Source of the DNA: Prochlorococcus sp. AG-402-M18
GTDB lineage: Bacteria > Cyanobacteriota > Cyanobacteriia > PCC-6307 > Cyanobiaceae
Direction of reading: 5' to 3'
DNA length: 58,556 nt
Assembly: GCA_003216595.1 (NCBI GenBank)
Contig: QCIQ01000008.1
Location: 1-58,556 of the forward strand
Under the pieces are notes generated by a model. The model was given only the letters and a program-made list of their open reading frames with translations, was not told where the DNA came from and did not search any database. Shown here in pieces: positions 1 to 58,556 of this stretch. The position numbers and the translations under genes were made by a program. Position 1 is the stretch's first letter. Each line of letters begins with the position of its first letter.

Positions 1-489
1 CTGAATTTCATATCTCATTTTAATAGATCTTTCAGATAATTCCTTTTGTAGCTCAACTTTTTCTAAGTTGTTTTTGATTGCTTCATACCCTTCTTTTAAT
101 TCAGTGATTGCATTAGAAACTGCTAGTTTCTTATCATATTCATTCTTTTCTTTTGTCTTTTCCAATAAATATGAGAGTGAGTCTCTTTCTTTTTCAAAAG
201 TATGCTTAATCTTATTCACAGCCAATGTTTTTTCAGCTTGAGCGGCCATCAACTGAGACTGAAGACCTTGCAGCTTTTTTTCATTTAGAATTGCGGCCTC
301 TTGCATTTGTAATCGAATATTTTGAATAGCAAGCTCAAGAGATTTCTGTTTATCCTTTTCAAGAAGCTCAATTCTTTTGCTAATTTCGTCCTCAAACTCC
401 TGATCTCTTACCTGCTTAATGATATTTGAGTAATTATCCTCATCGATGTTGATAGTACTTCCACATTCAGGGCATTTGATTGCATTCAT
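1..489 (-). CDS. DUF2130-like coiled-coil protein, N-terminal part (cut by window edge)
   Basis: The open frame starts at ATG 489 and runs off the left edge, so 163 residues are visible and the C-terminus is missing. It opens with a zinc-ribbon half (MNAIKCPECGS, one CxxC), followed by about 130 residues of charged, Glu/Lys/Gln-rich sequence that should form a long coiled coil. This layout matches the DUF2130 family, whose conserved domain lies further C-terminal and cannot be seen here. The function of the family is unknown to me. The family call rests on the N-terminal layout only. Confidence 0.65.
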   Translation of the reverse strand, partial: MNAIKCPECGSTINIDEDNYSNIIKQVRDQEFEDEISKRIELLEKDKQKSLELAIQNIRLQMQEAAILNEKKLQGLQSQLMAAQAEKTLAVNKIKHTFEKERDSLSYLLEKTKEKNEYDKKLAVSNAITELKEGYEAIKNNLEKVELQKELSERSIKMRYEIQ

Positions 490-634
490 ATCTGAATCTA
501 AGAGACAAACCAAATATTCCTCTTTTTATCTGTTTTGACTTCGACAAGCAACAATTATGTTAATCCCAGTAACCACAAATGGTTAAATTAGCAAGTCAAG
601 ACAGGATATTTAGGGAGACTGAATTTCTCATGGA

Positions 635-823
635 TTATTTTTGTGATGGTGGATAAATTCCTGTCAAATCACCTTTATTAGCCTTAATAGCCGAATCTTT
701 CCATTTGTGCCATTTTTTGTATCTTGAATAATCCTCCTCATCCCATATCTGATTTTGAAAGAACAAGATTCCACAGAGTATAAAAAAGATGAGCGCTCCC
801 AGAAATATTTGCCAATCAAGCAT
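635..823 (-). CDS. Small single-helix membrane protein
   Basis: Hypothetical protein of 62 residues from the ATG at 823 (MLDWQIF...). An in-frame ATG at 892 would add 23 residues with no clear homology signal, so I prefer the shorter form. Residues 4-22 are a hydrophobic helix. The rest is a charged tail rich in Trp, Lys and Asp. I do not recognise the family. No operon partner is close on this strand. Confidence 0.5.
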   Translation of the reverse strand: MLDWQIFLGALIFFILCGILFFQNQIWDEEDYSRYKKWHKWKDSAIKANKGDLTGIYPPSQK

Positions 824-1103
824 TATAGATGCATTTGAATAACGAACATAGGCTAAGTTCTTATATATAAGGATCTTTAGCAGCAAATGCATTCTAAATA
901 GATTTTAATTACTAATAGTAATGTATTTTTACGTGAAATGAGGATTAACAATAATACATGATTAAAAGGTTAAATATGAATGCCTAATTAGATAATTATC
1001 AAATATTAGTAAGCCATTATGAGTTAGAGCAATAATTTTTACTACATAATATATAGTTATATACAAACTAAAATAAAATTGAAAAAGCAGCGAATACATC
1101 AAA

Positions 1104-1271
1104 ATGTCTTTACTAAACTTTGCTCTTTCACACTCAGAGCTAGGGATAAGTCACTTCACAACAGATTTAATTCTTGTTCTATCATTCGCAATAGTGACAG
1201 CACTTCCTATGTCCTTATTACGACCTCAGATACAAGAAGATAATGTAAAGAGCAACGTTTTCAAAAGCTGA
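1104..1271 (+). CDS. 55-residue membrane microprotein
   Basis: ATG to TGA, 55 codons, starting MSLLNFALSHSELG. A central hydrophobic segment of about 18 residues (LILVLSFAIVTALPMSLL) predicts one membrane helix, followed by a short polar tail. It stands alone between A/T-rich gaps. It is not recognised, but length and composition fit the many small thylakoid or plasma-membrane proteins of picocyanobacteria. Confidence 0.5.
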   Translation: MSLLNFALSHSELGISHFTTDLILVLSFAIVTALPMSLLRPQIQEDNVKSNVFKS

Positions 1272-1565
1272 AACTTAGAATCATTGCGTTAATCAATATT
1301 AATAAGTTTTCAAATAAACGTATAAGTTAACATAAATCACTAACTTATATAATGAGTTTAACACAATCTTTAAAAGATTTAGAATACTTCTAGCATTTAT
1401 TATCTTTTAATTGGAAGATCAGTAAAACAAAATAGAGTTTTAGATTAAAAATATCTCATAAAACAAAATATTTATTGATGATTTCTTAGCTTCCTGCAAT
1501 TTTTTATAAGTTTTTACACGTTTTTAGACAAATTGTATGTAGAGTCTATGTATAGCTGAGAAATC

Positions 1566-1967
1566 ATGCCTGAAAAAAGTTTATTTATATATGACGGTGA
1601 ATGCCCATTTTGCAATCACTTTGCACAATTAATTGAATTAAAAGGCAATCTTCCTAAAATGGAAATACTAGATGGACGAAAAAATTTAGCTTTATTATCT
1701 GAACTTTATAACCGTGGCTATGATTTGAACAATGGAGCCATTCTCATCTGTAATGAAAATATCATGCATGGGGCGGATGCAATTAATTGGATATGTTCTC
1801 ACATCAAAGAGCCAAGTGACTCGCTGTTAAAAGTAATCAGAATTATTTTTACCTCAAACAAGAGAACTACCTTTTTATTCCCATTCCTTTTATGGGGTAG
1901 AAGGCTATCACTGATATTAAAAGGAAAGGGATGGCAACCTGTTAGTGAAAATATTCATTTTTATTGA
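1566..1967 (+). CDS. DCC family (DUF393) thiol-disulfide oxidoreductase-like protein
   Basis: 133 residues, a normal length for the DCC/DUF393 family. The signature YDGECPFC lies at residues 9-16, giving the Asp and the CxxC pair (C13, C16) that name the family. The fold is thioredoxin-like and members are assumed to act as thiol-disulfide oxidoreductases, but substrates are generally unknown. A hydrophobic/basic stretch near residues 98-122 (FLFPFLLWGRRLSLIL) may associate with the membrane. It is a single gene with no neighbours in an operon. Confidence 0.8.
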   Translation: MPEKSLFIYDGECPFCNHFAQLIELKGNLPKMEILDGRKNLALLSELYNRGYDLNNGAILICNENIMHGADAINWICSHIKEPSDSLLKVIRIIFTSNKRTTFLFPFLLWGRRLSLILKGKGWQPVSENIHFY

Positions 1968-2311
1968 ATTTTTCCATAAAGCCTTCAAAAGTATAAAATT
2001 GAAAAAATATTTGTAAAATCATGGATTAGAAATAATTATCAAGTCTAAATTGTAATTTTAGTGTCTAAATAAATTTTTAATACCTATCTAGAAGTAAAGA
2101 TAGTATTGATAAATTTAAATCTTTCAACAACTTCTTTATTTACGAGATTTTGGAACCTGCGTTCGTTAGACATTGCTTGTAAAAAGAAGTGAAATTTGTA
2201 TAACGAAGTTCTATTAGATTCCATTTGTAACAGCAGTTGATAAGAGAATTGCTCTAATACGTAGTTTGAGTGTAGATATGTAAAATAAGGTTTTATATAT
2301 CTAAGCTAAAG
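1968..2311. other. Intergenic gap, no gene seen
   Basis: A/T-rich sequence with short homopolymer runs. I find no open frame with convincing coding character, no strong hairpin followed by a T-run, and no repeat shared with other parts of the window. Confidence 0.5.
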
Positions 2312-2416
2312 ATGCTTATAGAAATCCTTGGAAATAGCAGTTCATTACTAGTTATTCTTTTGATTGGTTTATCAATATATTTTGGAATCCAAGCTAAAAC
2401 AAAAAAAATAAAATGA
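2312..2416 (+). CDS. 34-residue membrane microprotein
   Basis: ATG to TGA, 34 residues. Residues 8-27 (SSSLLVILLIGLSIYFGIQA) form one strong membrane helix, and the C-terminus is lysine-rich (KTKKIK). This follows the positive-inside pattern. The size is like that of small photosystem or cytochrome subunits, but the sequence matches none that I can name. Confidence 0.45.
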   Translation: MLIEILGNSSSLLVILLIGLSIYFGIQAKTKKIK

Positions 2417-2494
2417 TTTGTAGCTATTTGAACAATTTCGGAAGAAGCTAATCAACAAGTAACGTTGCCTAAAAAAATATAATTCAAAGTTAAC

Positions 2495-2710
2495 TTATTC
2501 AAGTATATGCTTTTTAACCTCCTCAAGACTAGGCCCACTCTCACGCTCAATACATGAAATAGGTATCAAACTCCAATTAACAATCATTGTAAGCATTGCA
2601 GCAACAAAAATAGATAATGGTAAAAAGAGGTCAATAAATACGTGTCTAACTATATACACCATTAATTCCGAAGTATTAGTAACGATTTCTTCATATAGCG
2701 GTTCAAACAA
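2495..2710 (-). CDS. Small membrane protein
   Basis: 71 codons from a TTG at 2710; an ATG at 2659 would give 54 residues. A hydrophobic segment (LPLSIFVAAMLTMIVNWSLI) predicts one membrane helix, followed by a charged tail ending KKHILE. The start is uncertain. Not recognised. Confidence 0.4.
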   Translation of the reverse strand: MFEPLYEEIVTNTSELMVYIVRHVFIDLFLPLSIFVAAMLTMIVNWSLIPISCIERESGPSLEEVKKHILE

Positions 2711-3184
2711 GAATCTAAGATACGTACAAGGACATAAGGATAACGAAAATAGAAATCAAAATGAGAATATAAATAATTAAAGACAAGATACAAACCAGTA
2801 TATACTTGACCGGATAATAGAGCTATAGGACAAAAAAAAGAATCCTAGAAGAGGTTTAATCAAAAATCTAAGTGATCGTGAGAATTAAAGACCCAAGATT
2901 TTGTCAAGCCAACAAACCACAATAATAAAAAGGATCATACTTAAAATTCACATGAGAAAGAATCATGAAAATAGATAAAATGGATAATTCAAAAAGGTAT
3001 ATGTAATTGGAATTCGATGAAAAAAAAGAAAATTTCAGGAAAAATCAAAAAAAAAGAGGTTTAGAAAGGATGAATCCATTTAAGAAAAAACGGAAAACGC
3101 TGTGAAAAAGAGGAGAAAGATCTCACTAGGTAAATAAAATATAGATGAATAATCAGACAAATTTAACTAGGAAATTTTGGCCAA
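2711..3184. other. Purine-rich intergenic gap, no gene seen
   Basis: About 470 bases between two minus-strand genes. The plus strand is strikingly rich in A and G from about 2960 to 3130 (many GAAAA and AAAGA tracts). I found only frames of under 15 codons. It may be decayed coding sequence, but nothing recognisable remains. Confidence 0.45.
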
Positions 3185-3218
3185 TAAAAAAGCCGAGATG
3201 AAAATATGCATCTCGGCT
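3185..3218 (-). terminator. Rho-independent terminator of the cyAbrB gene
   Basis: A perfect 10-bp inverted repeat (AGCCGAGATG at 3191-3200 with CATCTCGGCT at 3209-3218) is followed on the minus strand by a T-run. It lies 34 bases beyond the stop of the AbrB gene. Confidence 0.85.
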
Positions 3219-3251
3219 AAATCTATGTATTTTGAATCAGTATTTTTGAGA

Positions 3252-3608
3252 TTAACCTTCTCCTTCTGGAACCAAACGGAAACCTTTGCGTCCCATCTTA
3301 ATCTCAAAATTATCACCAGGCTTGAGATCTAAAAGAGCTGTATAGGCCTTTCCTATCAATAGGTTTCCATTTCCTTGAACGGTAGCCACATAACTAAGCT
3401 TTCTTCCACCTTTACCAATACCACCAGCACTTTCAGCTGCTAGGTTTACACCTTTAGCCTCTAGAAGTGCTTCGTAAAAAGCAGTGTAGTTAAGACGCTC
3501 TCCGCCTCCTTTCTTTGTGGAAACATATCCACAAGCTTTAACAAGATCAGATTTTGAGACATCTCCCAAGTCTTTGACCTTGGCTAATAAATCCTTACCA
3601 GTGAGCAT
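3252..3608 (-). CDS. cyAbrB-type AbrB-like transcriptional regulator
   Basis: 118 residues. The N-terminal half (MLTGKDLLAKVKDLG, then KACGYVSTKKGG) and the C-terminal DNA-binding part (GNLLIGKAYTALLDLKPGDNFEIKMGRKGFRL at about residues 80-111) match the cyanobacterial AbrB family. These proteins place the AbrB domain at the C-terminus and bind DNA with little sequence specificity. In other cyanobacteria they influence carbon and nitrogen balance genes. It is a single-gene unit with its own terminator. Nothing here shows its targets. Confidence 0.9.
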   Translation of the reverse strand: MLTGKDLLAKVKDLGDVSKSDLVKACGYVSTKKGGGERLNYTAFYEALLEAKGVNLAAESAGGIGKGGRKLSYVATVQGNGNLLIGKAYTALLDLKPGDNFEIKMGRKGFRLVPEGEG

Positions 3609-3697
3609 GATAAATAAATGGTTGTACTTATAATACTAACTTATAATTAACAAACTTACAATATTTACATTAGTCCTAGACATTAAAGCTAAAAGTT

Positions 3698-3811
3698 ATG
3701 GGAACAAAAGCTTCTAGATTAAACTCAGAAATTCAACGTTATACGGAAAATTATTCAAGGATGAGGGAATTGATTTATAGGAAACATCCTTTTTGGGTTG
3801 TTATAAAATAA
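3698..3811 (+). CDS. Hypothetical 37-residue protein
   Basis: ATG to TAA, 37 residues, basic (MGTKASRLNSEIQRYTENYS then RKHPFWVVIK). No membrane helix and no recognised family. It starts 90 bases from the divergent cyAbrB gene. Coding character is moderate only. Confidence 0.3.
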   Translation: MGTKASRLNSEIQRYTENYSRMRELIYRKHPFWVVIK

Positions 3812-4248
3812 ATGATTCACAAGATCATTTATCTATTAGAAAACCCTCAATCGCTAGCAATAGCAAGATAATTTTATAAAATAAGGAAAAATCTATAATT
3901 GCTTATAGACAGCTTTCAACAAATTGGGAACTTCATCCATTCAAATCGATCGGGATATAAAGCTTAACTTTTGAATATTTGTTAAGGAATGAATGAGAAC
4001 AAAATTACTTATTACAACAAGATATGAATATCTCTAAAATTCCTTTGATTTGGATTGAATCTATATTCATCATTTAGCATTTGCTGGACTATTAGGAACT
4101 CTATGAAATTCCCAGTATCAAAAACAAATAACTATTTTGATCCTTTGCTTGAGATTTACTCTTCTTCTTAAATCAGACTAACAACTATAGAACGTAATTT
4201 GTTAAAAGTGGCGCGAAATCAAATCTTCTAGAAATAAATACCGATAGT
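3812..4248. other. Intergenic gap, only micro-frames
   Basis: The longest plausible frame is 22 codons at 4103-4171 (MKFPVSKTNNYFDPLLEIYS start). I do not call it because it lacks a clear ribosome site and any motif. No hairpin or repeat was noted. Confidence 0.4.
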
Positions 4249-4494
4249 TTATGGGTTATTAGCCTTAAATTTGGTTTCAAATACAGCACCATTACATATC
4301 ATCACTGATAAAACTTCTTTACTCTCATCATTCATTTTCTTAACAGCATTAACTTGGCTCAATGTCTCCGATGTTTTTCTTAAGCAACGATTCAAGCTTG
4401 TGGCTTGCTTAGAGATAGGAATTAATTGAACAAACAGTGTAGTAAAACCTACTGCAATAAATCCTAAACAAATTTTTGAGTAAAAATCATTCAT
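4249..4494 (-). CDS. Signal-anchored small protein with two conserved-looking cysteines
   Basis: 81 residues from the ATG at 4494; a GTG at 4512 would add six. An N-terminal hydrophobic segment (ICLGFIAVGFTTLFVQLIPI) is followed by a soluble part with NRCLRKTSE and VMICNGAVF. Its layout resembles the protein at 45615-45878: an N-terminal helix, IPxS/IPFS just after it, a Cys about 15 residues later and a late Cys. They may be distant paralogues facing the periplasm or lumen. Function unknown. Confidence 0.55.
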   Translation of the reverse strand: MNDFYSKICLGFIAVGFTTLFVQLIPISKQATSLNRCLRKTSETLSQVNAVKKMNDESKEVLSVMICNGAVFETKFKANNP

Positions 4495-4670
4495 TTTTGA
4501 ACTCAAAAACACATCTCAATAAGAGCTATTCAAACAGATGAGTAATAGATCTACTGTCAATTTACTAATATAAGTATTATGCCACCTTAAAGGTTAAAAA
4601 TTAAAATAGATAGATTACTCTTTGAAAGTTGAAGATATAGCTGAAAACATATTAGTAAGGGCATCTAATA

Positions 4671-4841
4671 TCAGTCGTACCATTTTCCTATTGCAAATTC
4701 AAGAAAACGATCAACATCATCATTAGGACAGCCTGTCTTGCTTTTTAATTCCTTGCATGCATCAGAAATTTTTTCAAAGCAATCCTTCACATCCTCATTT
4801 GCCTCTATTGCCTGAAACATTTGCTTATCAGTAAAAGTCAT
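4671..4841 (-). CDS. Hypothetical 56-residue acidic protein (paralogue of 12229-12399)
   Basis: ATG at 4841 to TGA, 56 residues. It shares with the gene at 12229-12399 a TGCPNDD/TNCPNEI core and a C-terminal hydrophobic-then-WYD/EWD ending. Both are soluble, helical and the same length, so I treat them as one small family. Function unknown. Five GAA/GAAG triplet repeats lie just upstream of the start on the plus strand. Confidence 0.55.
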   Translation of the reverse strand: MTFTDKQMFQAIEANEDVKDCFEKISDACKELKSKTGCPNDDVDRFLEFAIGKWYD

Positions 4842-4984
4842 ATGAAGAAGAAGAAGAAGAGCAAGTCAATAAAGAATATTTTCATTGATCTTTTTTTGCA
4901 ATCTTAAAAAGGATAATTGAATCAAAACTAGTTAAAGACAAAAGCACATGTTCAAATCAATCATCAGAAAAGTTACTCAAGCAT

Positions 4985-5617
4985 TTATCTAGTTAAAGCC
5001 AAAGCCCAATTAGGAGAGGAAGGGCTAACACCTAAAATATTCTTGGTTAAAGCGGAATTGCACTTTGCGACGATTCCATTGGTAGGAAGGCTTGAAAACA
5101 ATTCATTCTTGATCCATTGAGAATGCCATCTTTTAACCTGCTTAGGATCATCAGTTCTTAGAGTGATAGGGACCTCGAATCCCCAGTTTTGAAGTTTGGT
5201 CAAATTTGACAATTCATCACTATTTGAGCAAAAAATATGGAATGCTTTAAATAAAAGAGAGCTATTGTTGTCAATTTTTGAGAATGAGTTCGATAGCAAT
5301 TCCTCTATTGAAATCTTGGCATTAGAACAACGTGAATATAAAACGCCCTCCAACTCAACTTCAACTTTTAGAGAGTCATCAATACTCAAAGGGATAGCAT
5401 TGATGTTTCTAATGTTTTCAATGATTTCACTATATTGACGAGAATAAGCCTCTACTAATTGGCCATATTTATATCTAAGTCCTATTGCGCAACCATCAAT
5501 TTTGGGCTGCACAAGCATGGTTGATCCTTCTGGTAACTTTTCACACCAGCTTGAAAAACAATCCTTATCAAGTCCAAGTAATCTCATATATCTATCAATA
5601 GGAAAATATCGAGCCAA
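4985..5617 (-). CDS. Stand-alone NAD-dependent DNA ligase-like nucleotidyltransferase domain
   Basis: 210 residues from a TTG at 5617; the first ATG in frame is at 5587. The protein spans little more than the adenylation domain of LigA. Motif I KIDG is at 39-42 (K39 would be the adenylated lysine). It is followed by GLRYKYGQLVEAYSR (LigA: xxxYxxGxLxxAxTR) and VELEGVLY near 87-94, where LigA has EVRGEVY. Motif IV-like TNGIVAK ends at K185. The last residues, PSSPNWALALTR, match the LigA segment PRWAIAYK. The OB fold, zinc finger, HhH and BRCT domains are absent, so a normal ligase role is unlikely. A paralogue lies at 9635. It may be a regulatory or repair nucleotidyltransferase, or simply a domestic relic. 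Confidence 0.7.
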   Translation of the reverse strand: MARYFPIDRYMRLLGLDKDCFSSWCEKLPEGSTMLVQPKIDGCAIGLRYKYGQLVEAYSRQYSEIIENIRNINAIPLSIDDSLKVEVELEGVLYSRCSNAKISIEELLSNSFSKIDNNSSLLFKAFHIFCSNSDELSNLTKLQNWGFEVPITLRTDDPKQVKRWHSQWIKNELFSSLPTNGIVAKCNSALTKNILGVSPSSPNWALALTR

Positions 5618-5956
5618 GTGGCTTTAATAACTTCTTTTCTTAAGAAATCAAGGAAACTAATAATGTGTGGTGGTATATCAACATCAGAAAAAAAATAAAG
5701 TATAAAAAATGAACAAATATTAATTTCGTTCCAATGTAAATTTTTCTAAGAAGAGATTAGTCACAGCCCAAAAATTAATAACTGGATTAAAGGAATACAA
5801 CGGTTGGGATAGGAGAAAAGATAGAAATTGCTATATATTTTTAAATTTTTTGAAGCCATAAGGAGAATGATTTGCAGATATCATGTAAATAAAAACAGTA
5901 TTTATTCTCATGTCTACGATATTTTTATATCATAACTTAAAAAAAACATCTTTTTA
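5618..5956. other. Intergenic gap, no gene seen
   Basis: About 340 A/T-rich bases between divergent genes. No frame above 12 codons with a plausible start. It presumably holds the promoters of both neighbours, but I cannot assign boxes with confidence. Confidence 0.4.
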
Positions 5957-6211
5957 ATGACCATACCTGAGAAATATCCGGAGTATATGCCATGGGATTT
6001 AACAACTGTCGAACAAAGTAAATATAAATCAATTAAATGGATGCTAACCAAGGCAGACATTGTATATATATTTTCAAGGAGTCGTATAGACGAAAATTAT
6101 GTATACATACAGAAGAATGATGGCAAAAAAAAGGCCTATAAAGAATATGAGGCTAGATTTACGTACCAAAGATTGTTTGACGAGGGATATTCATTGGCAG
6201 CCTTTTCCTGA
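5957..6211 (+). CDS. Hypothetical protein, tandem paralogue 1
   Basis: 84 residues. It shares with the next gene EKYPE..PWDL at the N-terminus, a central hydrophobic/aromatic block (ADIVYIFSR / SEIVIFARK), and ARFTYQRLFDEGYSL / ARLTYQQLLDKGFKL at the C-terminus. The two form a clear tandem duplication separated by 67 bases. No signal peptide or membrane helix. The fold looks like a small alpha/beta domain. Function unknown. Confidence 0.7.
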   Translation: MTIPEKYPEYMPWDLTTVEQSKYKSIKWMLTKADIVYIFSRSRIDENYVYIQKNDGKKKAYKEYEARFTYQRLFDEGYSLAAFS

Positions 6212-6278
6212 TTGAGAAACTAATTCTTGACGTTGAACATCATAAGTGTAGGCTTAAATATATAAACACTTTTAATAC

Positions 6279-6530
6279 ATGCCAAGGGTAAAAAGAGAGA
6301 AGTATCCCGAAAAGGCCCCATGGGATTTAGGACCATTATCTGAGCATAAATCTCAAGAGAATTGGAGGCTAGTAAGAGGATCTGAAATAGTCATCTTTGC
6401 TAGAAAAGGGGAAGACAACCACTATTTCATCATGCAAAGAGACGATAAGGAGCCGATTGAAATTCTCGCTTTTCAGGCAAGACTCACATATCAACAACTT
6501 TTAGATAAAGGTTTCAAACTTGAAGTCTAA
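6279..6530 (+). CDS. Hypothetical protein, tandem paralogue 2
   Basis: 83 residues starting MPRVKREKYPEKAPWDLG. It is aligned along its whole length with the upstream gene (see 5957-6211), differing mostly in the centre, where it is more acidic. The same strand and short spacing suggest cotranscription. Function unknown. Confidence 0.7.
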   Translation: MPRVKREKYPEKAPWDLGPLSEHKSQENWRLVRGSEIVIFARKGEDNHYFIMQRDDKEPIEILAFQARLTYQQLLDKGFKLEV

Positions 6531-6573
6531 TGAATTTAATTGATGGAAAAAATTATCTATTTATAAAAACCTT

Positions 6574-6762
6574 ATGACTGAATTAGAAGAACTTGAAGAC
6601 ATAGTTGGATGTCTAGAAGGCATAGAGCCATTTGGCATAGAACCAGACTTTAGCTCATTAGGTCTAGAGCCAGCAGAGGTGTTAGGATTTCAAACAGAAA
6701 AAGACTTAGAAAATGCTATTAAACTTCTGACAATGGACGTCAACATTCACCCTCTATCCTAA
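6574..6762 (+). CDS. Hypothetical acidic 62-residue protein
   Basis: 62 residues, very acidic (many Glu in the first 15), with two internal repeats of the type GIEPFGIEPDFSSLGLEP. It follows the tandem pair by 43 bases on the same strand and may be the third gene of that unit. No membrane helix and no recognised family. Confidence 0.55.
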   Translation: MTELEELEDIVGCLEGIEPFGIEPDFSSLGLEPAEVLGFQTEKDLENAIKLLTMDVNIHPLS

Positions 6763-6821
6763 TTGACAATAAATAGTTTTCAAAGAGTAAACGTAGATAA
6801 TAAAAGAAAATGACAATTTAT

Positions 6822-6968
6822 TTAGAGCTGTATCTTTTCAATAAGCTCCGATTCAGATTCAACTACTGGGCCAGTCCAGAAAGACCACAAAAATAGAATT
6901 GTAACAGGGCAAAATAAAATACAAATTAAAGGGGAAAGATATTTATAAAAATTAGTTTTATGCTCCAT
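6822..6968 (-). CDS. 48-residue membrane microprotein
   Basis: ATG at 6968 to TAA. Residues 9-31 (hydrophobic, with two Cys and FLWSFW) predict one membrane helix, followed by an acidic C-terminus (ESESELIEKIQL). It runs convergent to 6574-6762. Not recognised. Confidence 0.5.
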   Translation of the reverse strand: MEHKTNFYKYLSPLICILFCPVTILFLWSFWTGPVVESESELIEKIQL

Positions 6969-7240
6969 TATTAAAAGGTGAAGTATCAATGAAAAAAGAA
7001 CAATTTATTTAAAAAAGATTACAAAAACTTTAAGTTAAAGCTGGGCTGATAATAAATAATACATTGACTTTTTTATCCTCAATTAAAAGATTTATTGTCG
7101 GGAGTTATTGGGATATCATTAATCAAAACATTTTTCGAACAGACTAAAAAACTTCATTTAATCATCAAACTTGAGCTGATTTATTCTAGCATATTTAACA
7201 TTGAAGAAACTTTTTCTACATTGCCTGATACTGTCAATCT

Positions 7241-7351
7241 TTATGCCCAGTCAGTATCTTCTAGAAGGCATGAATAATCTGAGCTATCAAAGAAAGTATC
7301 TTCATTTAGAAGATCGTCGACTTCTGCACGAAGCCAGTAACTTAATGCCAT
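7241..7351 (-). CDS. 36-residue acidic protein downstream of the hli cluster
   Basis: ATG at 7351 to TAA, 36 residues, acidic and aromatic (MALSYWLRAEVDDLL then DSSDYSCLLEDTDWA). It begins 19 bases after the last hli gene on the same strand, so it is probably cotranscribed with the cluster. No membrane helix. A TTG-initiated frame on the opposite strand is rejected in its favour. Confidence 0.5.
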   Translation of the reverse strand: MALSYWLRAEVDDLLNEDTFFDSSDYSCLLEDTDWA

Positions 7352-7369
7352 GGTAATAAAAAAGTAGGG

Positions 7370-7489
7370 TTAAACAAAACCGGGAATAATCCAACCGGTA
7401 AATCCATAATTAACTACAGCTGCAAAGAGGCCCATCATCGCAAGACGACCGTTCATTATTTCAGCTGTTTTCCAATAGTTGTTTTCCAT
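7370..7489 (-). CDS. hli: High-light-inducible protein (Hli), 39 residues
   Basis: One-helix chlorophyll-binding protein of the CAB/ELIP/HLIP superfamily. The helix motif is EIMNGRLAMMG, where Glu and Arg form the intra-membrane ion pair and Asn binds pigment. The C-terminus is TGWIIPGFV. Hli proteins sit in the thylakoid, associate with photosystem II assembly complexes and quench excess energy. The start ATG overlaps the stop of the upstream hli gene (TAATG), so translation is likely coupled. A close homologue starts at 58345. Confidence 0.9.
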   Translation of the reverse strand: MENNYWKTAEIMNGRLAMMGLFAAVVNYGFTGWIIPGFV

Positions 7490-7638
7490 TAAACAAACCC
7501 AGGAATAATTTGACCGGTTGTTGCATAAGCACCGACAAGAGCGATGCATCCAAACAATGCTGCATAGCCATTAAGTCTTTCTGCAGTTACCTTTTCAGGA
7601 TCAATGTTTCTTTTGTTGTTATAGTTTTGAGTAGTCAT
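7489..7638 (-). CDS. hli: High-light-inducible protein (Hli), 49 residues
   Basis: Starts at the ATG at 7638; the longer frame upstream reads through the preceding hli gene in another frame. The helix AERLNGYAALFGCIALVGAY has Glu, Arg and Asn in the pigment-binding positions, but the usual RxAM is replaced by GYAA. It ends TTGQIIPGFV. The near-identical copy is at 58345-58494. ATGA overlap with the upstream gene's stop codon indicates coupled translation. Confidence 0.9.
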   Translation of the reverse strand: MTTQNYNNKRNIDPEKVTAERLNGYAALFGCIALVGAYATTGQIIPGFV

Positions 7639-7784
7639 CAAACAACACCTGGAATGATTTGACCTGTTGTTAGATATGCACCGATTAGTGCCCAGCATCC
7701 AACAAAAGCAGCGTAGCCGTTAAGTCTTTCAGCAATTACTTTGCCTTCTTCTACTCTTGGCGATTCAGTAGTTTGGGTTTTCAT
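7638..7784 (-). CDS. hli: High-light-inducible protein (Hli), 48 residues
   Basis: 48 residues from ATG 7784. A polar N-terminus (MKTQTTESPRVEEGK) leads into AERLNGYAAFVGCWALIGAY and ends TTGQIIPGVV. Same variant of the Hli helix as its downstream neighbour, so the two probably arose by tandem duplication. Its stop overlaps the next start (ATGA) and its start overlaps the upstream stop. Confidence 0.9.
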   Translation of the reverse strand: MKTQTTESPRVEEGKVIAERLNGYAAFVGCWALIGAYLTTGQIIPGVV

Positions 7785-7903
7785 TAAACGACACCTGGGA
7801 TAAGTTGACCGGTTGTTAGGTAGATACCTGTTAATAGAACGAATGTCAGCATGGCTGGTCTGCCGATGCTTCTTTCTAGGATTGTTTTGTTAGATGGTTG
7901 CAT
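7784..7903 (-). CDS. hli: High-light-inducible protein (Hli), 39 residues
   Basis: 39 residues. The motif ERSIGRPAMLTFVLLTGIY keeps Glu, Arg and the RPAM core, with Ile in place of the usual Asn. It ends TTGQLIPGVV. Fourth gene in transcription-coupled order. The C-terminal 20 residues of a homologous gene are seen at the right edge of the window. Confidence 0.88.
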   Translation of the reverse strand: MQPSNKTILERSIGRPAMLTFVLLTGIYLTTGQLIPGVV

Positions 7904-7923
7904 TGTTATTAGTAGTTAATGGT

Positions 7924-8031
7924 TTAGAAAATTCCAGGAATGATTTGACCTGTTGTTGCGTAAGCACCAAATGCTGCAACGAAGCCAAGCATTGCTGCCC
8001 AACCGTTAAACTTTTCTGCTTCTGGAGTCAT
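7924..8031 (-). CDS. hli: High-light-inducible protein (Hli), 35 residues; first gene of cluster
   Basis: 35 residues. MTPEAEKFNGWAAMLGF is followed by AAFGAYATTGQIIPGIF. It is nearly identical to the protein at 17625-17732, differing at a few helix positions. As the first gene in the cluster its upstream region should carry the promoter; a perfect 14-bp palindrome lies 206 bases upstream. Spacing to the next gene is 20 bases. Confidence 0.9.
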   Translation of the reverse strand: MTPEAEKFNGWAAMLGFVAAFGAYATTGQIIPGIF

Positions 8032-8236
8032 GATGGAGTCCGATATGTTTATGTAAATAAATGTAAACCAATTGTTAATTTACGTAAAGCCCTAAAAGTA
8101 CGGCTTGCCTCATGAATGTGAGATTTAGCTATAACGGACACAAAAAACTTTTAAAAACCGTAAATTTCACAAGACAAGTTTAGAATCATCCTAAAACAAT
8201 ATTCTCTTACAAGATTAATTGAACAACAGAAAAGTG

Positions 8237-8250
8237 TGACACTAGTGTCA
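8237..8250. promoter_or_regulatory. Perfect 14-bp palindrome upstream of the hli cluster
   Basis: TGACACTAGTGTCA reads the same on both strands. It lies between the hli cluster and the preceding minus-strand gene. It matches neither the NtcA (GTA-N8-TAC) nor the cyanobacterial LexA pattern. It could be an operator, but this is inference from symmetry and place only. Confidence 0.3.
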
Positions 8251-8284
8251 ATGAGCATATAATTTTTCTTTTTTTTATCAGATC

Positions 8285-8557
8285 TCACCTATAAAAAAAA
8301 TCAATTTCTTTAGCTTTTAATCCATCCCAACCAGCTTTGATTAATCGAGTATTTAGAGTGCTTTGGTCAAAATGCTTGGATCCAGTTTTAACAATACGGT
8401 TGCGCATTGATTTCTTAACCCCACTTCTTTTTCGTGCATTTTCTTTATCCATTACCTCCCTGTAAAGGGTCAACATTTCTGCTGGAATAGGACTTCCATC
8501 TAAATCTAATCCAGCTTGGATAGCGTTATCAATTGCATCGGGGCCAGAAAACTCCAC
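8285..8557 (-). CDS. Hypothetical 90-residue basic protein
   Basis: GTG start at 8557, 90 residues. Sequence features: an N-terminal GPDAIDNAIQAGLDLDGSPI block, a basic middle (ENARKRSGVKKSMRNRI), and a C-terminal STLNTRLIKAGWDGLKAKEI. Soluble and helical. The basic middle could bind nucleic acid, but no known motif is visible. Not recognised. Confidence 0.6.
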   Translation of the reverse strand: MEFSGPDAIDNAIQAGLDLDGSPIPAEMLTLYREVMDKENARKRSGVKKSMRNRIVKTGSKHFDQSTLNTRLIKAGWDGLKAKEIDFFYR

Positions 8558-8647
8558 AAATAAAAAAGGCGTAATAGACTTATTCTCCTATCGCAACTAC
8601 CGAATTTCTGAAATTCATAGTAGAAAGAATAAAAGTTGTGAGGAAAT

Positions 8648-9280
8648 TTACTTTAAGCGATAAATGACAGAAAGATTATTGGCTGGCATATCGATGATGC
8701 TATCAAGTTTAAATCCATTTTCAAATGCAATATGGTTAACGTTTTCTAAGTTGCGAAGCCCCCAAAGCGGGTTTTGTATTTTTAAGGATTGATCAAAATT
8801 CAAATTACTTTCTGAAGTTTGTCTCTCTTTTCTTAAGAAAGGTCCATAGAGCATCAAAAAATTACTTTGATCTAGATATTTCCTTGATTGTTCAAACAAA
8901 GATCTTGTACAACTCCATGGAGAGATATGAATCATATTTATGCACACAATTCCTTTAACTAAAGCCCAAAGTCGATCGGAAATTGACCAAGGACGTATTT
9001 CTACATCAATATCAAGTGGTTCAGGCATTTTTGAATTAAGCCCTTCATGCTTAATCCATGCATTAATACTTTTTCTATGTACTAATTCGGGATCACTAGT
9101 TTGCCACGTAATTGATGGGAATTTTTTTTGAAAAAAGACTCCGTGTTGTCCACTACCACTAGCTATTTCTAAAAGCCAGCAATTAGGAGAAATATAATTG
9201 CTTAAAACTGCGGCGATGGAATCACGATTCCTTGTCGTAGCCGGAAAATCTAGACGATAGTCGGGATTTATATTAACCAT
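8648..9280 (-). CDS. DUF938 family SAM-dependent methyltransferase-like protein
   Basis: 210 residues, the usual length of the DUF938 (METTL26-like) family. The N-terminal family block RNRDSIAAVL is at about 17-26. It is followed by the SAM-binding glycine motif LLEIASGSGQHGVFF (about 36-50), an acidic loop (TSDPE), and INMIHISPW, which is the family version of motif IV. The C-terminal LYGPF and DMPANNLSVIYR are also typical. The substrate is unknown. Its start overlaps the upstream zinc-ribbon gene by 13 bases, so the two form an operon. Confidence 0.85.
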   Translation of the reverse strand: MVNINPDYRLDFPATTRNRDSIAAVLSNYISPNCWLLEIASGSGQHGVFFQKKFPSITWQTSDPELVHRKSINAWIKHEGLNSKMPEPLDIDVEIRPWSISDRLWALVKGIVCINMIHISPWSCTRSLFEQSRKYLDQSNFLMLYGPFLRKERQTSESNLNFDQSLKIQNPLWGLRNLENVNHIAFENGFKLDSIIDMPANNLSVIYRLK

Positions 9281-9543
9281 GATTTATCAATAGTTAATAG
9301 GACTAAGGAATCAGAATTGTTTGGAAGTTTTTCCTTAGATAAATCTTTAATAATAAAAATAATCATTATTAGTAAAGGAGCTAGAAATGCGGATGCGGCA
9401 ACTGCTCCAATAATCCGTCTTGAATTTAATAAGGGCTTTTTAACTAAAGGGTCACCGCAAAGACCACAAATCAAAACACCATCACTACTAGTTTTATGAA
9501 ATTGATAACGAGAAGAGCAGAAAGGGCAATAATATCGGCTCAT
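9268..9543 (-). CDS. Zinc-ribbon membrane protein
   Basis: 91 residues from the ATG at 9543. An N-terminal zinc ribbon (CPFCSSRY, then CGLCGDPL) is followed by a transmembrane helix (GAVAASAFLAPLLIMIIFII) and a short exposed tail. It overlaps the DUF938 gene downstream. The ribbon probably faces the cytoplasm. Function unknown; this architecture occurs in small cyanobacterial proteins. Confidence 0.65.
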   Translation of the reverse strand: MSRYYCPFCSSRYQFHKTSSDGVLICGLCGDPLVKKPLLNSRRIIGAVAASAFLAPLLIMIIFIIKDLSKEKLPNNSDSLVLLTIDKSWLI

Positions 9544-9634
9544 TCCTGATCTTACAAAAAACAAAATTTATCTATATTAAATATGCCTACCATTATAAAA
9601 AGCAAACTAATTTGATTAAATGTAGGACTTAAAG

Positions 9635-10321
9635 ATGAGAGAAGAGATTGAAGTATCAAATCACCTTGTAAGGAATCTTGAGAGAATATCTCCAGACAAT
9701 TCTATCTTTAATTACAAATCTGGAAGAAAAGCCTTCTTATCAGTAGGACAAGGACATATTCGTGAATGGTTGGAGATATTTCTTCCGAATACAAGATTAA
9801 TTTTAGAGCCAAAAATCATTGGATCAATCATCGGCATTCAATATATCAATGGAGAATTAAACAAGGTCATAAATAAAAATAGTCAAGACATTACAGAAAG
9901 TGTAAGGTCTCTTAAAACTATTCCTAAAAGCCTAGCGATTAAAAACAGACTAGAAATACAAGGAGTTCTTTACGACGATAAAAATTTATCAACTAGAAAA
10001 AATGAAACTGAATTTATAGATATTCAAAATTTTATATCACAGTCTAAAAGTCTTAAATTCTGCGCTTTTCATATATGTCAATGCAAGATTAATCATTTTC
10101 AATCACTTCAGGAATTAAAACATCTGAATTTTGAAATACCTCAAACTCAATTTACAAACTTCATTTCTGATATCGAAATCTATCTTCAATGTTGGAGAGA
10201 GGGTAGGTTATTTACAAGCTATCCAACAAATGGACTAGTATTGAAAATCAATTCTAGAAAATTGCAAAAGTATCTTGGAGAAAATAACCTATCAATACCT
10301 TGGGCATACGCCATAAATTAA
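9635..10321 (+). CDS. Degenerate NAD-ligase-like nucleotidyltransferase paralogue (KxDG lost)
   Basis: 228 residues. It aligns with the protein at 4985-5617 along the domain: LEPKIIGSIIGIQYINGEL corresponds to motif I, EIQGVLYDD to the LigA EVRGEV block, YPTNGLVLKIN to motif IV and IPWAYAIN to PRWAIAYK. The catalytic KxDG has become KIIG at 60-63, so the lysine is kept but the Asp is lost. An extra 20 or so residues precede the domain. It is likely catalytically dead and may bind nucleotide or act as a partner. The ATG at 9635 is the natural start; the stop overlaps the next gene's ATG. Confidence 0.65.
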   Translation: MREEIEVSNHLVRNLERISPDNSIFNYKSGRKAFLSVGQGHIREWLEIFLPNTRLILEPKIIGSIIGIQYINGELNKVINKNSQDITESVRSLKTIPKSLAIKNRLEIQGVLYDDKNLSTRKNETEFIDIQNFISQSKSLKFCAFHICQCKINHFQSLQELKHLNFEIPQTQFTNFISDIEIYLQCWREGRLFTSYPTNGLVLKINSRKLQKYLGENNLSIPWAYAIN

Positions 10322-10467
10322 TGATTATTGCTACAACTCAAGAAGTATCACAAGTAATGGGAGGAGTAGAGATCCTTTCCCCAATGGGATTAACCATCCT
10401 AACCATAGGAATACTATTTACTGTAGGTGTACCACTAACAATGATTTTAAGAGGAAAGAAAGATTAA
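10321..10467 (+). CDS. 48-residue membrane microprotein, overlapping the ligase-like gene
   Basis: Its ATG overlaps the stop of the ligase-like gene (TAATG), implying coupled translation. It has a polar N-terminus, then one hydrophobic segment (PMGLTILTIGILFTVGVPLT), then MILRGKKD. The positive C-terminus is consistent with an N-out single-span protein. Not recognised. Confidence 0.55.
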   Translation: MIIATTQEVSQVMGGVEILSPMGLTILTIGILFTVGVPLTMILRGKKD

Positions 10468-10557
10468 GTGATTTTTCACTGACGATTTTATGGAGAATAA
10501 AATTGTGAGTAACTAAACAAACAACTACAAAAAAAGAATTTAGATTAAACTCGTAAA

Positions 10558-11019
10558 GTGCAAATTCAAAACAAGAAAGATATGAGTAAAGATATTAAAA
10601 TTCAAAATCATATTATCAACTACTTATTTAAGTATATACATCCTAAGAAATTTCATTTCAATTTGATATTGCTAACAGGATTACTCTTGGTACCATTGCA
10701 ACAAAATAGATCGGAAGATCTTTTTCTAAAATGTGTTGGTAAATATGAAATAAATAGAGGTCCTTTAATCAAACCAGATTGGGAAACAAGCTATCTAACA
10801 ATTAATCTAGATGGATTAATATCTACAGTTGTCGATAAAGGAATAAAAAAAGAAGGAAGGACCTTGATTAGACGTAATTCAATCACAATAACGCAAAGAG
10901 ATAATAGAAACAGCGTTAGGAATATCTACAAAATTAATGGAAAGTATGGTACCTACACAGTTGAATCCCCACAGAGGTATAGAACATTGATAGGTACTTG
11001 TCAAAAAGGAAGAGGTTAA
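10558..11019 (+). CDS. Hypothetical exported or membrane-anchored protein
   Basis: 153 residues from a GTG at 10558; the ATG at 10582 would give 145. A hydrophobic segment (FHFNLILLTGLLLVPL, about residues 40-55) acts as a signal anchor. The rest is a small beta-rich domain with two cysteines (LKCVGKYEINRG and LIGTCQKGRG) near the ends of the domain, which could form a disulfide. Not recognised. Confidence 0.5.
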   Translation: MQIQNKKDMSKDIKIQNHIINYLFKYIHPKKFHFNLILLTGLLLVPLQQNRSEDLFLKCVGKYEINRGPLIKPDWETSYLTINLDGLISTVVDKGIKKEGRTLIRRNSITITQRDNRNSVRNIYKINGKYGTYTVESPQRYRTLIGTCQKGRG

Positions 11020-11070
11020 GAAGATTGATTTAAAAATATAAAATACTACTTCAATTATTTTCTAAATCGA

Positions 11071-11211
11071 TTAATTATCACTTCCTTTAATTTGATCAAG
11101 ACCTTGAGCTCTTCGGTTTTTGGCAATACCTCCAACCCCAAGCAACAAAAACATCATGTAGAAAAACAAAGTAGAAATAATCGTAATGATTGTAATCGTG
11201 GCAAAATTCAT
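11071..11211 (-). CDS. 46-residue membrane microprotein
   Basis: ATG 11211 to TAA. The first 30 residues form a continuous hydrophobic helix (ITIITIISTLFFYMMFLLLG), followed by KNRRAQGLDQIKGSDN. Basic residues after the helix predict a cytoplasmic C-terminus. Part of a pair with 11270-11362 on the same strand. Confidence 0.55.
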   Translation of the reverse strand: MNFATITIITIISTLFFYMMFLLLGVGGIAKNRRAQGLDQIKGSDN

Positions 11212-11269
11212 TAAAAAAGTATTAGTTAATTTGTTCTCTTAATCTAACAGGAAGTATCAATACAACCAC

Positions 11270-11362
11270 TTAAGCAAAGACAACAGTAACACCGCTGATC
11301 AATATGGCAAATGTAATAATGAAAAAAGGTAGAACTTGAATTTTATTGTTATTCATAGACAT
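11270..11362 (-). CDS. 30-residue membrane microprotein
   Basis: ATG 11362 to TAA, 30 residues: a polar MSMNNNKIQ head and one helix (VLPFFIITFAILISGVTVVF). The size fits a tiny subunit of a membrane complex. It lies 58 bases upstream of 11071-11211 on the same strand. No recognised family. Confidence 0.45.
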   Translation of the reverse strand: MSMNNNKIQVLPFFIITFAILISGVTVVFA

Positions 11363-11536
11363 CTAATTTATACATACCGTAAAAAAATCACAAAAAAAAC
11401 GAGACGAAAAACTGCGCAAAAAAACTAGTAATAACCGTCCTACAGAAATTTTTTTGTATAAAGCAATTATTTAAGAAGAATTTAAGGATAAAAAATAGTA
11501 GCTAGAATTTAAAAATGTTTTCAATCTTAAGTTGAT

Positions 11537-11830
11537 ATGTGGGTAAGCATAGATCTTTGCTTAGTACCAATTGGGGTAGGTGTCTCATTATCTCCATACA
11601 TAAAGGCGTGCTTATCAATTATTGAGGAATATAACCTTGAGTATGAACTGGGTCCAAATGGAACTGCAATTGAAGGGGAGTGGGAACAAGTTTTTGAATG
11701 CGTAAAGAAATGCCATGAGGCAGTTCATAGCAAAGGTGCTCCACGTGTTTATACAACATTAAAAGTAAATACACGTACAGATAAGAAGCAATTATTTAAA
11801 GATAAAGTAGAAAGCGTAAGAGGCTCATAG
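11537..11830 (+). CDS. MTH1187/YkoF-type thiamine-binding protein
   Basis: 97 residues, the typical length of the MTH1187 (DUF77) family. Signatures: VSIDLCLVPIGVGVSLSPYI at the start, YELGPNGTAIEGEWEQVFEC in the middle and RVYTTLKVNTRTD near the end. These proteins form tetramers and bind thiamine or related ligands. The biological role is not established. Monocistronic here. Confidence 0.85.
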   Translation: MWVSIDLCLVPIGVGVSLSPYIKACLSIIEEYNLEYELGPNGTAIEGEWEQVFECVKKCHEAVHSKGAPRVYTTLKVNTRTDKKQLFKDKVESVRGS

Positions 11831-11951
11831 GAAAAGAATTTAAAAGCATTGCGAAAAGGTTTACACCCCTAAAACAAAAGAAAGATCCCAACAATTACCC
11901 ATGCATATCCAGATCACTACTGATATAAAAGGGATACCAGCACGGTAATTA

Positions 11952-12053
11952 ATGACTATCTTTGCTCGTCTAAGCAGATCAGAAGTTATTCACGGAAGAG
12001 TCGCTATGTTTATTGTTGCTATCTGGTTATTAACAAACTATCTAATTCGTTAA
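11952..12053 (+). CDS. 33-residue one-helix Hli-like protein
   Basis: ATG to TAA, 33 residues. The core SEVIHGRVAMFIVAIWLLTNY contains the HLIP signature ExxxGRxAM, with His in place of the pigment-ligand Asn. It is shorter than the other Hli proteins and lacks the TGQIIPG end. It overlaps no gene and is followed 2 bases later by 12056-12190, so the two are likely cotranscribed. Confidence 0.65.
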   Translation: MTIFARLSRSEVIHGRVAMFIVAIWLLTNYLIR

Positions 12054-12055
12054 GA

Positions 12056-12190
12056 ATGGCTAACCCTATTAAAACTTGGTTTTTTGAATTAATAGAAGAT
12101 GCGATAGGCAGTAAAGCCATGAAGCAATTTAAGGAAGAAGAGGCAAAAAAAAAGAATTCCGAATCAAATGATGAGCCCAAACAAAATTAG
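12056..12190 (+). CDS. 44-residue hydrophilic protein
   Basis: ATG to TAG, 44 residues, highly charged C-terminal half (FKEEEAKKKNSESNDEPKQN). It begins 2 bases after the Hli-like gene. Not recognised; it may be a soluble partner of that Hli-like protein, which is inference from spacing alone. Confidence 0.5.
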   Translation: MANPIKTWFFELIEDAIGSKAMKQFKEEEAKKKNSESNDEPKQN

Positions 12191-12228
12191 GTGTTTTAAA
12201 GACTCCTAATTATTTAGCTATCCAAGAA

Positions 12229-12399
12229 TTAATCCCATTCAGCCGCAACGGCTCTTAAACCACTAGCAATGATTTCGTTGGGGCAATTAGTATCTTCCTT
12301 TAAAGCCTTAGCTGCAAGATGAACGTTCTCCCAAAATATTGAAACTGCTCCTGTTTTTTGATCATCAGAGAATTTAAATTCCTCAAAAGCTTTTGGCAT
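12229..12399 (-). CDS. Hypothetical 56-residue protein (paralogue of 4671-4841)
   Basis: ATG 12399 to TAA. The helical sequence contains KEDTNCPNEIIASGLRAVAA and ends EWD. It shares length, the central CPN motif and the acidic/aromatic ending with 4671-4841. Soluble. Function unknown. Confidence 0.55.
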   Translation of the reverse strand: MPKAFEEFKFSDDQKTGAVSIFWENVHLAAKALKEDTNCPNEIIASGLRAVAAEWD

Positions 12400-12430
12400 T
12401 TTCCTATTTTTTTAAGTTCTAGCAAAAAAT

Positions 12431-12583
12431 TCATTCATCAACTTTAATCTTCACTGTTTCAATGTAATTATCTTTTTTATTATCTAAAAATAGTTTCCTT
12501 GTGATTAAAACTGCCATGGTCGTTAAAAATATAAAGCCAACACTTTGAACAAAATCTATATAGGTTGCCAAAAAATGAGTCAT
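12431..12583 (-). CDS. 50-residue membrane microprotein
   Basis: ATG 12583 to TGA. One hydrophobic helix (FVQSVGFIFLTTMAVLI, residues 11-27) is followed by RKLFLDNKKDN and an acidic tail. On the same strand as 12229-12399, ending 32 bases upstream of it. Not recognised. Confidence 0.5.
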   Translation of the reverse strand: MTHFLATYIDFVQSVGFIFLTTMAVLITRKLFLDNKKDNYIETVKIKVDE

Positions 12584-12661
12584 AAGGAACTTGATTTTTT
12601 TAAATGTAGAGAAAAAAAATCAAATGACAAATTCAACTACACAAAAGCAATAAACAGTAAC

Positions 12662-12802
12662 TTAATGATTTGTTGAAGCCAAATAGCTTTCATCCAACAA
12701 GGTACCAGTACCTAAGTCAAAAATATTATCCAAATTAGATAACAGCTCTTTTAGTTCTTCTCCACTGATTCTTTTAATTTCTTGATAAGTTTCTTCAGAC
12801 AT
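12662..12802 (-). CDS. 46-residue acidic protein
   Basis: ATG 12802 to TAA. MSEETYQEIKRISGEELKEL begins an amphipathic helix, followed by LLSNLDNIFDLGTGTLLDES. Soluble and acidic. A strongly structured segment lies just upstream (12835-12889) and may be its 5' leader. Not recognised. Confidence 0.5.
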   Translation of the reverse strand: MSEETYQEIKRISGEELKELLSNLDNIFDLGTGTLLDESYLASTNH

Positions 12803-12834
12803 CTAAAAAATGAAATCAGATGAAAAATTTAACC

Positions 12835-12889
12835 ACTCCCAATCGGTCTCAGAGACCGTAAAGACCGATAGGAGTAATTGCCTTTCGGC
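12835..12889. ncRNA. Strong two-hairpin RNA structure (leader or small RNA)
   Basis: An arm at 12835-12849 (ACTCCCAATCGGTCT) pairs with AGACCGATAGGAGT at 12862-12875. The first arm also overlaps an alternative GGTC-TCAGA-GACC hairpin. A second hairpin, GCC-TTTC-GGC, follows at 12880-12889. On the minus strand it would sit 33 bases upstream of the start at 12802, and the small hairpin then has a GAAA loop. It is not a known riboswitch that I recognise. Strand and class are uncertain. Confidence 0.4.
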
Positions 12890-13267
12890 ATACTTCAATA
12901 AAAAGAAATTATGAAAACAATTAGTTTTCATATATATTAAAATTTCCAATCAATCCCACGAAGAAAATAACGATACCAATAAGTAATAGATGTTAAGTAA
13001 TTATTCCTACACGGCTGACAGTGGTTTGTTCTTATATTTTTTGAACTTCTCAGGACAACCTTCTTTTTATACTGAGCTTTAGAAGGTTGTTTCTTTGAAT
13101 AAAAAACGTCAGTGCTCCTCCCCAGAAGCCAATCAATTATCGCCCTTGGTAATTGATTGTCTGACGTACACTTATCCTAGATTTTCCTTTTCTTCAATAG
13201 TCTTGTAGGACCGTACGTCTTTGGTAGGGAAACCGTAGAAAGCATAATCACATTTAATTAGACATTT

Positions 13268-13293
13268 AAAAAGGGCCCTAGGGGGCCCTTTTT
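13268..13293. terminator. Bidirectional terminator inside left repeat
   Basis: AAAAAGGGCCC and GGGCCCTTTTT arms around a 4-base loop, with A-run and T-run on either side, so it can work on both strands. The same structure recurs in the right repeat copy. Confidence 0.8.
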
Positions 13294-13428
13294 CTTTACC
13301 GATTCTTTGTAGAAGCTTCTGGATATTGGTGGCCTGGGGCCAAGTGTCTAGTAGAAAGGCTTTTGTACTCCGTTAGGGCACCTAAACGATGCAGAGGAGT
13401 TTCGACTGAATTGACGCACCTATATCAT

Positions 13429-13602
13429 TGATCCTTGTCGCATCAGACGAATAGCCTACTTATTCATTGAGAATGTTGGAGCAGGAACCAGAATTCAGTT
13501 CGCTTCTCTTAAATACTCAGGTGGAGTGTCGACCATCAATGGTGCCTCTGAGCTCAACAATCGTATCTTTGCTCTATTTGCACCTCAACGCAATCAGCCT
13601 TA
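13429..13602 (+). pseudogene. Start-less C-terminal gene fragment inside left repeat
   Basis: After an in-frame TGA the frame reads about 58 codons without a usable start. It includes FIENVGAGTRIQFASLKYSG and NNRIFALFAPQRNQP before the stop. Composition looks like real protein with beta-strand character. It is probably the remains of a gene whose 5' part was lost before the repeat was duplicated. Family unknown. Coordinates are approximate at the left end. Confidence 0.4.
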
Positions 13603-13689
13603 ATGCCCATTGCATTTCCACTTAACCTGATAAAATAGTAAGTTTGGGGTCTAGCTAAGATCTAATCAATAAATCAAAAAATCAATATG

Positions 13690-13963
13690 TCGAGAGAACA
13701 TACAAGTAAATAAGATCAAATAATCATTTTTGGAGAAATAGCTAAAGGATGTAGAACTGATCATCAAAAATTGAATTTTTCGATTCATCTAAGGAAGCAT
13801 TTCTCACAGTTTCAAATGAATCAACAAGCTCGGTTAATGAAGATATCCCTAAAGACTTAGTTAGATGCGGTTTTACATATACGCAAATATGAAAAAGCTT
13901 GTTGAAACGGAGCTTGAAGAGTTAAAAAGTTTTAAATGGAAGTTATACCCAGAAAACATTTAG
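13690..13963 (+). pseudogene. Broken coding remnant after left repeat
   Basis: An 8-codon frame (MSREHTSK) starts here. A start-less frame follows (EFFDSSKEAFLTVS, then DLVRCGFTYTQI) and ends at a TGA that overlaps the ATG of a 24-residue frame at 13889-13963 (MKKLVETELEELKSFKWKLY). The pieces read as parts of one or two small genes interrupted by frameshifts. I do not recognise the original. Confidence 0.3.
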
Positions 13964-14230
13964 ATATTTTTTTCGTTTTTTGCATCTTAAATGGAGAAGC
14001 ATATTCAACATACTTCCTCAATTCAAAGTAGTTTTAGCAATTTTCTAATACGATCCGCTTAATGAATGAACGCGATAATTTGCTGGTTTGGAATACGCAG
14101 AACTCATCTAACAGAGAATATTTTAAGCCATCCGATAATATATTCATTTAGTTTGGGCTACAAATATGATGCGATATGGCAAGCGAGATAGGAGCTTTTA
14201 AATTGAAGAAAAAACTTTATTTATCACCTA
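13964..14230. other. Intergenic gap, no gene seen
   Basis: About 270 bases with stops in all frames and no strong hairpin. Together with the preceding remnant it makes more than 500 bases of non-functional-looking sequence beside the left repeat. Confidence 0.4.
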
Positions 14231-14497
14231 ATGATTGAAACAACTGTATGTACATTTGATAAGAATATACCTAACGATAAATGGGTGAGAAAGTTTGAAA
14301 AAGACGAGGCTCCAGACAGTTCAGCCAAAGGAATAAAAGTAATTTTCAGAAGTGTCAGCAAAGACAATCCTGAAAAAGCGATCGTTGCAGTTCAAGCTTT
14401 AGAGGGTGTCTTATGGAAACGTATACAGGAGAACATTGAAATATTTGAAAAAAATTCTGAAGCCATGAGTCCTGCAAAACCTAGTCTATGGTCTTGA
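14231..14497 (+). CDS. DUF3764-like small protein
   Basis: 88 residues. IKVIFRSVSKDNPEKAIVAVQALEG followed by an amphipathic helix resembles the dimeric ferredoxin-like fold of the DUF3764 family. Relatives in the window are 36672-36983 and a broken copy at 51545-51842. No signal peptide. Function unknown; the fold is typical of small dimeric ligand-binding or monooxygenase-like proteins. Confidence 0.55.
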   Translation: MIETTVCTFDKNIPNDKWVRKFEKDEAPDSSAKGIKVIFRSVSKDNPEKAIVAVQALEGVLWKRIQENIEIFEKNSEAMSPAKPSLWS

Positions 14498-14564
14498 GGA
14501 TCCACACTACTTAGGTATAAATAAAGAATCAAATAAAAGGATTAGTCTCAATTAAATCTGAACA

Positions 14565-14834
14565 ATGATTAGAAATTTGTTTTTCTTAATTCTCGGAACA
14601 TTTAGCGGTCTTTGGTTTATATGGCCACAAATCATCACGACCAAAGGTTGGGAATGCACAAAAGATGTTATTGCATCTTCTAATGAAGATTTAACAGATA
14701 TTGAAACATTAGTTGAATCATTGCCAAACAGAATCAAATTAGGCTTGGCTGTTTCCCCTAAAACATTGCTAAAGAGAGAGAACTTGACTCGTATTGAGAA
14801 GCTCAGAATTGTTGGTGATGCTTGCTTTAGATAA
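14565..14834 (+). CDS. Signal-anchored hypothetical protein
   Basis: 89 residues. The N-terminal segment LFFLILGTFSGLWFIWP is a signal anchor. The exposed part has two cysteines (GWECTKDVIASS and VGDACFR at the C-terminus). It is of the same general kind as 4249-4494 and 45615-45878: a short N-terminal helix and two Cys, the second near the end. Function unknown. Confidence 0.5.
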   Translation: MIRNLFFLILGTFSGLWFIWPQIITTKGWECTKDVIASSNEDLTDIETLVESLPNRIKLGLAVSPKTLLKRENLTRIEKLRIVGDACFR

Positions 14835-14882
14835 TTTATAAAAAAAAGTTATCATTATGAATATCAACAAAAAGTTGGCGTC

Positions 14883-15401
14883 TTAACTTATCAAAGCAAT
14901 TGCTTCTTTTAATTCGTTCGCATGATTGATCTCATCCTGCGCAATTTCACGTATCCGCTGATCGCTTGGATTAACGGTTAGATACTTTGCATAAGTTTCA
15001 TACGCATGCTCTTCAATTTTTATATTGATATCGTATGCATTTGATGGAGATAGCAAGTAATAAAAAACCATTACCCAGTAATAGAAGAGCACTAAATGCC
15101 TAGCAAGAAATCGATCAACCCAATATCTATTGCCGCTTCGTGATTCCATCTCCTCTAAATGCTCCGTCTCATTGATTGCTTGGTAAAAATGAGCCTTCAT
15201 GAGCTTGTTACTTAAAGAAGACTTTAGACCAAGCGACTCTTGTAAATGCAAAACTGATAAGAATGCAAAATAAGGGGCTCTAGCAATCACCTCAAGAACC
15301 CAAAAACGTTGAATAGGCCTATCTTCGTAGATCCGATCAAGAATACTTACACTAAAAGCTAAAACGAATGAATTAAAACCTTTCATAATTCCTTGACTCA
15401 C
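14883..15401 (-). CDS. ptox: Plastoquinol terminal oxidase (PTOX), alternative oxidase family
   Basis: 172 residues, the compact picocyanobacterial size. The diiron ligands are all visible: E37 in LEVIARAPYFAFLSVLHLQE, E78 and H81 in NETEHLEEM, E130/E131 in EEHAYETY, and E157 with H160 in DEINH. The enzyme oxidises plastoquinol and reduces oxygen to water at the thylakoid surface, relieving over-reduction of the electron chain. A possible start further in (MKGFNSF, residue 6) cannot be excluded. It lies inside the repeat-flanked cassette, near hli genes. Confidence 0.93.
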   Translation of the reverse strand: MSQGIMKGFNSFVLAFSVSILDRIYEDRPIQRFWVLEVIARAPYFAFLSVLHLQESLGLKSSLSNKLMKAHFYQAINETEHLEEMESRSGNRYWVDRFLARHLVLFYYWVMVFYYLLSPSNAYDINIKIEEHAYETYAKYLTVNPSDQRIREIAQDEINHANELKEAIALIS

Positions 15402-15504
15402 TACTTGAGTATAAATACTTATCGAAAGGATGTGAGCAATAACTTATTTATTTAATAATCGATAGTAACCAGACTTAAATATAGAAGTAGGCCAATGATT
15501 AAAT

Positions 15505-15681
15505 CTATCTTGCTCGAACAGGTTGGTAAGCGGGAATCATCTTTCCTCCACCGAAATCATCATCATCATCTGGAAGCGCTCTTGAGATTAGTTCTACGAG
15601 AACTAGAGCGGCCATAGGATAGAAACACCATAAAACAGCTTTCCAGATGGGAAATGAGTCAACTAGCTGAAGCTCAGACAT
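15505..15681 (-). CDS. Membrane microprotein with Asp-run and GGG motif
   Basis: 58 residues from ATG 15681. One membrane helix (AVLWCFYPMAALVLVELI) is followed by ALPDDDDDFGGGKMIPAYQP. The pattern helix + DDDD + GG + M recurs at 18077-18253 and 24936-25070. I treat these as one family of tail-acidic membrane proteins. Function unknown; the Asp run could bind divalent cations. Confidence 0.6.
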   Translation of the reverse strand: MSELQLVDSFPIWKAVLWCFYPMAALVLVELISRALPDDDDDFGGGKMIPAYQPVRAR

Positions 15682-15861
15682 GTATCAGAAAATTGTTTGC
15701 ACAAACCTAACTGATCTAAAAATATATAGTGTTACGGTTAGCACGAAGTGAATGTTTATCTAATCGAAACTTGTGTAAAAAAATTACTTCAAGCTGTCTA
15801 GGTTTTCCACAGCCTCAGAGTCACTAAATAACTCCATGATCTAAATAAAAAGCAATTCCAA

Positions 15862-15894
15862 TAAAAAAGACCCTAGGTATGGTGTCCTACGGGC
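15862..15894 (-). terminator. Leftward terminator of element copy 1
   Basis: On the minus strand AGGCCCGTAGG pairs with CCTAGGGTCT around an ACACCATA loop (one bulge, one mismatch), followed by TTTTTTATT. Conserved in the second copy of the element. Confidence 0.65.
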
Positions 15895-16080
15895 CTAGGT
15901 GATGGGGAACTTATTTTTAACTGTTTTTCAACCAAATTGCAACCCCTACCATATCTGGTGTTAGAAACATTAAAAAAACAGAAAAAAAGGCCCATATCTG
16001 GAATTATTAGCTTGCGTAATATGTACACAGCGAGTAATATTTACTAATTACTGGGTGATGGGGATCTCTCAGTGTCTTCT

Positions 16081-16103
16081 CCCTCAAATTTGAGGGTTTT
16101 TTT
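16081..16103 (+). terminator. Rightward terminator of element copy 1
   Basis: CCCTCAAA/TTTGAGGG perfect 8-bp palindrome, then seven T residues on the plus strand. Confidence 0.8.
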
Positions 16104-16197
16104 ATGCCATGAATTTCTGCATATAATTTCTAAGATTGATTCAAACGAAATTAGTGAAAAGCTCGTCTGATCAATATTTTTTTCTCAAATCGAAAAG

Positions 16198-16410
16198 ATG
16201 GAACAAGTAACTGATGCAATTGGTAATCCCACAGCACTCTTAGTAGAGAGAATTTTTTGGTTGGGGTTAGGTGCTTTTTTAGGACTAGCAATAATTACTT
16301 CTTTAGTAAGAGGATTAAAAGAAGGTAACAACAAAACTACACCAGTTTCACCTGATCAATTAGAGAATCTTGCAAAAAAAGCTATCCAACAAAACTGTGA
16401 TAGCAATTGA
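16198..16410 (+). CDS. 70-residue membrane protein
   Basis: One membrane helix (IFWLGLGAFLGLAIITSLV) is flanked by a polar head and a lysine/asparagine-rich cytoplasmic tail. ATG start. It lies just right of the element copy 1 terminator. Not recognised. Confidence 0.6.
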   Translation: MEQVTDAIGNPTALLVERIFWLGLGAFLGLAIITSLVRGLKEGNNKTTPVSPDQLENLAKKAIQQNCDSN

Positions 16411-16537
16411 TATTGGTTATCAGATATTTTTATAGCCACAAACAAATTTACTTATGGTAGTTGGGGCGAGAACCGTACAATCAGCTAGCACTGATTAGAT
16501 AATGAGCATATATGCTTAATACATATTCACAAAAACA

Positions 16538-16618
16538 ATGAAATTAGTTCCTTACATATTCATGGCTGTTGCAATCTTCTCAGAAGTTTCAACAATTGCT
16601 ACCACTCCGATTATCTAA
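16538..16618 (+). CDS. 26-residue signal-like micro-ORF
   Basis: ATG to TAA, 26 residues (MKLVPYIFMAVAIFSEVSTI start). It is wholly hydrophobic after a single Lys, so it looks like a signal peptide or tiny membrane peptide. It might be the remnant of a secreted protein gene. Coding status uncertain. Confidence 0.25.
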   Translation: MKLVPYIFMAVAIFSEVSTIATTPII

Positions 16619-16700
16619 CTGAATCACCTTAATTGAGTATTCAGACCTAACACGTTCGGGTGATTAGCGTCGTTAGATTGTATATAACTGATTTATATCC

Positions 16701-16961
16701 ATGCTCAAAAAGATATTTAGGGCAGCTGGTTTTTTAGCTTTGTCTGTTTTTATAGCTTCAACAACTATCTTTTCAGGAATTAACCCTGTATTAGGCGCGC
16801 AAATGGGTTCTGATATGAACGAAGATAACTCTATGGGTATTGTTGTCGAAGATTCAAGTAATGACTTGGATGGCACTAAAACTAGTGCTGCCCCAGACCT
16901 AGGAGATGATCAAGCATTTCCTTTTATTCCAGGTTTTGGTAAAAATTCCGGTAAAGACTGA
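16701..16961 (+). CDS. Secreted acidic protein, FPFxPGxG family member 1
   Basis: 86 residues. The N-terminal signal peptide (FLALSVFIASTTIFSG...) probably ends near VLGA. The mature part is short and acidic with many Asp, Met and Ser, and ends in DLGDDQAFPFIPGFGKNSG. The same ending occurs at 25200-25445 (IFGDEQVFPFPPGLGN), and a variant occurs at 28570-28830. No enzyme motif. Mature proteins of about 50 acidic residues with a conserved hydrophobic end suggest a binding peptide or processed secretory product, which is inference. Confidence 0.65.
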   Translation: MLKKIFRAAGFLALSVFIASTTIFSGINPVLGAQMGSDMNEDNSMGIVVEDSSNDLDGTKTSAAPDLGDDQAFPFIPGFGKNSGKD

Positions 16962-17062
16962 TCATCTTTTTGTTTAAAAGGATCGATTGATAATAAATTA
17001 CTAATTTTTTCGAAGGCTAAAAACTCCCACAGATATAAGTGATCATTAGCTAAACAATTTTC

Positions 17063-17167
17063 ATGGAAAATTGGGATTCAAAAATAATTATTTTTATTAT
17101 GTTTGCAGTGCTTGCAATTGGGTCAATCGCGCCATTGATCAGGATGATCAGTGATCGTATTTCCTAA
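17063..17167 (+). CDS. 34-residue membrane microprotein
   Basis: ATG to TAA. MENWDSK is followed by one helix (IIIFIMFAVLAIGSIAPLI) and a basic end (RMISDRIS). A further 24-residue frame starts 2 bases after it (17170-17244, MTVPAKTEIIGG...), which may or may not be translated. Not recognised. Confidence 0.5.
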   Translation: MENWDSKIIIFIMFAVLAIGSIAPLIRMISDRIS

Positions 17168-17355
17168 GAATGACTGTGCCTGCAAAAACTGAGATCATTG
17201 GAGGAATTATTACTAAAATGATAACTTTTAGCATTTTTTGCTAGTTAATTACTTATTTTGAAAAATGGAAAAATGGATTAAATACTCGAATTGAACAAAA
17301 AAAATCTAGAGAAAAATCTCTAGATTTACATGAAGATTGATTTATCCGAATCTAT

Positions 17356-17616
17356 CTAAAATATGCCAGGAATAATTTGTCCTGTAGTGATATAAGCGCC
17401 AAGTAAAGCAATCATTCCAATCATTGCCCAACGGCCATTGGTCTTTTCTGCTTCTTCAGGATAGTTGGAATAGTTTTCAACTAATTGGGTTTGTACCTGG
17501 GTCGCAAACATGTTTTGCTTACCGTATTCAGTAATGATCTGGTTAGAAGCAGAACTGTAAGCTGGTATTCCTGTTGGATCAACTGATTGATCAGAAACTG
17601 GGTTACTAGAAGTCAT
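17356..17616 (-). CDS. hli: High-light-inducible protein with long N-terminus, 86 residues
   Basis: The C-terminal Hli domain has EEAEKTNGRWAMIGMIALLG and TTGQIIPGIF. About 50 extra polar residues precede it (MTSSNPVSDQSVDPTGIPAY...), rich in Gln, Asn and Ser, as in the longer Hli type. It binds chlorophyll or carotenoid in the thylakoid. It lies 8 bases downstream of the 35-residue hli gene, so the two are cotranscribed. Confidence 0.9.
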   Translation of the reverse strand: MTSSNPVSDQSVDPTGIPAYSSASNQIITEYGKQNMFATQVQTQLVENYSNYPEEAEKTNGRWAMIGMIALLGAYITTGQIIPGIF

Positions 17617-17624
17617 TTATTAAC

Positions 17625-17732
17625 CTAAAAAATGCCTGGAATGATTTGACCTGTTGTTGCGTAAGCACCGAAAGCAGCAATAAAGCCGATCATTGCCATC
17701 CAACCATTAAACTTTTCTGCTTCTGGAGTCAC
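17625..17732 (-). CDS. hli: High-light-inducible protein (Hli), 35 residues, GTG start
   Basis: I place the start at the GTG at 17732 because the product then aligns end to end with 7924-8031 (MTPEAEKFNGW...TTGQIIPGIF), which uses ATG. A longer in-frame opening upstream to 17870 has no homology to Hli. Helix NGWMAMIGFIAAFGAY carries the pigment-binding Asn. First gene of a two-gene hli unit inside the cassette. Confidence 0.85.
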   Translation of the reverse strand: MTPEAEKFNGWMAMIGFIAAFGAYATTGQIIPGIF

Positions 17733-17897
17733 AAGATTAATCTCAAATAATTCGCATGAATGTAAAGGAAAAGTAAAGGAATGTAAAGGGGGCAGCCGTA
17801 CACAGCAAAAGTTATCAGGGGTATTAGCTGAAGCAATATTTTTTATCCACGGTCTAAATAACAATTCCACTAACTTTGTTGGACTTAATTCAACTAG

Positions 17898-18074
17898 ATG
17901 GATTTAATACCAGGTGTAGTTCTTTTTCTTGGAGCTATTGGAACTGTGGCTTTACTTGGTTGGGATACTTTCCAAAACCGTAAGCCAATTACCAAAGCTG
18001 AAATGCAGCAGTTTCGTGGAACTAGAGCAGCTAAGCCAAAACAAAAGAGAAGTGGGTTATTTAACAGAGGATAA
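17898..18074 (+). CDS. 58-residue membrane protein with basic tail
   Basis: ATG to TAA. N-terminal helix IPGVVLFLGAIGTVALLGW is followed by a very basic tail (FRGTRAAKPKQKRSGLFNRG) that would sit in the cytoplasm. It is followed 2 bases later by 18077-18253, so the two form an operon. It starts 165 bases from the divergent hli start. Not recognised. Confidence 0.65.
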   Translation: MDLIPGVVLFLGAIGTVALLGWDTFQNRKPITKAEMQQFRGTRAAKPKQKRSGLFNRG

Positions 18075-18076
18075 TC

Positions 18077-18253
18077 ATGGATGAAATTCAAACATACGCT
18101 TCAAACTCAGGAGATTTTAGTTTCCTTTTCGTTCTAATTATTGTTGGGACTTATCTTCTTTATGAGGTTGGCAGAGCAATATTGGACAACAACGATGATG
18201 ATGACATGGATGGAGGAATGACGATGCGTGTAGCAGATGGGGCGCAGGCCTGA
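18077..18253 (+). CDS. Membrane microprotein with Asp-run and GG-M motif, member 2
   Basis: 58 residues. Helix FSFLFVLIIVGTYLLYEVG is followed by LDNNDDDDMDGGMTMRVADG. It matches the family of 15505-15681 and 24936-25070. Cotranscribed with 17898-18074, whose basic tail could contact this acidic one (inference). Confidence 0.6.
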   Translation: MDEIQTYASNSGDFSFLFVLIIVGTYLLYEVGRAILDNNDDDDMDGGMTMRVADGAQA

Positions 18254-18360
18254 ATTGACTACAAAATAATATGTACTTATTGACTACAAAAACATGACTT
18301 CTCTAAACAGGTTTAAGGGTGAATTGAATATATAATTATTCATCTATTTAATTAAAAATT

Positions 18361-18498
18361 TTGAGCGAAGAAAATATCAAAAGAAAAATAGATGCTTTAT
18401 TAAAAGAACTTCAGGATAAAACAGGAGTTTCGGATGAAGAGATGGACGAATTTAAAAAAATAATGGAACTGGCAGATTTTTCAAAAGACCAAGAATAA
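18361..18498 (+). CDS. 45-residue charged helical protein, TTG start
   Basis: TTG at 18361 to TAA, 45 residues (MSEENIKRKIDALLKELQDK start). An amphipathic, charged, coiled-coil-like helix rich in Lys and Glu. No ATG is available in frame, so the start is tentative. Not recognised. Confidence 0.45.
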   Translation: MSEENIKRKIDALLKELQDKTGVSDEEMDEFKKIMELADFSKDQE

Positions 18499-18717
18499 TT
18501 TATGTATGAGTGGGGATGAATGAAGGTTTAGCGAGAGGCGAGTTTTAAATAAATAAGCAGTACCAACACGTTAAACAATGCATATCCAATAGCAATTTGA
18601 AGTTAATAACCAACAATCGAAGAGGATACCAAAATGATCAAACTAGTAATAAAAATATCTCTTGAAAAATACACCTAAAAAGATCAAGCACTAAAAATAT
18701 TCAGATTGAAAATAAAA

Positions 18718-18876
18718 TCATGAAAGTCTTAATTGATTTTCAATAGAGTAAACGTTGCTTGTGCAGGCCTCATTGCCTGTAACTTGAGAAACAGCAATAA
18801 CTAGAAGACTTAGAGAACCAACTGCTAAAGAAATTGTTCTAATAGCACTGGCTTTCTTAGAGATTTTCTTGCCCAT
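18718..18876 (-). CDS. Small signal-anchored protein
   Basis: 52 residues from ATG 18876; a longer frame to 18936 is less likely. Basic head MGKKISKKAS, then helix ISLAVGSLSLLVIAVSQV, then NEACTSNVYSIENQLRLS exposed. Probably a secreted or anchored peptide with one Cys. Not recognised. Confidence 0.45.
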   Translation of the reverse strand: MGKKISKKASAIRTISLAVGSLSLLVIAVSQVTGNEACTSNVYSIENQLRLS

Positions 18877-19026
18877 ATCAAAAGATCTTGATGTAATAAG
18901 AATATGATGACTATCAAAGCATAAAAGAGTATCCATTGATACCTAGTAGAAATAATTACCTAAAAATTATTAGAACAATTCTGAATAGAGCTAAATCAAT
19001 TGGAAACTAGATTTAAATTAATTGCT

Positions 19027-19356
19027 TTATTTACAAGCTTGCGATGGCTGTTGCGAGCTTTCTTTTAACAGTTCAATCCAATCTTGCAAAGAATTTAATG
19101 AGTCAATATTCAATTGGTAATAAACCCATCTACCAGTTTGCCTATCGGTAATCAAACCTGCGTCTTTTAAAACTTTTAAATGAAAAGATATTTTCGATTG
19201 CGCCAATCCAATTTCATTAATCAAATCACAAACACATCGCTCGCCTCCTGAAAGAGACTCAATGATTTGCAATCGCAATGGATCAGATAAAGCTTTTAGC
19301 AATTTCCTGGCCATTGCATTTTCAAGAACTACTTCGCTCTTTGTCGCTGTGGCCAT
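19027..19356 (-). CDS. arsR: ArsR/SmtB family transcriptional regulator
   Basis: 109 residues from ATG 19356. The winged-helix core (ALSDPLRLQIIESLSGGERCVCDLINEIGLAQSKISFHLKVLKDAGLI, about residues 24-71) has the recognition helix SKISFHLK and the CVC motif near residues 42-44 that binds As(III) in ArsR proteins. A late Cys (QACK) may add a third ligand. It is divergent from gap3-arsJ across a palindromic operator. ArsR members repress until the metalloid binds. Confidence 0.9.
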   Translation of the reverse strand: MATATKSEVVLENAMARKLLKALSDPLRLQIIESLSGGERCVCDLINEIGLAQSKISFHLKVLKDAGLITDRQTGRWVYYQLNIDSLNSLQDWIELLKESSQQPSQACK

Positions 19357-19425
19357 CAAAGAAGAAAAAATATAATCACATGATAAAACAAACCGCAGAA
19401 AAGGCTTGCATCGACGAACCTTTAT

Positions 19426-19445
19426 ATATCAATATAAATTGATAT
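19426..19445. promoter_or_regulatory. ArsR-type operator between arsR and gap3
   Basis: ATATCAATATAAATTGATAT has 8-bp arms (ATATCAAT/ATTGATAT) around ATAA and fits the ATCAA-N6-TTGAT pattern of SmtB/ArsR sites in cyanobacteria. It lies 49 bases before the gap3 ATG and 70 bases from the arsR start. It should control both genes. Confidence 0.75.
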
Positions 19446-19494
19446 GATGAATCCAGTCCTTTATTGATTCACTCAATCAACTCAATTACACGTA

Positions 19495-20520
19495 ATGCGA
19501 ATAGGTATTAATGGTTTTGGTCGTATAGGACGACTTCTTCTGAGATCGCTCTGGGGTAGAGAAAATATCGAGATTACGCATATCAACGATCCATTCGGCG
19601 ATGCAATAGGAGCTGCACATTTACTTGAGTTTGATTCAGTTCATGGTCGTTGGAACAAAGCCATAAGAAATGACCAACACAACCTGAGTATTGAAGGTCA
19701 CCCAATACCTTTTACTAAAGAAACTGATTTCACAAAAGTGCCATGGAATGAAACAGGCATAGAGCTAATTCTCGAATGCTCAGGAAAATTCAAAACCCCT
19801 CAAACATTAAATCCTTATTTCGATACTCTTGGAATGAAAAGAGTTGTCGTTGCATGTCCTGTTAAAGGTGAAATACAGGGAGAGGATGCTCTAAATATCG
19901 TCTACGGTATTAACCATGACTTATATGAACCAAATAGACATCGCTTAATAACAGCTGCATCCTGCACAACTAATTGCTTGGCTCCCGTTGTGAAAGTTGT
20001 TAATCAAGCATTTGGTATCAAGCATGGAAGCATCACAACACTCCATGATCTAACCAATACACAGGTAATCGTTGATTCATTTAAGCCAGATTTAAGAAGA
20101 GCCAGAAGTGGATCACAAAGTTTAATACCAACAACCACAGGCTCAGCAAAAGCAATAGGGATGATTTTCCCAGAATTACATGGGAAATTAAATGGCCATG
20201 CAGTTCGAGTTCCTCTCCTCAATGGATCTTTAACTGATGCTGTATTTGAATTGGAGAAAGAGGTAACGAAAGAAGAAGTCAATAATGTCTTCAAAAAAGC
20301 TTCTGAAGGAGAGCTAAAAGGAATACTCGGTTACGAAGAAAAACCACTTGTCTCGATTGATTATGTCAATGACTCAAGGAGTTCAATCATTGATGCTCCC
20401 TCAACCATGGTCATCAATAAAACTCAACTTAAAGTCTATATTTGGTATGACAATGAATGGGGGTATAGCTGTCGAATGACAGATCTCGTATCACATGTAA
20501 TAAAGCTAGAAAAAGATTAA
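19495..20520 (+). CDS. gap3: Arsenic-associated glyceraldehyde-3-phosphate dehydrogenase
   Basis: 341 residues, full-length GAPDH. The Rossmann motif INGFGRIGR is at 5-13. The catalytic Cys157 is in [11 protein letters not shown] and the partner His184 in [10 protein letters not shown]. The C-terminal [11 protein letters not shown] is intact. Paired with arsJ 9 bases downstream, it makes 1-arseno-3-phosphoglycerate from glyceraldehyde-3-phosphate and arsenate, which ArsJ exports. This pairing rather than a glycolytic role is inferred from context. An ArsR operator lies just upstream. Confidence 0.9.
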
Positions 20521-20529
20521 AATAAAAGC

Positions 20530-21792
20530 ATGAAATTATCCTCATTACAGCAATATGGAATCGTAACGACCAACTATTGGGCATTCACACTGACAGATGG
20601 TGCTCTAAGGATGCTAGTGATTTTTCACTTTCATAGCCTTGGATATACAACATTAGAAATTGCATTCTTATTCCTTTTTTATGAGTTCTTTGGCGTCATC
20701 ACTAATCTGTATGGAGGCTGGATAGGAGCTAGATATGGATTACGTCTAACACTATGGGTCGGGACTCTTTTACAAATAGGTGCCTTATTGATGTTGATAC
20801 CAGTTTCGAGTGGTTGGTCGAAACTTTTGAGTGTCATTTATGTCATGGTTTCTCAAGCGATTAGTGGTATAGCAAAAGATCTCAATAAGATGAGTGCTAA
20901 AAGTGCCATCAAAACTGTCGTTCCAGACTCCTCAGAAGAAGATGGTGGAAATAATCAATTATTTAAATGGGTAGCCATCTTAACTGGTTCAAAAAATGCA
21001 CTCAAAGGAGTTGGCTTCTTTCTTGGTGGACTTTTGCTTACAAGTTTTGGATTTAATAAAGCAGTTGAATTAATGGCTATCGGTTTAGGTCTGTCATTTC
21101 TAATGACATTAATTTTGCCTGGCGATATTGGAAAGATGAAAAACAAACCAATCTTTAAAGACTTATTTTCTAAATCTCAAGGGATCAATGTCCTCTCTTT
21201 TGCACGCTTTTTTCTCTTTGGGGCAAGAGACGTATGGTTCGTCGTTGCACTACCTGTTTTTCTTGAAACGTATCTAAATTGGAAATTTTCTGAGATTGGA
21301 GCTTTTCTAGGATTGTGGGTTATTGGTTATGGTTTTATTCAAGCGTTTACGCCGTCTTTAAGAAATTTATGGGGAAATAAAACAAGCCCAGGAGTTTCTT
21401 CTGTTCAATTCTGGAGCGCTGCCTTAACTGCAATACCAGCGCTAATAGCAATAGCACTATGGCGACAAAGCAATCCAGAAATAGCAATTACTGCTGGATT
21501 GATATTATTTGGGTTCATTTTTGCAATGAACTCATCAATACATTCGTATATGGTTCTTGCTTATACGGACAAGGAAAACGTGAGTCTAAACGTCGGCTTC
21601 TATTACATGGCAAATGCGGCAGGGAGACTGATTGGTACTCTCCTATCAGGAGTTTTATTCATGCTTGGAGCTAATGCCTCTATAGGAATGCAACTATGTT
21701 TATGCTGTTCAAGCCTATTTGTATTTATCTCATTGTTGACTAGTTTACGACTACCTCCAGTATCAAATACAAAAGCTATTAAAAATTCCTAA
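20530..21792 (+). CDS. arsJ: ArsJ, organoarsenical (1-arseno-3-phosphoglycerate) efflux MFS transporter
   Basis: 420 residues with the 12-helix layout of the major facilitator superfamily. Family-typical stretches: NYWAFTLTDGALRMLVIFHF near the start, EFFGVITNLYGGWIGARYG, and SQAISGIAKDLNKMSAKSAI around 117-136. It sits in the plasma membrane and exports the unstable arseno-phosphoglycerate made by the upstream GAPDH. It is 9 bases from gap3 and clearly cotranscribed. Confidence 0.92.
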   Translation: MKLSSLQQYGIVTTNYWAFTLTDGALRMLVIFHFHSLGYTTLEIAFLFLFYEFFGVITNLYGGWIGARYGLRLTLWVGTLLQIGALLMLIPVSSGWSKLLSVIYVMVSQAISGIAKDLNKMSAKSAIKTVVPDSSEEDGGNNQLFKWVAILTGSKNALKGVGFFLGGLLLTSFGFNKAVELMAIGLGLSFLMTLILPGDIGKMKNKPIFKDLFSKSQGINVLSFARFFLFGARDVWFVVALPVFLETYLNWKFSEIGAFLGLWVIGYGFIQAFTPSLRNLWGNKTSPGVSSVQFWSAALTAIPALIAIALWRQSNPEIAITAGLILFGFIFAMNSSIHSYMVLAYTDKENVSLNVGFYYMANAAGRLIGTLLSGVLFMLGANASIGMQLCLCCSSLFVFISLLTSLRLPPVSNTKAIKNS

Positions 21793-21833
21793 GACCTTCA
21801 ATTAAAGAAATTAAATATCAAGGGAAAGAAGGA

Positions 21834-22031
21834 CTACTGAACCTCTGATTCTCTGTCATATTCTAGTCCAACTTCATTCATCCAAGCTGCTTTCGTTTTA
21901 CAGTTTTTACCATGCTCGGCTAGATGGATTCCCTCAATCGAAATAAATAAAACTAGTAGTGAAACTGGAATCCACCAGATGGGTGATCCAACTATTTCCT
22001 TCCAATTATTCATTGATTCGTTTTTTTTCAT
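21834..22031 (-). CDS. Small membrane protein between arsJ and pstS
   Basis: 65 residues from ATG 22031 (a second ATG at 22013). One helix (IWWIPVSLLVLFISIEGIHL) is followed by a soluble end with one Cys and acidic residues (GKNCKTKAAW and YDRESEVQ). Located downstream of pstS on the same strand but beyond its terminator. Not recognised. Confidence 0.55.
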   Translation of the reverse strand: MKKNESMNNWKEIVGSPIWWIPVSLLVLFISIEGIHLAEHGKNCKTKAAWMNEVGLEYDRESEVQ

Positions 22032-22090
22032 ATTAAAGAGCTTTTTTTAAGCTTAAGTTAAGAAGTTACTAGCAAGCAAAAAAAAACAAT

Positions 22091-22116
22091 AAAAAAAGGA
22101 GGCAAATGCCTCCTTT
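22091..22116 (-). terminator. Rho-independent terminator of pstS
   Basis: AAAGGAGGCA and TGCCTCCTTT arms (22095-22116) around a short loop, followed by a long T-run on the minus strand. Ends 21 bases after the pstS stop. Confidence 0.85.
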
Positions 22117-22136
22117 ATAAGAGCATGAGGAATAAT

Positions 22137-23141
22137 TTATTTACCAATACGCATAACCGCAGCACGAGACTTAGCAAGAATATCACCTTTAAGAGGTACA
22201 AATCCAAGAGAGGGAGCCTTAGCCTGGGCTTTATCACTTAGTAGGTAGTTAAGTGAATCTTGAATGGCTTCAGTGTTTCTACCATTACCAGTTTCGTAAG
22301 CAAGAATCCATGTAAGGGTTGCGATTGGGTATGCACCCTTGGCTTTAGGGTTAGGGTTATTACCGGCAAGATTTTTATCTAGTTGTATTCCATTGAGAGC
22401 AATCGCACCAGCCTCTGTAGTTGGCTGTAAGAACTCTCCTGATAAATTTTGGAGAGCGGCTGCTTTGATTTCACCTCTAATATATGACTGGTTTACATAA
22501 CCAATTGCACCGGGAGTATTACGAATAACGCCAGCGACTCCTGCGTTACCTTTACCACCAACACCAGCAGGCCAGGCGACAGATTTACCTATTCCTAAAT
22601 TCCATGTCTTAGAGAATGCTTGCATGGAATTTGTGAAAGCCTTCGTAGTACCGGAGCCATCAGAACGATGCGCCCAAGTTAGTTTTCCTTCAGGGCAACC
22701 AACCTCTTTCCAGTTTGTAATTTTACCCATAGCAACACGAACAGCTTGCTCTTGAGTAAGTTTAAGATCGCAATCGTAGTTATAACCAAAAGCAATAGTG
22801 CCACCAACCATTGGGATTTGAACCAATCCCCGCGTAACTTTTGCAATATCGGTTGCTTTCATCGGATCATCAGACGCACCGAAATTAACGGTTTCATCAA
22901 TGAAAGCTTTACGGCCAGACCCAGAACCAACAGCTTGATAGTTAACACGAGGTCCACGCTCTTTAGCTAAGTCAGAGAACCATCGAGTGTAGATTTTAGC
23001 GGGGAAAGAGGCGCCAGCTCCGCTTAGTCGAGCACCCGCAAAGGCACTTCCACCTGAGCCAAGAATAATTAAAGAGGAAAGGACAAGACTCTTCTTAGCA
23101 AAGCACATCAAAGATCTGCGACGTAAAAGCAATGAAAGCAT
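22137..23141 (-). CDS. pstS: Phosphate ABC transporter substrate-binding protein PstS (SphX-like)
   Basis: 334 residues from ATG 23141; a GTG at 23156 would add five. A signal peptide (basic RRR, then LVLSSLIILGSGGSAFAGA) directs export. The mature part begins LSGAGASFPAKIY, with the phosphate-site motifs AVGSGSGRKAF, HRSDGSGTTKAF and GAIGYVNQSYI, all typical of PstS. It binds phosphate in the periplasm for the Pst ABC importer, whose other subunits are not in the window. Two ArsR-type operators sit 23-58 bases upstream, so arsenic-linked control is likely (inference). Confidence 0.93.
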   Translation of the reverse strand: MLSLLLRRRSLMCFAKKSLVLSSLIILGSGGSAFAGARLSGAGASFPAKIYTRWFSDLAKERGPRVNYQAVGSGSGRKAFIDETVNFGASDDPMKATDIAKVTRGLVQIPMVGGTIAFGYNYDCDLKLTQEQAVRVAMGKITNWKEVGCPEGKLTWAHRSDGSGTTKAFTNSMQAFSKTWNLGIGKSVAWPAGVGGKGNAGVAGVIRNTPGAIGYVNQSYIRGEIKAAALQNLSGEFLQPTTEAGAIALNGIQLDKNLAGNNPNPKAKGAYPIATLTWILAYETGNGRNTEAIQDSLNYLLSDKAQAKAPSLGFVPLKGDILAKSRAAVMRIGK

Positions 23142-23164
23142 AGGACGTGAAGGCACTGACGCCG

Positions 23165-23199
23165 ATCAATATTTATTGATATAATCAATACAACTTGAT
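23165..23199. promoter_or_regulatory. Tandem ArsR-type operators upstream of pstS
   Basis: Two sites of ATCAA-N6-TTGAT type: ATCAATATTTATTGAT (23165-23180) and ATCAATACAACTTGAT (23184-23199). The first is nearly a perfect palindrome. They match the operator at 19426-19445, which suggests pstS belongs to the same ArsR regulon. Confidence 0.65.
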
Positions 23200-23337
23200 A
23201 CGGAACTTACGCAAAAAAAACTAATTCAAAATAAACATATCTTCTTGATGGAGCGAAGGGGTATATTTATGAGCAATATTAGGACTGATGCTTGGATGAA
23301 AACCAATCATTAGATCAATCAAGCATTTAATAAGAAG

Positions 23338-23478
23338 TTGAAAAAACAAGTACAATATCTTCTAATAATTTTTGTTTTGGTAATATGTACACCTATATAT
23401 GTTAGGCAATACGAAAACACATATACAGATCCAAAAGAGAGAAAAGAGCTATCTGCTTCTGGAATCTTTTTAGATTAA
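23338..23478 (+). CDS. 46-residue signal-anchored protein, TTG start
   Basis: TTG to TAA. Basic MKKQ head, helix VQYLLIIFVLVICTPIYV, then a charged exposed part (YTDPKERKELSASGIFLD). No in-frame ATG. It is divergent from pstS. Not recognised. Confidence 0.5.
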   Translation: MKKQVQYLLIIFVLVICTPIYVRQYENTYTDPKERKELSASGIFLD

Positions 23479-23581
23479 TTATGATAAATTTACAAAAATA
23501 TAAAACATAAAAAAGGTTTTAGTGTATAAATTTAGACTAAAGTGGAAATAGAGAGAAGGCATGAAGAAAAGAGGAAACTAA

Positions 23582-23812
23582 ATGAGATGGCCACCGAATG
23601 CAGCTTGGACCTCAGCCGTAAAAAGAGAAGGTTATCGACATTTTGAAGTTAAAAGCTATGGAGGCAAAAAAGATGAACGGTGGGTAGAACTATTTCCAGT
23701 TAACAACAACGAAATTCTTATAAAAGTTCCATGGTCGGAATTAAAAACATACTCAAAGTGGACGAGTGGATGGCTTCAGTTACCAAAAGATGAAGATTGT
23801 GATGGCAACTAA
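23582..23812 (+). CDS. TIGR02450 family Trp-rich protein
   Basis: 76 residues. The family pattern is clear: WTSAVKREGYRHFEV at residues 10-24, then WVELFPV and VPWSELKTYSKWTSGWLQLP. These small soluble proteins are conserved in cyanobacteria and some proteobacteria, with no assigned function. The stop lies 27 bases before the right direct repeat begins. Confidence 0.85.
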   Translation: MRWPPNAAWTSAVKREGYRHFEVKSYGGKKDERWVELFPVNNNEILIKVPWSELKTYSKWTSGWLQLPKDEDCDGN

Positions 23813-23839
23813 TCTTTAGAGAAAATAAAAAACAGATAT

Positions 23840-24529
23840 TTAAGTAATTATTCCTACACGGCTGACAGTGGTTTGTTCTTATATTTTTTGAACTTCTCAG
23901 GACAACCTTCTTTTTATACTGAGCTTTAGAAGGTTGTTTCTTTGAATAAAAAACGTCAGTGCTCCTCCCCAGAAGCCAATCAATTATCGCCCTTGGTAAT
24001 TGATTGTCTGACGTACACTTATCCTAGATTTTCCTTTTCTTCAATAGTCTTGTAGGACCGTACGTCTTTGGTAGGGAAACCGTAGAAAGCATAATCACAT
24101 TTAATTAGACATTTAAAAAGGGCCCTAGGGGGCCCTTTTTCTTTACCGATTCTTTGTAGAAGCTTCTGGATATTGGTGGCCTGGGGCCAAGTGTCTAGTA
24201 GAAAGGCTTTTGTACTCCGTTAGGGCACCTAAACGATGCAGAGGAGTTTCGACTGAATTGACGCACCTATATCATTGATCCTTGTCGCATCAGACGAATA
24301 GCCTACTTATTCATTGAGAATGTTGGAGCAGGAACCAGAATTCAGTTCGCTTCTCTTAAATACTCAGGTGGAGTGTCGACCATCAATGGTGCCTCTGAGC
24401 TCAACAATCGTATCTTTGCTCTATTTGCACCTCAACGCAATCAGCCTTAATGCCCATTGCATTTCCACTTAACCTGATCAAAAATAGTAAGTTTGGGGTC
24501 TAGCTAAGATCTAATCAATAAATCAAAAA
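23840..24529. repeat. Long direct repeat, right copy (690 bp)
   Basis: Matches 12993-13680 base for base apart from two extra bases in the A-rich run near 24480. It contains the same hairpins, terminator (24115-24140) and start-less coding fragment (about 24276-24449). The copy ends one base before the ATG at 24531. Such identity means recent duplication or gene conversion. Confidence 0.95.
24115..24140. terminator. Bidirectional terminator inside right repeat
   Basis: Same AAAAAGGGCCC/GGGCCCTTTTT structure as at 13268-13293. It would stop transcription in both directions before the ATG at 24531. Confidence 0.8.
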
Positions 24530-24530
24530 C

Positions 24531-24725
24531 ATGAATCAGTCTCCAGAGAAAGAGAAGGGAATGAGCTTTATTAAAAAAGCTGGTAAATGGGCTCCATTAG
24601 TTGGAGGAGCATGGATTGTTCTAAATATTGTTGTTCCATTAGCTCTACTTCGTATTCCTGCAGTCCAAAAATACTTAGTAGTACTTGAAGACAAACTCCC
24701 TTTTGATATTCCAGGTATTGGTTAG
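24531..24725 (+). CDS. Small membrane protein with LPFDIPGIG end
   Basis: 64 residues. Basic head, helix WAPLVGGAWIVLNIVVPLALL, then a short exposed end KLPFDIPGIG. The end recalls the FPFxPGxG motif of the three secreted acidic proteins, which may be coincidence. The ATG follows the right direct repeat by one base, so the repeat supplies its leader and perhaps its promoter. Not recognised. Confidence 0.6.
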   Translation: MNQSPEKEKGMSFIKKAGKWAPLVGGAWIVLNIVVPLALLRIPAVQKYLVVLEDKLPFDIPGIG

Positions 24726-24902
24726 ATGGCAACAGAGATTATTTGTTTTTTCTTGCTTGGTATTGCAGCGCTGCTTCTAAATGCTGGACTCGACGCTCAA
24801 GTTCTTCCACTCTTTTGGCTAATTCTTCCATTAGTAATCAAATTAAGTTTCGACAATATAACCAGAAAGAAAGCTCTCCTAATCAACAAAAAAACGAAAT
24901 AA
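24726..24902 (+). CDS. Hydrophobic 58-residue frame, opposite a coiled-coil frame
   Basis: The ATG abuts the TAG of 24531-24725. Residues 4-44 are hydrophobic (two possible helices), then KKALLINKKTK. It lies directly opposite a 30-residue frame at 24739-24831 that has convincing coiled-coil character, so only one may be real. The coupling to the upstream gene supports this one. Confidence 0.35.
   Translation: MATEIICFFLLGIAALLLNAGLDAQVLPLFWLILPLVIKLSFDNITRKKALLINKKTK
24739..24831 (-). CDS. 30-residue coiled-coil micro-ORF (SlyX-like), antisense
   Basis: ATG 24831 to TAA. MEELAKRVEELERRVQHLEA followed by a few more residues shows perfect heptads (a/d positions Leu and Val) and is typical of tiny coiled-coil proteins. 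It overlaps the plus-strand frame at 24726-24902. Which is expressed cannot be decided from the sequence. Confidence 0.4.
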   Translation of the reverse strand: MEELAKRVEELERRVQHLEAALQYQARKNK

Positions 24903-24935
24903 GGGCTAAGGTCGTGAAAAATTAGCCGAAAAGCT

Positions 24936-25070
24936 TTGAACGAGTTACAAGCATTGACGCTATCAGGGGCATTAGCTGTATTTGCTATCACCTGGCTATT
25001 TTTTGGTTTTGGGGATGATGATGATGATGGAGGCGGGATGATGAGACCTGTCAGACAAAATGCCGATTAA
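24936..25070 (+). CDS. Membrane microprotein with Asp-run and GGG-MM motif, member 3
   Basis: 44 residues from TTG 24936 to TAA. Helix LSGALAVFAITWLFFGFG is followed by DDDDDGGGMMRPVRQNAD. It matches 15505-15681 most closely in the tail (both have DDDDD, GGG, M, and P with V-R). No ATG is available upstream before a stop. Function unknown. Confidence 0.55.
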   Translation: MNELQALTLSGALAVFAITWLFFGFGDDDDDGGGMMRPVRQNAD

Positions 25071-25084
25071 ATATCATTTGCTAA

Positions 25085-25180
25085 TTAGAAAAAGAAAAGC
25101 CTCGATTTAAAGAAGACAATCCAAAAGGTATTTTTACAAGTCCTAAAGCTAATCAACCTTCTGATCAAGCATTAGCCTAA
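25085..25180 (+). pseudogene. Start-less short coding remnant
   Basis: An open frame of 31 codons follows a stop and lacks ATG, GTG or TTG. It reads LEKEKPRFKEDNPKGIFTSP and so on to a TAA. The composition is protein-like, so I suspect the end of a decayed gene. Low confidence. Confidence 0.2.
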
Positions 25181-25199
25181 GTAATGAGAGCATGGGTAT

Positions 25200-25445
25200 A
25201 TGAAAAATTTTCTAATCAAATTAGCTTTATTCGTATTCATTGTTTTCTCTGGATTGAATAGTGCTGATGCAGTATTACAAGGTTGGGTACCACCAGAAGA
25301 TTATGGAGAGGGTGACTCATATGAAATGGGAATGGAGCCTGAGGATGACGCTGAGGGGATGGACTCACAAAGTGAAGAGTTGAGTATGGAAGATATTTTT
25401 GGGGATGAACAAGTTTTTCCTTTTCCACCAGGCCTAGGCAATTAA
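25200..25445 (+). CDS. Secreted acidic protein, FPFxPGxG family member 2
   Basis: 81 residues. Signal peptide MKNFLIKLALFVFIVFSG..., probable cleavage after NSADA. The mature part is extremely acidic and Met-rich and ends SMEDIFGDEQVFPFPPGLGN, matching 16701-16961. About 55 mature residues. Function unknown. Confidence 0.65.
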   Translation: MKNFLIKLALFVFIVFSGLNSADAVLQGWVPPEDYGEGDSYEMGMEPEDDAEGMDSQSEELSMEDIFGDEQVFPFPPGLGN

Positions 25446-25514
25446 TCAAACGCAAACATTCTCTTTAGTAATGTAGATGCAGATAACCATCTAACTTTTA
25501 AGTTTGTTGAACTA

Positions 25515-25925
25515 ATGGCAGCAATAAAAAAAGACTCAGAGCCTCTAGATAACTTATCCAGTCAAGAGATAGAGGATATTGTCAGATCAAATGAAATCTT
25601 AGATCAAGAAAATGAAAAAATAATCAAAGAAGAAGAAATAGAGGCTCAAAGATTCTCAAAGACAAAATCTACAAAAAGATTGCTTAGACGATTAAGAAGA
25701 TCTCCACTTGAAGTGATAAATCGATCACTCTTTTTTGTATTCATTGGTAGTTTTATCTTCTCCTTTGTCTCTGTGTACTCAATCAACAAGTTGTGGTTTG
25801 TTTTTTATGTCATCAGTGCCTTCTCATGTGTTTTATACACTCCAAATAGACAAGCCCTAAAGGAACTAATTGCAGCATGGCCAAATATCGAAGATCTTTT
25901 AAAAAAAAGAAGTCTATGGAAATAA
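25515..25925 (+). CDS. Hypothetical two-helix membrane protein
   Basis: 136 residues. An acidic, coiled-coil-like N-terminus (about 1-45) and a very basic segment (STKRLLRRLRRSPLEVI) lead into two helices (LFFVFIGSFIFSFVSVYSI and LWFVFYVISAFSCVLY), and then a short helical end. N- and C-termini are in the cytoplasm by positive-inside rule. Not recognised. Confidence 0.6.
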   Translation: MAAIKKDSEPLDNLSSQEIEDIVRSNEILDQENEKIIKEEEIEAQRFSKTKSTKRLLRRLRRSPLEVINRSLFFVFIGSFIFSFVSVYSINKLWFVFYVISAFSCVLYTPNRQALKELIAAWPNIEDLLKKRSLWK

Positions 25926-26012
25926 ATTATTGAGACTTATAGGCCATTGATTTGAAAATTATTTTTTGAGGTATGTCTGATCTATCCTAAATTCATAATT
26001 GATTAAAAGGTA

Positions 26013-26354
26013 ATGGATAAGAAAGGAGCCAAAGGGTACTGGATCTCAACTGCAAAGGTTATTAATCAAGAATTATTTAACGAATATGTCGAAAAAGTTG
26101 GGCCATGGCTCAAAGAAAATGGTGGGGAGGTATTTGCGAAAGATACAGACCCAATAGGAAAAGAAAAAACTGAAGATTCAAACCTAGCCGTCATTTGTGA
26201 ATTTCCATCAATGCGAATAGCAGTAGAAGCTTATGAATCCAGTGAATATCAAGAGCTATCAAAGCTACGTACAGCCGCGACAGTTAATTCTACTTTCACA
26301 ATCATGGAGGGAATGGACGAGGCGACAAAACTTAGAAGAGCAATGGGAATGTAG
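26013..26354 (+). CDS. DUF1330 family protein
   Basis: 113 residues. KGYWISTAKVINQELFNEYV at the start, VGPWLKENGGEVFAK, and VICEFPSMRIAVEAYESSEY with the YQEL block match DUF1330, a dimeric ferredoxin-like fold. Length is normal for the family. Biochemical role unknown. It is a single gene on its own. Confidence 0.85.
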   Translation: MDKKGAKGYWISTAKVINQELFNEYVEKVGPWLKENGGEVFAKDTDPIGKEKTEDSNLAVICEFPSMRIAVEAYESSEYQELSKLRTAATVNSTFTIMEGMDEATKLRRAMGM

Positions 26355-26446
26355 ATAATCGCATCAGCCACTTCACCATTCAATTCACATGGATGGATGA
26401 ATTGATCTAATTCTTTAACGCATTAAAACCAAGGAGGCATATTTTG

Positions 26447-27295
26447 ATGAGTACTCAAAATAGAAGTGACGATCTAGAACTAGTAAGGAAAAACCTTGAA
26501 TTAATTATTAGTTCGAACAATTACCAATTAGCCCATGAAGATAGAGAGTTACTCAATAGTGATGAAATGAGAGGAGTGCGAATGCTTCTAGAAATTAATA
26601 AACCAGAAAAAATCCTAGAAGAACAAAATATATTATCAACCATTATCGTCTTTGGAGGAGCGAGCCTGACCGATAAAAGCTCAATAGATCACAGAATTGA
26701 ACTGGCGAAGAACTCACTCACCAAAGATCCGAGCTCATCTAATTTACAGAGAGAAGTAACACGTCTAAAGAATTTACAATCGATATCTCATTACTACGAT
26801 TCAGCCAGAGAATTCGCAAAGATTGTCTCCAGACAAAACCAAAAAGAACACTGCAATTCACATGTAATTGTAACTGGCGGCGGTCCTGGGATCATGGAGG
26901 CTGCGAATCGAGGTGCTTTTGACGCCGACTGTAAATCCATAGGATTAAATATAAGTCTCCCAAACGAACAACATCCCAATTCATATATCACGCCTGGGCT
27001 TTGCTTTAAATTTAATTATTTCGCCTTACGAAAATTTCATTTTGTAATGAGATCAGTTGCAGCAGTGTTTTTCCCAGGAGGATTTGGAACATTTGATGAA
27101 CTATTTGAATTACTCACTCTTCGTCAAACAGGAATGAAAACACAAATTCCAATTATTCTATTTGGTCGAGATTATTGGTCGAAAGTTATCAACTTTCAAT
27201 TCCTTTCAGACCACGGACTTATCTCAGATGATCACATGAATCTCTTTCAGTACGCCGATAGTGCTTCAGAAGCATGGGACATTATCAAACAATAG
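26447..27295 (+). CDS. LOG family (TIGR00730-like) protein, long form
   Basis: 282 residues from ATG 26447, preceded by AGGAGG at a 9-base spacing; a TTG at 26444 is also possible. The Rossmann signature GGGPGIMEAANRGA is at about 144-157 and the LOG signature PGGFGTFDEL at about 210-219. LOG proteins hydrolyse nucleoside monophosphates or act as nucleotide-binding proteins. This one has about 65 more N-terminal residues than the cytokinin-activating core. It precedes 27311-27592 by 15 bases. Confidence 0.85.
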   Translation: MSTQNRSDDLELVRKNLELIISSNNYQLAHEDRELLNSDEMRGVRMLLEINKPEKILEEQNILSTIIVFGGASLTDKSSIDHRIELAKNSLTKDPSSSNLQREVTRLKNLQSISHYYDSAREFAKIVSRQNQKEHCNSHVIVTGGGPGIMEAANRGAFDADCKSIGLNISLPNEQHPNSYITPGLCFKFNYFALRKFHFVMRSVAAVFFPGGFGTFDELFELLTLRQTGMKTQIPIILFGRDYWSKVINFQFLSDHGLISDDHMNLFQYADSASEAWDIIKQ

Positions 27296-27310
27296 ACGTA
27301 TCATCAGATA

Positions 27311-27592
27311 ATGGATTGGAAAACATCACTAGATTGGTATTGTTCAGGCAACATTCTCGAGAAAGAGGATGTTGCGCTTTTAGAAAAACATTATCAACAG
27401 GTAATCAATGAAATCGATACGAATCTTTCTCTTGAACTAGCTCCAAAACATATTTGTAATCAAACCAATATTCCAGAGGGAAGTTCTTGGTTTACAGCAG
27501 TAGCAGTTGTACTTGATCGATTAAATCCTGTTAAGACTGGCAAGCCAAGAAGTTTAATCGTTGATCAATTAAGAAGAAAGCAAAGCAGTTAA
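27311..27592 (+). CDS. Small paralogue family with ICNQ...GSSW motif, member 1
   Basis: 93 residues. Conserved with 30653-30949 and 39508-39810: KHIC followed by a loop, GSSWFTAVAVVLDRLNP, and a Lys/Arg-rich end. Helical and soluble. It is probably cotranscribed with the LOG gene. Its 3' end overlaps the convergent MAPEG gene by 24 bases. Function unknown. Confidence 0.65.
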   Translation: MDWKTSLDWYCSGNILEKEDVALLEKHYQQVINEIDTNLSLELAPKHICNQTNIPEGSSWFTAVAVVLDRLNPVKTGKPRSLIVDQLRRKQSS

Positions 27593-27979
27593 GCCCTCTT
27601 TATACAAAAGAGTTGAACATAAAAGGCCCGATGCCCAACAAAGTCCTCTAGCAGGAGGAATATCACCAACATAAGCACCGATATAAATAAACCTCACGAA
27701 TGGGTGAACCCACGCAGCTGTCACTGCTACAGGAGAGACAACACCGGCAATCAGACATAGTAAACACGCAGGCGCGTGAAGAGTTATGCTCTCCCAGCAA
27801 TTTTGATGACACCAAACAGCTCTTTTGCCAAAACCGGGGAGCTCATCAAATAAAGCTCTTGGAGCACTCATATTCTCGGCCGAATATCCAGCTTTGACTC
27901 GGCCATAAGTTAGTGGCCCAATTGAAAGCAAAACAACAACGGCAGACAGACAAAGGCTCCAAGCAAAAGCTGTTTCCAT
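27569..27979 (-). CDS. MAPEG family membrane protein
   Basis: 136 residues, four membrane helices. The MAPEG signature GFGKRAVWCHQNCWESITLH is at about 50-69 and the third-helix region (HPFVRFIYIGAYVGDIPPARG) is typical. The family includes glutathione S-transferases and leukotriene synthases of membranes. The cyanobacterial role is not known. It converges on 27311-27592 with overlapping ends. Confidence 0.85.
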   Translation of the reverse strand: METAFAWSLCLSAVVVLLSIGPLTYGRVKAGYSAENMSAPRALFDELPGFGKRAVWCHQNCWESITLHAPACLLCLIAGVVSPVAVTAAWVHPFVRFIYIGAYVGDIPPARGLCWASGLLCSTLLYKEGLTALLSS

Positions 27980-28186
27980 GGAATAAAAAATAATATTTCG
28001 AGCTTAAGTGAGGCAGAGTAAAAATGAGGATCAAAGGGGGGTTTAAATTGATATGCCTAAAGTTAATACAAATAAAGTTTTCAAATAGAAGATAAAAAGA
28101 CAATATTTAGTTCATAAACTTGTTATCCTCTGGGAGTCAAAAGAGTTCTGCTCGACCAAATCACCCATTATTAAAGCAATCCAACC

Positions 28187-28351
28187 ATGGACTGGGATTC
28201 TGCAAAACAACATTGCAACGAGCGAAACTGGCAATGGTCATTGAAATTAATCAATCAGGCTCAAAAGGAGATGGAAGAGTTAGAAACGAAACTAAAAAAA
28301 TGTGAGGATCAACAGAAAGCGAATCGTTTATATAACGCCTGTAATTACTAA
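28187..28351 (+). CDS. 54-residue coiled-coil protein
   Basis: ATG to TAA, 54 residues (MDWDSAKQHCNERNWQWSLK start). The C-terminal half is a charged helix (KEMEELETKLKKCEDQQKAN). Its stop overlaps the ATG of the next gene by one base. Not recognised. Confidence 0.6.
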   Translation: MDWDSAKQHCNERNWQWSLKLINQAQKEMEELETKLKKCEDQQKANRLYNACNY

Positions 28352-28557
28352 TGGAAGAAATGAGCGCAACAATAGTTCCATTGGGTTCACTTGCACTTAT
28401 ATTTGCAGTGATTTCAATCCTTGTCTTTCTTAGGAAAGCAAGTATCGCAAGACAAGCTGATGAGTCTATAAAAAATAGAATGGAGGCAAAAAGAAATGAA
28501 AAGACCGAATCTCTTGAAGAACAAAAAAAACGTTTAGAACTTTTGCTTAGAAAATAA
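28351..28557 (+). CDS. 68-residue membrane protein with coiled-coil tail
   Basis: Helix LGSLALIFAVISILVFLRK at residues 11-29 is followed by a charged coiled coil (EEQKKRLELLLRK). Translationally coupled to the upstream coiled-coil gene, so the two proteins may interact. Not recognised. Confidence 0.65.
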   Translation: MEEMSATIVPLGSLALIFAVISILVFLRKASIARQADESIKNRMEAKRNEKTESLEEQKKRLELLLRK

Positions 28558-28569
28558 AAAAATACTTAC

Positions 28570-28830
28570 TTACAAATTATTTTCGCTTATTTTACCAATT
28601 CTTTTAATCGGATTAGACCCGTCTCTATGATTTGCTGGATCAAATGGAAAATTTGTATCTGGGCCTAAAAGATCATCAATACTATTTGAATCCATTGAGC
28701 CTTGATCATTTTCAATATCAACATCCGATGTCATTAACACCTGCTGGGCTTCAACTGACTGGAAGCAAACACTAATAACTAAAAATAGGGAAAGTAATAA
28801 TCCAAACCAAGTTTTTATAACACTTTTCAT
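28570..28830 (-). CDS. Secreted acidic protein, FPF family member 3
   Basis: 86 residues. Signal peptide VIKTWFGLLLSLFLVISVCF, cleavage probably after VEA. Acidic mature part with SIDDLLGPDTNFPFDPANHR: the same spacing of acidic block, G and FPF as members 1 and 2, but a different, basic tail instead of PGxG. It converges on the gene pair to its left. Function unknown. Confidence 0.6.
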   Translation of the reverse strand: MKSVIKTWFGLLLSLFLVISVCFQSVEAQQVLMTSDVDIENDQGSMDSNSIDDLLGPDTNFPFDPANHRDGSNPIKRIGKISENNL

Positions 28831-28892
28831 TGAGAAGTAAAAGATTAACTATTTGCTAAAGGAAAGTATATTTCCTTATGTCCTATCAACTA

Positions 28893-29054
28893 CTAGTCAT
28901 CAAAAATAAGACATGCAGGTGAGGAAGGATTTAAAGCACACTCTCTCTCCCAGTATGAAGCTATCGCTGTCATTCCTCTTTTGACTAACTCGTGCTTTTT
29001 ACCTATGTCACCCATATTCTCTCTGGGGACGCTAAATGAAGTTTGAAGTTTCAT
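28893..29054 (-). CDS. CP12-like small protein
   Basis: 53 residues from ATG 29054. The C-terminal WERECALNPSSPACLIFDD has the CP12 tail pattern C-x8-C followed by L-I-F/Y-D-D. In CP12 this tail binds GAPDH and carries a light-regulated disulfide. The CP12 N-terminal Cys pair and AWD core are missing. A second such protein is at 46014-46187. A Calvin-cycle link is inference. Confidence 0.6.
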   Translation of the reverse strand: MKLQTSFSVPRENMGDIGKKHELVKRGMTAIASYWERECALNPSSPACLIFDD

Positions 29055-29246
29055 AGATTTCCTCTTCAATTATTATCGGTATAAACCATCAAGAAGGCCT
29101 ATGGCAAGTGAATTTATCCTCATCTTTCTCTTAAATTATTTTAGAGTCATCAATTAAAATATCTTTAATCAAGGAAAATCAATTTTTGACACCTAATGAG
29201 CTGATTAAAAAGCAAAATCAACCTAAGCAATTAAGGGTTATAACAA

Positions 29247-29339
29247 GTGACTCCAACAATAATTTCAATAATGACATTAGGGGTCGCCATTGCAGGAATT
29301 TCAGTTTGGTGGGTCAGAACAACCATCAAAGATGGGTAA
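29247..29339 (+). CDS. 30-residue membrane microprotein, GTG start
   Basis: GTG to TAA. Helix PTIISIMTLGVAIAGISVWW ends VRTTIKDG, much like WWIRMTIKNG in the 63-residue protein at 39287-39478. A 16-codon frame (29332-29382, MGNKALEESKKKNLDN) overlaps its end, so this may be a frameshifted relative of that protein. I reject the TTG frame 29186-29374. Confidence 0.4.
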   Translation: MTPTIISIMTLGVAIAGISVWWVRTTIKDG

Positions 29340-29440
29340 CAAGGCACTTGAAGAAAGCAAAAAAAAGAATCTAGACAATTAACACTTTCATCGATTTAGG
29401 TACAAACAATGCTTTGAGAAAAATCATTTGAACATTTACT

Positions 29441-29475
29441 AAAAAAAGCACCTCCACTTAAATAGTAGAGGTGCT
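29441..29475 (-). terminator. Rho-independent terminator
   Basis: AGCACCTC...GAGGTGCT hairpin with a T-run on the minus strand (AAAAAAA at 29441-29447), 31 bases beyond the stop of 29506-29772. Confidence 0.8.
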
Positions 29476-29505
29476 AAGAAACACATTCTTCAGACCAACT
29501 AAAAG

Positions 29506-29772
29506 CTACTTCTTATTAAGGGCAGCCTTAACATTAGTGGGAGACAAAGCCTTAAGTTCCTCTTTTATCTCATTTTGACGTTCATCAAGAACTTTAATAC
29601 GAGCTTGATAGCTCTCTTCTAGTCTTTTTCTGGAGTCCTCGATGTTGTCGAGTTCCTCTTGACGTTGATTACGCTTAAGCTCTTCAAGCTGACTATCAGA
29701 AATAACATAAACAGTTCTGGTAGGTGCAATTAAAGAATCAGAGAAAAAAGTGTCGAAGAGTGAAGTGTACAT
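29506..29772 (-). CDS. Coiled-coil hypothetical protein
   Basis: 88 residues from ATG 29772. N-terminal MYTSLFDTFFSDSLIAPTRT and VYVISDSQLEEL, then about 50 residues of charged coiled coil rich in Glu, Arg and Gln, ending ALSPTNVKAALNKK. The opening resembles small heat-shock-like N-termini but no crystallin domain follows. Soluble. Not recognised. Confidence 0.6.
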   Translation of the reverse strand: MYTSLFDTFFSDSLIAPTRTVYVISDSQLEELKRNQRQEELDNIEDSRKRLEESYQARIKVLDERQNEIKEELKALSPTNVKAALNKK

Positions 29773-29886
29773 AACTTTTCTTTCGGAGTACACAACTACT
29801 CTGTCCTAAATTAATTCAGTTAGGGATGAGGCATACCGTAGAAATTGATTCGGTAAATACAACTCACTTCGGTTGCTACTACTTAA

Positions 29887-30108
29887 ATGTTAGGTATACC
29901 GACCTCTAAACTTATTCACAAAGCATCTCTTGAAATAGACAACAAAATAATGACTACATATTCACTCTTGCTTGGAATCCTCGTGATAATCATTTCGTGG
30001 AAATTCTTCAATGACTGGGCTTCTGGCCTGGCAGGATTTATTTATGGAGGCATCTTATTTTGGAGTATCAAATTATTTGTTCAACTCATTAAAACTTTAT
30101 TTGGATAA
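29887..30108 (+). CDS. 73-residue membrane protein
   Basis: Two hydrophobic stretches (YSLLLGILVIIISWKFF and GLAGFIYGGILFWSIKLFV) predict a helical hairpin. Start at ATG 29887; ATG 29950 would remove the polar head. Not recognised. Confidence 0.55.
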   Translation: MLGIPTSKLIHKASLEIDNKIMTTYSLLLGILVIIISWKFFNDWASGLAGFIYGGILFWSIKLFVQLIKTLFG

Positions 30109-30129
30109 AAAATGATGTCTCCATTGAAC

Positions 30130-30285
30130 TCAAATGAAACTACTGAAACCATGTTTTATACCCCAAAAGATAGTTACCAAAATTGCTGACAAAGGTAGTG
30201 CAATGGCAAGTGTGATATTGATTGTTCTAAAAATCTTACCAACCCCATTACTCGTATCTTTAGAAGGATCTACGATAAGTGGCAT
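30130..30285 (-). CDS. 51-residue membrane microprotein
   Basis: ATG 30285 to TGA. Polar head MPLIVDPSKDTSNGVGKIFR, then helix INITLAIALPLSAILVTIFW. It converges on 29887-30108. Not recognised. Confidence 0.55.
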   Translation of the reverse strand: MPLIVDPSKDTSNGVGKIFRTINITLAIALPLSAILVTIFWGIKHGFSSFI

Positions 30286-30364
30286 AATGCAAACGTATTT
30301 TTTTTATTTATAGGCGCAAATTCCCTTCAATTGGTTAGATTGTCGTAATTATCGAGACAAGCTC

Positions 30365-30580
30365 ATGTATTTATTAGGTCTAGGACTATTAGTTTTAAGC
30401 ACTTGGTATCTGATGAAGCTATACACAAATTTCAATAACGATCCGATAGCAAAGAAAGAAATCGACAATGCATGGCAAGAAGCTAAGAAAGAGGCAAAAG
30501 GTAAAAATCCTTTTGCTCCAGGAAGAATTAAAGAGGCTCTCAATGCATATAAAGCGGATATGAATAAGAAAGACACCTAA
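30365..30580 (+). CDS. 71-residue signal-anchored protein
   Basis: N-terminal helix LLGLGLLVLSTWYLMKLY and a soluble, Lys-rich tail with a short KNPFAPGRIKEALNAYKADM segment. Single-span membrane protein. Not recognised. Confidence 0.6.
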   Translation: MYLLGLGLLVLSTWYLMKLYTNFNNDPIAKKEIDNAWQEAKKEAKGKNPFAPGRIKEALNAYKADMNKKDT

Positions 30581-30652
30581 AAGATAGAAAAATCAAAAGA
30601 GATCATAATTTTTCCCAGAAAGTGGTTAAATTAGATTTTTGATGATTTCGTA

Positions 30653-30949
30653 GTGACACCCACAATAGTTTTAATGGATTATGTAGACAGAAAGACATTA
30701 AATAACGAACAACTAGAATATCTCGAACAAGTTTTAAAAGCATCTATTCAGAAATTGAAATTCACTGGTATAGAACCTGTTATCTCTAATAACAAAATAT
30801 GTGATGCAGCTCTCATTTCACAAGGTTCCTATGAAATAAGTTGTATTGCTTCCATACTTGATATGCTTCAGCCAACAAAAAAACCAATGGAGCGTAAAAC
30901 AAAAGTATTTAATGCTCTGTGCAACGCAGGGTTAATAGTTACTGATTAA
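30653..30949 (+). CDS. Small paralogue family with IC...GS motif, member 2
   Basis: 98 residues from GTG 30653. I keep the GTG because the first residues then align with member 3 (IVLMDYV / ILLESYA). Shares KICDAALISQGSYEISCIAS and the L-x-P block with 27311-27592 and 39508-39810, but the SSW is replaced by SYE. Soluble, helical. Function unknown. Confidence 0.65.
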   Translation: MTPTIVLMDYVDRKTLNNEQLEYLEQVLKASIQKLKFTGIEPVISNNKICDAALISQGSYEISCIASILDMLQPTKKPMERKTKVFNALCNAGLIVTD

Positions 30950-31000
30950 ATAAAGAGGTCTAGCTTAACAGGCATATCAAGACAAATATTTCCAAGATAA

Positions 31001-31037
31001 CTAAAAAAAAATACCAGTGAGAGGCATTGAACCTCTC
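31001..31037 (-). terminator. Terminator of histone-H1-tailed protein gene 1
   Basis: GAGAGG...CCTCTC hairpin (31019-31037) followed by a T-rich run on the minus strand (A-run at 31002-31010). The 3' region has partial similarity to that of the paralogue at 41988. Confidence 0.75.
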
Positions 31038-31064
31038 ATGCCGCCTGACGGTCTGGGAAAAGCC

Positions 31065-31583
31065 TTATTTAGCAGCTTCTGGTGCTTTTCTTGCTTTGCG
31101 TGCACGTCTAGCAGGCCTACCAGCACTTGGCTTAACAACTGCAGAAACCTCAGCTTTAGCTTTGGCTGGAGCCTTTTTAGCTACAGGCTTTTTAGCTACA
31201 CCTTTCTTTGCTGTTGCCTTTTTAGCAACTGTTTTTTTTGCGACAGCTTTTTTAGCTGTAGTTTTTTTAGCTGCAGCAGCTTTTGGAGAAGAGCCTTTGC
31301 GTGTGCGATGAGAAAGAATTAAAGCCCACTCATCAGCGCTAATATTTGCTGGCTTATTTCCATGAACCTCAGAAACTTTTGCTGCTTTTTCGATATCTTT
31401 AATTAGATTTTTCCAAGAAGCTGCATAACGTTTATCAGACTGAGATTTAGCACCGCTTTCAACAAGGGTTTCGACGACTTGAGAAGCAGTAACCTTCTTA
31501 CGACGTCTGTTAAAGATCTCCTTTTGCAAGGTAGCGATCAAGGCATCACCTTTAGCACTAACTTTGATGGATAACTGAGACAT
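31065..31583 (-). CDS. DNA-binding-like protein with histone-H1-type Lys/Ala tail, copy 1
   Basis: 172 residues. Residues 1-100 form a helical domain shared with 41988-42605 (MSQLSIKVSAKGDALIATLQ, then EIFNRRRKKVTASQVVETLV). The rest is a low-complexity tail of repeated AKK/AKKA units, ending RPARRARKARKAPEAAK. The tail resembles eukaryotic histone H1 and bacterial H1-like proteins (such as Hc1 or HctB) and is expected to bind DNA non-specifically. The head shares no domain I can name. Likely nucleoid-associated (inference). Confidence 0.7.
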   Translation of the reverse strand: MSQLSIKVSAKGDALIATLQKEIFNRRRKKVTASQVVETLVESGAKSQSDKRYAASWKNLIKDIEKAAKVSEVHGNKPANISADEWALILSHRTRKGSSPKAAAAKKTTAKKAVAKKTVAKKATAKKGVAKKPVAKKAPAKAKAEVSAVVKPSAGRPARRARKARKAPEAAK

Positions 31584-31889
31584 AACTCAATAATTACTTT
31601 CTTAATACATCTATCACATATAGGGTATTTAATTCAATAGTCAATGGTTAATCGACTACTAAATTTTCATATATCTATTAATATCACTAAAAGTGACACC
31701 TTCAAATAATTCAATCTTGACTATAAAGCCATATCAAGTGGGCAGGAGAAAATCCAAAAACAAATATAAAAACAATGCCAGTCAATAAAACTCATAAAGC
31801 TCATATGCTGATCAAAAAATGGTATGGGATCGTATAAACAAATTGAGATATTCAAAGTGTCAGGCCACCTCTGGACACAAACCAATCCC
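31584..31889. other. Intergenic gap
   Basis: Holds a 20-codon frame at 31775-31837 (MPVNKTHKAHMLIKKWYGIV) on the plus strand that I do not call because no homologous signal or ribosome site is evident. No strong hairpin. Confidence 0.35.
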
Positions 31890-32027
31890 TCACTTTCGTT
31901 GCAGCATCCAGAGATGACAACGTGAAATCAAATGATCTCCATAAGGAGTAAGACGACGTTGAACATGACATGAAAGAATTGTTATGCAATGGATGCCGCT
32001 GGAATATTTGAATTGTTGACATGTCAT
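31890..32027 (-). CDS. Cys/His-rich 45-residue protein, coupled to 32024-32224
   Basis: 45 residues from ATG 32027, overlapping the upstream stop by four bases (ATGA). MTCQQFKYSSGIHCITILSC followed by HVQRRLTPYGDHLISRC has several Cys and His (C3, H13, C14, C20, H21, H32, C37), suggesting a small metal-binding protein. A longer frame exists but begins in another gene's reading. The two ORFs could also be one frameshifted gene. Not recognised. Confidence 0.5.
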   Translation of the reverse strand: MTCQQFKYSSGIHCITILSCHVQRRLTPYGDHLISRCHLWMLQRK

Positions 32028-32224
32028 GCAAACGCAAGCTGAACATGTTTTTTTGAGAAACCCTTTCTCAAAGCATTGCCACTCTTTTTCTTGATCGAAG
32101 ATCTGATCGGTGCAAGTTTCTTTGGGGTGAGTCGTAGACATTGACCAATTCCAATAGGTTGGGCTACAGCAGATACCCATTCTTCAGCCTTAAAGACTGA
32201 ATATGGCGAAGCAGATGGAGTCAT
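32024..32224 (-). CDS. Basic 66-residue protein
   Basis: 66 residues from ATG 32224. Ends with a strongly basic stretch (RSSIKKKSGNALRKGFSKKH). No membrane helix. Stop overlaps the start of the Cys-rich frame (ATGA), so expression of both is coupled if both are real. Not recognised. Confidence 0.5.
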   Translation of the reverse strand: MTPSASPYSVFKAEEWVSAVAQPIGIGQCLRLTPKKLAPIRSSIKKKSGNALRKGFSKKHVQLAFA

Positions 32225-32429
32225 TTCCCTTTAGCAGTACACATGTACTAGCAAGAAACAATAGGTAATGTCAAGTCATATATTTCAAAACAGCTAATAT
32301 ATATCGCCTGCAATACCAAAAATCGAACAAACAAGATGCTCAAACACGATGAATATTTCAAGGATATAAAGGCTAATTAAAAAAAACTAACGGATAGGTC
32401 CACCACAAATCGAAAAAGCAATAAAAAAA
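32225..32429. other. Intergenic sequence left of element copy 2
   Basis: No gene seen. A/T-rich, without a repeat other than the A-run leading into the terminator at 32421. It is the left part of a 712-base gene-free stretch. Confidence 0.4.
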
Positions 32430-32446
32430 CCCTCATCTCATGAGGG
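32421..32446 (-). terminator. Leftward terminator of element copy 2
   Basis: CCCTCATCTCATGAGGG hairpin (32430-32446) with an A-run at 32423-32429, so a T-run follows it on the minus strand. Confidence 0.75.
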
Positions 32447-32623
32447 CAAAATAAACTGCTGAAGGATCCCCATCACCCAGCTTTCAAAAATAATAATCAA
32501 ATCAATCAGATTAGGCAACATTAAAGCACCATATGTTTTATCTCAGGCTTAAATGAACACCATCTGTAGGGGGGGGGTTGATTTATATGGGAAATAGGGT
32601 TAGAAATAGGATCCCCATCACCC

Positions 32624-32657
32624 AGACCCATAGGACACCATACCTAGGGTCTTTTTT
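32624..32657 (+). terminator. Rightward terminator of element copy 2
   Basis: AGACCCATAGG pairs with CCTAGGGTCT around an ACACCATA loop, with one bulge, followed by TTTTTT. Counterpart of 15862-15894. Confidence 0.75.
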
Positions 32658-32665
32658 ATTGGAAA

Positions 32666-32936
32666 ACCTTTTATAGAAGGATTTTGTCAATATTAACCAT
32701 ATAGGAGCTGTGGAAAACTTTTGTTATTTGAATGAATTTGCGAGCTACAAAAATATGTCCTTACCTAAATCTTCGGGAAAGTAGCTTATAAAGGTTTAAA
32801 AACGATTAATTGAAAAATCCTTCTCAATTAAGTAAAAAGGTTCTAAATCTGTTAATTGATAGGAAAAAGACAATTGCGCTAAAGAAATTAAATCTATCGA
32901 ATAAATCCAAATGAAATCTTTATGTGATTACACAAA
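32666..32936. other. Intergenic sequence right of element copy 2
   Basis: A/T-rich upstream region of the nuclease gene. No frame or repeat seen. It may hold the promoter for the 32937 gene. Confidence 0.4.
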
Positions 32937-33797
32937 ATGATTGATCTCAAAAGAAATAGCAAAAAAGAACCAATTGAAGCCACAGGCATTCGAAGTCGTA
33001 AGTCTTCTCTCTATAAGCCAAATCAACAAGAAGATTTCAAAATTAGTAGAGGTCGTTTCTCAAATTTCCTGACGTGTAAAAGGTGCTTTTATCTCGATAG
33101 GGTAAGAGGTCTTGATCCTCCAGGGACACCAGGTTGGACTCTCAATGAAACCACTGACCTATTACTCAAAAAAGAATTTGACGATTGCAGACAAAAGCAG
33201 GTTCCACACAGAATATTTGCATCTAATGGACTATCTCATGTTGTTCCATTTGATCATCCTGAAATAGATAACTGGAGAAACTCACTTCATCGGGGACTAA
33301 TGCATCGTTACAAGGATACCGGAATAATTTTGACTGGAGGTGTAGACGATATTTGGCAAGACACTATTACAAGACAACTAATAATTGTGGATTACAAATC
33401 ACAAGCAAAAAACGGACGAGTTGATAAGAAAGATTATTTAGAGGATCCTTTTCACGAGGCCTATAAAATTCAAATGGACTTTTATGCTTACTTACTCTCG
33501 GGGATGGGTTTTAGTGTTCATCCAATATCTTTTTTTCTAGTTTGCAATGCAAAAAGGGATGAAGATGAATTTAATAAGACCATGCGTTTTGATGAATATC
33601 TTGTTCCCTACAAGTGGAGCAATGATTGGATAGAGAGTCGCCTAGATGAAATGGTCACACTAATGAATCAATCAGAGATTCCAGAATCAAATCCTTCATG
33701 CAAGAACTGCGCCTATGCAGATCAATATTCGAAAATACTATTTTCAAGAAATTCAAGTAAAAAAGAAATTACACAAGGAACTTTGCCATTATTTTAA
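32937..33797 (+). CDS. PD-(D/E)XK family nuclease (RecB/Cas4-like)
   Basis: 286 residues. Catalytic motifs are intact: GGVDDIW (135-140) and LIIVDYKSQ (149-156, D152 and K154), with Q179 and Y183 in QMDFYAYLL. Cys pairs C47-x2-C50 and C255-x2-C258 could bind an iron-sulfur cluster or zinc, as in Cas4/AddB-type nucleases. The likely role is DNA repair, which is inference. It is followed 57 bases later by an SRAP peptidase gene, a DNA-damage protein, suggesting a repair unit. Confidence 0.8.
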   Translation: MIDLKRNSKKEPIEATGIRSRKSSLYKPNQQEDFKISRGRFSNFLTCKRCFYLDRVRGLDPPGTPGWTLNETTDLLLKKEFDDCRQKQVPHRIFASNGLSHVVPFDHPEIDNWRNSLHRGLMHRYKDTGIILTGGVDDIWQDTITRQLIIVDYKSQAKNGRVDKKDYLEDPFHEAYKIQMDFYAYLLSGMGFSVHPISFFLVCNAKRDEDEFNKTMRFDEYLVPYKWSNDWIESRLDEMVTLMNQSEIPESNPSCKNCAYADQYSKILFSRNSSKKEITQGTLPLF

Positions 33798-33854
33798 GAA
33801 CGCTAATAGTTTTAAAAATGATTCTGATCAGAAAGCCTCTAAATAATTAATGGG

Positions 33855-34493
33855 ATGTGCGGAAGATATCAGCTATTAACAAAATTTATAAATTTACCTG
33901 ACCTTTTAAAAAAAGATGTACCAAGGGGATTGAGTCAAAATTATGAACCACAAATATTAATCAAACCAGGTTCTCCAATTCTAGTTCTTAAGAATGAAGG
34001 TAAGACACAAACATCCATAATGCTATGGGGGTTTATATCTGAGTGGAGTAAAGACCCTTTTGACAACACAAGGCCAAAGCCATTTAACGCGAGATCAGAA
34101 AGTGTTGAAGAGAAGAAACTTTTTCGTGCAAGCTGGAGGCATAAGAGATGTTTGATACCAGCCAGTGGTTTTCTAGAAAAAGGTCACCTAATTGGTAGAA
34201 AAGATTCTCAAACTTTCTGGTTAGGAGGACTTTGGAGTCGATGGATGTCTAAAGAAGGATGTGAACTAGAGAGCTGTTGTGTGCTAACGACCGAAGCAAA
34301 CGATTTAGTCAAACAATTTCATAACCGTATGCCCGTTATTGTTCCAAATGGGCTAGAAGAAGAATGGATCTCTTCAGTTAAAAATGCTCAAGACCTTAAA
34401 GCATTAAAACCGCTAATGACTAAATGGGACCCAGAAGAATGGACAGCCGAGCCAATAAACAAAACTAATGCCGCCCAATTATCCTTCCTATAA
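33855..34493 (+). CDS. SRAP domain protein (SOS response-associated peptidase, YedK/HMCES-like)
   Basis: 212 residues. Starts MCGRY, so after Met removal Cys2 is N-terminal and forms the thiazolidine crosslink to abasic sites in single-stranded DNA. Other family blocks: RPKPFNARSESV, HKRCLIPASGF, and HNRMPVI. The protein shields abasic sites during replication. Closely downstream of a RecB-like nuclease. A terminator follows at 34506. Confidence 0.92.
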   Translation: MCGRYQLLTKFINLPDLLKKDVPRGLSQNYEPQILIKPGSPILVLKNEGKTQTSIMLWGFISEWSKDPFDNTRPKPFNARSESVEEKKLFRASWRHKRCLIPASGFLEKGHLIGRKDSQTFWLGGLWSRWMSKEGCELESCCVLTTEANDLVKQFHNRMPVIVPNGLEEEWISSVKNAQDLKALKPLMTKWDPEEWTAEPINKTNAAQLSFL

Positions 34494-34505
34494 AATCAAG
34501 ACAAA

Positions 34506-34530
34506 AAAAGGGCTTATAAAAGCCCTTTTA
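34506..34530 (+). terminator. Terminator of SRAP gene, bidirectional
   Basis: AAAAGGGCTT...AAGCCCTTTT hairpin with A-run and T-run on either side, between the SRAP gene and the convergent 34553-34726 gene. Confidence 0.8.
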
Positions 34531-34552
34531 TACATTTTATAAGATCAGGACT

Positions 34553-34726
34553 TCAATGATCGTGATGCACTTCTGCCGAGCTAGGCATTTCATGGGCAGA
34601 AGACAATTTCTTCAATGATTGAGATCCACAAATAGCAGACAGAGCGATCACAACCAAGGATGCAGTGCTTAACAACTGAAGCACTATCGGGAGATGTGAA
34701 TTAATTCTTTCTCTAAAGGTAGTCAT
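34553..34726 (-). CDS. 57-residue membrane protein with His-rich end
   Basis: ATG 34726 to TGA. Helix LQLLSTASLVVIALSAICGS is followed by EMPSSAEVHHDH. The histidines at the end suggest metal contact. It is convergent with the SRAP gene, sharing a bidirectional terminator. Not recognised. Confidence 0.6.
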   Translation of the reverse strand: MTTFRERINSHLPIVLQLLSTASLVVIALSAICGSQSLKKLSSAHEMPSSAEVHHDH

Positions 34727-35108
34727 TTGGGAAGTTAATTAAAACTCCATTCAAACAAAAAGAATAAGCACCGTCCATAGCTTGAATATTATGAACTAAA
34801 TAGCTAAAAGCAAAAAAATAAGCATAAATAAATTTAGTCCTACTGTTAAGAGTGATGTACTTGGTTTAAATTCATTAGCCAAAACTAGGGACTCACTCTC
34901 TTATTCATTTCTAATTATGACCTAAATATTTGAAAGTCTCATAAGATACATAATGAAAATTAGATATTGAAAGAAAGCACATGAATAAATAAATGTACAA
35001 TTAAGCCAATAATTTACTCAAAACTACTCATGGCTGAAAAATTAATAAAGACTAAAACCACTAGACGTCAGATATCTGATTAAAATTATCTAAACAAAAT
35101 TAATTGTA
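34727..35108. other. Intergenic gap, one micro-frame
   Basis: About 380 bases. A 17-codon frame at 35030-35083 (MAEKLIKTKTTRRQISD) may be a remnant; I do not call it. No hairpin or repeat. Confidence 0.35.
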
Positions 35109-35612
35109 ATGGACGGAAATAAAATGGATCTTCCTTCTCTAGACAAACTTAAAGAATTAGAAAAAAGCGCAAGAGTAGATGGGAGTGGCATTCAATTTGA
35201 CTCTCTATTAGGACTATGGAAATTTAATTCAGTTTGGAAGCAGGGATCCGATACAGAGGACTCGATTTCAAGCACTTTGCTACAGGTTTTTTCAGCCAGT
35301 CTAGAGTTGAAAGAAGATACACAGAATCCAGAAAAAGAGAACTTTACTATCGCCAACGCAATTAAATTTGGATTACTAACTCTGAGATTCAGTGGCTATG
35401 CAAATTTAGAAAGGAAGCAGCCGCTATTACCTTTTTCTTTTGATTGCATTCAAATAAAACTAGCTTCATTGACTATCTTAAATAGATCTTTACCAGCAAC
35501 GGATCAAAAGAAGAGGCCTTTTTTTGCACTAATAGCTATCGATCCGCATGGTAAATGGTTGTCAGCAAGGGGAAAGGGTGGAGGACTTGCTCTATGGGTA
35601 AAAAATAAATAA
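35109..35612 (+). CDS. Hypothetical fibrillin-like (lipocalin-type) protein
   Basis: 167 residues (second ATG at residue 6). LLGLWKFNSVWKQGSD and FSFDCIQIKLASLTILNRSL resemble the first and inner strands of PAP/fibrillin-type lipid-binding barrels. The glycine-rich end (ARGKGGGLALWVKNK) is unusual. No signal peptide. Distant relation to 43185-43946 is possible but not shown. Confidence 0.45.
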   Translation: MDGNKMDLPSLDKLKELEKSARVDGSGIQFDSLLGLWKFNSVWKQGSDTEDSISSTLLQVFSASLELKEDTQNPEKENFTIANAIKFGLLTLRFSGYANLERKQPLLPFSFDCIQIKLASLTILNRSLPATDQKKRPFFALIAIDPHGKWLSARGKGGGLALWVKNK

Positions 35613-35727
35613 TCTACGAGCTTTGAAATACCCTTAGATATTTTGTTCAGCAAATTCTTCTAAGAATATTTTTAATAGCCAATATCTCTATAAATAAATT
35701 GATAACTGTTACACAGACATAGTGACA

Positions 35728-35925
35728 TCAAGCGATAACTTTATTTCTCAGAGAAATCCTATCAATAGAATTTGGATGCTCTCGAACAAATTTATTGAAC
35801 TCAATCGCTAACTGCTTAGCTTCAAAAGCATCAATGGCATAAAACCCTAACTCATGTCTTTTGTTAGCTAAATCTCGGTAGCTAACAGCGTATCTTTTAC
35901 AGGATGTAATCGGTCTTGAAGACAA
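35728..35925 (-). CDS. 65-residue hypothetical protein, TTG start
   Basis: TTG 35925 to TAA. Basic, with ISLRNKVIA at the end and YAIDAFEAKQLAIEFNKFVR in the centre. Soluble. No ATG available in frame upstream. Not recognised. Confidence 0.45.
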   Translation of the reverse strand: MSSRPITSCKRYAVSYRDLANKRHELGFYAIDAFEAKQLAIEFNKFVREHPNSIDRISLRNKVIA

Positions 35926-36288
35926 TTTTTTAGATATGAACTAATTATATCCTAAAAACAAAAAAATAGTTCTGAAAGAAATCTACCGAACAATTTGGGA
36001 TAGGAAACCGAATATAAAAAGACATAATGCTTTTGATCAATTAGATGTCAAATAATATCTGAGCTAAATTCTTGATGACGATCGTCACAAACAAATTTTA
36101 GCTAAATTGTATTTTTTAAAATTATATAAATTTTAAAAGACTTGAAAATTACAAAGCACCTAAATATTCAATTATTAGAAATTCTAATTACATTAATAAT
36201 TTATACTTTATAGATTTTGTATTTCTCCCTACATACAGACATTAAGTAAAAAGGTAACTTAAAAAAAATTATTCATTTAATTAAAGTT
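35926..36288. other. A/T-rich intergenic gap, no gene seen
   Basis: About 360 bases of very A/T-rich sequence with stops in all frames. Nothing structured was noticed. Confidence 0.4.
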
Positions 36289-36369
36289 ATGACTTTAGAT
36301 ATTTACAAAGCGATTGTTAAAGCCTCCGAGCAAGGGAATTTATGGGGACTCAAACGAACAGATTACTAA
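36289..36369 (+). CDS. 26-residue micro-ORF
   Basis: ATG to TAA (MTLDIYKAIVKASEQGNLWG, then LKRTDY). Soluble. Followed 4 bases later by 36373-36498, so perhaps cotranscribed. Not recognised; coding status uncertain. Confidence 0.3.
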   Translation: MTLDIYKAIVKASEQGNLWGLKRTDY

Positions 36370-36372
36370 ACT

Positions 36373-36498
36373 ATGTTTAAATTCACCAAATTTAAGTTTA
36401 TTCAACTCATCATATTATGGAATCTACCAATCCTAATTTTATTTATAGGAATAATCTCAATACCCATGGAATTATCTGATTCAATTTCAATTTTTTAA
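36373..36498 (+). CDS. 41-residue membrane microprotein
   Basis: ATG to TAA. Basic head (MFKFTKFKF), then one helix (IQLIILWNLPILILFIGIIS), then a short acidic end. Coupled by spacing to the micro-ORF upstream. Not recognised. Confidence 0.45.
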   Translation: MFKFTKFKFIQLIILWNLPILILFIGIISIPMELSDSISIF

Positions 36499-36671
36499 CA
36501 ACTCAGATCTCTACACAAAAAAATTTCTTTTTGGTAGAGAAATAATTAATCAATTAGTCTAACCATTAAAATCTAAATCTGCACTGCTTTTAAACAGCTT
36601 AAATGGCTAGAAATTATAAAAATCTGGTATTTGATCTATGGCGATTCCATAAGAACAAGACCCTTGTTTGA

Positions 36672-36983
36672 TTAAGCAGCTTTAAACTGAACACTGCTGT
36701 TATCGGTCCATGTCCAAGCAGACTTCTCCATTGTAGATAGATCGACTCTGTGGCTCGCCATCCAGTCTCCATTGGCTTCTATAAATTTCTCAATATTCCC
36801 CTCTGGGTGCTGATGTATAACAATTATTTTTTGAGGGTCATCATCACTACATCCTCTGTACAAAGGCTGAATATTAAACTCTCTATGCCTTCTGGTAGCT
36901 TCTTTGCTGTCGAAGATTGCAGCCCACTCATCAAAGGTGCTTTCAACCTTAAAAATAAAAACTGAGGTGACAGTAGAAGACAT
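36672..36983 (-). CDS. DUF3764-like protein
   Basis: 103 residues. VFIFKVESTFDEWAAIFDSKE at the start, IQPLYRGCSDDDPQKIIVIH in the middle and a C-terminal helix match the DUF3764 family and the related 14231-14497. Ferredoxin-like dimeric fold expected. Function unknown. Confidence 0.65.
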   Translation of the reverse strand: MSSTVTSVFIFKVESTFDEWAAIFDSKEATRRHREFNIQPLYRGCSDDDPQKIIVIHQHPEGNIEKFIEANGDWMASHRVDLSTMEKSAWTWTDNSSVQFKAA

Positions 36984-37087
36984 CTAAAAACTTTAATATG
37001 GGCAAACGATACCCAAACAAAACAAAACTGACTAACAGTTGTTGTAAAAACTAGATAAATAAGAAAACTTTCTGCTAGAAATAGCTG

Positions 37088-37309
37088 ATGCAGATACCAA
37101 GAAAAACCCTCAAACGAATCATCAACTTAATTGTTGTTCTAATCGTTGCCATTGTTGGATTCATCAAAGTAAAGCACCCATTTAGTTATTTAATTGGAGT
37201 CCCTGTTACCAGTTGGGTCGTTTATCTTTTATGTAATGCCATGTGCACAGATATTCTTTTTGGAGAAACATTAGGTTGTTCAGAAAAAAGTATTTACAAG
37301 GAGAAATAA
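37088..37309 (+). CDS. 73-residue membrane protein
   Basis: Two helices (IINLIVVLIVAIVGFIKV and FSYLIGVPVTSWVVYLLCNA) with a cysteine cluster (CNAMCTDILFGETLGC) at the exposed C-terminus, perhaps metal- or disulfide-forming. Not recognised. Confidence 0.55.
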   Translation: MQIPRKTLKRIINLIVVLIVAIVGFIKVKHPFSYLIGVPVTSWVVYLLCNAMCTDILFGETLGCSEKSIYKEK

Positions 37310-37466
37310 ACTAACTACGAATTAAAACTTTCTCAATCAGTAAAGAGAACCAGATGTCCATAACCTGAAAAGTACTTGCAAAGATAAACTCAAGTTAAGA
37401 TAACGAATTAATCATAAAATTACTCTTGACCACTCAACATAACAAAATGATATTCGCTTTACTCAG

Positions 37467-38384
37467 GTGGAAATAATCTATCTTTTAGCTGAATTAATAC
37501 CATGTCTTTTAATAGGCTATTTACTAGGACGATTTAAAAAAGATTTATCCCTAACGATATCTCGTCCTTTAATAAGCTATGGAATTCCTATCAGCTTGAT
37601 GGGGATATTACTTAAGTCTGGCCTTGAATTCCCTTTGATACAATCTGCGGCTTTAGCACTGGTAGCTATTGGCTTTTTAATGACTCTATTAAATTGCCTT
37701 CCTGGTATAAAAAACTTAATACCAAATAGATCTCTTCAATTAGGTAGTGCATTCGGAAATACTGGGTATTTCGGAATACCAGTTTCACTAGCACTGCTTC
37801 CAAATCATGCTTTGATTTACAGCATAGGTTTTGACCTTGGTGCGACATTGGTAATTTGGAGTATCGGTCCAATACTGCTAACAGATCCTTCAAAAGTATT
37901 AAGTTCTAATAGATATTGGCAGAATTTCATAAAAGCAATCTTTAGAAGCCCTGCTGTAAAAGGACTGATTGGCGCATTAATTGTTCATTCATCACCATGG
38001 AATGAACAAATAACAGCCTTACTATGGATACCTTCAAGGGTTGTAATTGTTTTAGCACTTGTAATAGTTGGAATGCGTCTAAGTTGGCTGAGAAAAGCAA
38101 ATCTCTCAAGAATAAAAATCCAAATAGCATCCATAAAAATTGCTTTAATCATGAAACTGGTTGGATTACCAGTCATTATGCTGATCATTTCCTCAGCGAT
38201 CAGATTACCCAACGTCATGCGAGAGGCTTTAGTACTTCAATCAGCTGCACCAACAGCAATATCTGTCTTGCTAATATCCCAAGCAGCGTCAAGAGATGAA
38301 GAGGAAGCCACATCACTTGTTGTCTTAAGTACGATCATCTCGCTCATCTCAATCCCTGCTTGGTTGATGATTTTAAGATTTTAA
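37467..38384 (+). CDS. AEC (auxin efflux carrier) family transporter
   Basis: 305 residues with a GTG start. About 10 helices in two halves. The family crossover motif is GNTGYFGIP at 97-105; LLKSGLEFPL and APTAISVLLISQAA are also typical. Such carriers move organic acids or small anions. No substrate can be inferred. Single gene, followed by 38448. Confidence 0.85.
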   Translation: MEIIYLLAELIPCLLIGYLLGRFKKDLSLTISRPLISYGIPISLMGILLKSGLEFPLIQSAALALVAIGFLMTLLNCLPGIKNLIPNRSLQLGSAFGNTGYFGIPVSLALLPNHALIYSIGFDLGATLVIWSIGPILLTDPSKVLSSNRYWQNFIKAIFRSPAVKGLIGALIVHSSPWNEQITALLWIPSRVVIVLALVIVGMRLSWLRKANLSRIKIQIASIKIALIMKLVGLPVIMLIISSAIRLPNVMREALVLQSAAPTAISVLLISQAASRDEEEATSLVVLSTIISLISIPAWLMILRF

Positions 38385-38447
38385 AAAGTTAACAACTATC
38401 GCCTTTTAACTCAGTTTGTCTAAGTTGTAAGAAATACAACTTTTTTA

Positions 38448-38648
38448 ATGACCTCAGCTACAGCAACAAAAGCGACAGCAAAGAAAACAGCGGCAGTAAA
38501 ATCATCAGCAGTAAAATCTCAATCAATTTATTCATCAACCCAATCAAGATTTGCTAGTTCAAAGCTAATTCAAAACCTAGGTTCATCTAATGATGGGGTT
38601 CAATTCGATTTTTCAAGTTCGTTAAGAACTGCATTTGGAAGGGACTAA
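38448..38648 (+). CDS. Ala/Lys/Ser-rich small protein
   Basis: 66 residues. The N-terminal TATKATAKKTAAVKSSAVKS is like the tails of the H1-tailed proteins, while the C-terminal half (ASSKLIQNLGSSNDGVQFDF) is different and ends SLRTAFGRD. Soluble, basic. It could bind nucleic acid, but that is inference. Confidence 0.5.
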   Translation: MTSATATKATAKKTAAVKSSAVKSQSIYSSTQSRFASSKLIQNLGSSNDGVQFDFSSSLRTAFGRD

Positions 38649-38654
38649 AAGAAT

Positions 38655-38750
38655 ATGGACCTTTTAAAAACACTTTTTACAGTTGTTATATGTCTAGGTA
38701 TTGGATGGGCAATCTCAAAAGGGATCATGTTTGGTTTGACTCATATTTAA
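38655..38750 (+). CDS. 31-residue membrane microprotein
   Basis: ATG to TAA. MDLLK, then one helix (TLFTVVICLGIGWAISKGIM) and a short end. It begins 6 bases after 38448-38648 and is followed 1 base later by 38752-38838, so the three are probably one operon. Not recognised. Confidence 0.45.
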   Translation: MDLLKTLFTVVICLGIGWAISKGIMFGLTHI

Positions 38751-38751
38751 T

Positions 38752-38838
38752 ATGCCTGAAGAATGGCATCCTACAAATGAAGAACTTGAAGCGATAGACA
38801 GTGCATGGATGCAAGTCAAGCTTCATGAGAAAAAATAA
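38752..38838 (+). CDS. 28-residue micro-ORF
   Basis: ATG to TAA (MPEEWHPTNEELEAIDSAWM, then QVKLHEKK). Acidic and helical. Closely spaced with its neighbours. Not recognised; small but coding-like. Confidence 0.4.
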   Translation: MPEEWHPTNEELEAIDSAWMQVKLHEKK

Positions 38839-38914
38839 CAGAGCAAACAACTGCAAATAAAAAATATATTTCAAATATGCTTAACGAAATAGCAGATCAT
38901 TATCAAGAAAATTA

Positions 38915-39106
38915 ATGGATAAAGAATGGAAACCAAAAGAAGAACATAAAGCAGTTATTGCAAGGAGTATAGAGTTTATTTCTGATGAATTAGCTGAGTT
39001 ACAAGAGGCTTTACGGTGTCCAAATTCAATTATTGTTGAAATAGCTAATAGGGTAGTATCTGAATATAAAACAAACCAAATCATCATTAGAAGAGATGAA
39101 GAATAA
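38915..39106 (+). CDS. 63-residue hydrophilic protein
   Basis: MDKEWKPKEEHKAVIARSIE start, acidic-amphipathic helices (SDELAELQEALRCPN). Its CPN motif and small size recall the CPN family at 4671 and 12229, although the rest is different. A 12-codon frame stops on its ATG. Followed directly by 39107-39226. Function unknown. Confidence 0.55.
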   Translation: MDKEWKPKEEHKAVIARSIEFISDELAELQEALRCPNSIIVEIANRVVSEYKTNQIIIRRDEE

Positions 39107-39226
39107 ATGGAATTTCTGCAATCACATGATTTAAACCAATTGGGGCTTTGGACCCCTATTATTGGAGGTATTCTTCTCTACGTTGGCTTAAATCTAAAAA
39201 TCACTGAAGTTGATCCTAATGAGTAA
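39107..39226 (+). CDS. 39-residue membrane microprotein
   Basis: ATG immediately after the TAA of 38915-39106. MEFLQSHDLNQLGLWTP head and helix IIGGILLYVGLNLKI, ending TEVDPNE. Probably cotranscribed with its neighbour. Not recognised. Confidence 0.5.
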   Translation: MEFLQSHDLNQLGLWTPIIGGILLYVGLNLKITEVDPNE

Positions 39227-39286
39227 TCAATACATGAAAAATGAGTACAACGATAAGAAAAGGTTTATCTATTAGAATATTTTGGG

Positions 39287-39478
39287 ATGAAACAAGGAAC
39301 TATTGAACTAATCTTTTTTGCTCTGATTTTCTTGAGTCTTCAATTTTGGTGGATAAGGATGACAATTAAGAATGGTAGAACAGGAGAAGTAGATAAATGG
39401 GGGCAAAAAACAACCCAAAAAAAACTAAATGAATTGGAGAAAGCGAAGCAAGATTTAGAAAAACTTTTTCGATCTTAA
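39287..39478 (+). CDS. 63-residue membrane protein with WWIRMTIKNG motif
   Basis: N-terminal helix (LIFFALIFLSLQFWWIRM) then a charged coiled-coil-like tail (KAKQDLEKLF). Shares WWxRxTIKxG with the 30-residue protein at 29247-29339. Not recognised. Confidence 0.55.
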   Translation: MKQGTIELIFFALIFLSLQFWWIRMTIKNGRTGEVDKWGQKTTQKKLNELEKAKQDLEKLFRS

Positions 39479-39507
39479 TTTTCAATAGTACTAAAACTCA
39501 TTAAATA

Positions 39508-39810
39508 ATGAACTACCAAATTCTGCTTGAAAGCTACGCTGCTGGTGAGGATATTAATAAAGACGAACTATCATTACTAGAATTAGAACTTGATTCTCAA
39601 CTAGAATCTATTAAATTTTCTGGCAATCAAGGTTGCACAAAAAAAGCGCCAAAACACATATGCGAGGCTGCTCAAGTATGCGAAGGTAGTAGTTGGATTA
39701 CATGCTTTGCTTCGATACTAGATAAGACCAATCCCCTTTCTCTTGGTAATAAAGCAAGAGGGGCAAAAGTCATTGATGCACTTCTAGATAACAATTATTT
39801 AATGAATTAA
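39508..39810 (+). CDS. Small paralogue family with IC...GSSW motif, member 3
   Basis: 100 residues. KHICEAAQVCEGSSWITCFA with SILDKTNPLSLGNKARGAKV and ALLDNNYLMN. Closest to 27311-27592. The GSSW, Cys and ILDxxNP blocks define the family. Soluble, helical. Function unknown. Confidence 0.65.
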   Translation: MNYQILLESYAAGEDINKDELSLLELELDSQLESIKFSGNQGCTKKAPKHICEAAQVCEGSSWITCFASILDKTNPLSLGNKARGAKVIDALLDNNYLMN

Positions 39811-39870
39811 ACTAGGGAAAAAAATTTATCAATTCATTATTAATAGACAAATTATTATCAAACAAATCCA

Positions 39871-40080
39871 ATGAACAATAGCGAAAGTCGTGAACAGAGG
39901 AAAAAGCGTTTTAAAAGTCTTTCAAGTGAAGAAAGAAAAATGTTGATTAGAAAGAAACTAGAGCTACAAGGTTTAACAGAGGGAAGCGGTGTGAGGGGAA
40001 AGGATCAATCTTCGTACGACAAGGAAGAAATGATAGATTTAATTATATTAACAAGATGTTTTCAAAAGAATAAATTTTAA
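39871..40080 (+). CDS. 69-residue basic protein
   Basis: Very charged (REQRKKRFKSLSSEERKML, then KLELQGLTEGSGVRGKDQSS). Helical, soluble, nucleic-acid-binding in character only by composition. Not recognised. Confidence 0.5.
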   Translation: MNNSESREQRKKRFKSLSSEERKMLIRKKLELQGLTEGSGVRGKDQSSYDKEEMIDLIILTRCFQKNKF

Positions 40081-40134
40081 TAACTCATCCAATCAAAATT
40101 TGTTTTACGAAATTAGTGCCTGCAAAATGGGCAT

Positions 40135-40338
40135 ATGAATAAACCTATTAAAAAAAAGAAAATTACCTTTGCAAGGTTTGCTGTTCGTACTCTTGCTATT
40201 TCTGCAAGCACCCTAGCTCTATTTGATTTTCTTAAAGGAGACTATCAAGCTGGAGGGCTTCTGGCCCTTGGATGGTTAACAATCGTGATCGGAGAGAAAA
40301 GGATGTTTAGTGGGGAAAAAACAAATGAAGAAGCCTAA
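40135..40338 (+). CDS. 67-residue membrane protein
   Basis: A basic head (KPIKKKKITFARFAVR) then two hydrophobic stretches (TLAISASTLALFDFL and GGLLALGWLTIVIG), with an acidic end. Not recognised. Confidence 0.55.
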   Translation: MNKPIKKKKITFARFAVRTLAISASTLALFDFLKGDYQAGGLLALGWLTIVIGEKRMFSGEKTNEEA

Positions 40339-40474
40339 GAAAATTCCAACTGTTAACTATCAATAAATAGATCTATCAAATTGATTCAGCTTTTATTCGC
40401 TATGCCACCATAAAAAAGGTAAAAGTATATAAGTCTTTAAATATTTAGGCAATTTGTTCCAACCCATTAGTTCT

Positions 40475-40735
40475 ATGAGTGAGACCAAGAAAAATAAGAA
40501 CTTCAATCTGACAGAAATGAGATTCAAGTTTAATGATCTATTTACTGGAATTGCGTTGGTGTTGTGTGCATTTTTATGTGCGTTTAGCCTTGCACTAATT
40601 GCAATAAGATTAGGGCCAATAGCTAGATGGGCTAATTATCAGACAATTTGCGTCGAACAAGAAAGTTTAAAATCTCCAATCGAATGGGCAGTCCGTAAAT
40701 GCAATGGAAGGTCAAAAGTTTATCAAGTGAAGTAA
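40475..40735 (+). CDS. 86-residue membrane protein
   Basis: From ATG 40475 (TTG at 40454 possible). One helix (IALVLCAFLCAFSLALIAIRL) with a polar head and an exposed C-terminal part with two Cys (YQTICVEQ and VRKCNGRSK), probably forming a disulfide. Not recognised. Confidence 0.55.
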   Translation: MSETKKNKNFNLTEMRFKFNDLFTGIALVLCAFLCAFSLALIAIRLGPIARWANYQTICVEQESLKSPIEWAVRKCNGRSKVYQVK

Positions 40736-40826
40736 AGGCAACTCAATAAAAGTTTTGTTGAGAATTTTCACCATTCAGATGATCACGTTTTTCTTAAGAA
40801 GCAATAACATCAAATCAATTGTTTTT

Positions 40827-41441
40827 TTAGAACCAAAACAATAGAAATCCCGCCAAAAGTCCAGACATATGACCTAACAAACTAATTCCAGGCAGGAATG
40901 ACCAAATAATTCCAACCCCTGTGAGAACAGAAATAGATTTAAGTAATCTTGGATCTTTATTTAGCTCGCATCCAATGCAAACAAATTTTTTCTTTCCATA
41001 AATTGTAGTCATTAGAATAAACGCGTCGATACCAAATAAAACTCCACTAAATCCAATGGCTAGAGACATTGGATTTCTATAAACCAAAATATCAACGCAC
41101 CAACAAATGAACGCTTGGAGAGGCATGATCAATAGAATAAAAGCCAGAAAGAAATAGTCACTTTGAAGGCTTAAAGATTTAAGAAAATATCTAGCTACGA
41201 TAATTCCAGAGATATTTGCCAATAAATGATTAAAATCACCATGAAAAAAATGGTAGGTAATAATCCTGTATGGCTCATAAAACAAACGTCCAGACCAATA
41301 AGAAATAGAAGTCTTATCAATTATTCCTAAGAAATCTGTTGCAACGAAGCAAATAGTGCAAGCCAAAAAGGGTACAAAATATTGCCAATCATCTTTAGAT
41401 ATTTTCTTAAGCATTCGTAAATAGATTTGCCAATAATCCAA
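40827..41441 (-). CDS. Rhomboid family intramembrane serine protease
   Basis: 204 residues from TTG 41441; ATG 41414 gives 195 and may be the true start. Six helices. The catalytic Ser is in GFSGVLFG (S132, TTG numbering) and His in LLGHMSGLLAG (H191). The first-loop HFFHGDFNHLLAN has the conserved family Asn and His. A CIGC pair in the loop after helix 4 is unusual. Cleaves membrane proteins within their helices; substrates unknown. Confidence 0.85.
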   Translation of the reverse strand: MDYWQIYLRMLKKISKDDWQYFVPFLACTICFVATDFLGIIDKTSISYWSGRLFYEPYRIITYHFFHGDFNHLLANISGIIVARYFLKSLSLQSDYFFLAFILLIMPLQAFICWCVDILVYRNPMSLAIGFSGVLFGIDAFILMTTIYGKKKFVCIGCELNKDPRLLKSISVLTGVGIIWSFLPGISLLGHMSGLLAGFLLFWF

Positions 41442-41586
41442 TCGTACCTGTTGAATATGATCAATTGAAAAAAGAATTTGGTTAAATCTTTAACTATGTG
41501 AATAAGCGGAAATATATAACTATCAAGAACTTCATCAATAAATAAAAGACTAAAGCCTAAGGTGAACTAATCTATTATTGATATAA

Positions 41587-41913
41587 ATGAACATTGATTT
41601 AAAAAAGAGACTGAATCTCAATAGCTATGAATGGTGGAGAAACCACCGAAGGTTTATAACCCTTGGATTATTTCTGGCACTTTTTGCTGGCTATGTCAGA
41701 GGTCCTTCAGCAAAAGACTTCAAAGTTAATGATATTTGCGGACGCCTTAGCGCTGATTTAATTACAGGGGAAGAGGCTGCAAGAGAATTAAAATTAGGAA
41801 AGAAAAGAATTGAGGGGCTAGAAGGAGAGAAAGCTGATATTACTAATCACTACTATCATGCCAAGTACTACTGCCAAGGCTACACAAAAGGCAATGTAGG
41901 CTTGGGATACTAA
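41587..41913 (+). CDS. Hypothetical signal-anchored protein
   Basis: 108 residues. A basic head (KKRLNLNSYEWWRNHRR) then a helix (FITLGLFLALFAGYV). The exposed part has ICGRLSADLITGEEAARELK and YYCQGYTKGNV (two Cys). Possibly a periplasmic disulfide protein. Divergent from the rhomboid gene. Not recognised. Confidence 0.5.
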   Translation: MNIDLKKRLNLNSYEWWRNHRRFITLGLFLALFAGYVRGPSAKDFKVNDICGRLSADLITGEEAARELKLGKKRIEGLEGEKADITNHYYHAKYYCQGYTKGNVGLGY

Positions 41914-41932
41914 TTAACTCATTTGCAAAAAT

Positions 41933-41986
41933 AGCCAGAGAAAAGCATTGCACTTTTCACGCCGCTTTGACGGGTCTGGCTTTTTA
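41933..41986 (-). terminator. Terminator of histone-H1-tailed protein gene 2, bidirectional
   Basis: Outer stem AGCCAGA (41933-41939) with TCTGGCT (41975-41981), inner GAAAAG/CTTTTC hairpin, and a T-run on both strands. Partly similar in sequence to the 3' region of the paralogue. Confidence 0.7.
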
Positions 41987-41987
41987 A

Positions 41988-42605
41988 CTAAGCTTTTACA
42001 GCTTTAGAACTAACTTTTCTTGCACGCCTGGCAGGTCTGCCTGCTACAGCCTTAGATGTTCTTTTAGAAACTGATTTAGCGGTTGAAGTTGCTTTTTTAG
42101 CTTGAGCAGAAGCTACTTTCTTAACTGCGGCCTTAACTTTAGAAGTCTTAACTTTTGCTTTTGAAGCGCTCTTAGCTGGAGCAGCTTTAGTTACTGCTTT
42201 CTTTGCAATTGCTTTTTTAGCTGCGGTTGTTTTGACAGCAGAATTTTTAGCAACGGTTTTTTTTGCGGCTGTCTTTTTAGCAATGGTTTTTGCTGAGGCC
42301 TTCTTAGCACTTGACGACTTACGAGTACGGTGAGAAAGAATCAAAGCCCACTCATCAGCACTAACATTTGCAGGCTTGTTACCATGGATCTCAGAAACTT
42401 TTGCAGCTTTCTCAATATCCTTTATTAAGTTTTTCCAAGAAGCAGCATATCGCTTATCAGATTGTGACTTAGCACCGCTCTCAACAAGAGTTTCAACAAC
42501 TTGTGATGCTGTTACTTTTTTTCTTCTTCGGTTAAAGATTTCCTTTTGAAGAGTAGCGATCATGGCTTGGCCTTTAGCGCTAACTTTGATACTTAATTGA
42601 GACAT
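41988..42605 (-). CDS. DNA-binding-like protein with histone-H1-type Lys/Ala tail, copy 2
   Basis: 205 residues. Same 100-residue head as 31065-31583 (differences are few), then a longer tail of xAKK and xAKKA repeats and Ser/Thr, ending in RPARRARKVSSKAVKA. Low-complexity, basic tail as in histone H1. The copies are divergent in tail length, typical of repeat slippage. Likely binds DNA; function unproven. Confidence 0.7.
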   Translation of the reverse strand: MSQLSIKVSAKGQAMIATLQKEIFNRRRKKVTASQVVETLVESGAKSQSDKRYAASWKNLIKDIEKAAKVSEIHGNKPANVSADEWALILSHRTRKSSSAKKASAKTIAKKTAAKKTVAKNSAVKTTAAKKAIAKKAVTKAAPAKSASKAKVKTSKVKAAVKKVASAQAKKATSTAKSVSKRTSKAVAGRPARRARKVSSKAVKA

Positions 42606-42901
42606 TGAATTAAGAATTACCTATATACAACATCTAGCACATTGTGGGTATCCAAACCGAACAATCTATTTACATGTAGATGTAAATAGTATTTGCATCT
42701 TATTAATTTACACAAAAAACTACTGATAAAAAAGTATAAGGAGTCCAACAATGGAGTCATAGTCTTGTTTAGAAAAAAAGATAGGTAAAGTCTCACTTAA
42801 GGAGAAAATGACTATCAAGAAGGAATCAGAGGTTTATCATTTTCTAAAAATTAAGCAATAATCGCTATAAAACACAAAAAACAAAAATTCGACCAATTAA
42901 C

Positions 42902-43123
42902 CTAGCTATCAATTGAAAATGTTCTTTCTAATTTTGCTTTTATTTGCTTTAAAGACGGTTCTGAGACCTTGAGAATTTTTTTATAGAAGCCAAAAAATTT
43001 AAGACACGCCAAAGGAACAAATATTGTCAGTAGTAAGGGTTTAGCTGTAATCATATAAATGTTATAAGCCAAATCGATGAGAAACGCACAAATATTACTT
43101 GGTAAACCTATATATAAACTCAA
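42902..43123 (-). CDS. 73-residue membrane protein, TTG start
   Basis: Two hydrophobic stretches (NICAFLIDLAYNIYMI and LLLTIFVPLACLKFFGFY) with a basic C-terminal tail. No ATG in the first 20 residues. Not recognised. Confidence 0.45.
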   Translation of the reverse strand: MSLYIGLPSNICAFLIDLAYNIYMITAKPLLLTIFVPLACLKFFGFYKKILKVSEPSLKQIKAKLERTFSIDS

Positions 43124-43184
43124 GGTCTTTAGAAAATTTTAGTTAAGGTCAAGGTGTTAAATACAAATTAACCAATTCAATAAA

Positions 43185-43946
43185 ATGCAAGACAGGAAGG
43201 ATCTGAAAGCCCTTATTTACCAGATAGCAGCAGCAACAGATAGAGGTCAAAGGATGAACGCGATGATTGCTCCTATGTACCAAAATAAATTAGTAGAGAT
43301 GAATAAATTAGTTGAAGATCTACTGCCCCTATCAGATGAAATAACTCAGAGTTCTATTGAAGGTGAATGGGAGCTTATTTACTCATCAGTTGAATTATTT
43401 AGAAGCTCTCCATTTTTTTTAGCCATTGAAAAGGCTTTAAACGACAAATCAAAAAGCGATTTATTTTTCAAGCTTCATCTTTTACAAGTTGGTTCATTTG
43501 GTTTGTCAACAGTAGGAAGAGTCGGTCAACATCTCAATTTTAAAGAAGGGGAAATGATCTCCACCTTTGATACCACTATCTTTGGACTTACAACCATCCC
43601 AATCCTTGGGTGGTTCAAACTTCTGCCTACCTTTGGTGGTCGCGTCATAACTCTGGCTAAGGGGCTTCAACTAAAAGACAACATTCTTTCAATGGAGTTG
43701 GAGAAGACTAAAGTATCTGAAGTAATTGGACTGGGAAAAATTCCATTATTAGACAGTATTCTCATGGAGAGGTGGTATCCAGTAAAGACTGTATGGAAAC
43801 TTTTGCCATGGAACAAAGAAAATCCAAATTGTGAGATTAGAGTGATCTATGTAGACGAAGATTTAAGAATCATTAGAGATATGCACGGAGCATTATTTGT
43901 TTACATACGTCCATCAATTCCTCTTCTTGACCAAACAAAAAATTAA
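43185..43946 (+). CDS. PAP/fibrillin family protein
   Basis: 253 residues. Family block IEGEWELIYSSVELFRSSPF near 57-76, then a beta-rich lipocalin-like domain, and MERWYPVKTVWKLLPWN with a late IRVIYVDEDLRIIRD strand. Plastid lipid-associated proteins bind carotenoids or other lipids at thylakoid plastoglobules. It precedes the carotenoid-isomerase-like gene by about 95 bases on the same strand, which fits a pigment-related role. Confidence 0.85.
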   Translation: MQDRKDLKALIYQIAAATDRGQRMNAMIAPMYQNKLVEMNKLVEDLLPLSDEITQSSIEGEWELIYSSVELFRSSPFFLAIEKALNDKSKSDLFFKLHLLQVGSFGLSTVGRVGQHLNFKEGEMISTFDTTIFGLTTIPILGWFKLLPTFGGRVITLAKGLQLKDNILSMELEKTKVSEVIGLGKIPLLDSILMERWYPVKTVWKLLPWNKENPNCEIRVIYVDEDLRIIRDMHGALFVYIRPSIPLLDQTKN

Positions 43947-44041
43947 GTAAACTCTCTTCTTTAAACTTACTTCACTGCAGCAGTTCAAAAGAATTTGTAG
44001 TAGAAACTCTAAAGAAGAAAAATTTCTTTAAAAAAAAATAA

Positions 44042-45571
44042 ATGAAAAATCCAGAAGTAATAGTAATTGGAAGTGGTATAGGAGGATTATGTTGCGGAGG
44101 ATTGCTCGCAAAAGCTGGCAAAAAAGTCCTAATTCTTGAGGCTCACTCAAAACCAGGAGGAGCCGCTCATGGCTTTCAGAAAAATGGATATAAATTTGAA
44201 TCTGGACCATCACTTTGGAGTGGAATAGGTACTTGGCCTACGACAAATCCTTTAGGTCAAGTCCTAAAAGCCCTTAACCAAAAAGTTGAATTAATTAAAT
44301 ATCAGGATTGGAATGTTCAAATTCCTGAAGGTGACTACACGATTGGAGTAGGTGATAAAAGATTCCTTGATCAGATCAATTCAATTAGCGGAAATGATGC
44401 CATTAAAGAATGGGAACATTTTATTCAAGTGATTAAACCAATTGGTGCAGCAGCTAATGCAATTCCCCTAATAGCACTAAATCAAAACAAGGAAACTATT
44501 GTTCAACTCGTAAGACGTAGTAAAACACTCCTCACTCACTTGAAATCTTTTAAATATCTAGGCGGTGCTTTTGGAAATTTAGTTGATGAAAATCTTAAAG
44601 ATCCATTTTTACGAAATTGGGTTGATTTACTTTGCTTTCTAATAAGCGGTTTATCCAAAGACGAAACGAATGCAGCTGCGATGGCAACCCTTTTTGATGA
44701 TTGGTTCAAACCAGATGCCTACCTGGAATATCCAAAGGGAGGAAGTGAATCTATCGTTAAGGCTCTATTAAATGGAATTTACTCATTTGGTGGCAAGCTC
44801 CAACTGAATTCAACAGTTAGTCAGATAATTATAAAAAGGAATAAAGCGATCGGAATTGAGTTAAAAAATGGTGAGAAAATATTTGCAGATTGTATTGTTA
44901 GCAACGCAGATATTTGGAACACCCTTGATTTTATACCAAAAGAAATATCTCAGAAATGGAGAGAGGAAAGGTCCATGACTCCAAAATGCAAGTCATTCCT
45001 TCATATACATCTTGGATTTAACGCAGAAGGACTGGAAAATATTCCACTCCATTCAATATGGGTAGATGATTGGGCTAAAGGTATTACTGCTGAAAGAAAT
45101 GTAGTAGTTCTCTCTATTCCATCGGCATTAGATTCAACAATGTCTCCACCCAAGAAACACATTCTTCACGGATATACGCCTGCCAATGAGCCATGGGAAA
45201 AATGGGAAAATCTTAAAATAGGTACTGAAGAATATGAAAAAACAAAAGAAGACCGCTGCTCTGTCTTCTGGGAACCAATAAAAAAACTAATACCTGATAT
45301 TCAGGAAAGAATCGAAATAAAAATGCTAGGAACACCACTTACACATCAAAGATTTTTAAATGCAAAATATGGAAGTTATGGTCCAGCATTATCAGCTGCA
45401 GAAGGGCTTTTTCCAGGGAATAAAACTCCAATTAAAAATCTTTTAATGTGCGGTTCAAGTACATTCCCAGGGATCGGTATTCCACCAGTAGCAGCCAGTG
45501 GCGCTATGGCCGCCACTACAATTCTTGGTTCCAAATTTCAAAGAGATCTAATCAAAGAGCTAGACATATAA
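44042..45571 (+). CDS. Carotenoid-isomerase-like FAD oxidoreductase (COG1233)
   Basis: 509 residues. FAD-binding VIGSGIGGLCCGG at about 7-20 and a second Gly motif SKPGGAAHGFQKNGYKFESG with the conserved Glu/His region. The C-terminal region has GIGIPPVAASGAMAATTIL, the typical FAD contact of CrtISO/CrtP-type phytoene desaturase relatives. It may isomerise or desaturate carotenoids, or act on retinoids; exact substrate not shown. Transcribed with fibrillin. Confidence 0.85.
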   Translation: MKNPEVIVIGSGIGGLCCGGLLAKAGKKVLILEAHSKPGGAAHGFQKNGYKFESGPSLWSGIGTWPTTNPLGQVLKALNQKVELIKYQDWNVQIPEGDYTIGVGDKRFLDQINSISGNDAIKEWEHFIQVIKPIGAAANAIPLIALNQNKETIVQLVRRSKTLLTHLKSFKYLGGAFGNLVDENLKDPFLRNWVDLLCFLISGLSKDETNAAAMATLFDDWFKPDAYLEYPKGGSESIVKALLNGIYSFGGKLQLNSTVSQIIIKRNKAIGIELKNGEKIFADCIVSNADIWNTLDFIPKEISQKWREERSMTPKCKSFLHIHLGFNAEGLENIPLHSIWVDDWAKGITAERNVVVLSIPSALDSTMSPPKKHILHGYTPANEPWEKWENLKIGTEEYEKTKEDRCSVFWEPIKKLIPDIQERIEIKMLGTPLTHQRFLNAKYGSYGPALSAAEGLFPGNKTPIKNLLMCGSSTFPGIGIPPVAASGAMAATTILGSKFQRDLIKELDI

Positions 45572-45614
45572 GAAAACATCTATTGTTGATAAACAACATG
45601 AAAACACAAATCAA

Positions 45615-45878
45615 ATGAGTAACTCACTCAATAAAGCTTTTACAGGAGTAATCGCTCTAGCTCTGATTGTGATAGCTGTAGGTCGTATCCCATTTTCCAG
45701 AGAGAAAGAGCTATCAAATTTATGCAGGGAATACTACACAATGTACCTTAATCAAAATGACTACTCACTAAAAGAAAAAAACACAAAGATCAAAGTGATT
45801 GCAAAGAAAACAGGTCTTAAAGCTGAGACAAATAATGTTGGTAATTTTTGTAATTCGTTCTATTTCAACCAAAGATAG
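45615..45878 (+). CDS. Signal-anchored small protein with Cys pairs
   Basis: 87 residues. N-terminal helix (FTGVIALALIVIAVGRI) then LSNLCREYYTMYLNQ and NVGNFCNSFYF. Resembles 4249-4494 in layout. Probably exported or anchored with one disulfide. Function unknown. Confidence 0.5.
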   Translation: MSNSLNKAFTGVIALALIVIAVGRIPFSREKELSNLCREYYTMYLNQNDYSLKEKNTKIKVIAKKTGLKAETNNVGNFCNSFYFNQR

Positions 45879-46013
45879 ATATTAAATAAGAAAACGGAAA
45901 AGTTTTCTGAATACATTTATTCAATTTCTAATAGGAACAAATACATCCGTAATTATATCGATAGATTTAATATCAATTTAGTAGTTAAATAAGGATAGTA
46001 ACGAGGAAAAATC

Positions 46014-46187
46014 ATGAAGAAAGAAACTTCATCAAATATCCTTGAAAAAATAGATTTCGCTAAAGAAAGAATCAAGGAATTAGAAACAATGATTAATCAT
46101 TGGGAAGGTATCGAAGTTGAAGGCTTTTGGGATGCTGAATGCTCTATAAATCCATCATCTCCGGCTTGCCTTATCTTTAATAATTGA
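46014..46187 (+). CDS. CP12-like small protein
   Basis: 57 residues from ATG 46014, preceded by AGGAAA. A coiled-coil-like N-terminal half (KERIKELETMINHWEGIE), then EGFWDAECSINPSSPACLIFNN, with C-x8-C and L-I-F as in CP12. FWDAEC loosely recalls the CP12 AWDAVEEL core. It shares its tail with 28893-29054. CP12 regulates GAPDH and PRK by redox; assigning that role here is inference. Confidence 0.6.
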   Translation: MKKETSSNILEKIDFAKERIKELETMINHWEGIEVEGFWDAECSINPSSPACLIFNN

Positions 46188-46401
46188 CCTTCAATCGGTA
46201 AAACTTTAAGCCAGCTCAAGCAAATCATCTCAGATCAAAAGCTATTCTAATAGGATTATTGGTGATTAAAAATTAACTCAAAGACAAAAAGAATCACTTA
46301 ACGAGACAAGAAGGTATTTTTCTTTAACTGGTGAAATCTACATTTTTAAACTCATGCTTCACAAGAAAATTTTATAGAGTAAAAAAAATTGTAGAGAAAA
46401 A

Positions 46402-46962
46402 ATGACGAAGCCATCAAAAGTCGTGTCATCCAGTGACTTTGATGATTGGTTTTCTTTGAACGACACTGTTATGGGAGGTACAAGTAAGGCAGTTTGTAGA
46501 TCCTCCTCAAAAGGTCTATCCCTGGAAGGTGTTGTAGTTGAGGAAAAAGGAGGTTTTGTTAGTTGCAAATCTCCAATATTTTCACCTGTTCTAAATTTAT
46601 CCAATTATCAAGGTTTTGAATTAAAAATTGAAGGTAAAGGTCGAACTTTAAAATTTGGAGTGTCCTGTAAATATGGAATTTTTGGATTAAAAGGATTTTT
46701 CTTAGATAAATCACCTGGTGGGCTCAGATGGATAGCAGAAATAGAAACAAAAAGATTTGGGATAACAACTATCAAAGTACCTTTTGAAAGCCTTGAACCA
46801 ACAGTTCTTGCAAAAAAAATTTCTATACCAATTATATTTAAATCAGAATCTATAACTCAATTTCAATTACTACATTCCAAATTTGGTAAACCAGGAGAAT
46901 TGAATCCTGGCTTTAAGCCTGGCAAAATAAATTTTGTATTACAATCGATTAGTGTCTATTAA
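46402..46962 (+). CDS. CIA30 family protein (complex I intermediate-associated protein 30)
   Basis: 186 residues, beta-sandwich. Family block WFSLNDTVMGGTSKAVCR at about 15-32, then GFELKIEGKGRTLKFGVSC, and W-rich IAEI. In mitochondria CIA30 assists complex I assembly; in cyanobacteria members may help NDH-1 or other membrane complexes, which is inference. Cytoplasmic, no signal peptide. Confidence 0.85.
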   Translation: MTKPSKVVSSSDFDDWFSLNDTVMGGTSKAVCRSSSKGLSLEGVVVEEKGGFVSCKSPIFSPVLNLSNYQGFELKIEGKGRTLKFGVSCKYGIFGLKGFFLDKSPGGLRWIAEIETKRFGITTIKVPFESLEPTVLAKKISIPIIFKSESITQFQLLHSKFGKPGELNPGFKPGKINFVLQSISVY

Positions 46963-47160
46963 CACAATTAGAAAACAAAATATTTATATTGTTCTGATTT
47001 CATAGATAATAAAAATACAATGAATAGTAAAAGTATTTCTCAAAGGATTGAACCGTAAAACAAATTAAATCTATGAAAAACATTTTTTATTGTATATACT
47101 CCAATTAATTCAGAAAACGTCCTTTCAATGGGATTCCTTTAAATATATAACCTCAATAAA

Positions 47161-48636
47161 ATGAATAACAAAGACTTACCACCGATATGTGGATTTGAAT
47201 TTGAAATTAATAAGTTAGTAAATAAGGAAAGAGATAGTAGACAATTCGAAGAAAAGTCAAATTTTGAGAATGTCAATTCAGGGTTTGCATGTGCACTCCA
47301 TATGCACCAACCAACAATTCCAGCAGGTAAAAATGGCGAGCTCATTTCACATTTGCAATATATGTTTGAACACACTTCAGAAGGAGATAATCACAATGCT
47401 GAACCATTTGCTCAATGCTATAAACGTCTAGCTGGAATCATTCCAAGCCTGATAGATGAAGGATATGATCCCAAAATAATGCTTGATTACTCCGGTAATC
47501 TTCTTTGGGGAATCGAACAAATGGGTCGCGAGGATATTCTCGCATCTTTAGAGCTCCTAACGTGTGATTCGAGAGTTCAACCACATGTTGAATGGTTAGG
47601 GACCTTTTGGAGTCATGCTGTAGCCTCTTCAACTCCACCTTCTGACTTTAAATTACAGATAACAGCCTGGCAGCAACACTTCTCGTCATTATTTGGAGAA
47701 GATGCATTGCGTCGAGTAAATGGGTTCTCTCTTCCTGAGATGCATCTTCCAAACCATCCGGATGTTCTATTTCAGTTAATCAAAGCTCTTAAGGAATGTG
47801 GATATCGTTGGGTAATGGTTCAAGAACATAGTGTTCAAAATATAGATGGCTCTAATCTAAGAGACGAGCAAAAATATATTCCCAATAGGCTCAAAGCTCA
47901 AAGTAGTAATGGAGAGACCATCTCTATTATTTCACTAATAAAAACTCAAGGATCAGATACAAAACTTGTTGGACAAATGCAACCTTATTACGAGGCAATA
48001 GGGCTAAATAAACAAAATTTAGGTCAACATATTATCCCCTCGCTGGTTTCCCAAATTGCTGATGGAGAAAATGGCGGTGTAATGATGAACGAATTTCCTC
48101 AAGCTTTTATTCAGGCTTATAAAAGAATTGGTCCAAAAAACGACATAAGCTCCACAATTGCTATGAACGGATCTGAATACCTCGACTTCCTGGAGACTTT
48201 AGATATTGATGAAAATAATTATCCATTGATACAAGCAGTCGGTCAAGACAGAATATGGGAAAAAATCTCAGGGCCTATAACTCCTACTTTGGTTAAAAAA
48301 GCAATTAATGAATTAAAAGAGGAAGATCAATCTTTTTCTTTGAGTGGAGCTAGCTGGACCAACGATTTGAGTTGGGAAGATGGATATATAAATGTTTTAG
48401 AACCAATTTCAAAACTTAGTTCATATTTTCACGAAACATTTGACCATTTATTAGTTCAAAATCCATCGTTAACGAAAACCCATGACTATCAAGAAGCGCT
48501 CCTATACCTTTTGCTATTAGAAACTAGTTGCTTCCGTTATTGGGGACAGGGGAAATGGACTGAATATGCTAAAACGATCTTCAGAAAAGGTGAAGAGGTG
48601 ATTAGAAACTTTGAATTTTCAGCACAGAGCAGTTAA
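47161..48636 (+). CDS. GH57 family glycoside hydrolase
   Basis: 491 residues. The GH57 start motif is HMHQPTIP (near 47-54), the long barrel includes YSGNLLWGIEQMGREDIL and WLGTFWSHAVASSTPP, and the catalytic-acid/nucleophile segments show as GFSLPEMHLPNHPDV and WVMVQEHSV. The family includes alpha-amylases and branching enzymes acting on alpha-1,4-glucans such as glycogen. Which activity cannot be read from sequence. Single gene. Confidence 0.85.
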   Translation: MNNKDLPPICGFEFEINKLVNKERDSRQFEEKSNFENVNSGFACALHMHQPTIPAGKNGELISHLQYMFEHTSEGDNHNAEPFAQCYKRLAGIIPSLIDEGYDPKIMLDYSGNLLWGIEQMGREDILASLELLTCDSRVQPHVEWLGTFWSHAVASSTPPSDFKLQITAWQQHFSSLFGEDALRRVNGFSLPEMHLPNHPDVLFQLIKALKECGYRWVMVQEHSVQNIDGSNLRDEQKYIPNRLKAQSSNGETISIISLIKTQGSDTKLVGQMQPYYEAIGLNKQNLGQHIIPSLVSQIADGENGGVMMNEFPQAFIQAYKRIGPKNDISSTIAMNGSEYLDFLETLDIDENNYPLIQAVGQDRIWEKISGPITPTLVKKAINELKEEDQSFSLSGASWTNDLSWEDGYINVLEPISKLSSYFHETFDHLLVQNPSLTKTHDYQEALLYLLLLETSCFRYWGQGKWTEYAKTIFRKGEEVIRNFEFSAQSS

Positions 48637-48726
48637 TCAATTTTGTAAAGGCATCAATCAAGAAAAAGAAATAACTAGCAAAAAATAATTTTTTGCGTTA
48701 AGGTCACCGACCAAAGCTTTAATAAA

Positions 48727-48918
48727 ATGACTAGTACAAGTTTTGACAAAAATGGACTGGATAAAGCAGGTATTCATTGGATGCAATATCTTTCAATGAC
48801 ATCAATGTCATTGCTTATATTTCTCATAGCATTAGACAAAGCCGTTCCTAGCTTTCATCATTTTGTTTTAATTTCAATGGCCAAAGCCGGAATTATCTGT
48901 AATGGGATAGCTGGATAA
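48727..48918 (+). CDS. 63-residue membrane protein
   Basis: A polar head and one helix (MSLLIFLIALDKAV... FVLISMAKAGIICNGIAG), so probably two membrane stretches. Not recognised. Confidence 0.5.
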   Translation: MTSTSFDKNGLDKAGIHWMQYLSMTSMSLLIFLIALDKAVPSFHHFVLISMAKAGIICNGIAG

Positions 48919-48966
48919 CATACTTTGACAGATCCACTAATCTCGCCAAAGAAAAAATATTAAACT

Positions 48967-49101
48967 ATGAAAGAAAAAATCAATCCAGACAACGATGGTT
49001 ACGATCCATCAGAGGAATACTTCAAAAAGAAAGGTGGCGCATATGAAAATGAAACTGAAGAATATTTCCCTGAAGAAACTTCTAAACCACCCCATTATTA
49101 A
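48967..49101 (+). CDS. 44-residue acidic protein
   Basis: MKEKINPDNDGYDPSEEYFK start and EEYFPEETSKPPHY end. Hydrophilic, acidic and Tyr-rich. Cotranscribed with 48727-48918 by spacing (48 bases). Not recognised. Confidence 0.5.
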   Translation: MKEKINPDNDGYDPSEEYFKKKGGAYENETEEYFPEETSKPPHY

Positions 49102-49148
49102 TGGCAACCAAGAAAGGGCTGATGATAATTAAAATAAACTAATGATTA

Positions 49149-49271
49149 TTATCTATGTGAAATGTACGTACCTTCTGGATAGAGCCTTGAGATTGCATTA
49201 AATCGCTTTGATATTTGTCGTTCTTTGTCAATATTAACTTTACGATTAAGAACTAAAACATTGTGAACCAT
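49149..49271 (-). CDS. 40-residue basic micro-ORF overlapping 49253-49372
   Basis: ATG 49271 to TAA (MVHNVLVLNRKVNIDKERQI start, RLYPEGTYISHR end). It overlaps the end of the upstream membrane microprotein by 19 bases in another frame. Coding-like but short. Not recognised. Confidence 0.35.
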   Translation of the reverse strand: MVHNVLVLNRKVNIDKERQISKRFNAISRLYPEGTYISHR

Positions 49272-49372
49272 CCATAGAAAAAAGCCAATAAGCCAATACC
49301 AAGATATGGGATGAGCCAAAGTTTTGAGATATCATCTAATTCTAAAATGGCAATTATGTCCGTTTTTTTCAT
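49253..49372 (-). CDS. 39-residue membrane microprotein
   Basis: ATG 49372 to TAG. MKKTDIIAILELDD head and helix LWLIPYLGIGLLAFFYGWF. Its 3' end overlaps 49149-49271. Not recognised. Confidence 0.5.
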   Translation of the reverse strand: MKKTDIIAILELDDISKLWLIPYLGIGLLAFFYGWFTMF

Positions 49373-49698
49373 AAGTATTTAAACCTTTTGTTATTACCCC
49401 AACATCAGAATTAGATTTTTAAAAAAGATTACTCAAGACTATTGCTCTTTTCACCACATCAACAGCTAAGTAGGACTAGGTAGAACTGCTCAAGTCATTT
49501 ATTAAACATGAAAATATTTGGTATAAATCAAGCGAATGTATACTTATTCATACTGAATTATTCATAGATTTTTCGACCATTATTGCTCGCTAGATAAGAG
49601 AGTGTATTTAGGTCTCTAATTTGAGATTGAGATTCCAAAAGTTAATTGCATTATTAAAAGGCTGTAATTTTCTCTAGTTATAATTTTTGGTGAATAAG
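49373..49698. other. Intergenic gap, one micro-frame
   Basis: About 325 bases. A 19-codon frame at 49508-49567 (MKIFGINQANVYLFILNYS) is possible but not called. No hairpin stands out. Confidence 0.35.
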
Positions 49699-49857
49699 CT
49701 AAAAATATGAGCTTTTCAAATGCCTTTCCATACATATAGTTTGGCAATCGTTCTCTTCCGCACTGCTAGATATTGAACAGTATGTTACACACTCAAGATA
49801 ATCTTCAATTGGATCAACTCGGCCTTGAGACATTTTCTTAGCATCAATGGTATTCAT
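49699..49857 (-). CDS. 52-residue twin-CX3C protein
   Basis: ATG 49857, preceded by AGGAGAC. Two CxxxC motifs (C22-VTY-C26 and C38-QTI-C42) are separated by 11 residues, a helical hairpin like those of small twin-CX3C proteins. No signal peptide. It could be a disulfide-stabilised helical hairpin or a metal binder. No family recognised. Confidence 0.6.
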   Translation of the reverse strand: MNTIDAKKMSQGRVDPIEDYLECVTYCSISSSAEENDCQTICMERHLKSSYF

Positions 49858-50096
49858 AAAAGTCTCCTACAATTAGAGTTAATCTATCCTTTCTTTTTAT
49901 TTTTTTCTATCGGTATTACTTACTAACTTATACGCATAAGAAAAGCTGATATATGAATCATATTTCAACTAAAAAGGAATGGCGAAATAGGGATTAATCT
50001 TCGTTTTAATAGCTCAAATTAATAGTTATATTAAAAAAATCGCGTAATAAAAGAAAAGCTGTAGGCAAATAACTCAAAATTAAAATAATTATTATG

Positions 50097-50276
50097 CTAC
50101 TTTCTCAATTTTATTCTTATTCCTATTCTTTCTCGAATAGCTTTTATCGGAATCATATCTTTCATTTGATCATCTATTTGCTTTCTAATTAAATTTCTAA
50201 ATAATTGAGAAAGCAACACCAAACTAAAAAGAGATAATACAATGGTCCCCAATGCAATGAATGAAAAAGTATCCAT
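50097..50276 (-). CDS. 59-residue membrane protein
   Basis: From ATG 50276, two bases after the stop of 50278-50541 in the same direction, so cotranscribed. Helix FIALGTIVLSLFSLVLLSQL is followed by a basic tail (RERIGIRIKLRK). A longer frame upstream reads through the previous gene. Not recognised. Confidence 0.55.
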   Translation of the reverse strand: MDTFSFIALGTIVLSLFSLVLLSQLFRNLIRKQIDDQMKDMIPIKAIRERIGIRIKLRK

Positions 50277-50277
50277 T

Positions 50278-50541
50278 TCAAAGTTCTCTATATATTGCCC
50301 ATTCATCACCATCAGCATTGACTTCAGAAAGTAACGCAACAGCTATGTCGGACTGATCAGAGCGTTTAACAATAATCTCTTTACCACCCATATATGGATC
50401 ATTGAACTCTGATCTTGAACGGCTAGCATCTAGCTGTTCAGATGGTGTCAAAACTTCAAGAATTTTAATCCATATTTCATCATCTGAAGCGAAAGGAGGA
50501 ACAGAAAATTTACTCGGGCTACTTCCTTTTTTTTTATCCAT
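50278..50541 (-). CDS. Hypothetical 87-residue protein
   Basis: Polar, soluble: KFSVPPFASDDEIWIKILEV, DPYMGGKEIIVKRSDQSDIA and VNADGDEWAIYREL. The acidic end could be a metal-binding or partner-binding tail. It precedes 50097-50276 in one transcriptional unit, with 50547-50750 upstream. Not recognised. Confidence 0.55.
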   Translation of the reverse strand: MDKKKGSSPSKFSVPPFASDDEIWIKILEVLTPSEQLDASRSRSEFNDPYMGGKEIIVKRSDQSDIAVALLSEVNADGDEWAIYREL

Positions 50542-50546
50542 ATTAT

Positions 50547-50750
50547 TTAATATTTAGCTTTAATCTCTTTAACTTCATTAATTAATCGGTCTTGTCGTTC
50601 AGGGGTAATAAATCCAAGAGATCCACACTCATTAATAGCTTGAATTGGATCTAATAGTCCAACGTGTTTCTCTAGCCATCTTTCAGTGCATCCTTTACAT
50701 GCTAATTCATTTAATTCACTCGCTAAAGACTTGGCTTTCAGGCTATCCAT
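50547..50750 (-). CDS. Hypothetical 67-residue protein with CxGC
   Basis: From ATG 50750. LNELACKGCTERWLEKHVGL with a helical layout and NECGSLGFITPERQDRLINE. Soluble. It is the first gene of three in a row on the minus strand (5-base gap to the next). Not recognised. Confidence 0.55.
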   Translation of the reverse strand: MDSLKAKSLASELNELACKGCTERWLEKHVGLLDPIQAINECGSLGFITPERQDRLINEVKEIKAKY

Positions 50751-50918
50751 CAAGAATAAATTAATTACTTCTCTCTTTCTACTCTACAGTCATTCGATAA
50801 CTCAAGGAAAAAAAATTAATAGCCTTATTCAACAAAATTGTTAAGTTGGAAAATTTACCCCTATTAATAGATAAGTGGAATCATTGAAAATAAGAACCAA
50901 AACAATCTAGTTAGAAAC

Positions 50919-51071
50919 TCATGCAGCTTCTTTTTTTAATTCCCGATAAATAGAAATGTCTATAGGTCTATTCACATCGGATTGAAAATAAACAATGTCT
51001 TGATAAATCTCATTAGGTAAAGGTTGCATTTCGCATCTTGAATAACATTTGCTGTTGTCAAGCTTTTTCAT
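50919..51071 (-). CDS. 50-residue hypothetical protein
   Basis: From ATG 51071 (a TTG at 51164 would give 81). MKKLDNSKCYSRCEMQPLPN start, IDISIYRELKKEAA end. Two Cys four residues apart (KCYSRC). Start choice uncertain. Not recognised. Confidence 0.4.
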   Translation of the reverse strand: MKKLDNSKCYSRCEMQPLPNEIYQDIVYFQSDVNRPIDISIYRELKKEAA

Positions 51072-51285
51072 TAAAAACCTGTTGCCTAGGCGCTTAAAGA
51101 TAGACAATGTCACAAAGCAACTTAATTTAGTTATATCGTTAGAAGCTGTAGATGCAATACGCAAAACTACTAGCCTTCTCTATTAATTGAGTGAGTAGTT
51201 ATTACTAATATTAATTTTTTGTATCAGTTACCACTTCATATCATTTTGTATAAAAAGCAAACTTTAAAAAGAATATTAAAAAAAG

Positions 51286-51465
51286 ATGTCTTTATCTCCA
51301 AATGAGATGACTCCGTACATAAAAAAAATTCAAAAGAAATTTGATGAAGCTCAAACGTTTTTAGTGAAAAATGGTTTTCACCAAGCAACAAAAGGGCTTT
51401 TACAAGACATCGAAAACGCTAACGGCATAAATAAAAAACAAAATAAAATCATTCCTATGAGATGA
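51286..51465 (+). CDS. 59-residue helical protein
   Basis: ATG to TGA, 59 residues. MSLSPNEMTPYIKKIQKKFD start, then amphipathic helices. Soluble. Not recognised. Confidence 0.5.
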   Translation: MSLSPNEMTPYIKKIQKKFDEAQTFLVKNGFHQATKGLLQDIENANGINKKQNKIIPMR

Positions 51466-51544
51466 AATCGAAAACAACATAGTCTTTAGGGAGACAAGTA
51501 AAATGGTAGGCATGTATATCCTCTAAAATTCATTTATCTTTTCC

Positions 51545-51842
51545 ATGGCAACTGAAATCACTGTTTTAGACTTTAAGCTTAGCAATACTTTTTCAGTAGT
51601 ACTGCACCCATATGAATGCGCAAGAGCAGCAGAAGATGTTTAGAGAGATGTGAGTTAAAACTTTTTATATCGGCGAATGTATAGGAGACTCAAAAAGAGC
51701 AACTGTAATGTTTGAAGGACCAGAGAATGTTTTATATAACATTTTTATCAGTCCGGAAACAAAGCCTATTGTTGAAGCCTCTGGTCATATTTATGAAGAG
51801 ACAAGGATCACAAGATGGATAAACAATTGTCCTAACTGCTAA
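51545..51842 (+). pseudogene. Broken DUF3764-like gene
   Basis: The first part (51545-51643) reads MATEITVLDFKLSNTFSVVL and then a stop. After a deletion and a change of frame, VKTFYIGECIGDSKRATVMF continues from about 51654 and ends with TAA at 51842. The order of blocks matches the DUF3764-like proteins at 14231 and 36672. It is a decayed third copy. Confidence 0.55.
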
Positions 51843-52011
51843 TTTTAACGTGTTGGAATTCGTCAAGTAATTTATCTTGAATCATAGGTATTGAATGTTT
51901 TTTGCCGTCTGGGCTTACATATATATTCTCTTTCCCATATTCTGTATCAATGATTTTTTCAAAATGAGTCCCCTTTGGAAGATGTAAAAAATATTTTTGT
52001 GCTCTGTTCAT
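51832..52011 (-). CDS. 59-residue hypothetical protein
   Basis: ATG 52011 to TAG. MNRAQKYFLHLPKGTHFEKI start, a beta-turn rich centre (YGKENIYVSPDGKKHS) and a helical end. Ends overlap the pseudogene at 51545-51842 by 11 bases on the opposite strand. Not recognised. Confidence 0.5.
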   Translation of the reverse strand: MNRAQKYFLHLPKGTHFEKIIDTEYGKENIYVSPDGKKHSIPMIQDKLLDEFQHVKISS

Positions 52012-52091
52012 TTTATTTATACAGTTATTTAAAAATAACTAGCATTTTTCCCAACGACAACAAATTGATTGTTTTATGAAGGTTTTGGTGG

Positions 52092-52424
52092 CTAACTATT
52101 TAATTTTTCTAAAGCAGTTAATAATCTTCCCACTCTAGTTCCATTAACTCCAAGATCGCCACCACCATATCTTGATGCCGATTTGATCTGAATCTTCTTA
52201 TCGATTTTTAAAATCTCCAAGTCGTCTGGAAATCTGAAAATCAAACTGCGACAAACCCCTTTCCAATATTTATCATTAGCCTCTAAAACTTTGGTTCTAG
52301 GAATTTTCTGGGCAATCCTAATAAGTTGCTCAAAGGTCTTGTCAACATCTTCAAATTCTTTTTGAAAAAAAACGCAATTAAGCGGATTTAAACAGGGTCT
52401 AAGACCTGATTTAGGATCTAGCAT
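52092..52424 (-). CDS. DUF1499 family protein
   Basis: 110 residues. Family order: RPCLNPLNCVFFQKEF near the start, RFPDDLEILKIDKKIQIKSA and SRYGGGDLGVNGTRVGRLL near the end. Function of the family is unknown. No signal peptide; single gene. Confidence 0.85.
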   Translation of the reverse strand: MLDPKSGLRPCLNPLNCVFFQKEFEDVDKTFEQLIRIAQKIPRTKVLEANDKYWKGVCRSLIFRFPDDLEILKIDKKIQIKSASRYGGGDLGVNGTRVGRLLTALEKLNS

Positions 52425-52582
52425 ATTTTCTATGAGTTCACATATTGATCATGAGAAAAGTTTATCCCCCCTTTGGTCTTGTTTGTCAGAAATTTATTAC
52501 TAAGTGATGTCTGGTTCTCCCTACCTAAAATACCCGTGCAAAAACTATCCTTCGATTAAATTTGTAAAAACAATTTTTGAGC

Positions 52583-52678
52583 ATGACACGATTAGATAAA
52601 ACAGGGATGATGATGATTGTTTTCAGTGTGGCCTCAACACTTCCTTATCAGTTTCATTATCTCACTTCTATGAGTTAA
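52583..52678 (+). CDS. 31-residue micro-ORF
   Basis: ATG to TAA. MTRLDKTGMMMIVFSVASTL start, hydrophobic middle (IVFSVASTL). A 23-codon frame lies at 52432-52503 upstream on the same strand. Both are short and uncertain. Confidence 0.3.
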   Translation: MTRLDKTGMMMIVFSVASTLPYQFHYLTSMS

Positions 52679-52684
52679 AACAGG

Positions 52685-53236
52685 TTAATCCCTCTCTCTA
52701 TAGATAGTACTAATTAAAGGTCTATTGATTAAAGGCGGCTCATGTCCATATCCAATCCAAATAAAACCAATAATTTCCTCCTCACTTGAATTTATTTGTG
52801 CGATTTGATAGGTATTAGGGTCTTTAGTGATTTTTCCTGTTGACCACTTGCAACCAACATCATCGGCGACAAGTGAAAGCGACAAGTTTTGAATCGCGCA
52901 AGCACAAGCAGCATAATCTTCGAGTTTTTGAGCTTGATTATCAGTACATACTTGAGTGGCAATAAGCAAATGGGAAGGGTTAAGCATTTTTTCCTTTATT
53001 TTTTTTAAACTAGATTCATCTATTGACTTATCACCAAACTTCAGAGTCAGCTGTAATTGATATAGAAGTTCCCTTTTTTTTATCCCAATGTTGGTAAAAC
53101 GCCATGGGAAAGTCCTTCTGTGGCAGGGTGCCTGATTAGCTGCAACTATTGATTTTTGAATTAATTCGCTAGGAACACTTTTTTTGGAAAAGATATGAAT
53201 GGTCCTTCGTTTTTTAATTGCTTCAGCTATTTCCAT
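52685..53236 (-). CDS. Nitroreductase family protein
   Basis: 183 residues, a compact member. IAEAIKKRRTIHIFSKKSVP at the start is the FMN-binding arm; ANQAPCHRRTFPWRF follows and the later segment (NLSLSLVADDVGCKWSTG) is the second flavin contact. Uses FMN to reduce nitroaromatics, quinones or similar in other bacteria. Substrate here unknown. No close neighbours. Confidence 0.85.
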   Translation of the reverse strand: MEIAEAIKKRRTIHIFSKKSVPSELIQKSIVAANQAPCHRRTFPWRFTNIGIKKRELLYQLQLTLKFGDKSIDESSLKKIKEKMLNPSHLLIATQVCTDNQAQKLEDYAACACAIQNLSLSLVADDVGCKWSTGKITKDPNTYQIAQINSSEEEIIGFIWIGYGHEPPLINRPLISTIYRERD

Positions 53237-53388
53237 GATTTTTTCTTGACGTTATTAACTACACTATTAGCCATAGTGAAAATTTGACAAAAAGTTTAGT
53301 TTAGAGACCTGTATAAATAAAAGGCATTTAAATCATCTCCAGATTTAATCTCACATCTAAAAAAACATGATTAGTTGAAAATCACTTA

Positions 53389-53658
53389 TTAAGCAACTTT
53401 GTCAAGAATTACATTTGATGGTTTTGAAAATAACGAGACGACTTGGCCCATGGGTGTCTTGAATACGCGTTCGACAATTTCTCCATTATTGATAATTACC
53501 CTCGTATTCAAGGAACCAGAAGGTAGCTTTACAGATCTTTTTTTTAGAAGAATTTCTAGCTCTGGATAGTGATCATTAGGTTTAAGAACCTCTTTCAACT
53601 CAGGATGTAGATCTAAAATTGCGTCATCAAAGGCCTTAAACTTTTTCGTTAAAACCAT
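53389..53658 (-). CDS. Small paralogue family with LPSGSxNTxVI, member 1
   Basis: 89 residues. The C-terminal block KLPSGSLNTRVIINNGEIVE, RVFKTPMGQV, VSLF matches 57027-57242. A beta-rich small domain. The N-terminal part is helical and shorter in the other copy. Function unknown. Confidence 0.65.
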   Translation of the reverse strand: MVLTKKFKAFDDAILDLHPELKEVLKPNDHYPELEILLKKRSVKLPSGSLNTRVIINNGEIVERVFKTPMGQVVSLFSKPSNVILDKVA

Positions 53659-53827
53659 ACTTTGAGAAAGCTGTTACTTATGACTTGTAACCTACTGATC
53701 TCATGACGTAAAGAGTATTTAAACAAAGATAGGGACAAACTTAATAAGAATTTAAATAAAGCTTTAATGAGCAATGAATAAATTCATATAATAAGTTTTA
53801 CTGGTAGCTAAAAGTCAAAAACAGTCA

Positions 53828-54004
53828 TTAATATCTAGTAGCATCAATCACTCGCTGTTCATAATGTGAAATAGACGTTACCTCAGTACTTCTGTCATTT
53901 AAAACTGACTGTGTAAAAACAGTAATAGCTGCAATACTTGGTGTAATAGGTAAAAACATGAACAATGCCAACACACTACTGTTAGGTTTAAATAATCTTT
54001 GCAT
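53828..54004 (-). CDS. 58-residue signal-anchored protein
   Basis: ATG 54004 to TAA. Basic head (MQRLFKPNSS), helix VLALFMFLPITPSIAAITVF, then a soluble end with QRVIDATRY. Possibly secreted. Not recognised. Confidence 0.5.
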   Translation of the reverse strand: MQRLFKPNSSVLALFMFLPITPSIAAITVFTQSVLNDRSTEVTSISHYEQRVIDATRY

Positions 54005-54014
54005 TAATAAATAA

Positions 54015-54298
54015 AGGATTTAATTATTATTCTCAACAACTTATAGGTGATTTGCGTGTTCGGTTTCCCTTCAATAAAGCTATTAGTTTGACCTGTAATA
54101 CCATCTAAACACCTTTGGTCGTTTCCAGAGCATTGTGTAAATAGCTTCAAGTGCCTTTTGAGTTTTAGGTAGCTTGCAACTAGGCCATGACTGTTGAGTA
54201 ATCATTGTGATTATTTCGGAGTCATTATTATTTCTACATCGGATGCCACCTATAAAACCAGAGTAATAAAACTCAGGCAAAAATACATAGAACCAAAG
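54015..54298 (-). pseudogene. Frame-shifted remnant of a secreted protein gene
   Basis: A short MYFCLSFITLVL signal-like start, a middle frame (IRCRNNNDSEIITMI, then KLPKTQKALEAI) and a third frame (CSGNDQRCLDGITGQTNSFI) each read as protein but in different frames. I take this as one decayed gene with at least two shifts. Cysteines suggest a disulfide-bonded exported protein. Low confidence. Confidence 0.3.
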
Positions 54299-54341
54299 CT
54301 ATTACTCAGCTAGATATTTGTGGGGCAAAGTAAGCATAAAA

Positions 54342-54366
54342 AAAAGAGGCAATTTATGCCCCTTTT
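54342..54366 (-). terminator. Rho-independent terminator of DUF4278 gene
   Basis: AAAAGAGGCA and TGCCCCTTTT arms around a short loop (one mismatch), followed on the minus strand by a T-run (A-run at 54338-54345). It lies 15 bases beyond the stop at 54381. Confidence 0.75.
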
Positions 54367-54380
54367 AGATCATCTTTAAA

Positions 54381-54551
54381 TTACTTTTGGTATGTATTAC
54401 CTCTGTAAGTTAAGGATGCTTGCATCTGCTTTTTAGCTTCTGCCTGCCTAGATGTGTAGACGTTACTTCTGTAACTAAGTTCTACAACTTTTTTTGGAGT
54501 AGCTTCTTTATGTTGAAGGTACTCTTTGCCTCTGTAAGTAAGAACAGTCAT
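54381..54551 (-). CDS. DUF4278 domain protein
   Basis: 56 residues from ATG 54551. Three copies of a TYRG/YRSN unit (LTYRGKEYL, LSYRSNVYT, LTYRGNTYQ) are the DUF4278 signature. Small, basic and probably soluble. Function unknown. Confidence 0.85.
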   Translation of the reverse strand: MTVLTYRGKEYLQHKEATPKKVVELSYRSNVYTSRQAEAKKQMQASLTYRGNTYQK

Positions 54552-54936
54552 TGCTCTTTCTCGTAGTGCTCAAGACCCCGTTCCATGTCTCGAGTCTTAC
54601 TGCAGCTTGAAATTCAGCTGAACGTGTATCAAAAATAACAGAAATTATCTTTAAACGATGTTCCTCATGATACATAAAACAGTGAATTAAGTAGTGTTAA
54701 CCGAAATAGTTGCATTTCTTACTAAAAAGCACCCTTAAATCCCTAAAAAAATTAATTATTTATCCTCTTCTTTTTCTTTCTTAAACTAAACCAACCTTCC
54801 CCTATCCCCTCTTCTTGCAAAAGTCATTAAAGCACAAAAAAAGGATCCTAATATGGAAAAATAATCAAAGTAATTAACGACTTAAACCCAGATAAAGCAA
54901 TATTTTGAAAAATTGAACCAATTCTTCAATAACACT
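54552..54936. other. Intergenic gap, no gene seen
   Basis: About 385 bases between two minus-strand genes. No frame, hairpin or repeat of note. Confidence 0.4.
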
Positions 54937-55068
54937 TCAAGAAGGTAAACCATTTAGTAACCAAACAAAAGCCTCGTTATTTAATACCCAGTTTCTAAAA
55001 ACTACTATCACTATTAAATTGATCAAAAGAAGCATGAACCAACGAAGTTTTGGATCCTCTATACCCAT
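54937..55068 (-). CDS. 43-residue membrane microprotein
   Basis: ATG 55068 to TGA. MGIEDPKLRW, then helix FMLLLINLIVIVVFRNWV and an end with VWLLNGLPS. Not recognised. Confidence 0.5.
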   Translation of the reverse strand: MGIEDPKLRWFMLLLINLIVIVVFRNWVLNNEAFVWLLNGLPS

Positions 55069-55174
55069 AAATCTATTGTAATTTAGTTTTTGTTAGGCAA
55101 GACCAGTTACAAAAATATTAACAATTATGGGGCTACAGGAAGTTGGTAAGCAGTTAAAAGAATATGTATGATTT

Positions 55175-55432
55175 TCAATCCGCTTTAAAAGGCCTACCAC
55201 CTTTACTTAAATAATCCATATATTTATCAGACTCTTTGAGGTAATAATTCCTGCTTTGACCAATATATCTAGCTTCAATTAAGAGATCCGTAACCTCAGG
55301 CCAAAAAGATTCAGGGACCAACTCAAGAGGGTTAATTGCGCTTGGATTCCAGTTTAACTCAGTCAAAAAAAGAAACCAAATCGACTTGCACTTAATGAAA
55401 TCAGATAAACAATCTGAATTAAAATTATTCAT
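55175..55432 (-). CDS. 85-residue hypothetical protein, overlapping purT
   Basis: ATG 55432 lies inside the end of purT (ATGAATAA overlap), so translation is coupled. Segments: CLSDFIKCKSIWFLFLTELN, LVPESFWPEVTDLLIEARYI and YYLKESDKYM. Soluble, aromatic-rich. Function unknown but the coupling to purT suggests a shared unit. Confidence 0.6.
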   Translation of the reverse strand: MNNFNSDCLSDFIKCKSIWFLFLTELNWNPSAINPLELVPESFWPEVTDLLIEARYIGQSRNYYLKESDKYMDYLSKGGRPFKAD

Positions 55433-56594
55433 ATATAAATTGGACTGATTGAGCTGCTTTATCAGCTTTAATTTTTGCCTCATCGATCGTTCCTGCATTT
55501 GCTACCGCTACTCCCATTCGACGACCTTCAGTAGAGCTCGGCTTGCCAAAAATAAATACACCTGTATTCGATTGACTTAAGGCATCTTCAAGTCCCGTAA
55601 AAGCTATGTTTGAAGTTTTCTGGGAAGCCAAAATCACTCTGCTCGCAGAAGCTTCATGACAAACTATTTCTGGGATGGGGATACCTAGAACAGCTCTAAG
55701 ATGTAATTCAAACTCATTTAAATTTTGGCTAATCAAAGTTACTAAGCCTGTGTCATGTGGTCTTGGTGACAGCTCTGAGAAAATCACCTCCTCACCCTTA
55801 ATAAAAAATTCAACGCCAAACAAACCAACTCCACCAAGATTATCAGTGACACATTTAGCTATCTTTTGAGCCTTATCTAAAACACTTTCAGTTAATGTGG
55901 CTGGTTGCCAACTACATTGATAATCTCCATTCTTTTGCTCGTGTCCTATCGGTGCACAAAATAATGTTTTACCATTAAATTGTCTAATAGTTAATAAAGT
56001 AATTTCTAAATCAAAATCAATAAATTCCTCTAATATAATTTTATTTGATTTACCTCTTGATTTTTCAATAGCCAAGTCCCAAGCCTGGACTAACTCATTT
56101 TTATTATTAACTAAACTTTGTCCTTTACCTGAAGAACTCATGACTGGTTTAATTAGTAAAGGATAACCAATCGTCTCTGCATGCAAATCAAGCTCAGATT
56201 GATTCATCGCATAACTAAATTTTGCAGTTCTTATATTTAATTCGTTAGAAGCTAAATCTCTAATTTTATCTCTATTCATTGTTATTGCGGTAGCTCTTGC
56301 ATTTGGTATTACTGTTATCTTTTGTTCGATTTCCTTTAATACACCTACTGCAAGAGCTTCAATTTCAGGAATAATTATATCAGGATTACATTTATATATC
56401 ACTTCTTTTAATTCACTAGCATTATTCATATTTAATACTTGAAACTGATCAGCTATCTGCATGGCTGGTGCATCATTATATCTATCACAAGCAATAACAT
56501 AACAACCTAATCTTTTTGCTGCTATTGCAACCTCTCTCCCTAATTCTCCACTACCTAAAAGCATTATTTTCTTTGGAAAAACCTTCATAATCAT
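55425..56594 (-). CDS. purT: Formate-dependent phosphoribosylglycinamide formyltransferase (PurT)
   Basis: 389 residues, full length. N-terminal Rossmann LLGSGELGREVAIAAKRLG, then ATP-grasp blocks LLIKPVMSSSGKGQSLV and LFGVEFFIKGEEVIFSELSP near 262-281, and RPHDTGLVTLISQ. It makes FGAR from GAR, formate and ATP in purine synthesis, an alternative to PurN. Start at ATG 56594 (a second ATG at 56588). Downstream gene overlaps. Confidence 0.93.
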   Translation of the reverse strand: MIMKVFPKKIMLLGSGELGREVAIAAKRLGCYVIACDRYNDAPAMQIADQFQVLNMNNASELKEVIYKCNPDIIIPEIEALAVGVLKEIEQKITVIPNARATAITMNRDKIRDLASNELNIRTAKFSYAMNQSELDLHAETIGYPLLIKPVMSSSGKGQSLVNNKNELVQAWDLAIEKSRGKSNKIILEEFIDFDLEITLLTIRQFNGKTLFCAPIGHEQKNGDYQCSWQPATLTESVLDKAQKIAKCVTDNLGGVGLFGVEFFIKGEEVIFSELSPRPHDTGLVTLISQNLNEFELHLRAVLGIPIPEIVCHEASASRVILASQKTSNIAFTGLEDALSQSNTGVFIFGKPSSTEGRRMGVAVANAGTIDEAKIKADKAAQSVQFIYE

Positions 56595-57026
56595 ATCTTT
56601 AGGTCAAAAATATAAATTAATATAATATCTCTTAAACAGAATTTATAATAAAAAAAAGAAGTAAAATTAACAGAGATGCTGAAAGGAAAAAATTATTCTT
56701 AATACAAAAGAGCGTTTGTTGTTGATGGATAAAATCAATTGATCATTCGTGATCTTTTCGACTCAATAAGATAGAAGAATGAGATTTCCACCACAACAAG
56801 TAATTTTTGGATAACTACTTGTGAGTACAGCATTGGTATTAATTTGGACATTAAGTACAACCCTTTTGAAAACAATGAAAACAAGCTTATAAAAAAAATT
56901 CCTAATCCAAAAACTATATCTAATTTTTCTCGATAGTCCTATAAAAAGCTAATTAGCTATACAAGCTCTTTACGAGTGGAGAAAAGTTAGTTAAAAGGAA
57001 GGAATAACTTCGACTTATTTATTGGA
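56595..57026. other. Intergenic gap, one micro-frame
   Basis: About 430 bases. A GTG frame at 56821-56892 (23 codons, hydrophobic MSTALVLIWTLSTTLLKTMK) may encode a tiny membrane peptide. I see no hairpin or repeat. Confidence 0.35.
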
Positions 57027-57242
57027 ATGGTTGCTAAGAAGAAAATTAAAGACTTCAAGGATTTGGATCAGTTCCCAGATTTAAAAGAAGCTGTTGTACC
57101 AGCTATTAAGACATTGCCCTCAGGTTCAATGAATACTAAAGTAATCGTTACTAGTGGCGAAATTGTAGAGAGAGTTTATAAAACACCAAAAGGTGAAATT
57201 ATAACTCTTTTTGCAAATGATTTATCGGAACAAGCTGCCTAA
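57027..57242 (+). CDS. Small paralogue family with LPSGSxNTxVI, member 2
   Basis: 71 residues. KTLPSGSMNTKVIVTSGEIV and RVYKTPKGEIITLF match 53389-53658. The head (KKKIKDFKDLDQFPDLKEAV) also aligns loosely. Function unknown; a small beta domain is likely. Confidence 0.65.
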   Translation: MVAKKKIKDFKDLDQFPDLKEAVVPAIKTLPSGSMNTKVIVTSGEIVERVYKTPKGEIITLFANDLSEQAA

Positions 57243-57320
57243 GTTTTCTACTTAAAATCAATTATTTTAGTATTTCTCTATAGAAAGGGTTGATTTATAT
57301 TGTCAGCACAACAAGAAAAA

Positions 57321-57386
57321 ATGGCAAAGAAAACATCCAATATTGAGCAGATCTGTAATCCTAGTTTATTGTTTTTAATTGATTAA
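57321..57386 (+). CDS. 21-residue micro-ORF upstream of NTF2-like gene
   Basis: ATG to TAA (MAKKTSNIEQICNPSLLFLI, then D). The stop overlaps the next ATG by one base (TAATG), so it may act as a leader peptide. Coding status uncertain. Confidence 0.3.
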   Translation: MAKKTSNIEQICNPSLLFLID

Positions 57387-57778
57387 TGTCTTCTAAAGAA
57401 GAAATTCTATCCATCCTAGAAGCCTTTGCCTCAACAGAGAGAATGGGATCATTCTTTTTAGACAATGCAACCCCCGACTTTTTATTTATAAGGCCAAGCG
57501 GGAATCCCATTGACGCAAAAGGTTTTCAAGAGATGTGGTCCTCAGGAGATCTTGTATTACAAAGCGCAGAAGTCACAAAGGTGCACAAATTTGAATTCTT
57601 AGGTTCAAATGCTGCAATGTGCGTTTTCACCCTAGGCTCGAAATTTACTTATAAAGGGACTCAAAATGATGACCTCCCTACAGTAACTTCGATTTTTAAA
57701 AAGATTGATGAGAAATGGAAAGTAGCGTGGATGCAAAGATCTTCAGGCCAGTCAGATATGACTTTGTGGAACGACTAA
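57386..57778 (+). CDS. NTF2-like (DUF3804-type) protein
   Basis: 130 residues. SKEEILSILEAFASTERMGS, ATPDFLFIRPSGNPIDAKGF and a late SIFKKIDEKWKVAWMQRSSG fit a cone-shaped NTF2-like fold of the DUF3804 family found in picocyanobacteria and algae. A small-molecule-binding or enzyme role is possible; none assigned. Confidence 0.75.
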   Translation: MSSKEEILSILEAFASTERMGSFFLDNATPDFLFIRPSGNPIDAKGFQEMWSSGDLVLQSAEVTKVHKFEFLGSNAAMCVFTLGSKFTYKGTQNDDLPTVTSIFKKIDEKWKVAWMQRSSGQSDMTLWND

Positions 57779-57892
57779 TTTATATTTCCTACTTAATGGT
57801 TAAGTATTCGTAAATTCTATTTATAACCTTATGTCTGAAGTAATCATTCAACAAGATAGATATTTTAAAAGAGAATCAATTAATAGTCGTAA

Positions 57893-58069
57893 ATGCAAGA
57901 AAAGCCAAATGTTGAAGAGTTGATTGCAGATTCAATGACATTGCTCTTAATTAGAGCCCAAAAGCTACCTAAAATGGAAAGACTAGCAATTGCTCAAGAG
58001 TTTAGAGAATGGCTTGATGGTAGTTGCAAAGTAGGAGATATATTGATCCTAGATACAAGAATCAAATAG
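57893..58069 (+). CDS. 58-residue hypothetical protein
   Basis: ATG to TAG. Helical: MQEKPNVEELIADSMTLLLI, then AIAQEFREWLDGSC with KVGDILILDT at the end. Soluble. Not recognised. Confidence 0.5.
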   Translation: MQEKPNVEELIADSMTLLLIRAQKLPKMERLAIAQEFREWLDGSCKVGDILILDTRIK

Positions 58070-58154
58070 AAATAACTACATCAAGTTGATAGTCATCAAT
58101 ATTACTGAATTAATTTGCATGGTTTATTAATCACGCGCTAATCAAACAAAAAAC

Positions 58155-58200
58155 CATTAAAAAAGCCTCTTCAGTAATGACAGAGAAGAAGCTTTTATTT
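58155..58200 (-). terminator. Terminator of the right-edge hli cluster
   Basis: AAAAGC...GCTTTT stem (58161-58166 with 58191-58196), with TCTT/AAGA extending inside, followed by a T-rich run on the minus strand. Lies 20 bases beyond the hli stop at 58220. Confidence 0.7.
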
Positions 58201-58219
58201 ATTAGAATTGAAAGTCGGA

Positions 58220-58345
58220 CTAAACGATTCCTGGGATAATCCAGCCTGTTATTCCGTAGTTAATCACAGCAGCAAAGAAACCCATCATCGCAAGACGACC
58301 ATTTATTTGCTCAGCTGTTTTCCAATAGTTTGTTGATTTATTCAT
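58220..58345 (-). CDS. hli: High-light-inducible protein (Hli), 41 residues
   Basis: From ATG 58345; the longer frame reads through the preceding gene. MNKSTNYWKTAEQINGRLAM with MGFFAAVINYG and TGWIIPGIV. It is the homologue of 7370-7489, with a few changes, and has the same TAATG overlap with the upstream hli gene. Last gene of a second copy of the cluster. Confidence 0.9.
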   Translation of the reverse strand: MNKSTNYWKTAEQINGRLAMMGFFAAVINYGITGWIIPGIV

Positions 58346-58494
58346 TACACAAAACCTGGAATAATTTGACCGGTTGTGGCATAGGCACCGACGAGAGCGA
58401 TGCAACCAAATAATGCTGCATAGCCATTAAGTCTCTCTGCTGTTACCTTTTCAGGATCAATGTTTCTGTTGTTGCTGTTGTTTTGAGTAGTCAT
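58345..58494 (-). CDS. hli: High-light-inducible protein (Hli), 49 residues
   Basis: Nearly identical to 7489-7638 (helix AERLNGYAALFGCIALVGAY and TTGQIIPGFV end); only the N-terminal Asn/Ser run differs (MTTQNNSNNRNIDPEKVTAE). Unlike the left cluster, the gene upstream of it here encodes the TTGQLIPGVV type, so one gene (the 48-residue type) is missing in this copy. Confidence 0.9.
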   Translation of the reverse strand: MTTQNNSNNRNIDPEKVTAERLNGYAALFGCIALVGAYATTGQIIPGFV

Positions 58495-58556
58495 TAAACG
58501 ACACCTGGGATAAGTTGGCCGGTTGTTAGGTAGATACCTGTTAGTAGAACGAAAGC
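58494..58556 (-). CDS. hli: High-light-inducible protein, C-terminal part (cut by window edge)
   Basis: The last 20 residues of an Hli (AFVLLTGIYLTTGQLIPGVV) run into the right edge. It matches the end of 7784-7903. The start is outside the window. Its stop overlaps the ATG of the downstream hli (ATG/TAA overlap), as in the left cluster. Confidence 0.88.
   Translation of the reverse strand, partial: AFVLLTGIYLTTGQLIPGVV

Follow-up and report, generated by a model that had tools for sequence, protein, structure and literature searches.

The DNA analysed here, referred to as the window, is a stretch of 58,556 nucleotides that makes up contig C8 of a Prochlorococcus genome of 1.62 Mb in 57 contigs. 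It holds two inverted copies of a short element, each containing the 16-mer CTGGGTGATGGGGATC twice in one orientation. As the first-pass annotation had stated, both occurrences are exact in copy 2, and in copy 1 one is exact and the other carries two mismatches. The 16-mers are spaced 156 (copy 1) and 145 (copy 2) bases from start to start, so that 140 and 129 bases lie between them, in agreement with the distance of roughly 130-140 bases given before. These are the only four matches at three mismatches or fewer, against a mean of 0.16 in shuffled sequence, and none of 100 shuffles reached at least four. Near copy 1 lies a gene with an alternative-oxidase domain (14883-15401, minus strand; PF01786, 9.5e-16). 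Beside copy 2, on the plus strand, a PD-(D/E)XK nuclease-like gene (32937-33797) is followed by an SRAP (SOS-response peptidase) gene (33855-34493). The features of the two copies, in which A and S denote two predicted small RNAs, are the following:

15860-15912, minus strand: predicted RNA A of copy 1 (model R1, 72 bits, E 4.2e-18; fold -15.4 kcal/mol)
15895-15910, plus strand: 16-mer of copy 1 on the A side, two mismatches; its complement is the seed of RNA A
15914-15942, minus strand: putative RNA A promoter of copy 1; -35-like TTGCAA (15942-15937), 17-base spacer, -10-like TAAAAA (15919-15914)
15948-15963, no strand: box ACCATATCTGGTGTTA of copy 1, an imperfect palindromic repeat; a second, similar box lies at 15992-16006
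16046-16105, plus strand: predicted RNA S of copy 1, with hairpin ACUGGG...CUCAGU and terminator at 16081-16103 (model R2, 60.3 bits, E 4.2e-12)
16051-16066, plus strand: 16-mer of copy 1 inside RNA S, exact
32421-32485, minus strand: predicted RNA S of copy 2, with hairpin GCUG...CAGC and terminator at 32447-32429 (model R2, 64.1 bits, E 4.5e-13)
32465-32480, minus strand: 16-mer of copy 2 inside RNA S, exact
32490-32518, minus strand: putative RNA S promoter of copy 2; TTGCCT, 17-base spacer, TATTAT (promoter scan 9/12)
32608-32660, plus strand: predicted RNA A of copy 2 (model R1, 73.9 bits, E 1.1e-18; fold -14.0 kcal/mol)
32610-32625, minus strand: 16-mer of copy 2 on the A side, exact; its complement is the seed of RNA A

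Comparison with relatives supports the view that each copy encodes two divergent small RNAs. RNA A, with a predicted length of about 50 nt, would begin with an unpaired seed of the GAUCCCCAUCACCC type and close in its own terminator, a bulged hairpin followed by a T-run. The seed reads GAUCCCCAUCACCCAG in copy 2 and GUUCCCCAUCACCUAG in copy 1, the latter with two changes with respect to most relatives; the first motif of copy 1, which carries these changes in the window, is intact in many of them. The first 14 nt are unpaired in the folds of the A of copy 2 and of that of strain NATL2A. RNA S (about 60 nt, predicted) would show the motif complementary to the A seed in a hairpin, and the A of copy 2 is predicted to form 16 unbroken pairs with either S of the window. 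As far as its sequence features go, namely the seed and the Rho-independent terminator, A fits the description of a trans-encoded sRNA.

Outward terminators and a common end block had also been described for both copies. The end block is there, and so are a hairpin and a T-run at each end, but the terminator scan flagged only the terminators on the S side (16081-16096 and 32447-32429); the A-side hairpins that it missed are bulged, yet fold at -13.4 to -15.4 kcal/mol. The TAATAT- or TATTAT-like boxes upstream of the S-side 16-mers are present. The promoter scan returned one site in copy 2 (shuffle mean 2.9) and none in copy 1 (shuffle mean 2.6), where the putative A promoter was not recovered, and a consensus promoter scan by itself would not have supported the idea of divergent promoters. 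The putative A promoter of copy 1 was read against a profile built from 58 non-redundant rows of A, of which a few are doubtful. In this profile, TTGATT-like and TAGAAA-like hexamers lie 17 nt apart with the commonest base at 0.40-0.74; the position of these hexamers places the start of A at the seed. According to the earlier proposal, divergent promoters in the centre would give rise to two short RNAs, one with the motif and the other with its complement. The covarying S hairpin described below and the unpaired 5' end and terminator of A fit this plan, as do the divergent pairs of many relatives. Boxes like ACCATATCTGGTGTTA and CACCATATGTAGTG recur by eye between the A and S genes of relatives and could bind a regulator.

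The search of other Prochlorococcus genomes that had been suggested as a check revealed that the arrangement recurs. Of the 41 genus genomes, 39 contain an exact match to the 14-mer core GGGTGATGGGGATC and none matches the backwards control; by our own reading of the list, two copies of the core stand 143-157 nt apart on one strand in 24 of the 41. When all kinds of site are counted, the core is found in 242 of 300 family genomes, with at least one control match among the matches listed. Forty stretches with the paired motif come from named contigs, 39 of them from Prochlorococcus and one from Synechococcus. The partner element is usually inverted and 16-17 kb away, with distances of 13 to 42 kb in some genomes. 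The sites in these loci can be grouped into three kinds: A-type sites, in which the motif follows an A-run and a hairpin, equivalent to an outward terminator read from the opposite strand; S-type sites, in which the motif lies in a hairpin and a terminator follows; and T-type sites, at the start of a protein gene. A pattern search of these loci gave 81 distinct A-S pairs (28 at less than 70% identity), all of them divergent and with A and S 103-204 nt apart; two loci outside this count, L241 and L242, look tandem by eye. In MED4, the pair (S at 348779-348840, complement; A at 348929-348968) lies between Yfr10/Yfr2 and Yfr11. The genome of the window has a third pair, on contig C9, which is counted as decayed because its A core is changed and it shows neither a clean T-run nor a clear S terminator.

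One arrangement bears on whether A is a free sRNA at all. In four loci of Synechococcus-like genera (L224, L225, L229 and L233), A and its terminator stand just upstream, and on the same strand, of a gene identified by eye as trpD, which would suit a mainly cis-acting, attenuator-like leader of the downstream gene. In both copies of the window, as in the 81 pairs counted, A is nevertheless directed away from S and closes in a terminator of its own; a leader role is extremely unlikely.

Model R1 matches at E<=0.01 in 255 of the 300 family genomes and 52 of the 59 genera, figures that are an upper bound, since the antisense strands of S and of the sigma-factor gene discussed below score with R1 too. 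Matches to R2 are fewer (154 of 300 genomes, 38 of 59 genera). At E<=0.001, R1 matched 28 genomes of the family and three weak ones outside it among 242 class genomes. Phage-borne copies were also considered and rejected: among 34 viral-contig stretches with the 16-mer, only L356 holds a two-motif element, which looks like host DNA, whereas open frames of at least 156 aa cover the remaining 33. Of 17 viral stretches with GGCCGGGTGATGGGGAT, nine are under frames of at least 224 aa. The remaining eight (L388, L389, L391, L392, L394, L395, L398 and L401) share another stretch, non-coding and hairpin-like, around GGCCGGGTGATGGGGATTACCT; the four of them that were scanned had no Rfam match.

Covariation analysis, also suggested earlier, was applied to both RNAs, and the outer stem of S covaries. 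Across 17 S sequences, pairing is present in 87.8% of the cells, with a covariation score of 0.352 compared with 0.231 after shuffling. Four of five measures were attained by none of 500 shuffles; the fifth, pairs changed on both sides, was attained by 25 of 500 and equalled by a slide of -3. Across 55 of the 57 detected windows (L142 and L218 being left out as not S), the outer stem forms on average 4.31 of its 5 pairs, against 3.94 when the 3' arms are re-dealt, and none of 2000 re-dealings was as high. For A, RNAalifold gave one pair in six changed on both sides, and 20 A sequences have TCCCCATCACC in common, together with a terminator stem of varying sequence. The invariance of the core in the alignments of A and S is partly a matter of construction, because the core was part of the search key.

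The same data weigh on the idea that the motif acts as DNA, as the binding site of a regulator or a recombinase, with no RNA made from it. The palindromic boxes in the centre of the element would agree with it, as would the fact that transcription is deduced rather than observed, but the covarying S and terminator stems and the T-runs on the expected strands are constraints of the RNA type, which leaves the DNA-site reading only a very slight probability.

Beyond the two copies there is a third partner that the first-pass annotation overlooked: a sigma-factor gene, at its start codon. Outside both copies, the genome holds a single exact match to the 14-mer, which begins 5 nt ahead of the ATG of this gene, reaches codon 3 and is preceded by AGAGGCCA. 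The product, of 340 aa from the ATG or 341 from a GTG, is a group-2 sigma factor (TIGR02997, 395.9 bits with a cut-off of 384.5), and the preceding gene reads like a polyphosphate kinase. Both PMM1697 qPCR primers (PMC2921402) fall inside the MED4 sigma gene, which is therefore rpoD4 (PMM1697); the printed position of Yfr10 likewise agrees with the identity of this genome as MED4.

Complementarity of A to the start region of this mRNA is conserved. Between the A seed and the start of rpoD4, the longest unbroken run of Watson-Crick pairs measures 11-15 nt in 11 of the 13 genomes with both sites (11 nt in MED4, L440) and 7 nt in the other two, while shuffled means are 5.8-7.7 nt, with single maxima up to 14; a 17-nt run of SS120 (L222) was left out of the count as antisense of S. 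The two genomes with 7 nt, G085 and G070, keep A but have an altered rpoD4 start (GGGTGTGGGG), with 8-9 nt if G-U pairs are admitted. At one position the two sides change together: in G045 and RCC307, GGGGAC of rpoD4 faces GUCCCC of the seed, elsewhere GGGGAU faces AUCCCC, and in G044 and MIT9313 (L306) this same position is a G-U wobble. The bases at the rpoD4 start are also constrained as surroundings of the Shine-Dalgarno sequence and as codons. Duplexes of full-length A were only modestly better than those with shuffled rpoD4 (16, 2 and 9 of 500 shuffles as good), and their energies are of little use because the duplex breaks the terminator hairpin.

In some genomes, either A or the intact rpoD4 site is found without the other. 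Among the genomes without an A match whose rpoD4 start could be read (all but G063 and G108), the rpoD4 motif is absent in g10 (4), g23 (1) and g33 (1), which favours a link between the two, and three of g9 have variants. G199, a g10 genome outside this set, has an A match at 8e-7. Against the link, the rpoD4 motif persists in G075, G084 and G089, three genomes in which strict filters yielded no A. Elsewhere in the genome of the window, the sequence at a likely ftsZ start (L148, 626-640) is GGTGATGGGAATGGG, which differs from the 12-mer core by one mismatch. This ftsZ 15-mer is exact in the four genus genomes of 121 family genomes, and its other matches are mismatched and look scattered, so that ftsZ is a weak candidate target.

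The predicted energies for MED4 allow the possible partners of A to be compared. Its seed pairs with S at -31.4 kcal/mol, with rpoD4 at -28.0 and with Yfr2 at -12.3, and the Yfr1 motif pairs with rpoD4 at -10.3. S, which holds a copy of that rpoD4 site, is thus predicted to pair with A at least as strongly as the target does. The stronger pairing with S could also mean that A and S are real, mutually antisense sRNAs devoted to mutual control or to other targets, and that the rpoD4 match is incidental or minor. The retention of A in G085 and G070, where the rpoD4 site is weakened, and the one-mismatch site at a plausible ftsZ start in the genus point in the same direction. However, the rpoD4 start retains its long unbroken pairing in most of the genomes compared, and it is the only exact site among the 10 outside the copies that lie within one mismatch of the 12-mer, so that this reading is unlikely.

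A different partner for S has also been considered, namely an RNA-binding protein that would bind both S and a hairpin at the rpoD4 start, S titrating the protein and A acting as a secondary modulator. In line with this possibility, S folds as a hairpin with an inner GAU(GGGG)AUC, and a similar fold is predicted at the start of rpoD4. The conserved divergent A gene, with its exact complement, is nevertheless a simpler partner; the involvement of such a protein seems very unlikely.

The preferred reading is that A probably represses the translation of rpoD4 and that S is a co-encoded decoy that titrates A. Comparison among relatives establishes, at the level of sequence, the layout, the S hairpin, the terminators and the complementarity of A to both S and rpoD4; transcription, repression as the direction of the effect and the role of S as a decoy are what we infer. 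Each copy would be a divergent pair of genes for small trans-acting RNAs. The unpaired 5' seed of A would cover the start codon of the rpoD4 mRNA and the bases just before it, most likely blocking translation. S, by presenting a hairpin copy of the rpoD4 start region, would pair with A and titrate it as a target mimic, and the balance between the A and S promoters would tune the output of RpoD4.

From the perspective of known RNAs, the gathering scan of the window against Rfam found no match at either copy, and permissive scans of both copies gave sub-threshold matches only. The sole gathering match in the window is a glutamine-II riboswitch (RF01704) at 54569-54627 on the minus strand (51 bits). 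Identity with the Yfr RNAs of MED4 was rejected for 17 stretches, 14 at printed coordinates (Yfr8-Yfr21) and three neighbouring ones for Yfr2, Yfr4 and Yfr5, none of which matches A or S; Yfr3, Yfr6 and Yfr7 were left out of this comparison and Yfr1 was compared by motif only. The best sub-threshold scores on these stretches were 10.4 bits for R1 and 13.3 bits for R2, the latter on the Yfr2 stretch (E 0.02), against 36.7 and 35 bits for MED4 A and S. RNA A does not belong to the Yfr1/Yfr10 family, defined by the motif ACUCCUCACAC, since the best match of the A motif in the Yfr10 stretch has five mismatches; the Yfr10 and Yfr18 stretches contain CTCCTCACAC exactly, where A contains TCCCCATCACC. 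Nor is S a member of the Yfr2 family, whose members have, at an unpaired 5' end, a conserved motif complementary to Yfr1 and, in their centre, a 12-nt loop that tops a long stem with bulges: the best match of the S motif in the Yfr2, Yfr4 and Yfr5 stretches has four mismatches. The MED4 pair is absent from Table 1 of PMC2518516, and no description of the A-S pair was found in the literature searched on Yfr RNAs, PMM1697 and sRNA sponges; a later Yfr name is possible.

The first-pass annotation knew of no described RNA family with this plan. No identical family was found, but the nearest working precedent had been missed: Yfr2 keeps Yfr1 and Yfr10 off their targets, according to PMC6778093. There, too, two multi-copy sRNAs with near-complementary motifs pair and one of them holds the other back from its mRNA targets, and in high-light strains Yfr10 is encoded beside Yfr2, another likeness to A and S (PMC6778093). 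The principle of the A-S pair thus resembles the Yfr1/Yfr10-Yfr2 crosstalk, while the motifs, the architecture and the predicted target differ. Yfr10 and Yfr2 are in tandem (PMC6778093), whereas A and S are divergent, and the Yfr2 motif lies in an unpaired 5' end, whereas that of S lies in a hairpin. PMC3142192 reports PMM1697 itself, earlier a predicted target of Yfr1, as a pseudo target.

Complementary small transcripts from one locus are also described for Yfr8/Yfr9 and Yfr6/Yfr14 of MED4, but these overlap in cis, reach up to 290 nt and may encode peptides (PMC2518516), whereas A and S occupy separate positions and are complementary over a single short stretch; the Yfr8, Yfr9 and Yfr14 stretches have no match to either. 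Yfr103, from low-light Prochlorococcus and marine Synechococcus, has several paralogs and an imperfect palindrome upstream of its start, as A and S do, and its CC9605 paralogs measure 290-328 nt (PMC5069720). A and S, of about 50-70 nt, occur in high-light strains as well, and identity with Yfr103 is unlikely given its described length. Among enterobacterial sRNA sponges and target mimics, such as the traps of ChiX, an RNA copies the target site and titrates the sRNA. In those cases the decoy usually derives from an mRNA or a tRNA precursor, whereas here a dedicated gene, adjacent to and divergent from the sRNA gene, would encode it.

Protein regulators are few in Prochlorococcus. In addition, Hfq is absent from 10 of 12 sequenced strains according to PMC2518516, and together these two facts make the timing of sigma-factor switches a live question. 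RpoD4 is one of the five sigma factors of MED4; the level of its transcript follows a daily cycle and goes up when nitrogen is depleted (PMC2663038 and PMC2758279). As a tentative proposal, for which we claim somewhat less confidence than for repression by A and titration by S, the locus would set an antisense repressor of RpoD4 back to back with a hairpin replica of the rpoD4 translation start, and the output of the sigma factor may then depend on the ratio of the two divergent promoters and on neither RNA alone. Such a module would be widespread in one marine cyanobacterial family and multiplied, with two intact pairs and one decayed in the present genome, in bacteria that mostly lack Hfq. 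A conserved sRNA whose match to PMM1697 is far better than that of Yfr1, encoded together with its decoy, would offer a directly testable answer to how these switches are timed, in an arrangement widespread in the family to which the most abundant photosynthetic cells of the ocean belong.
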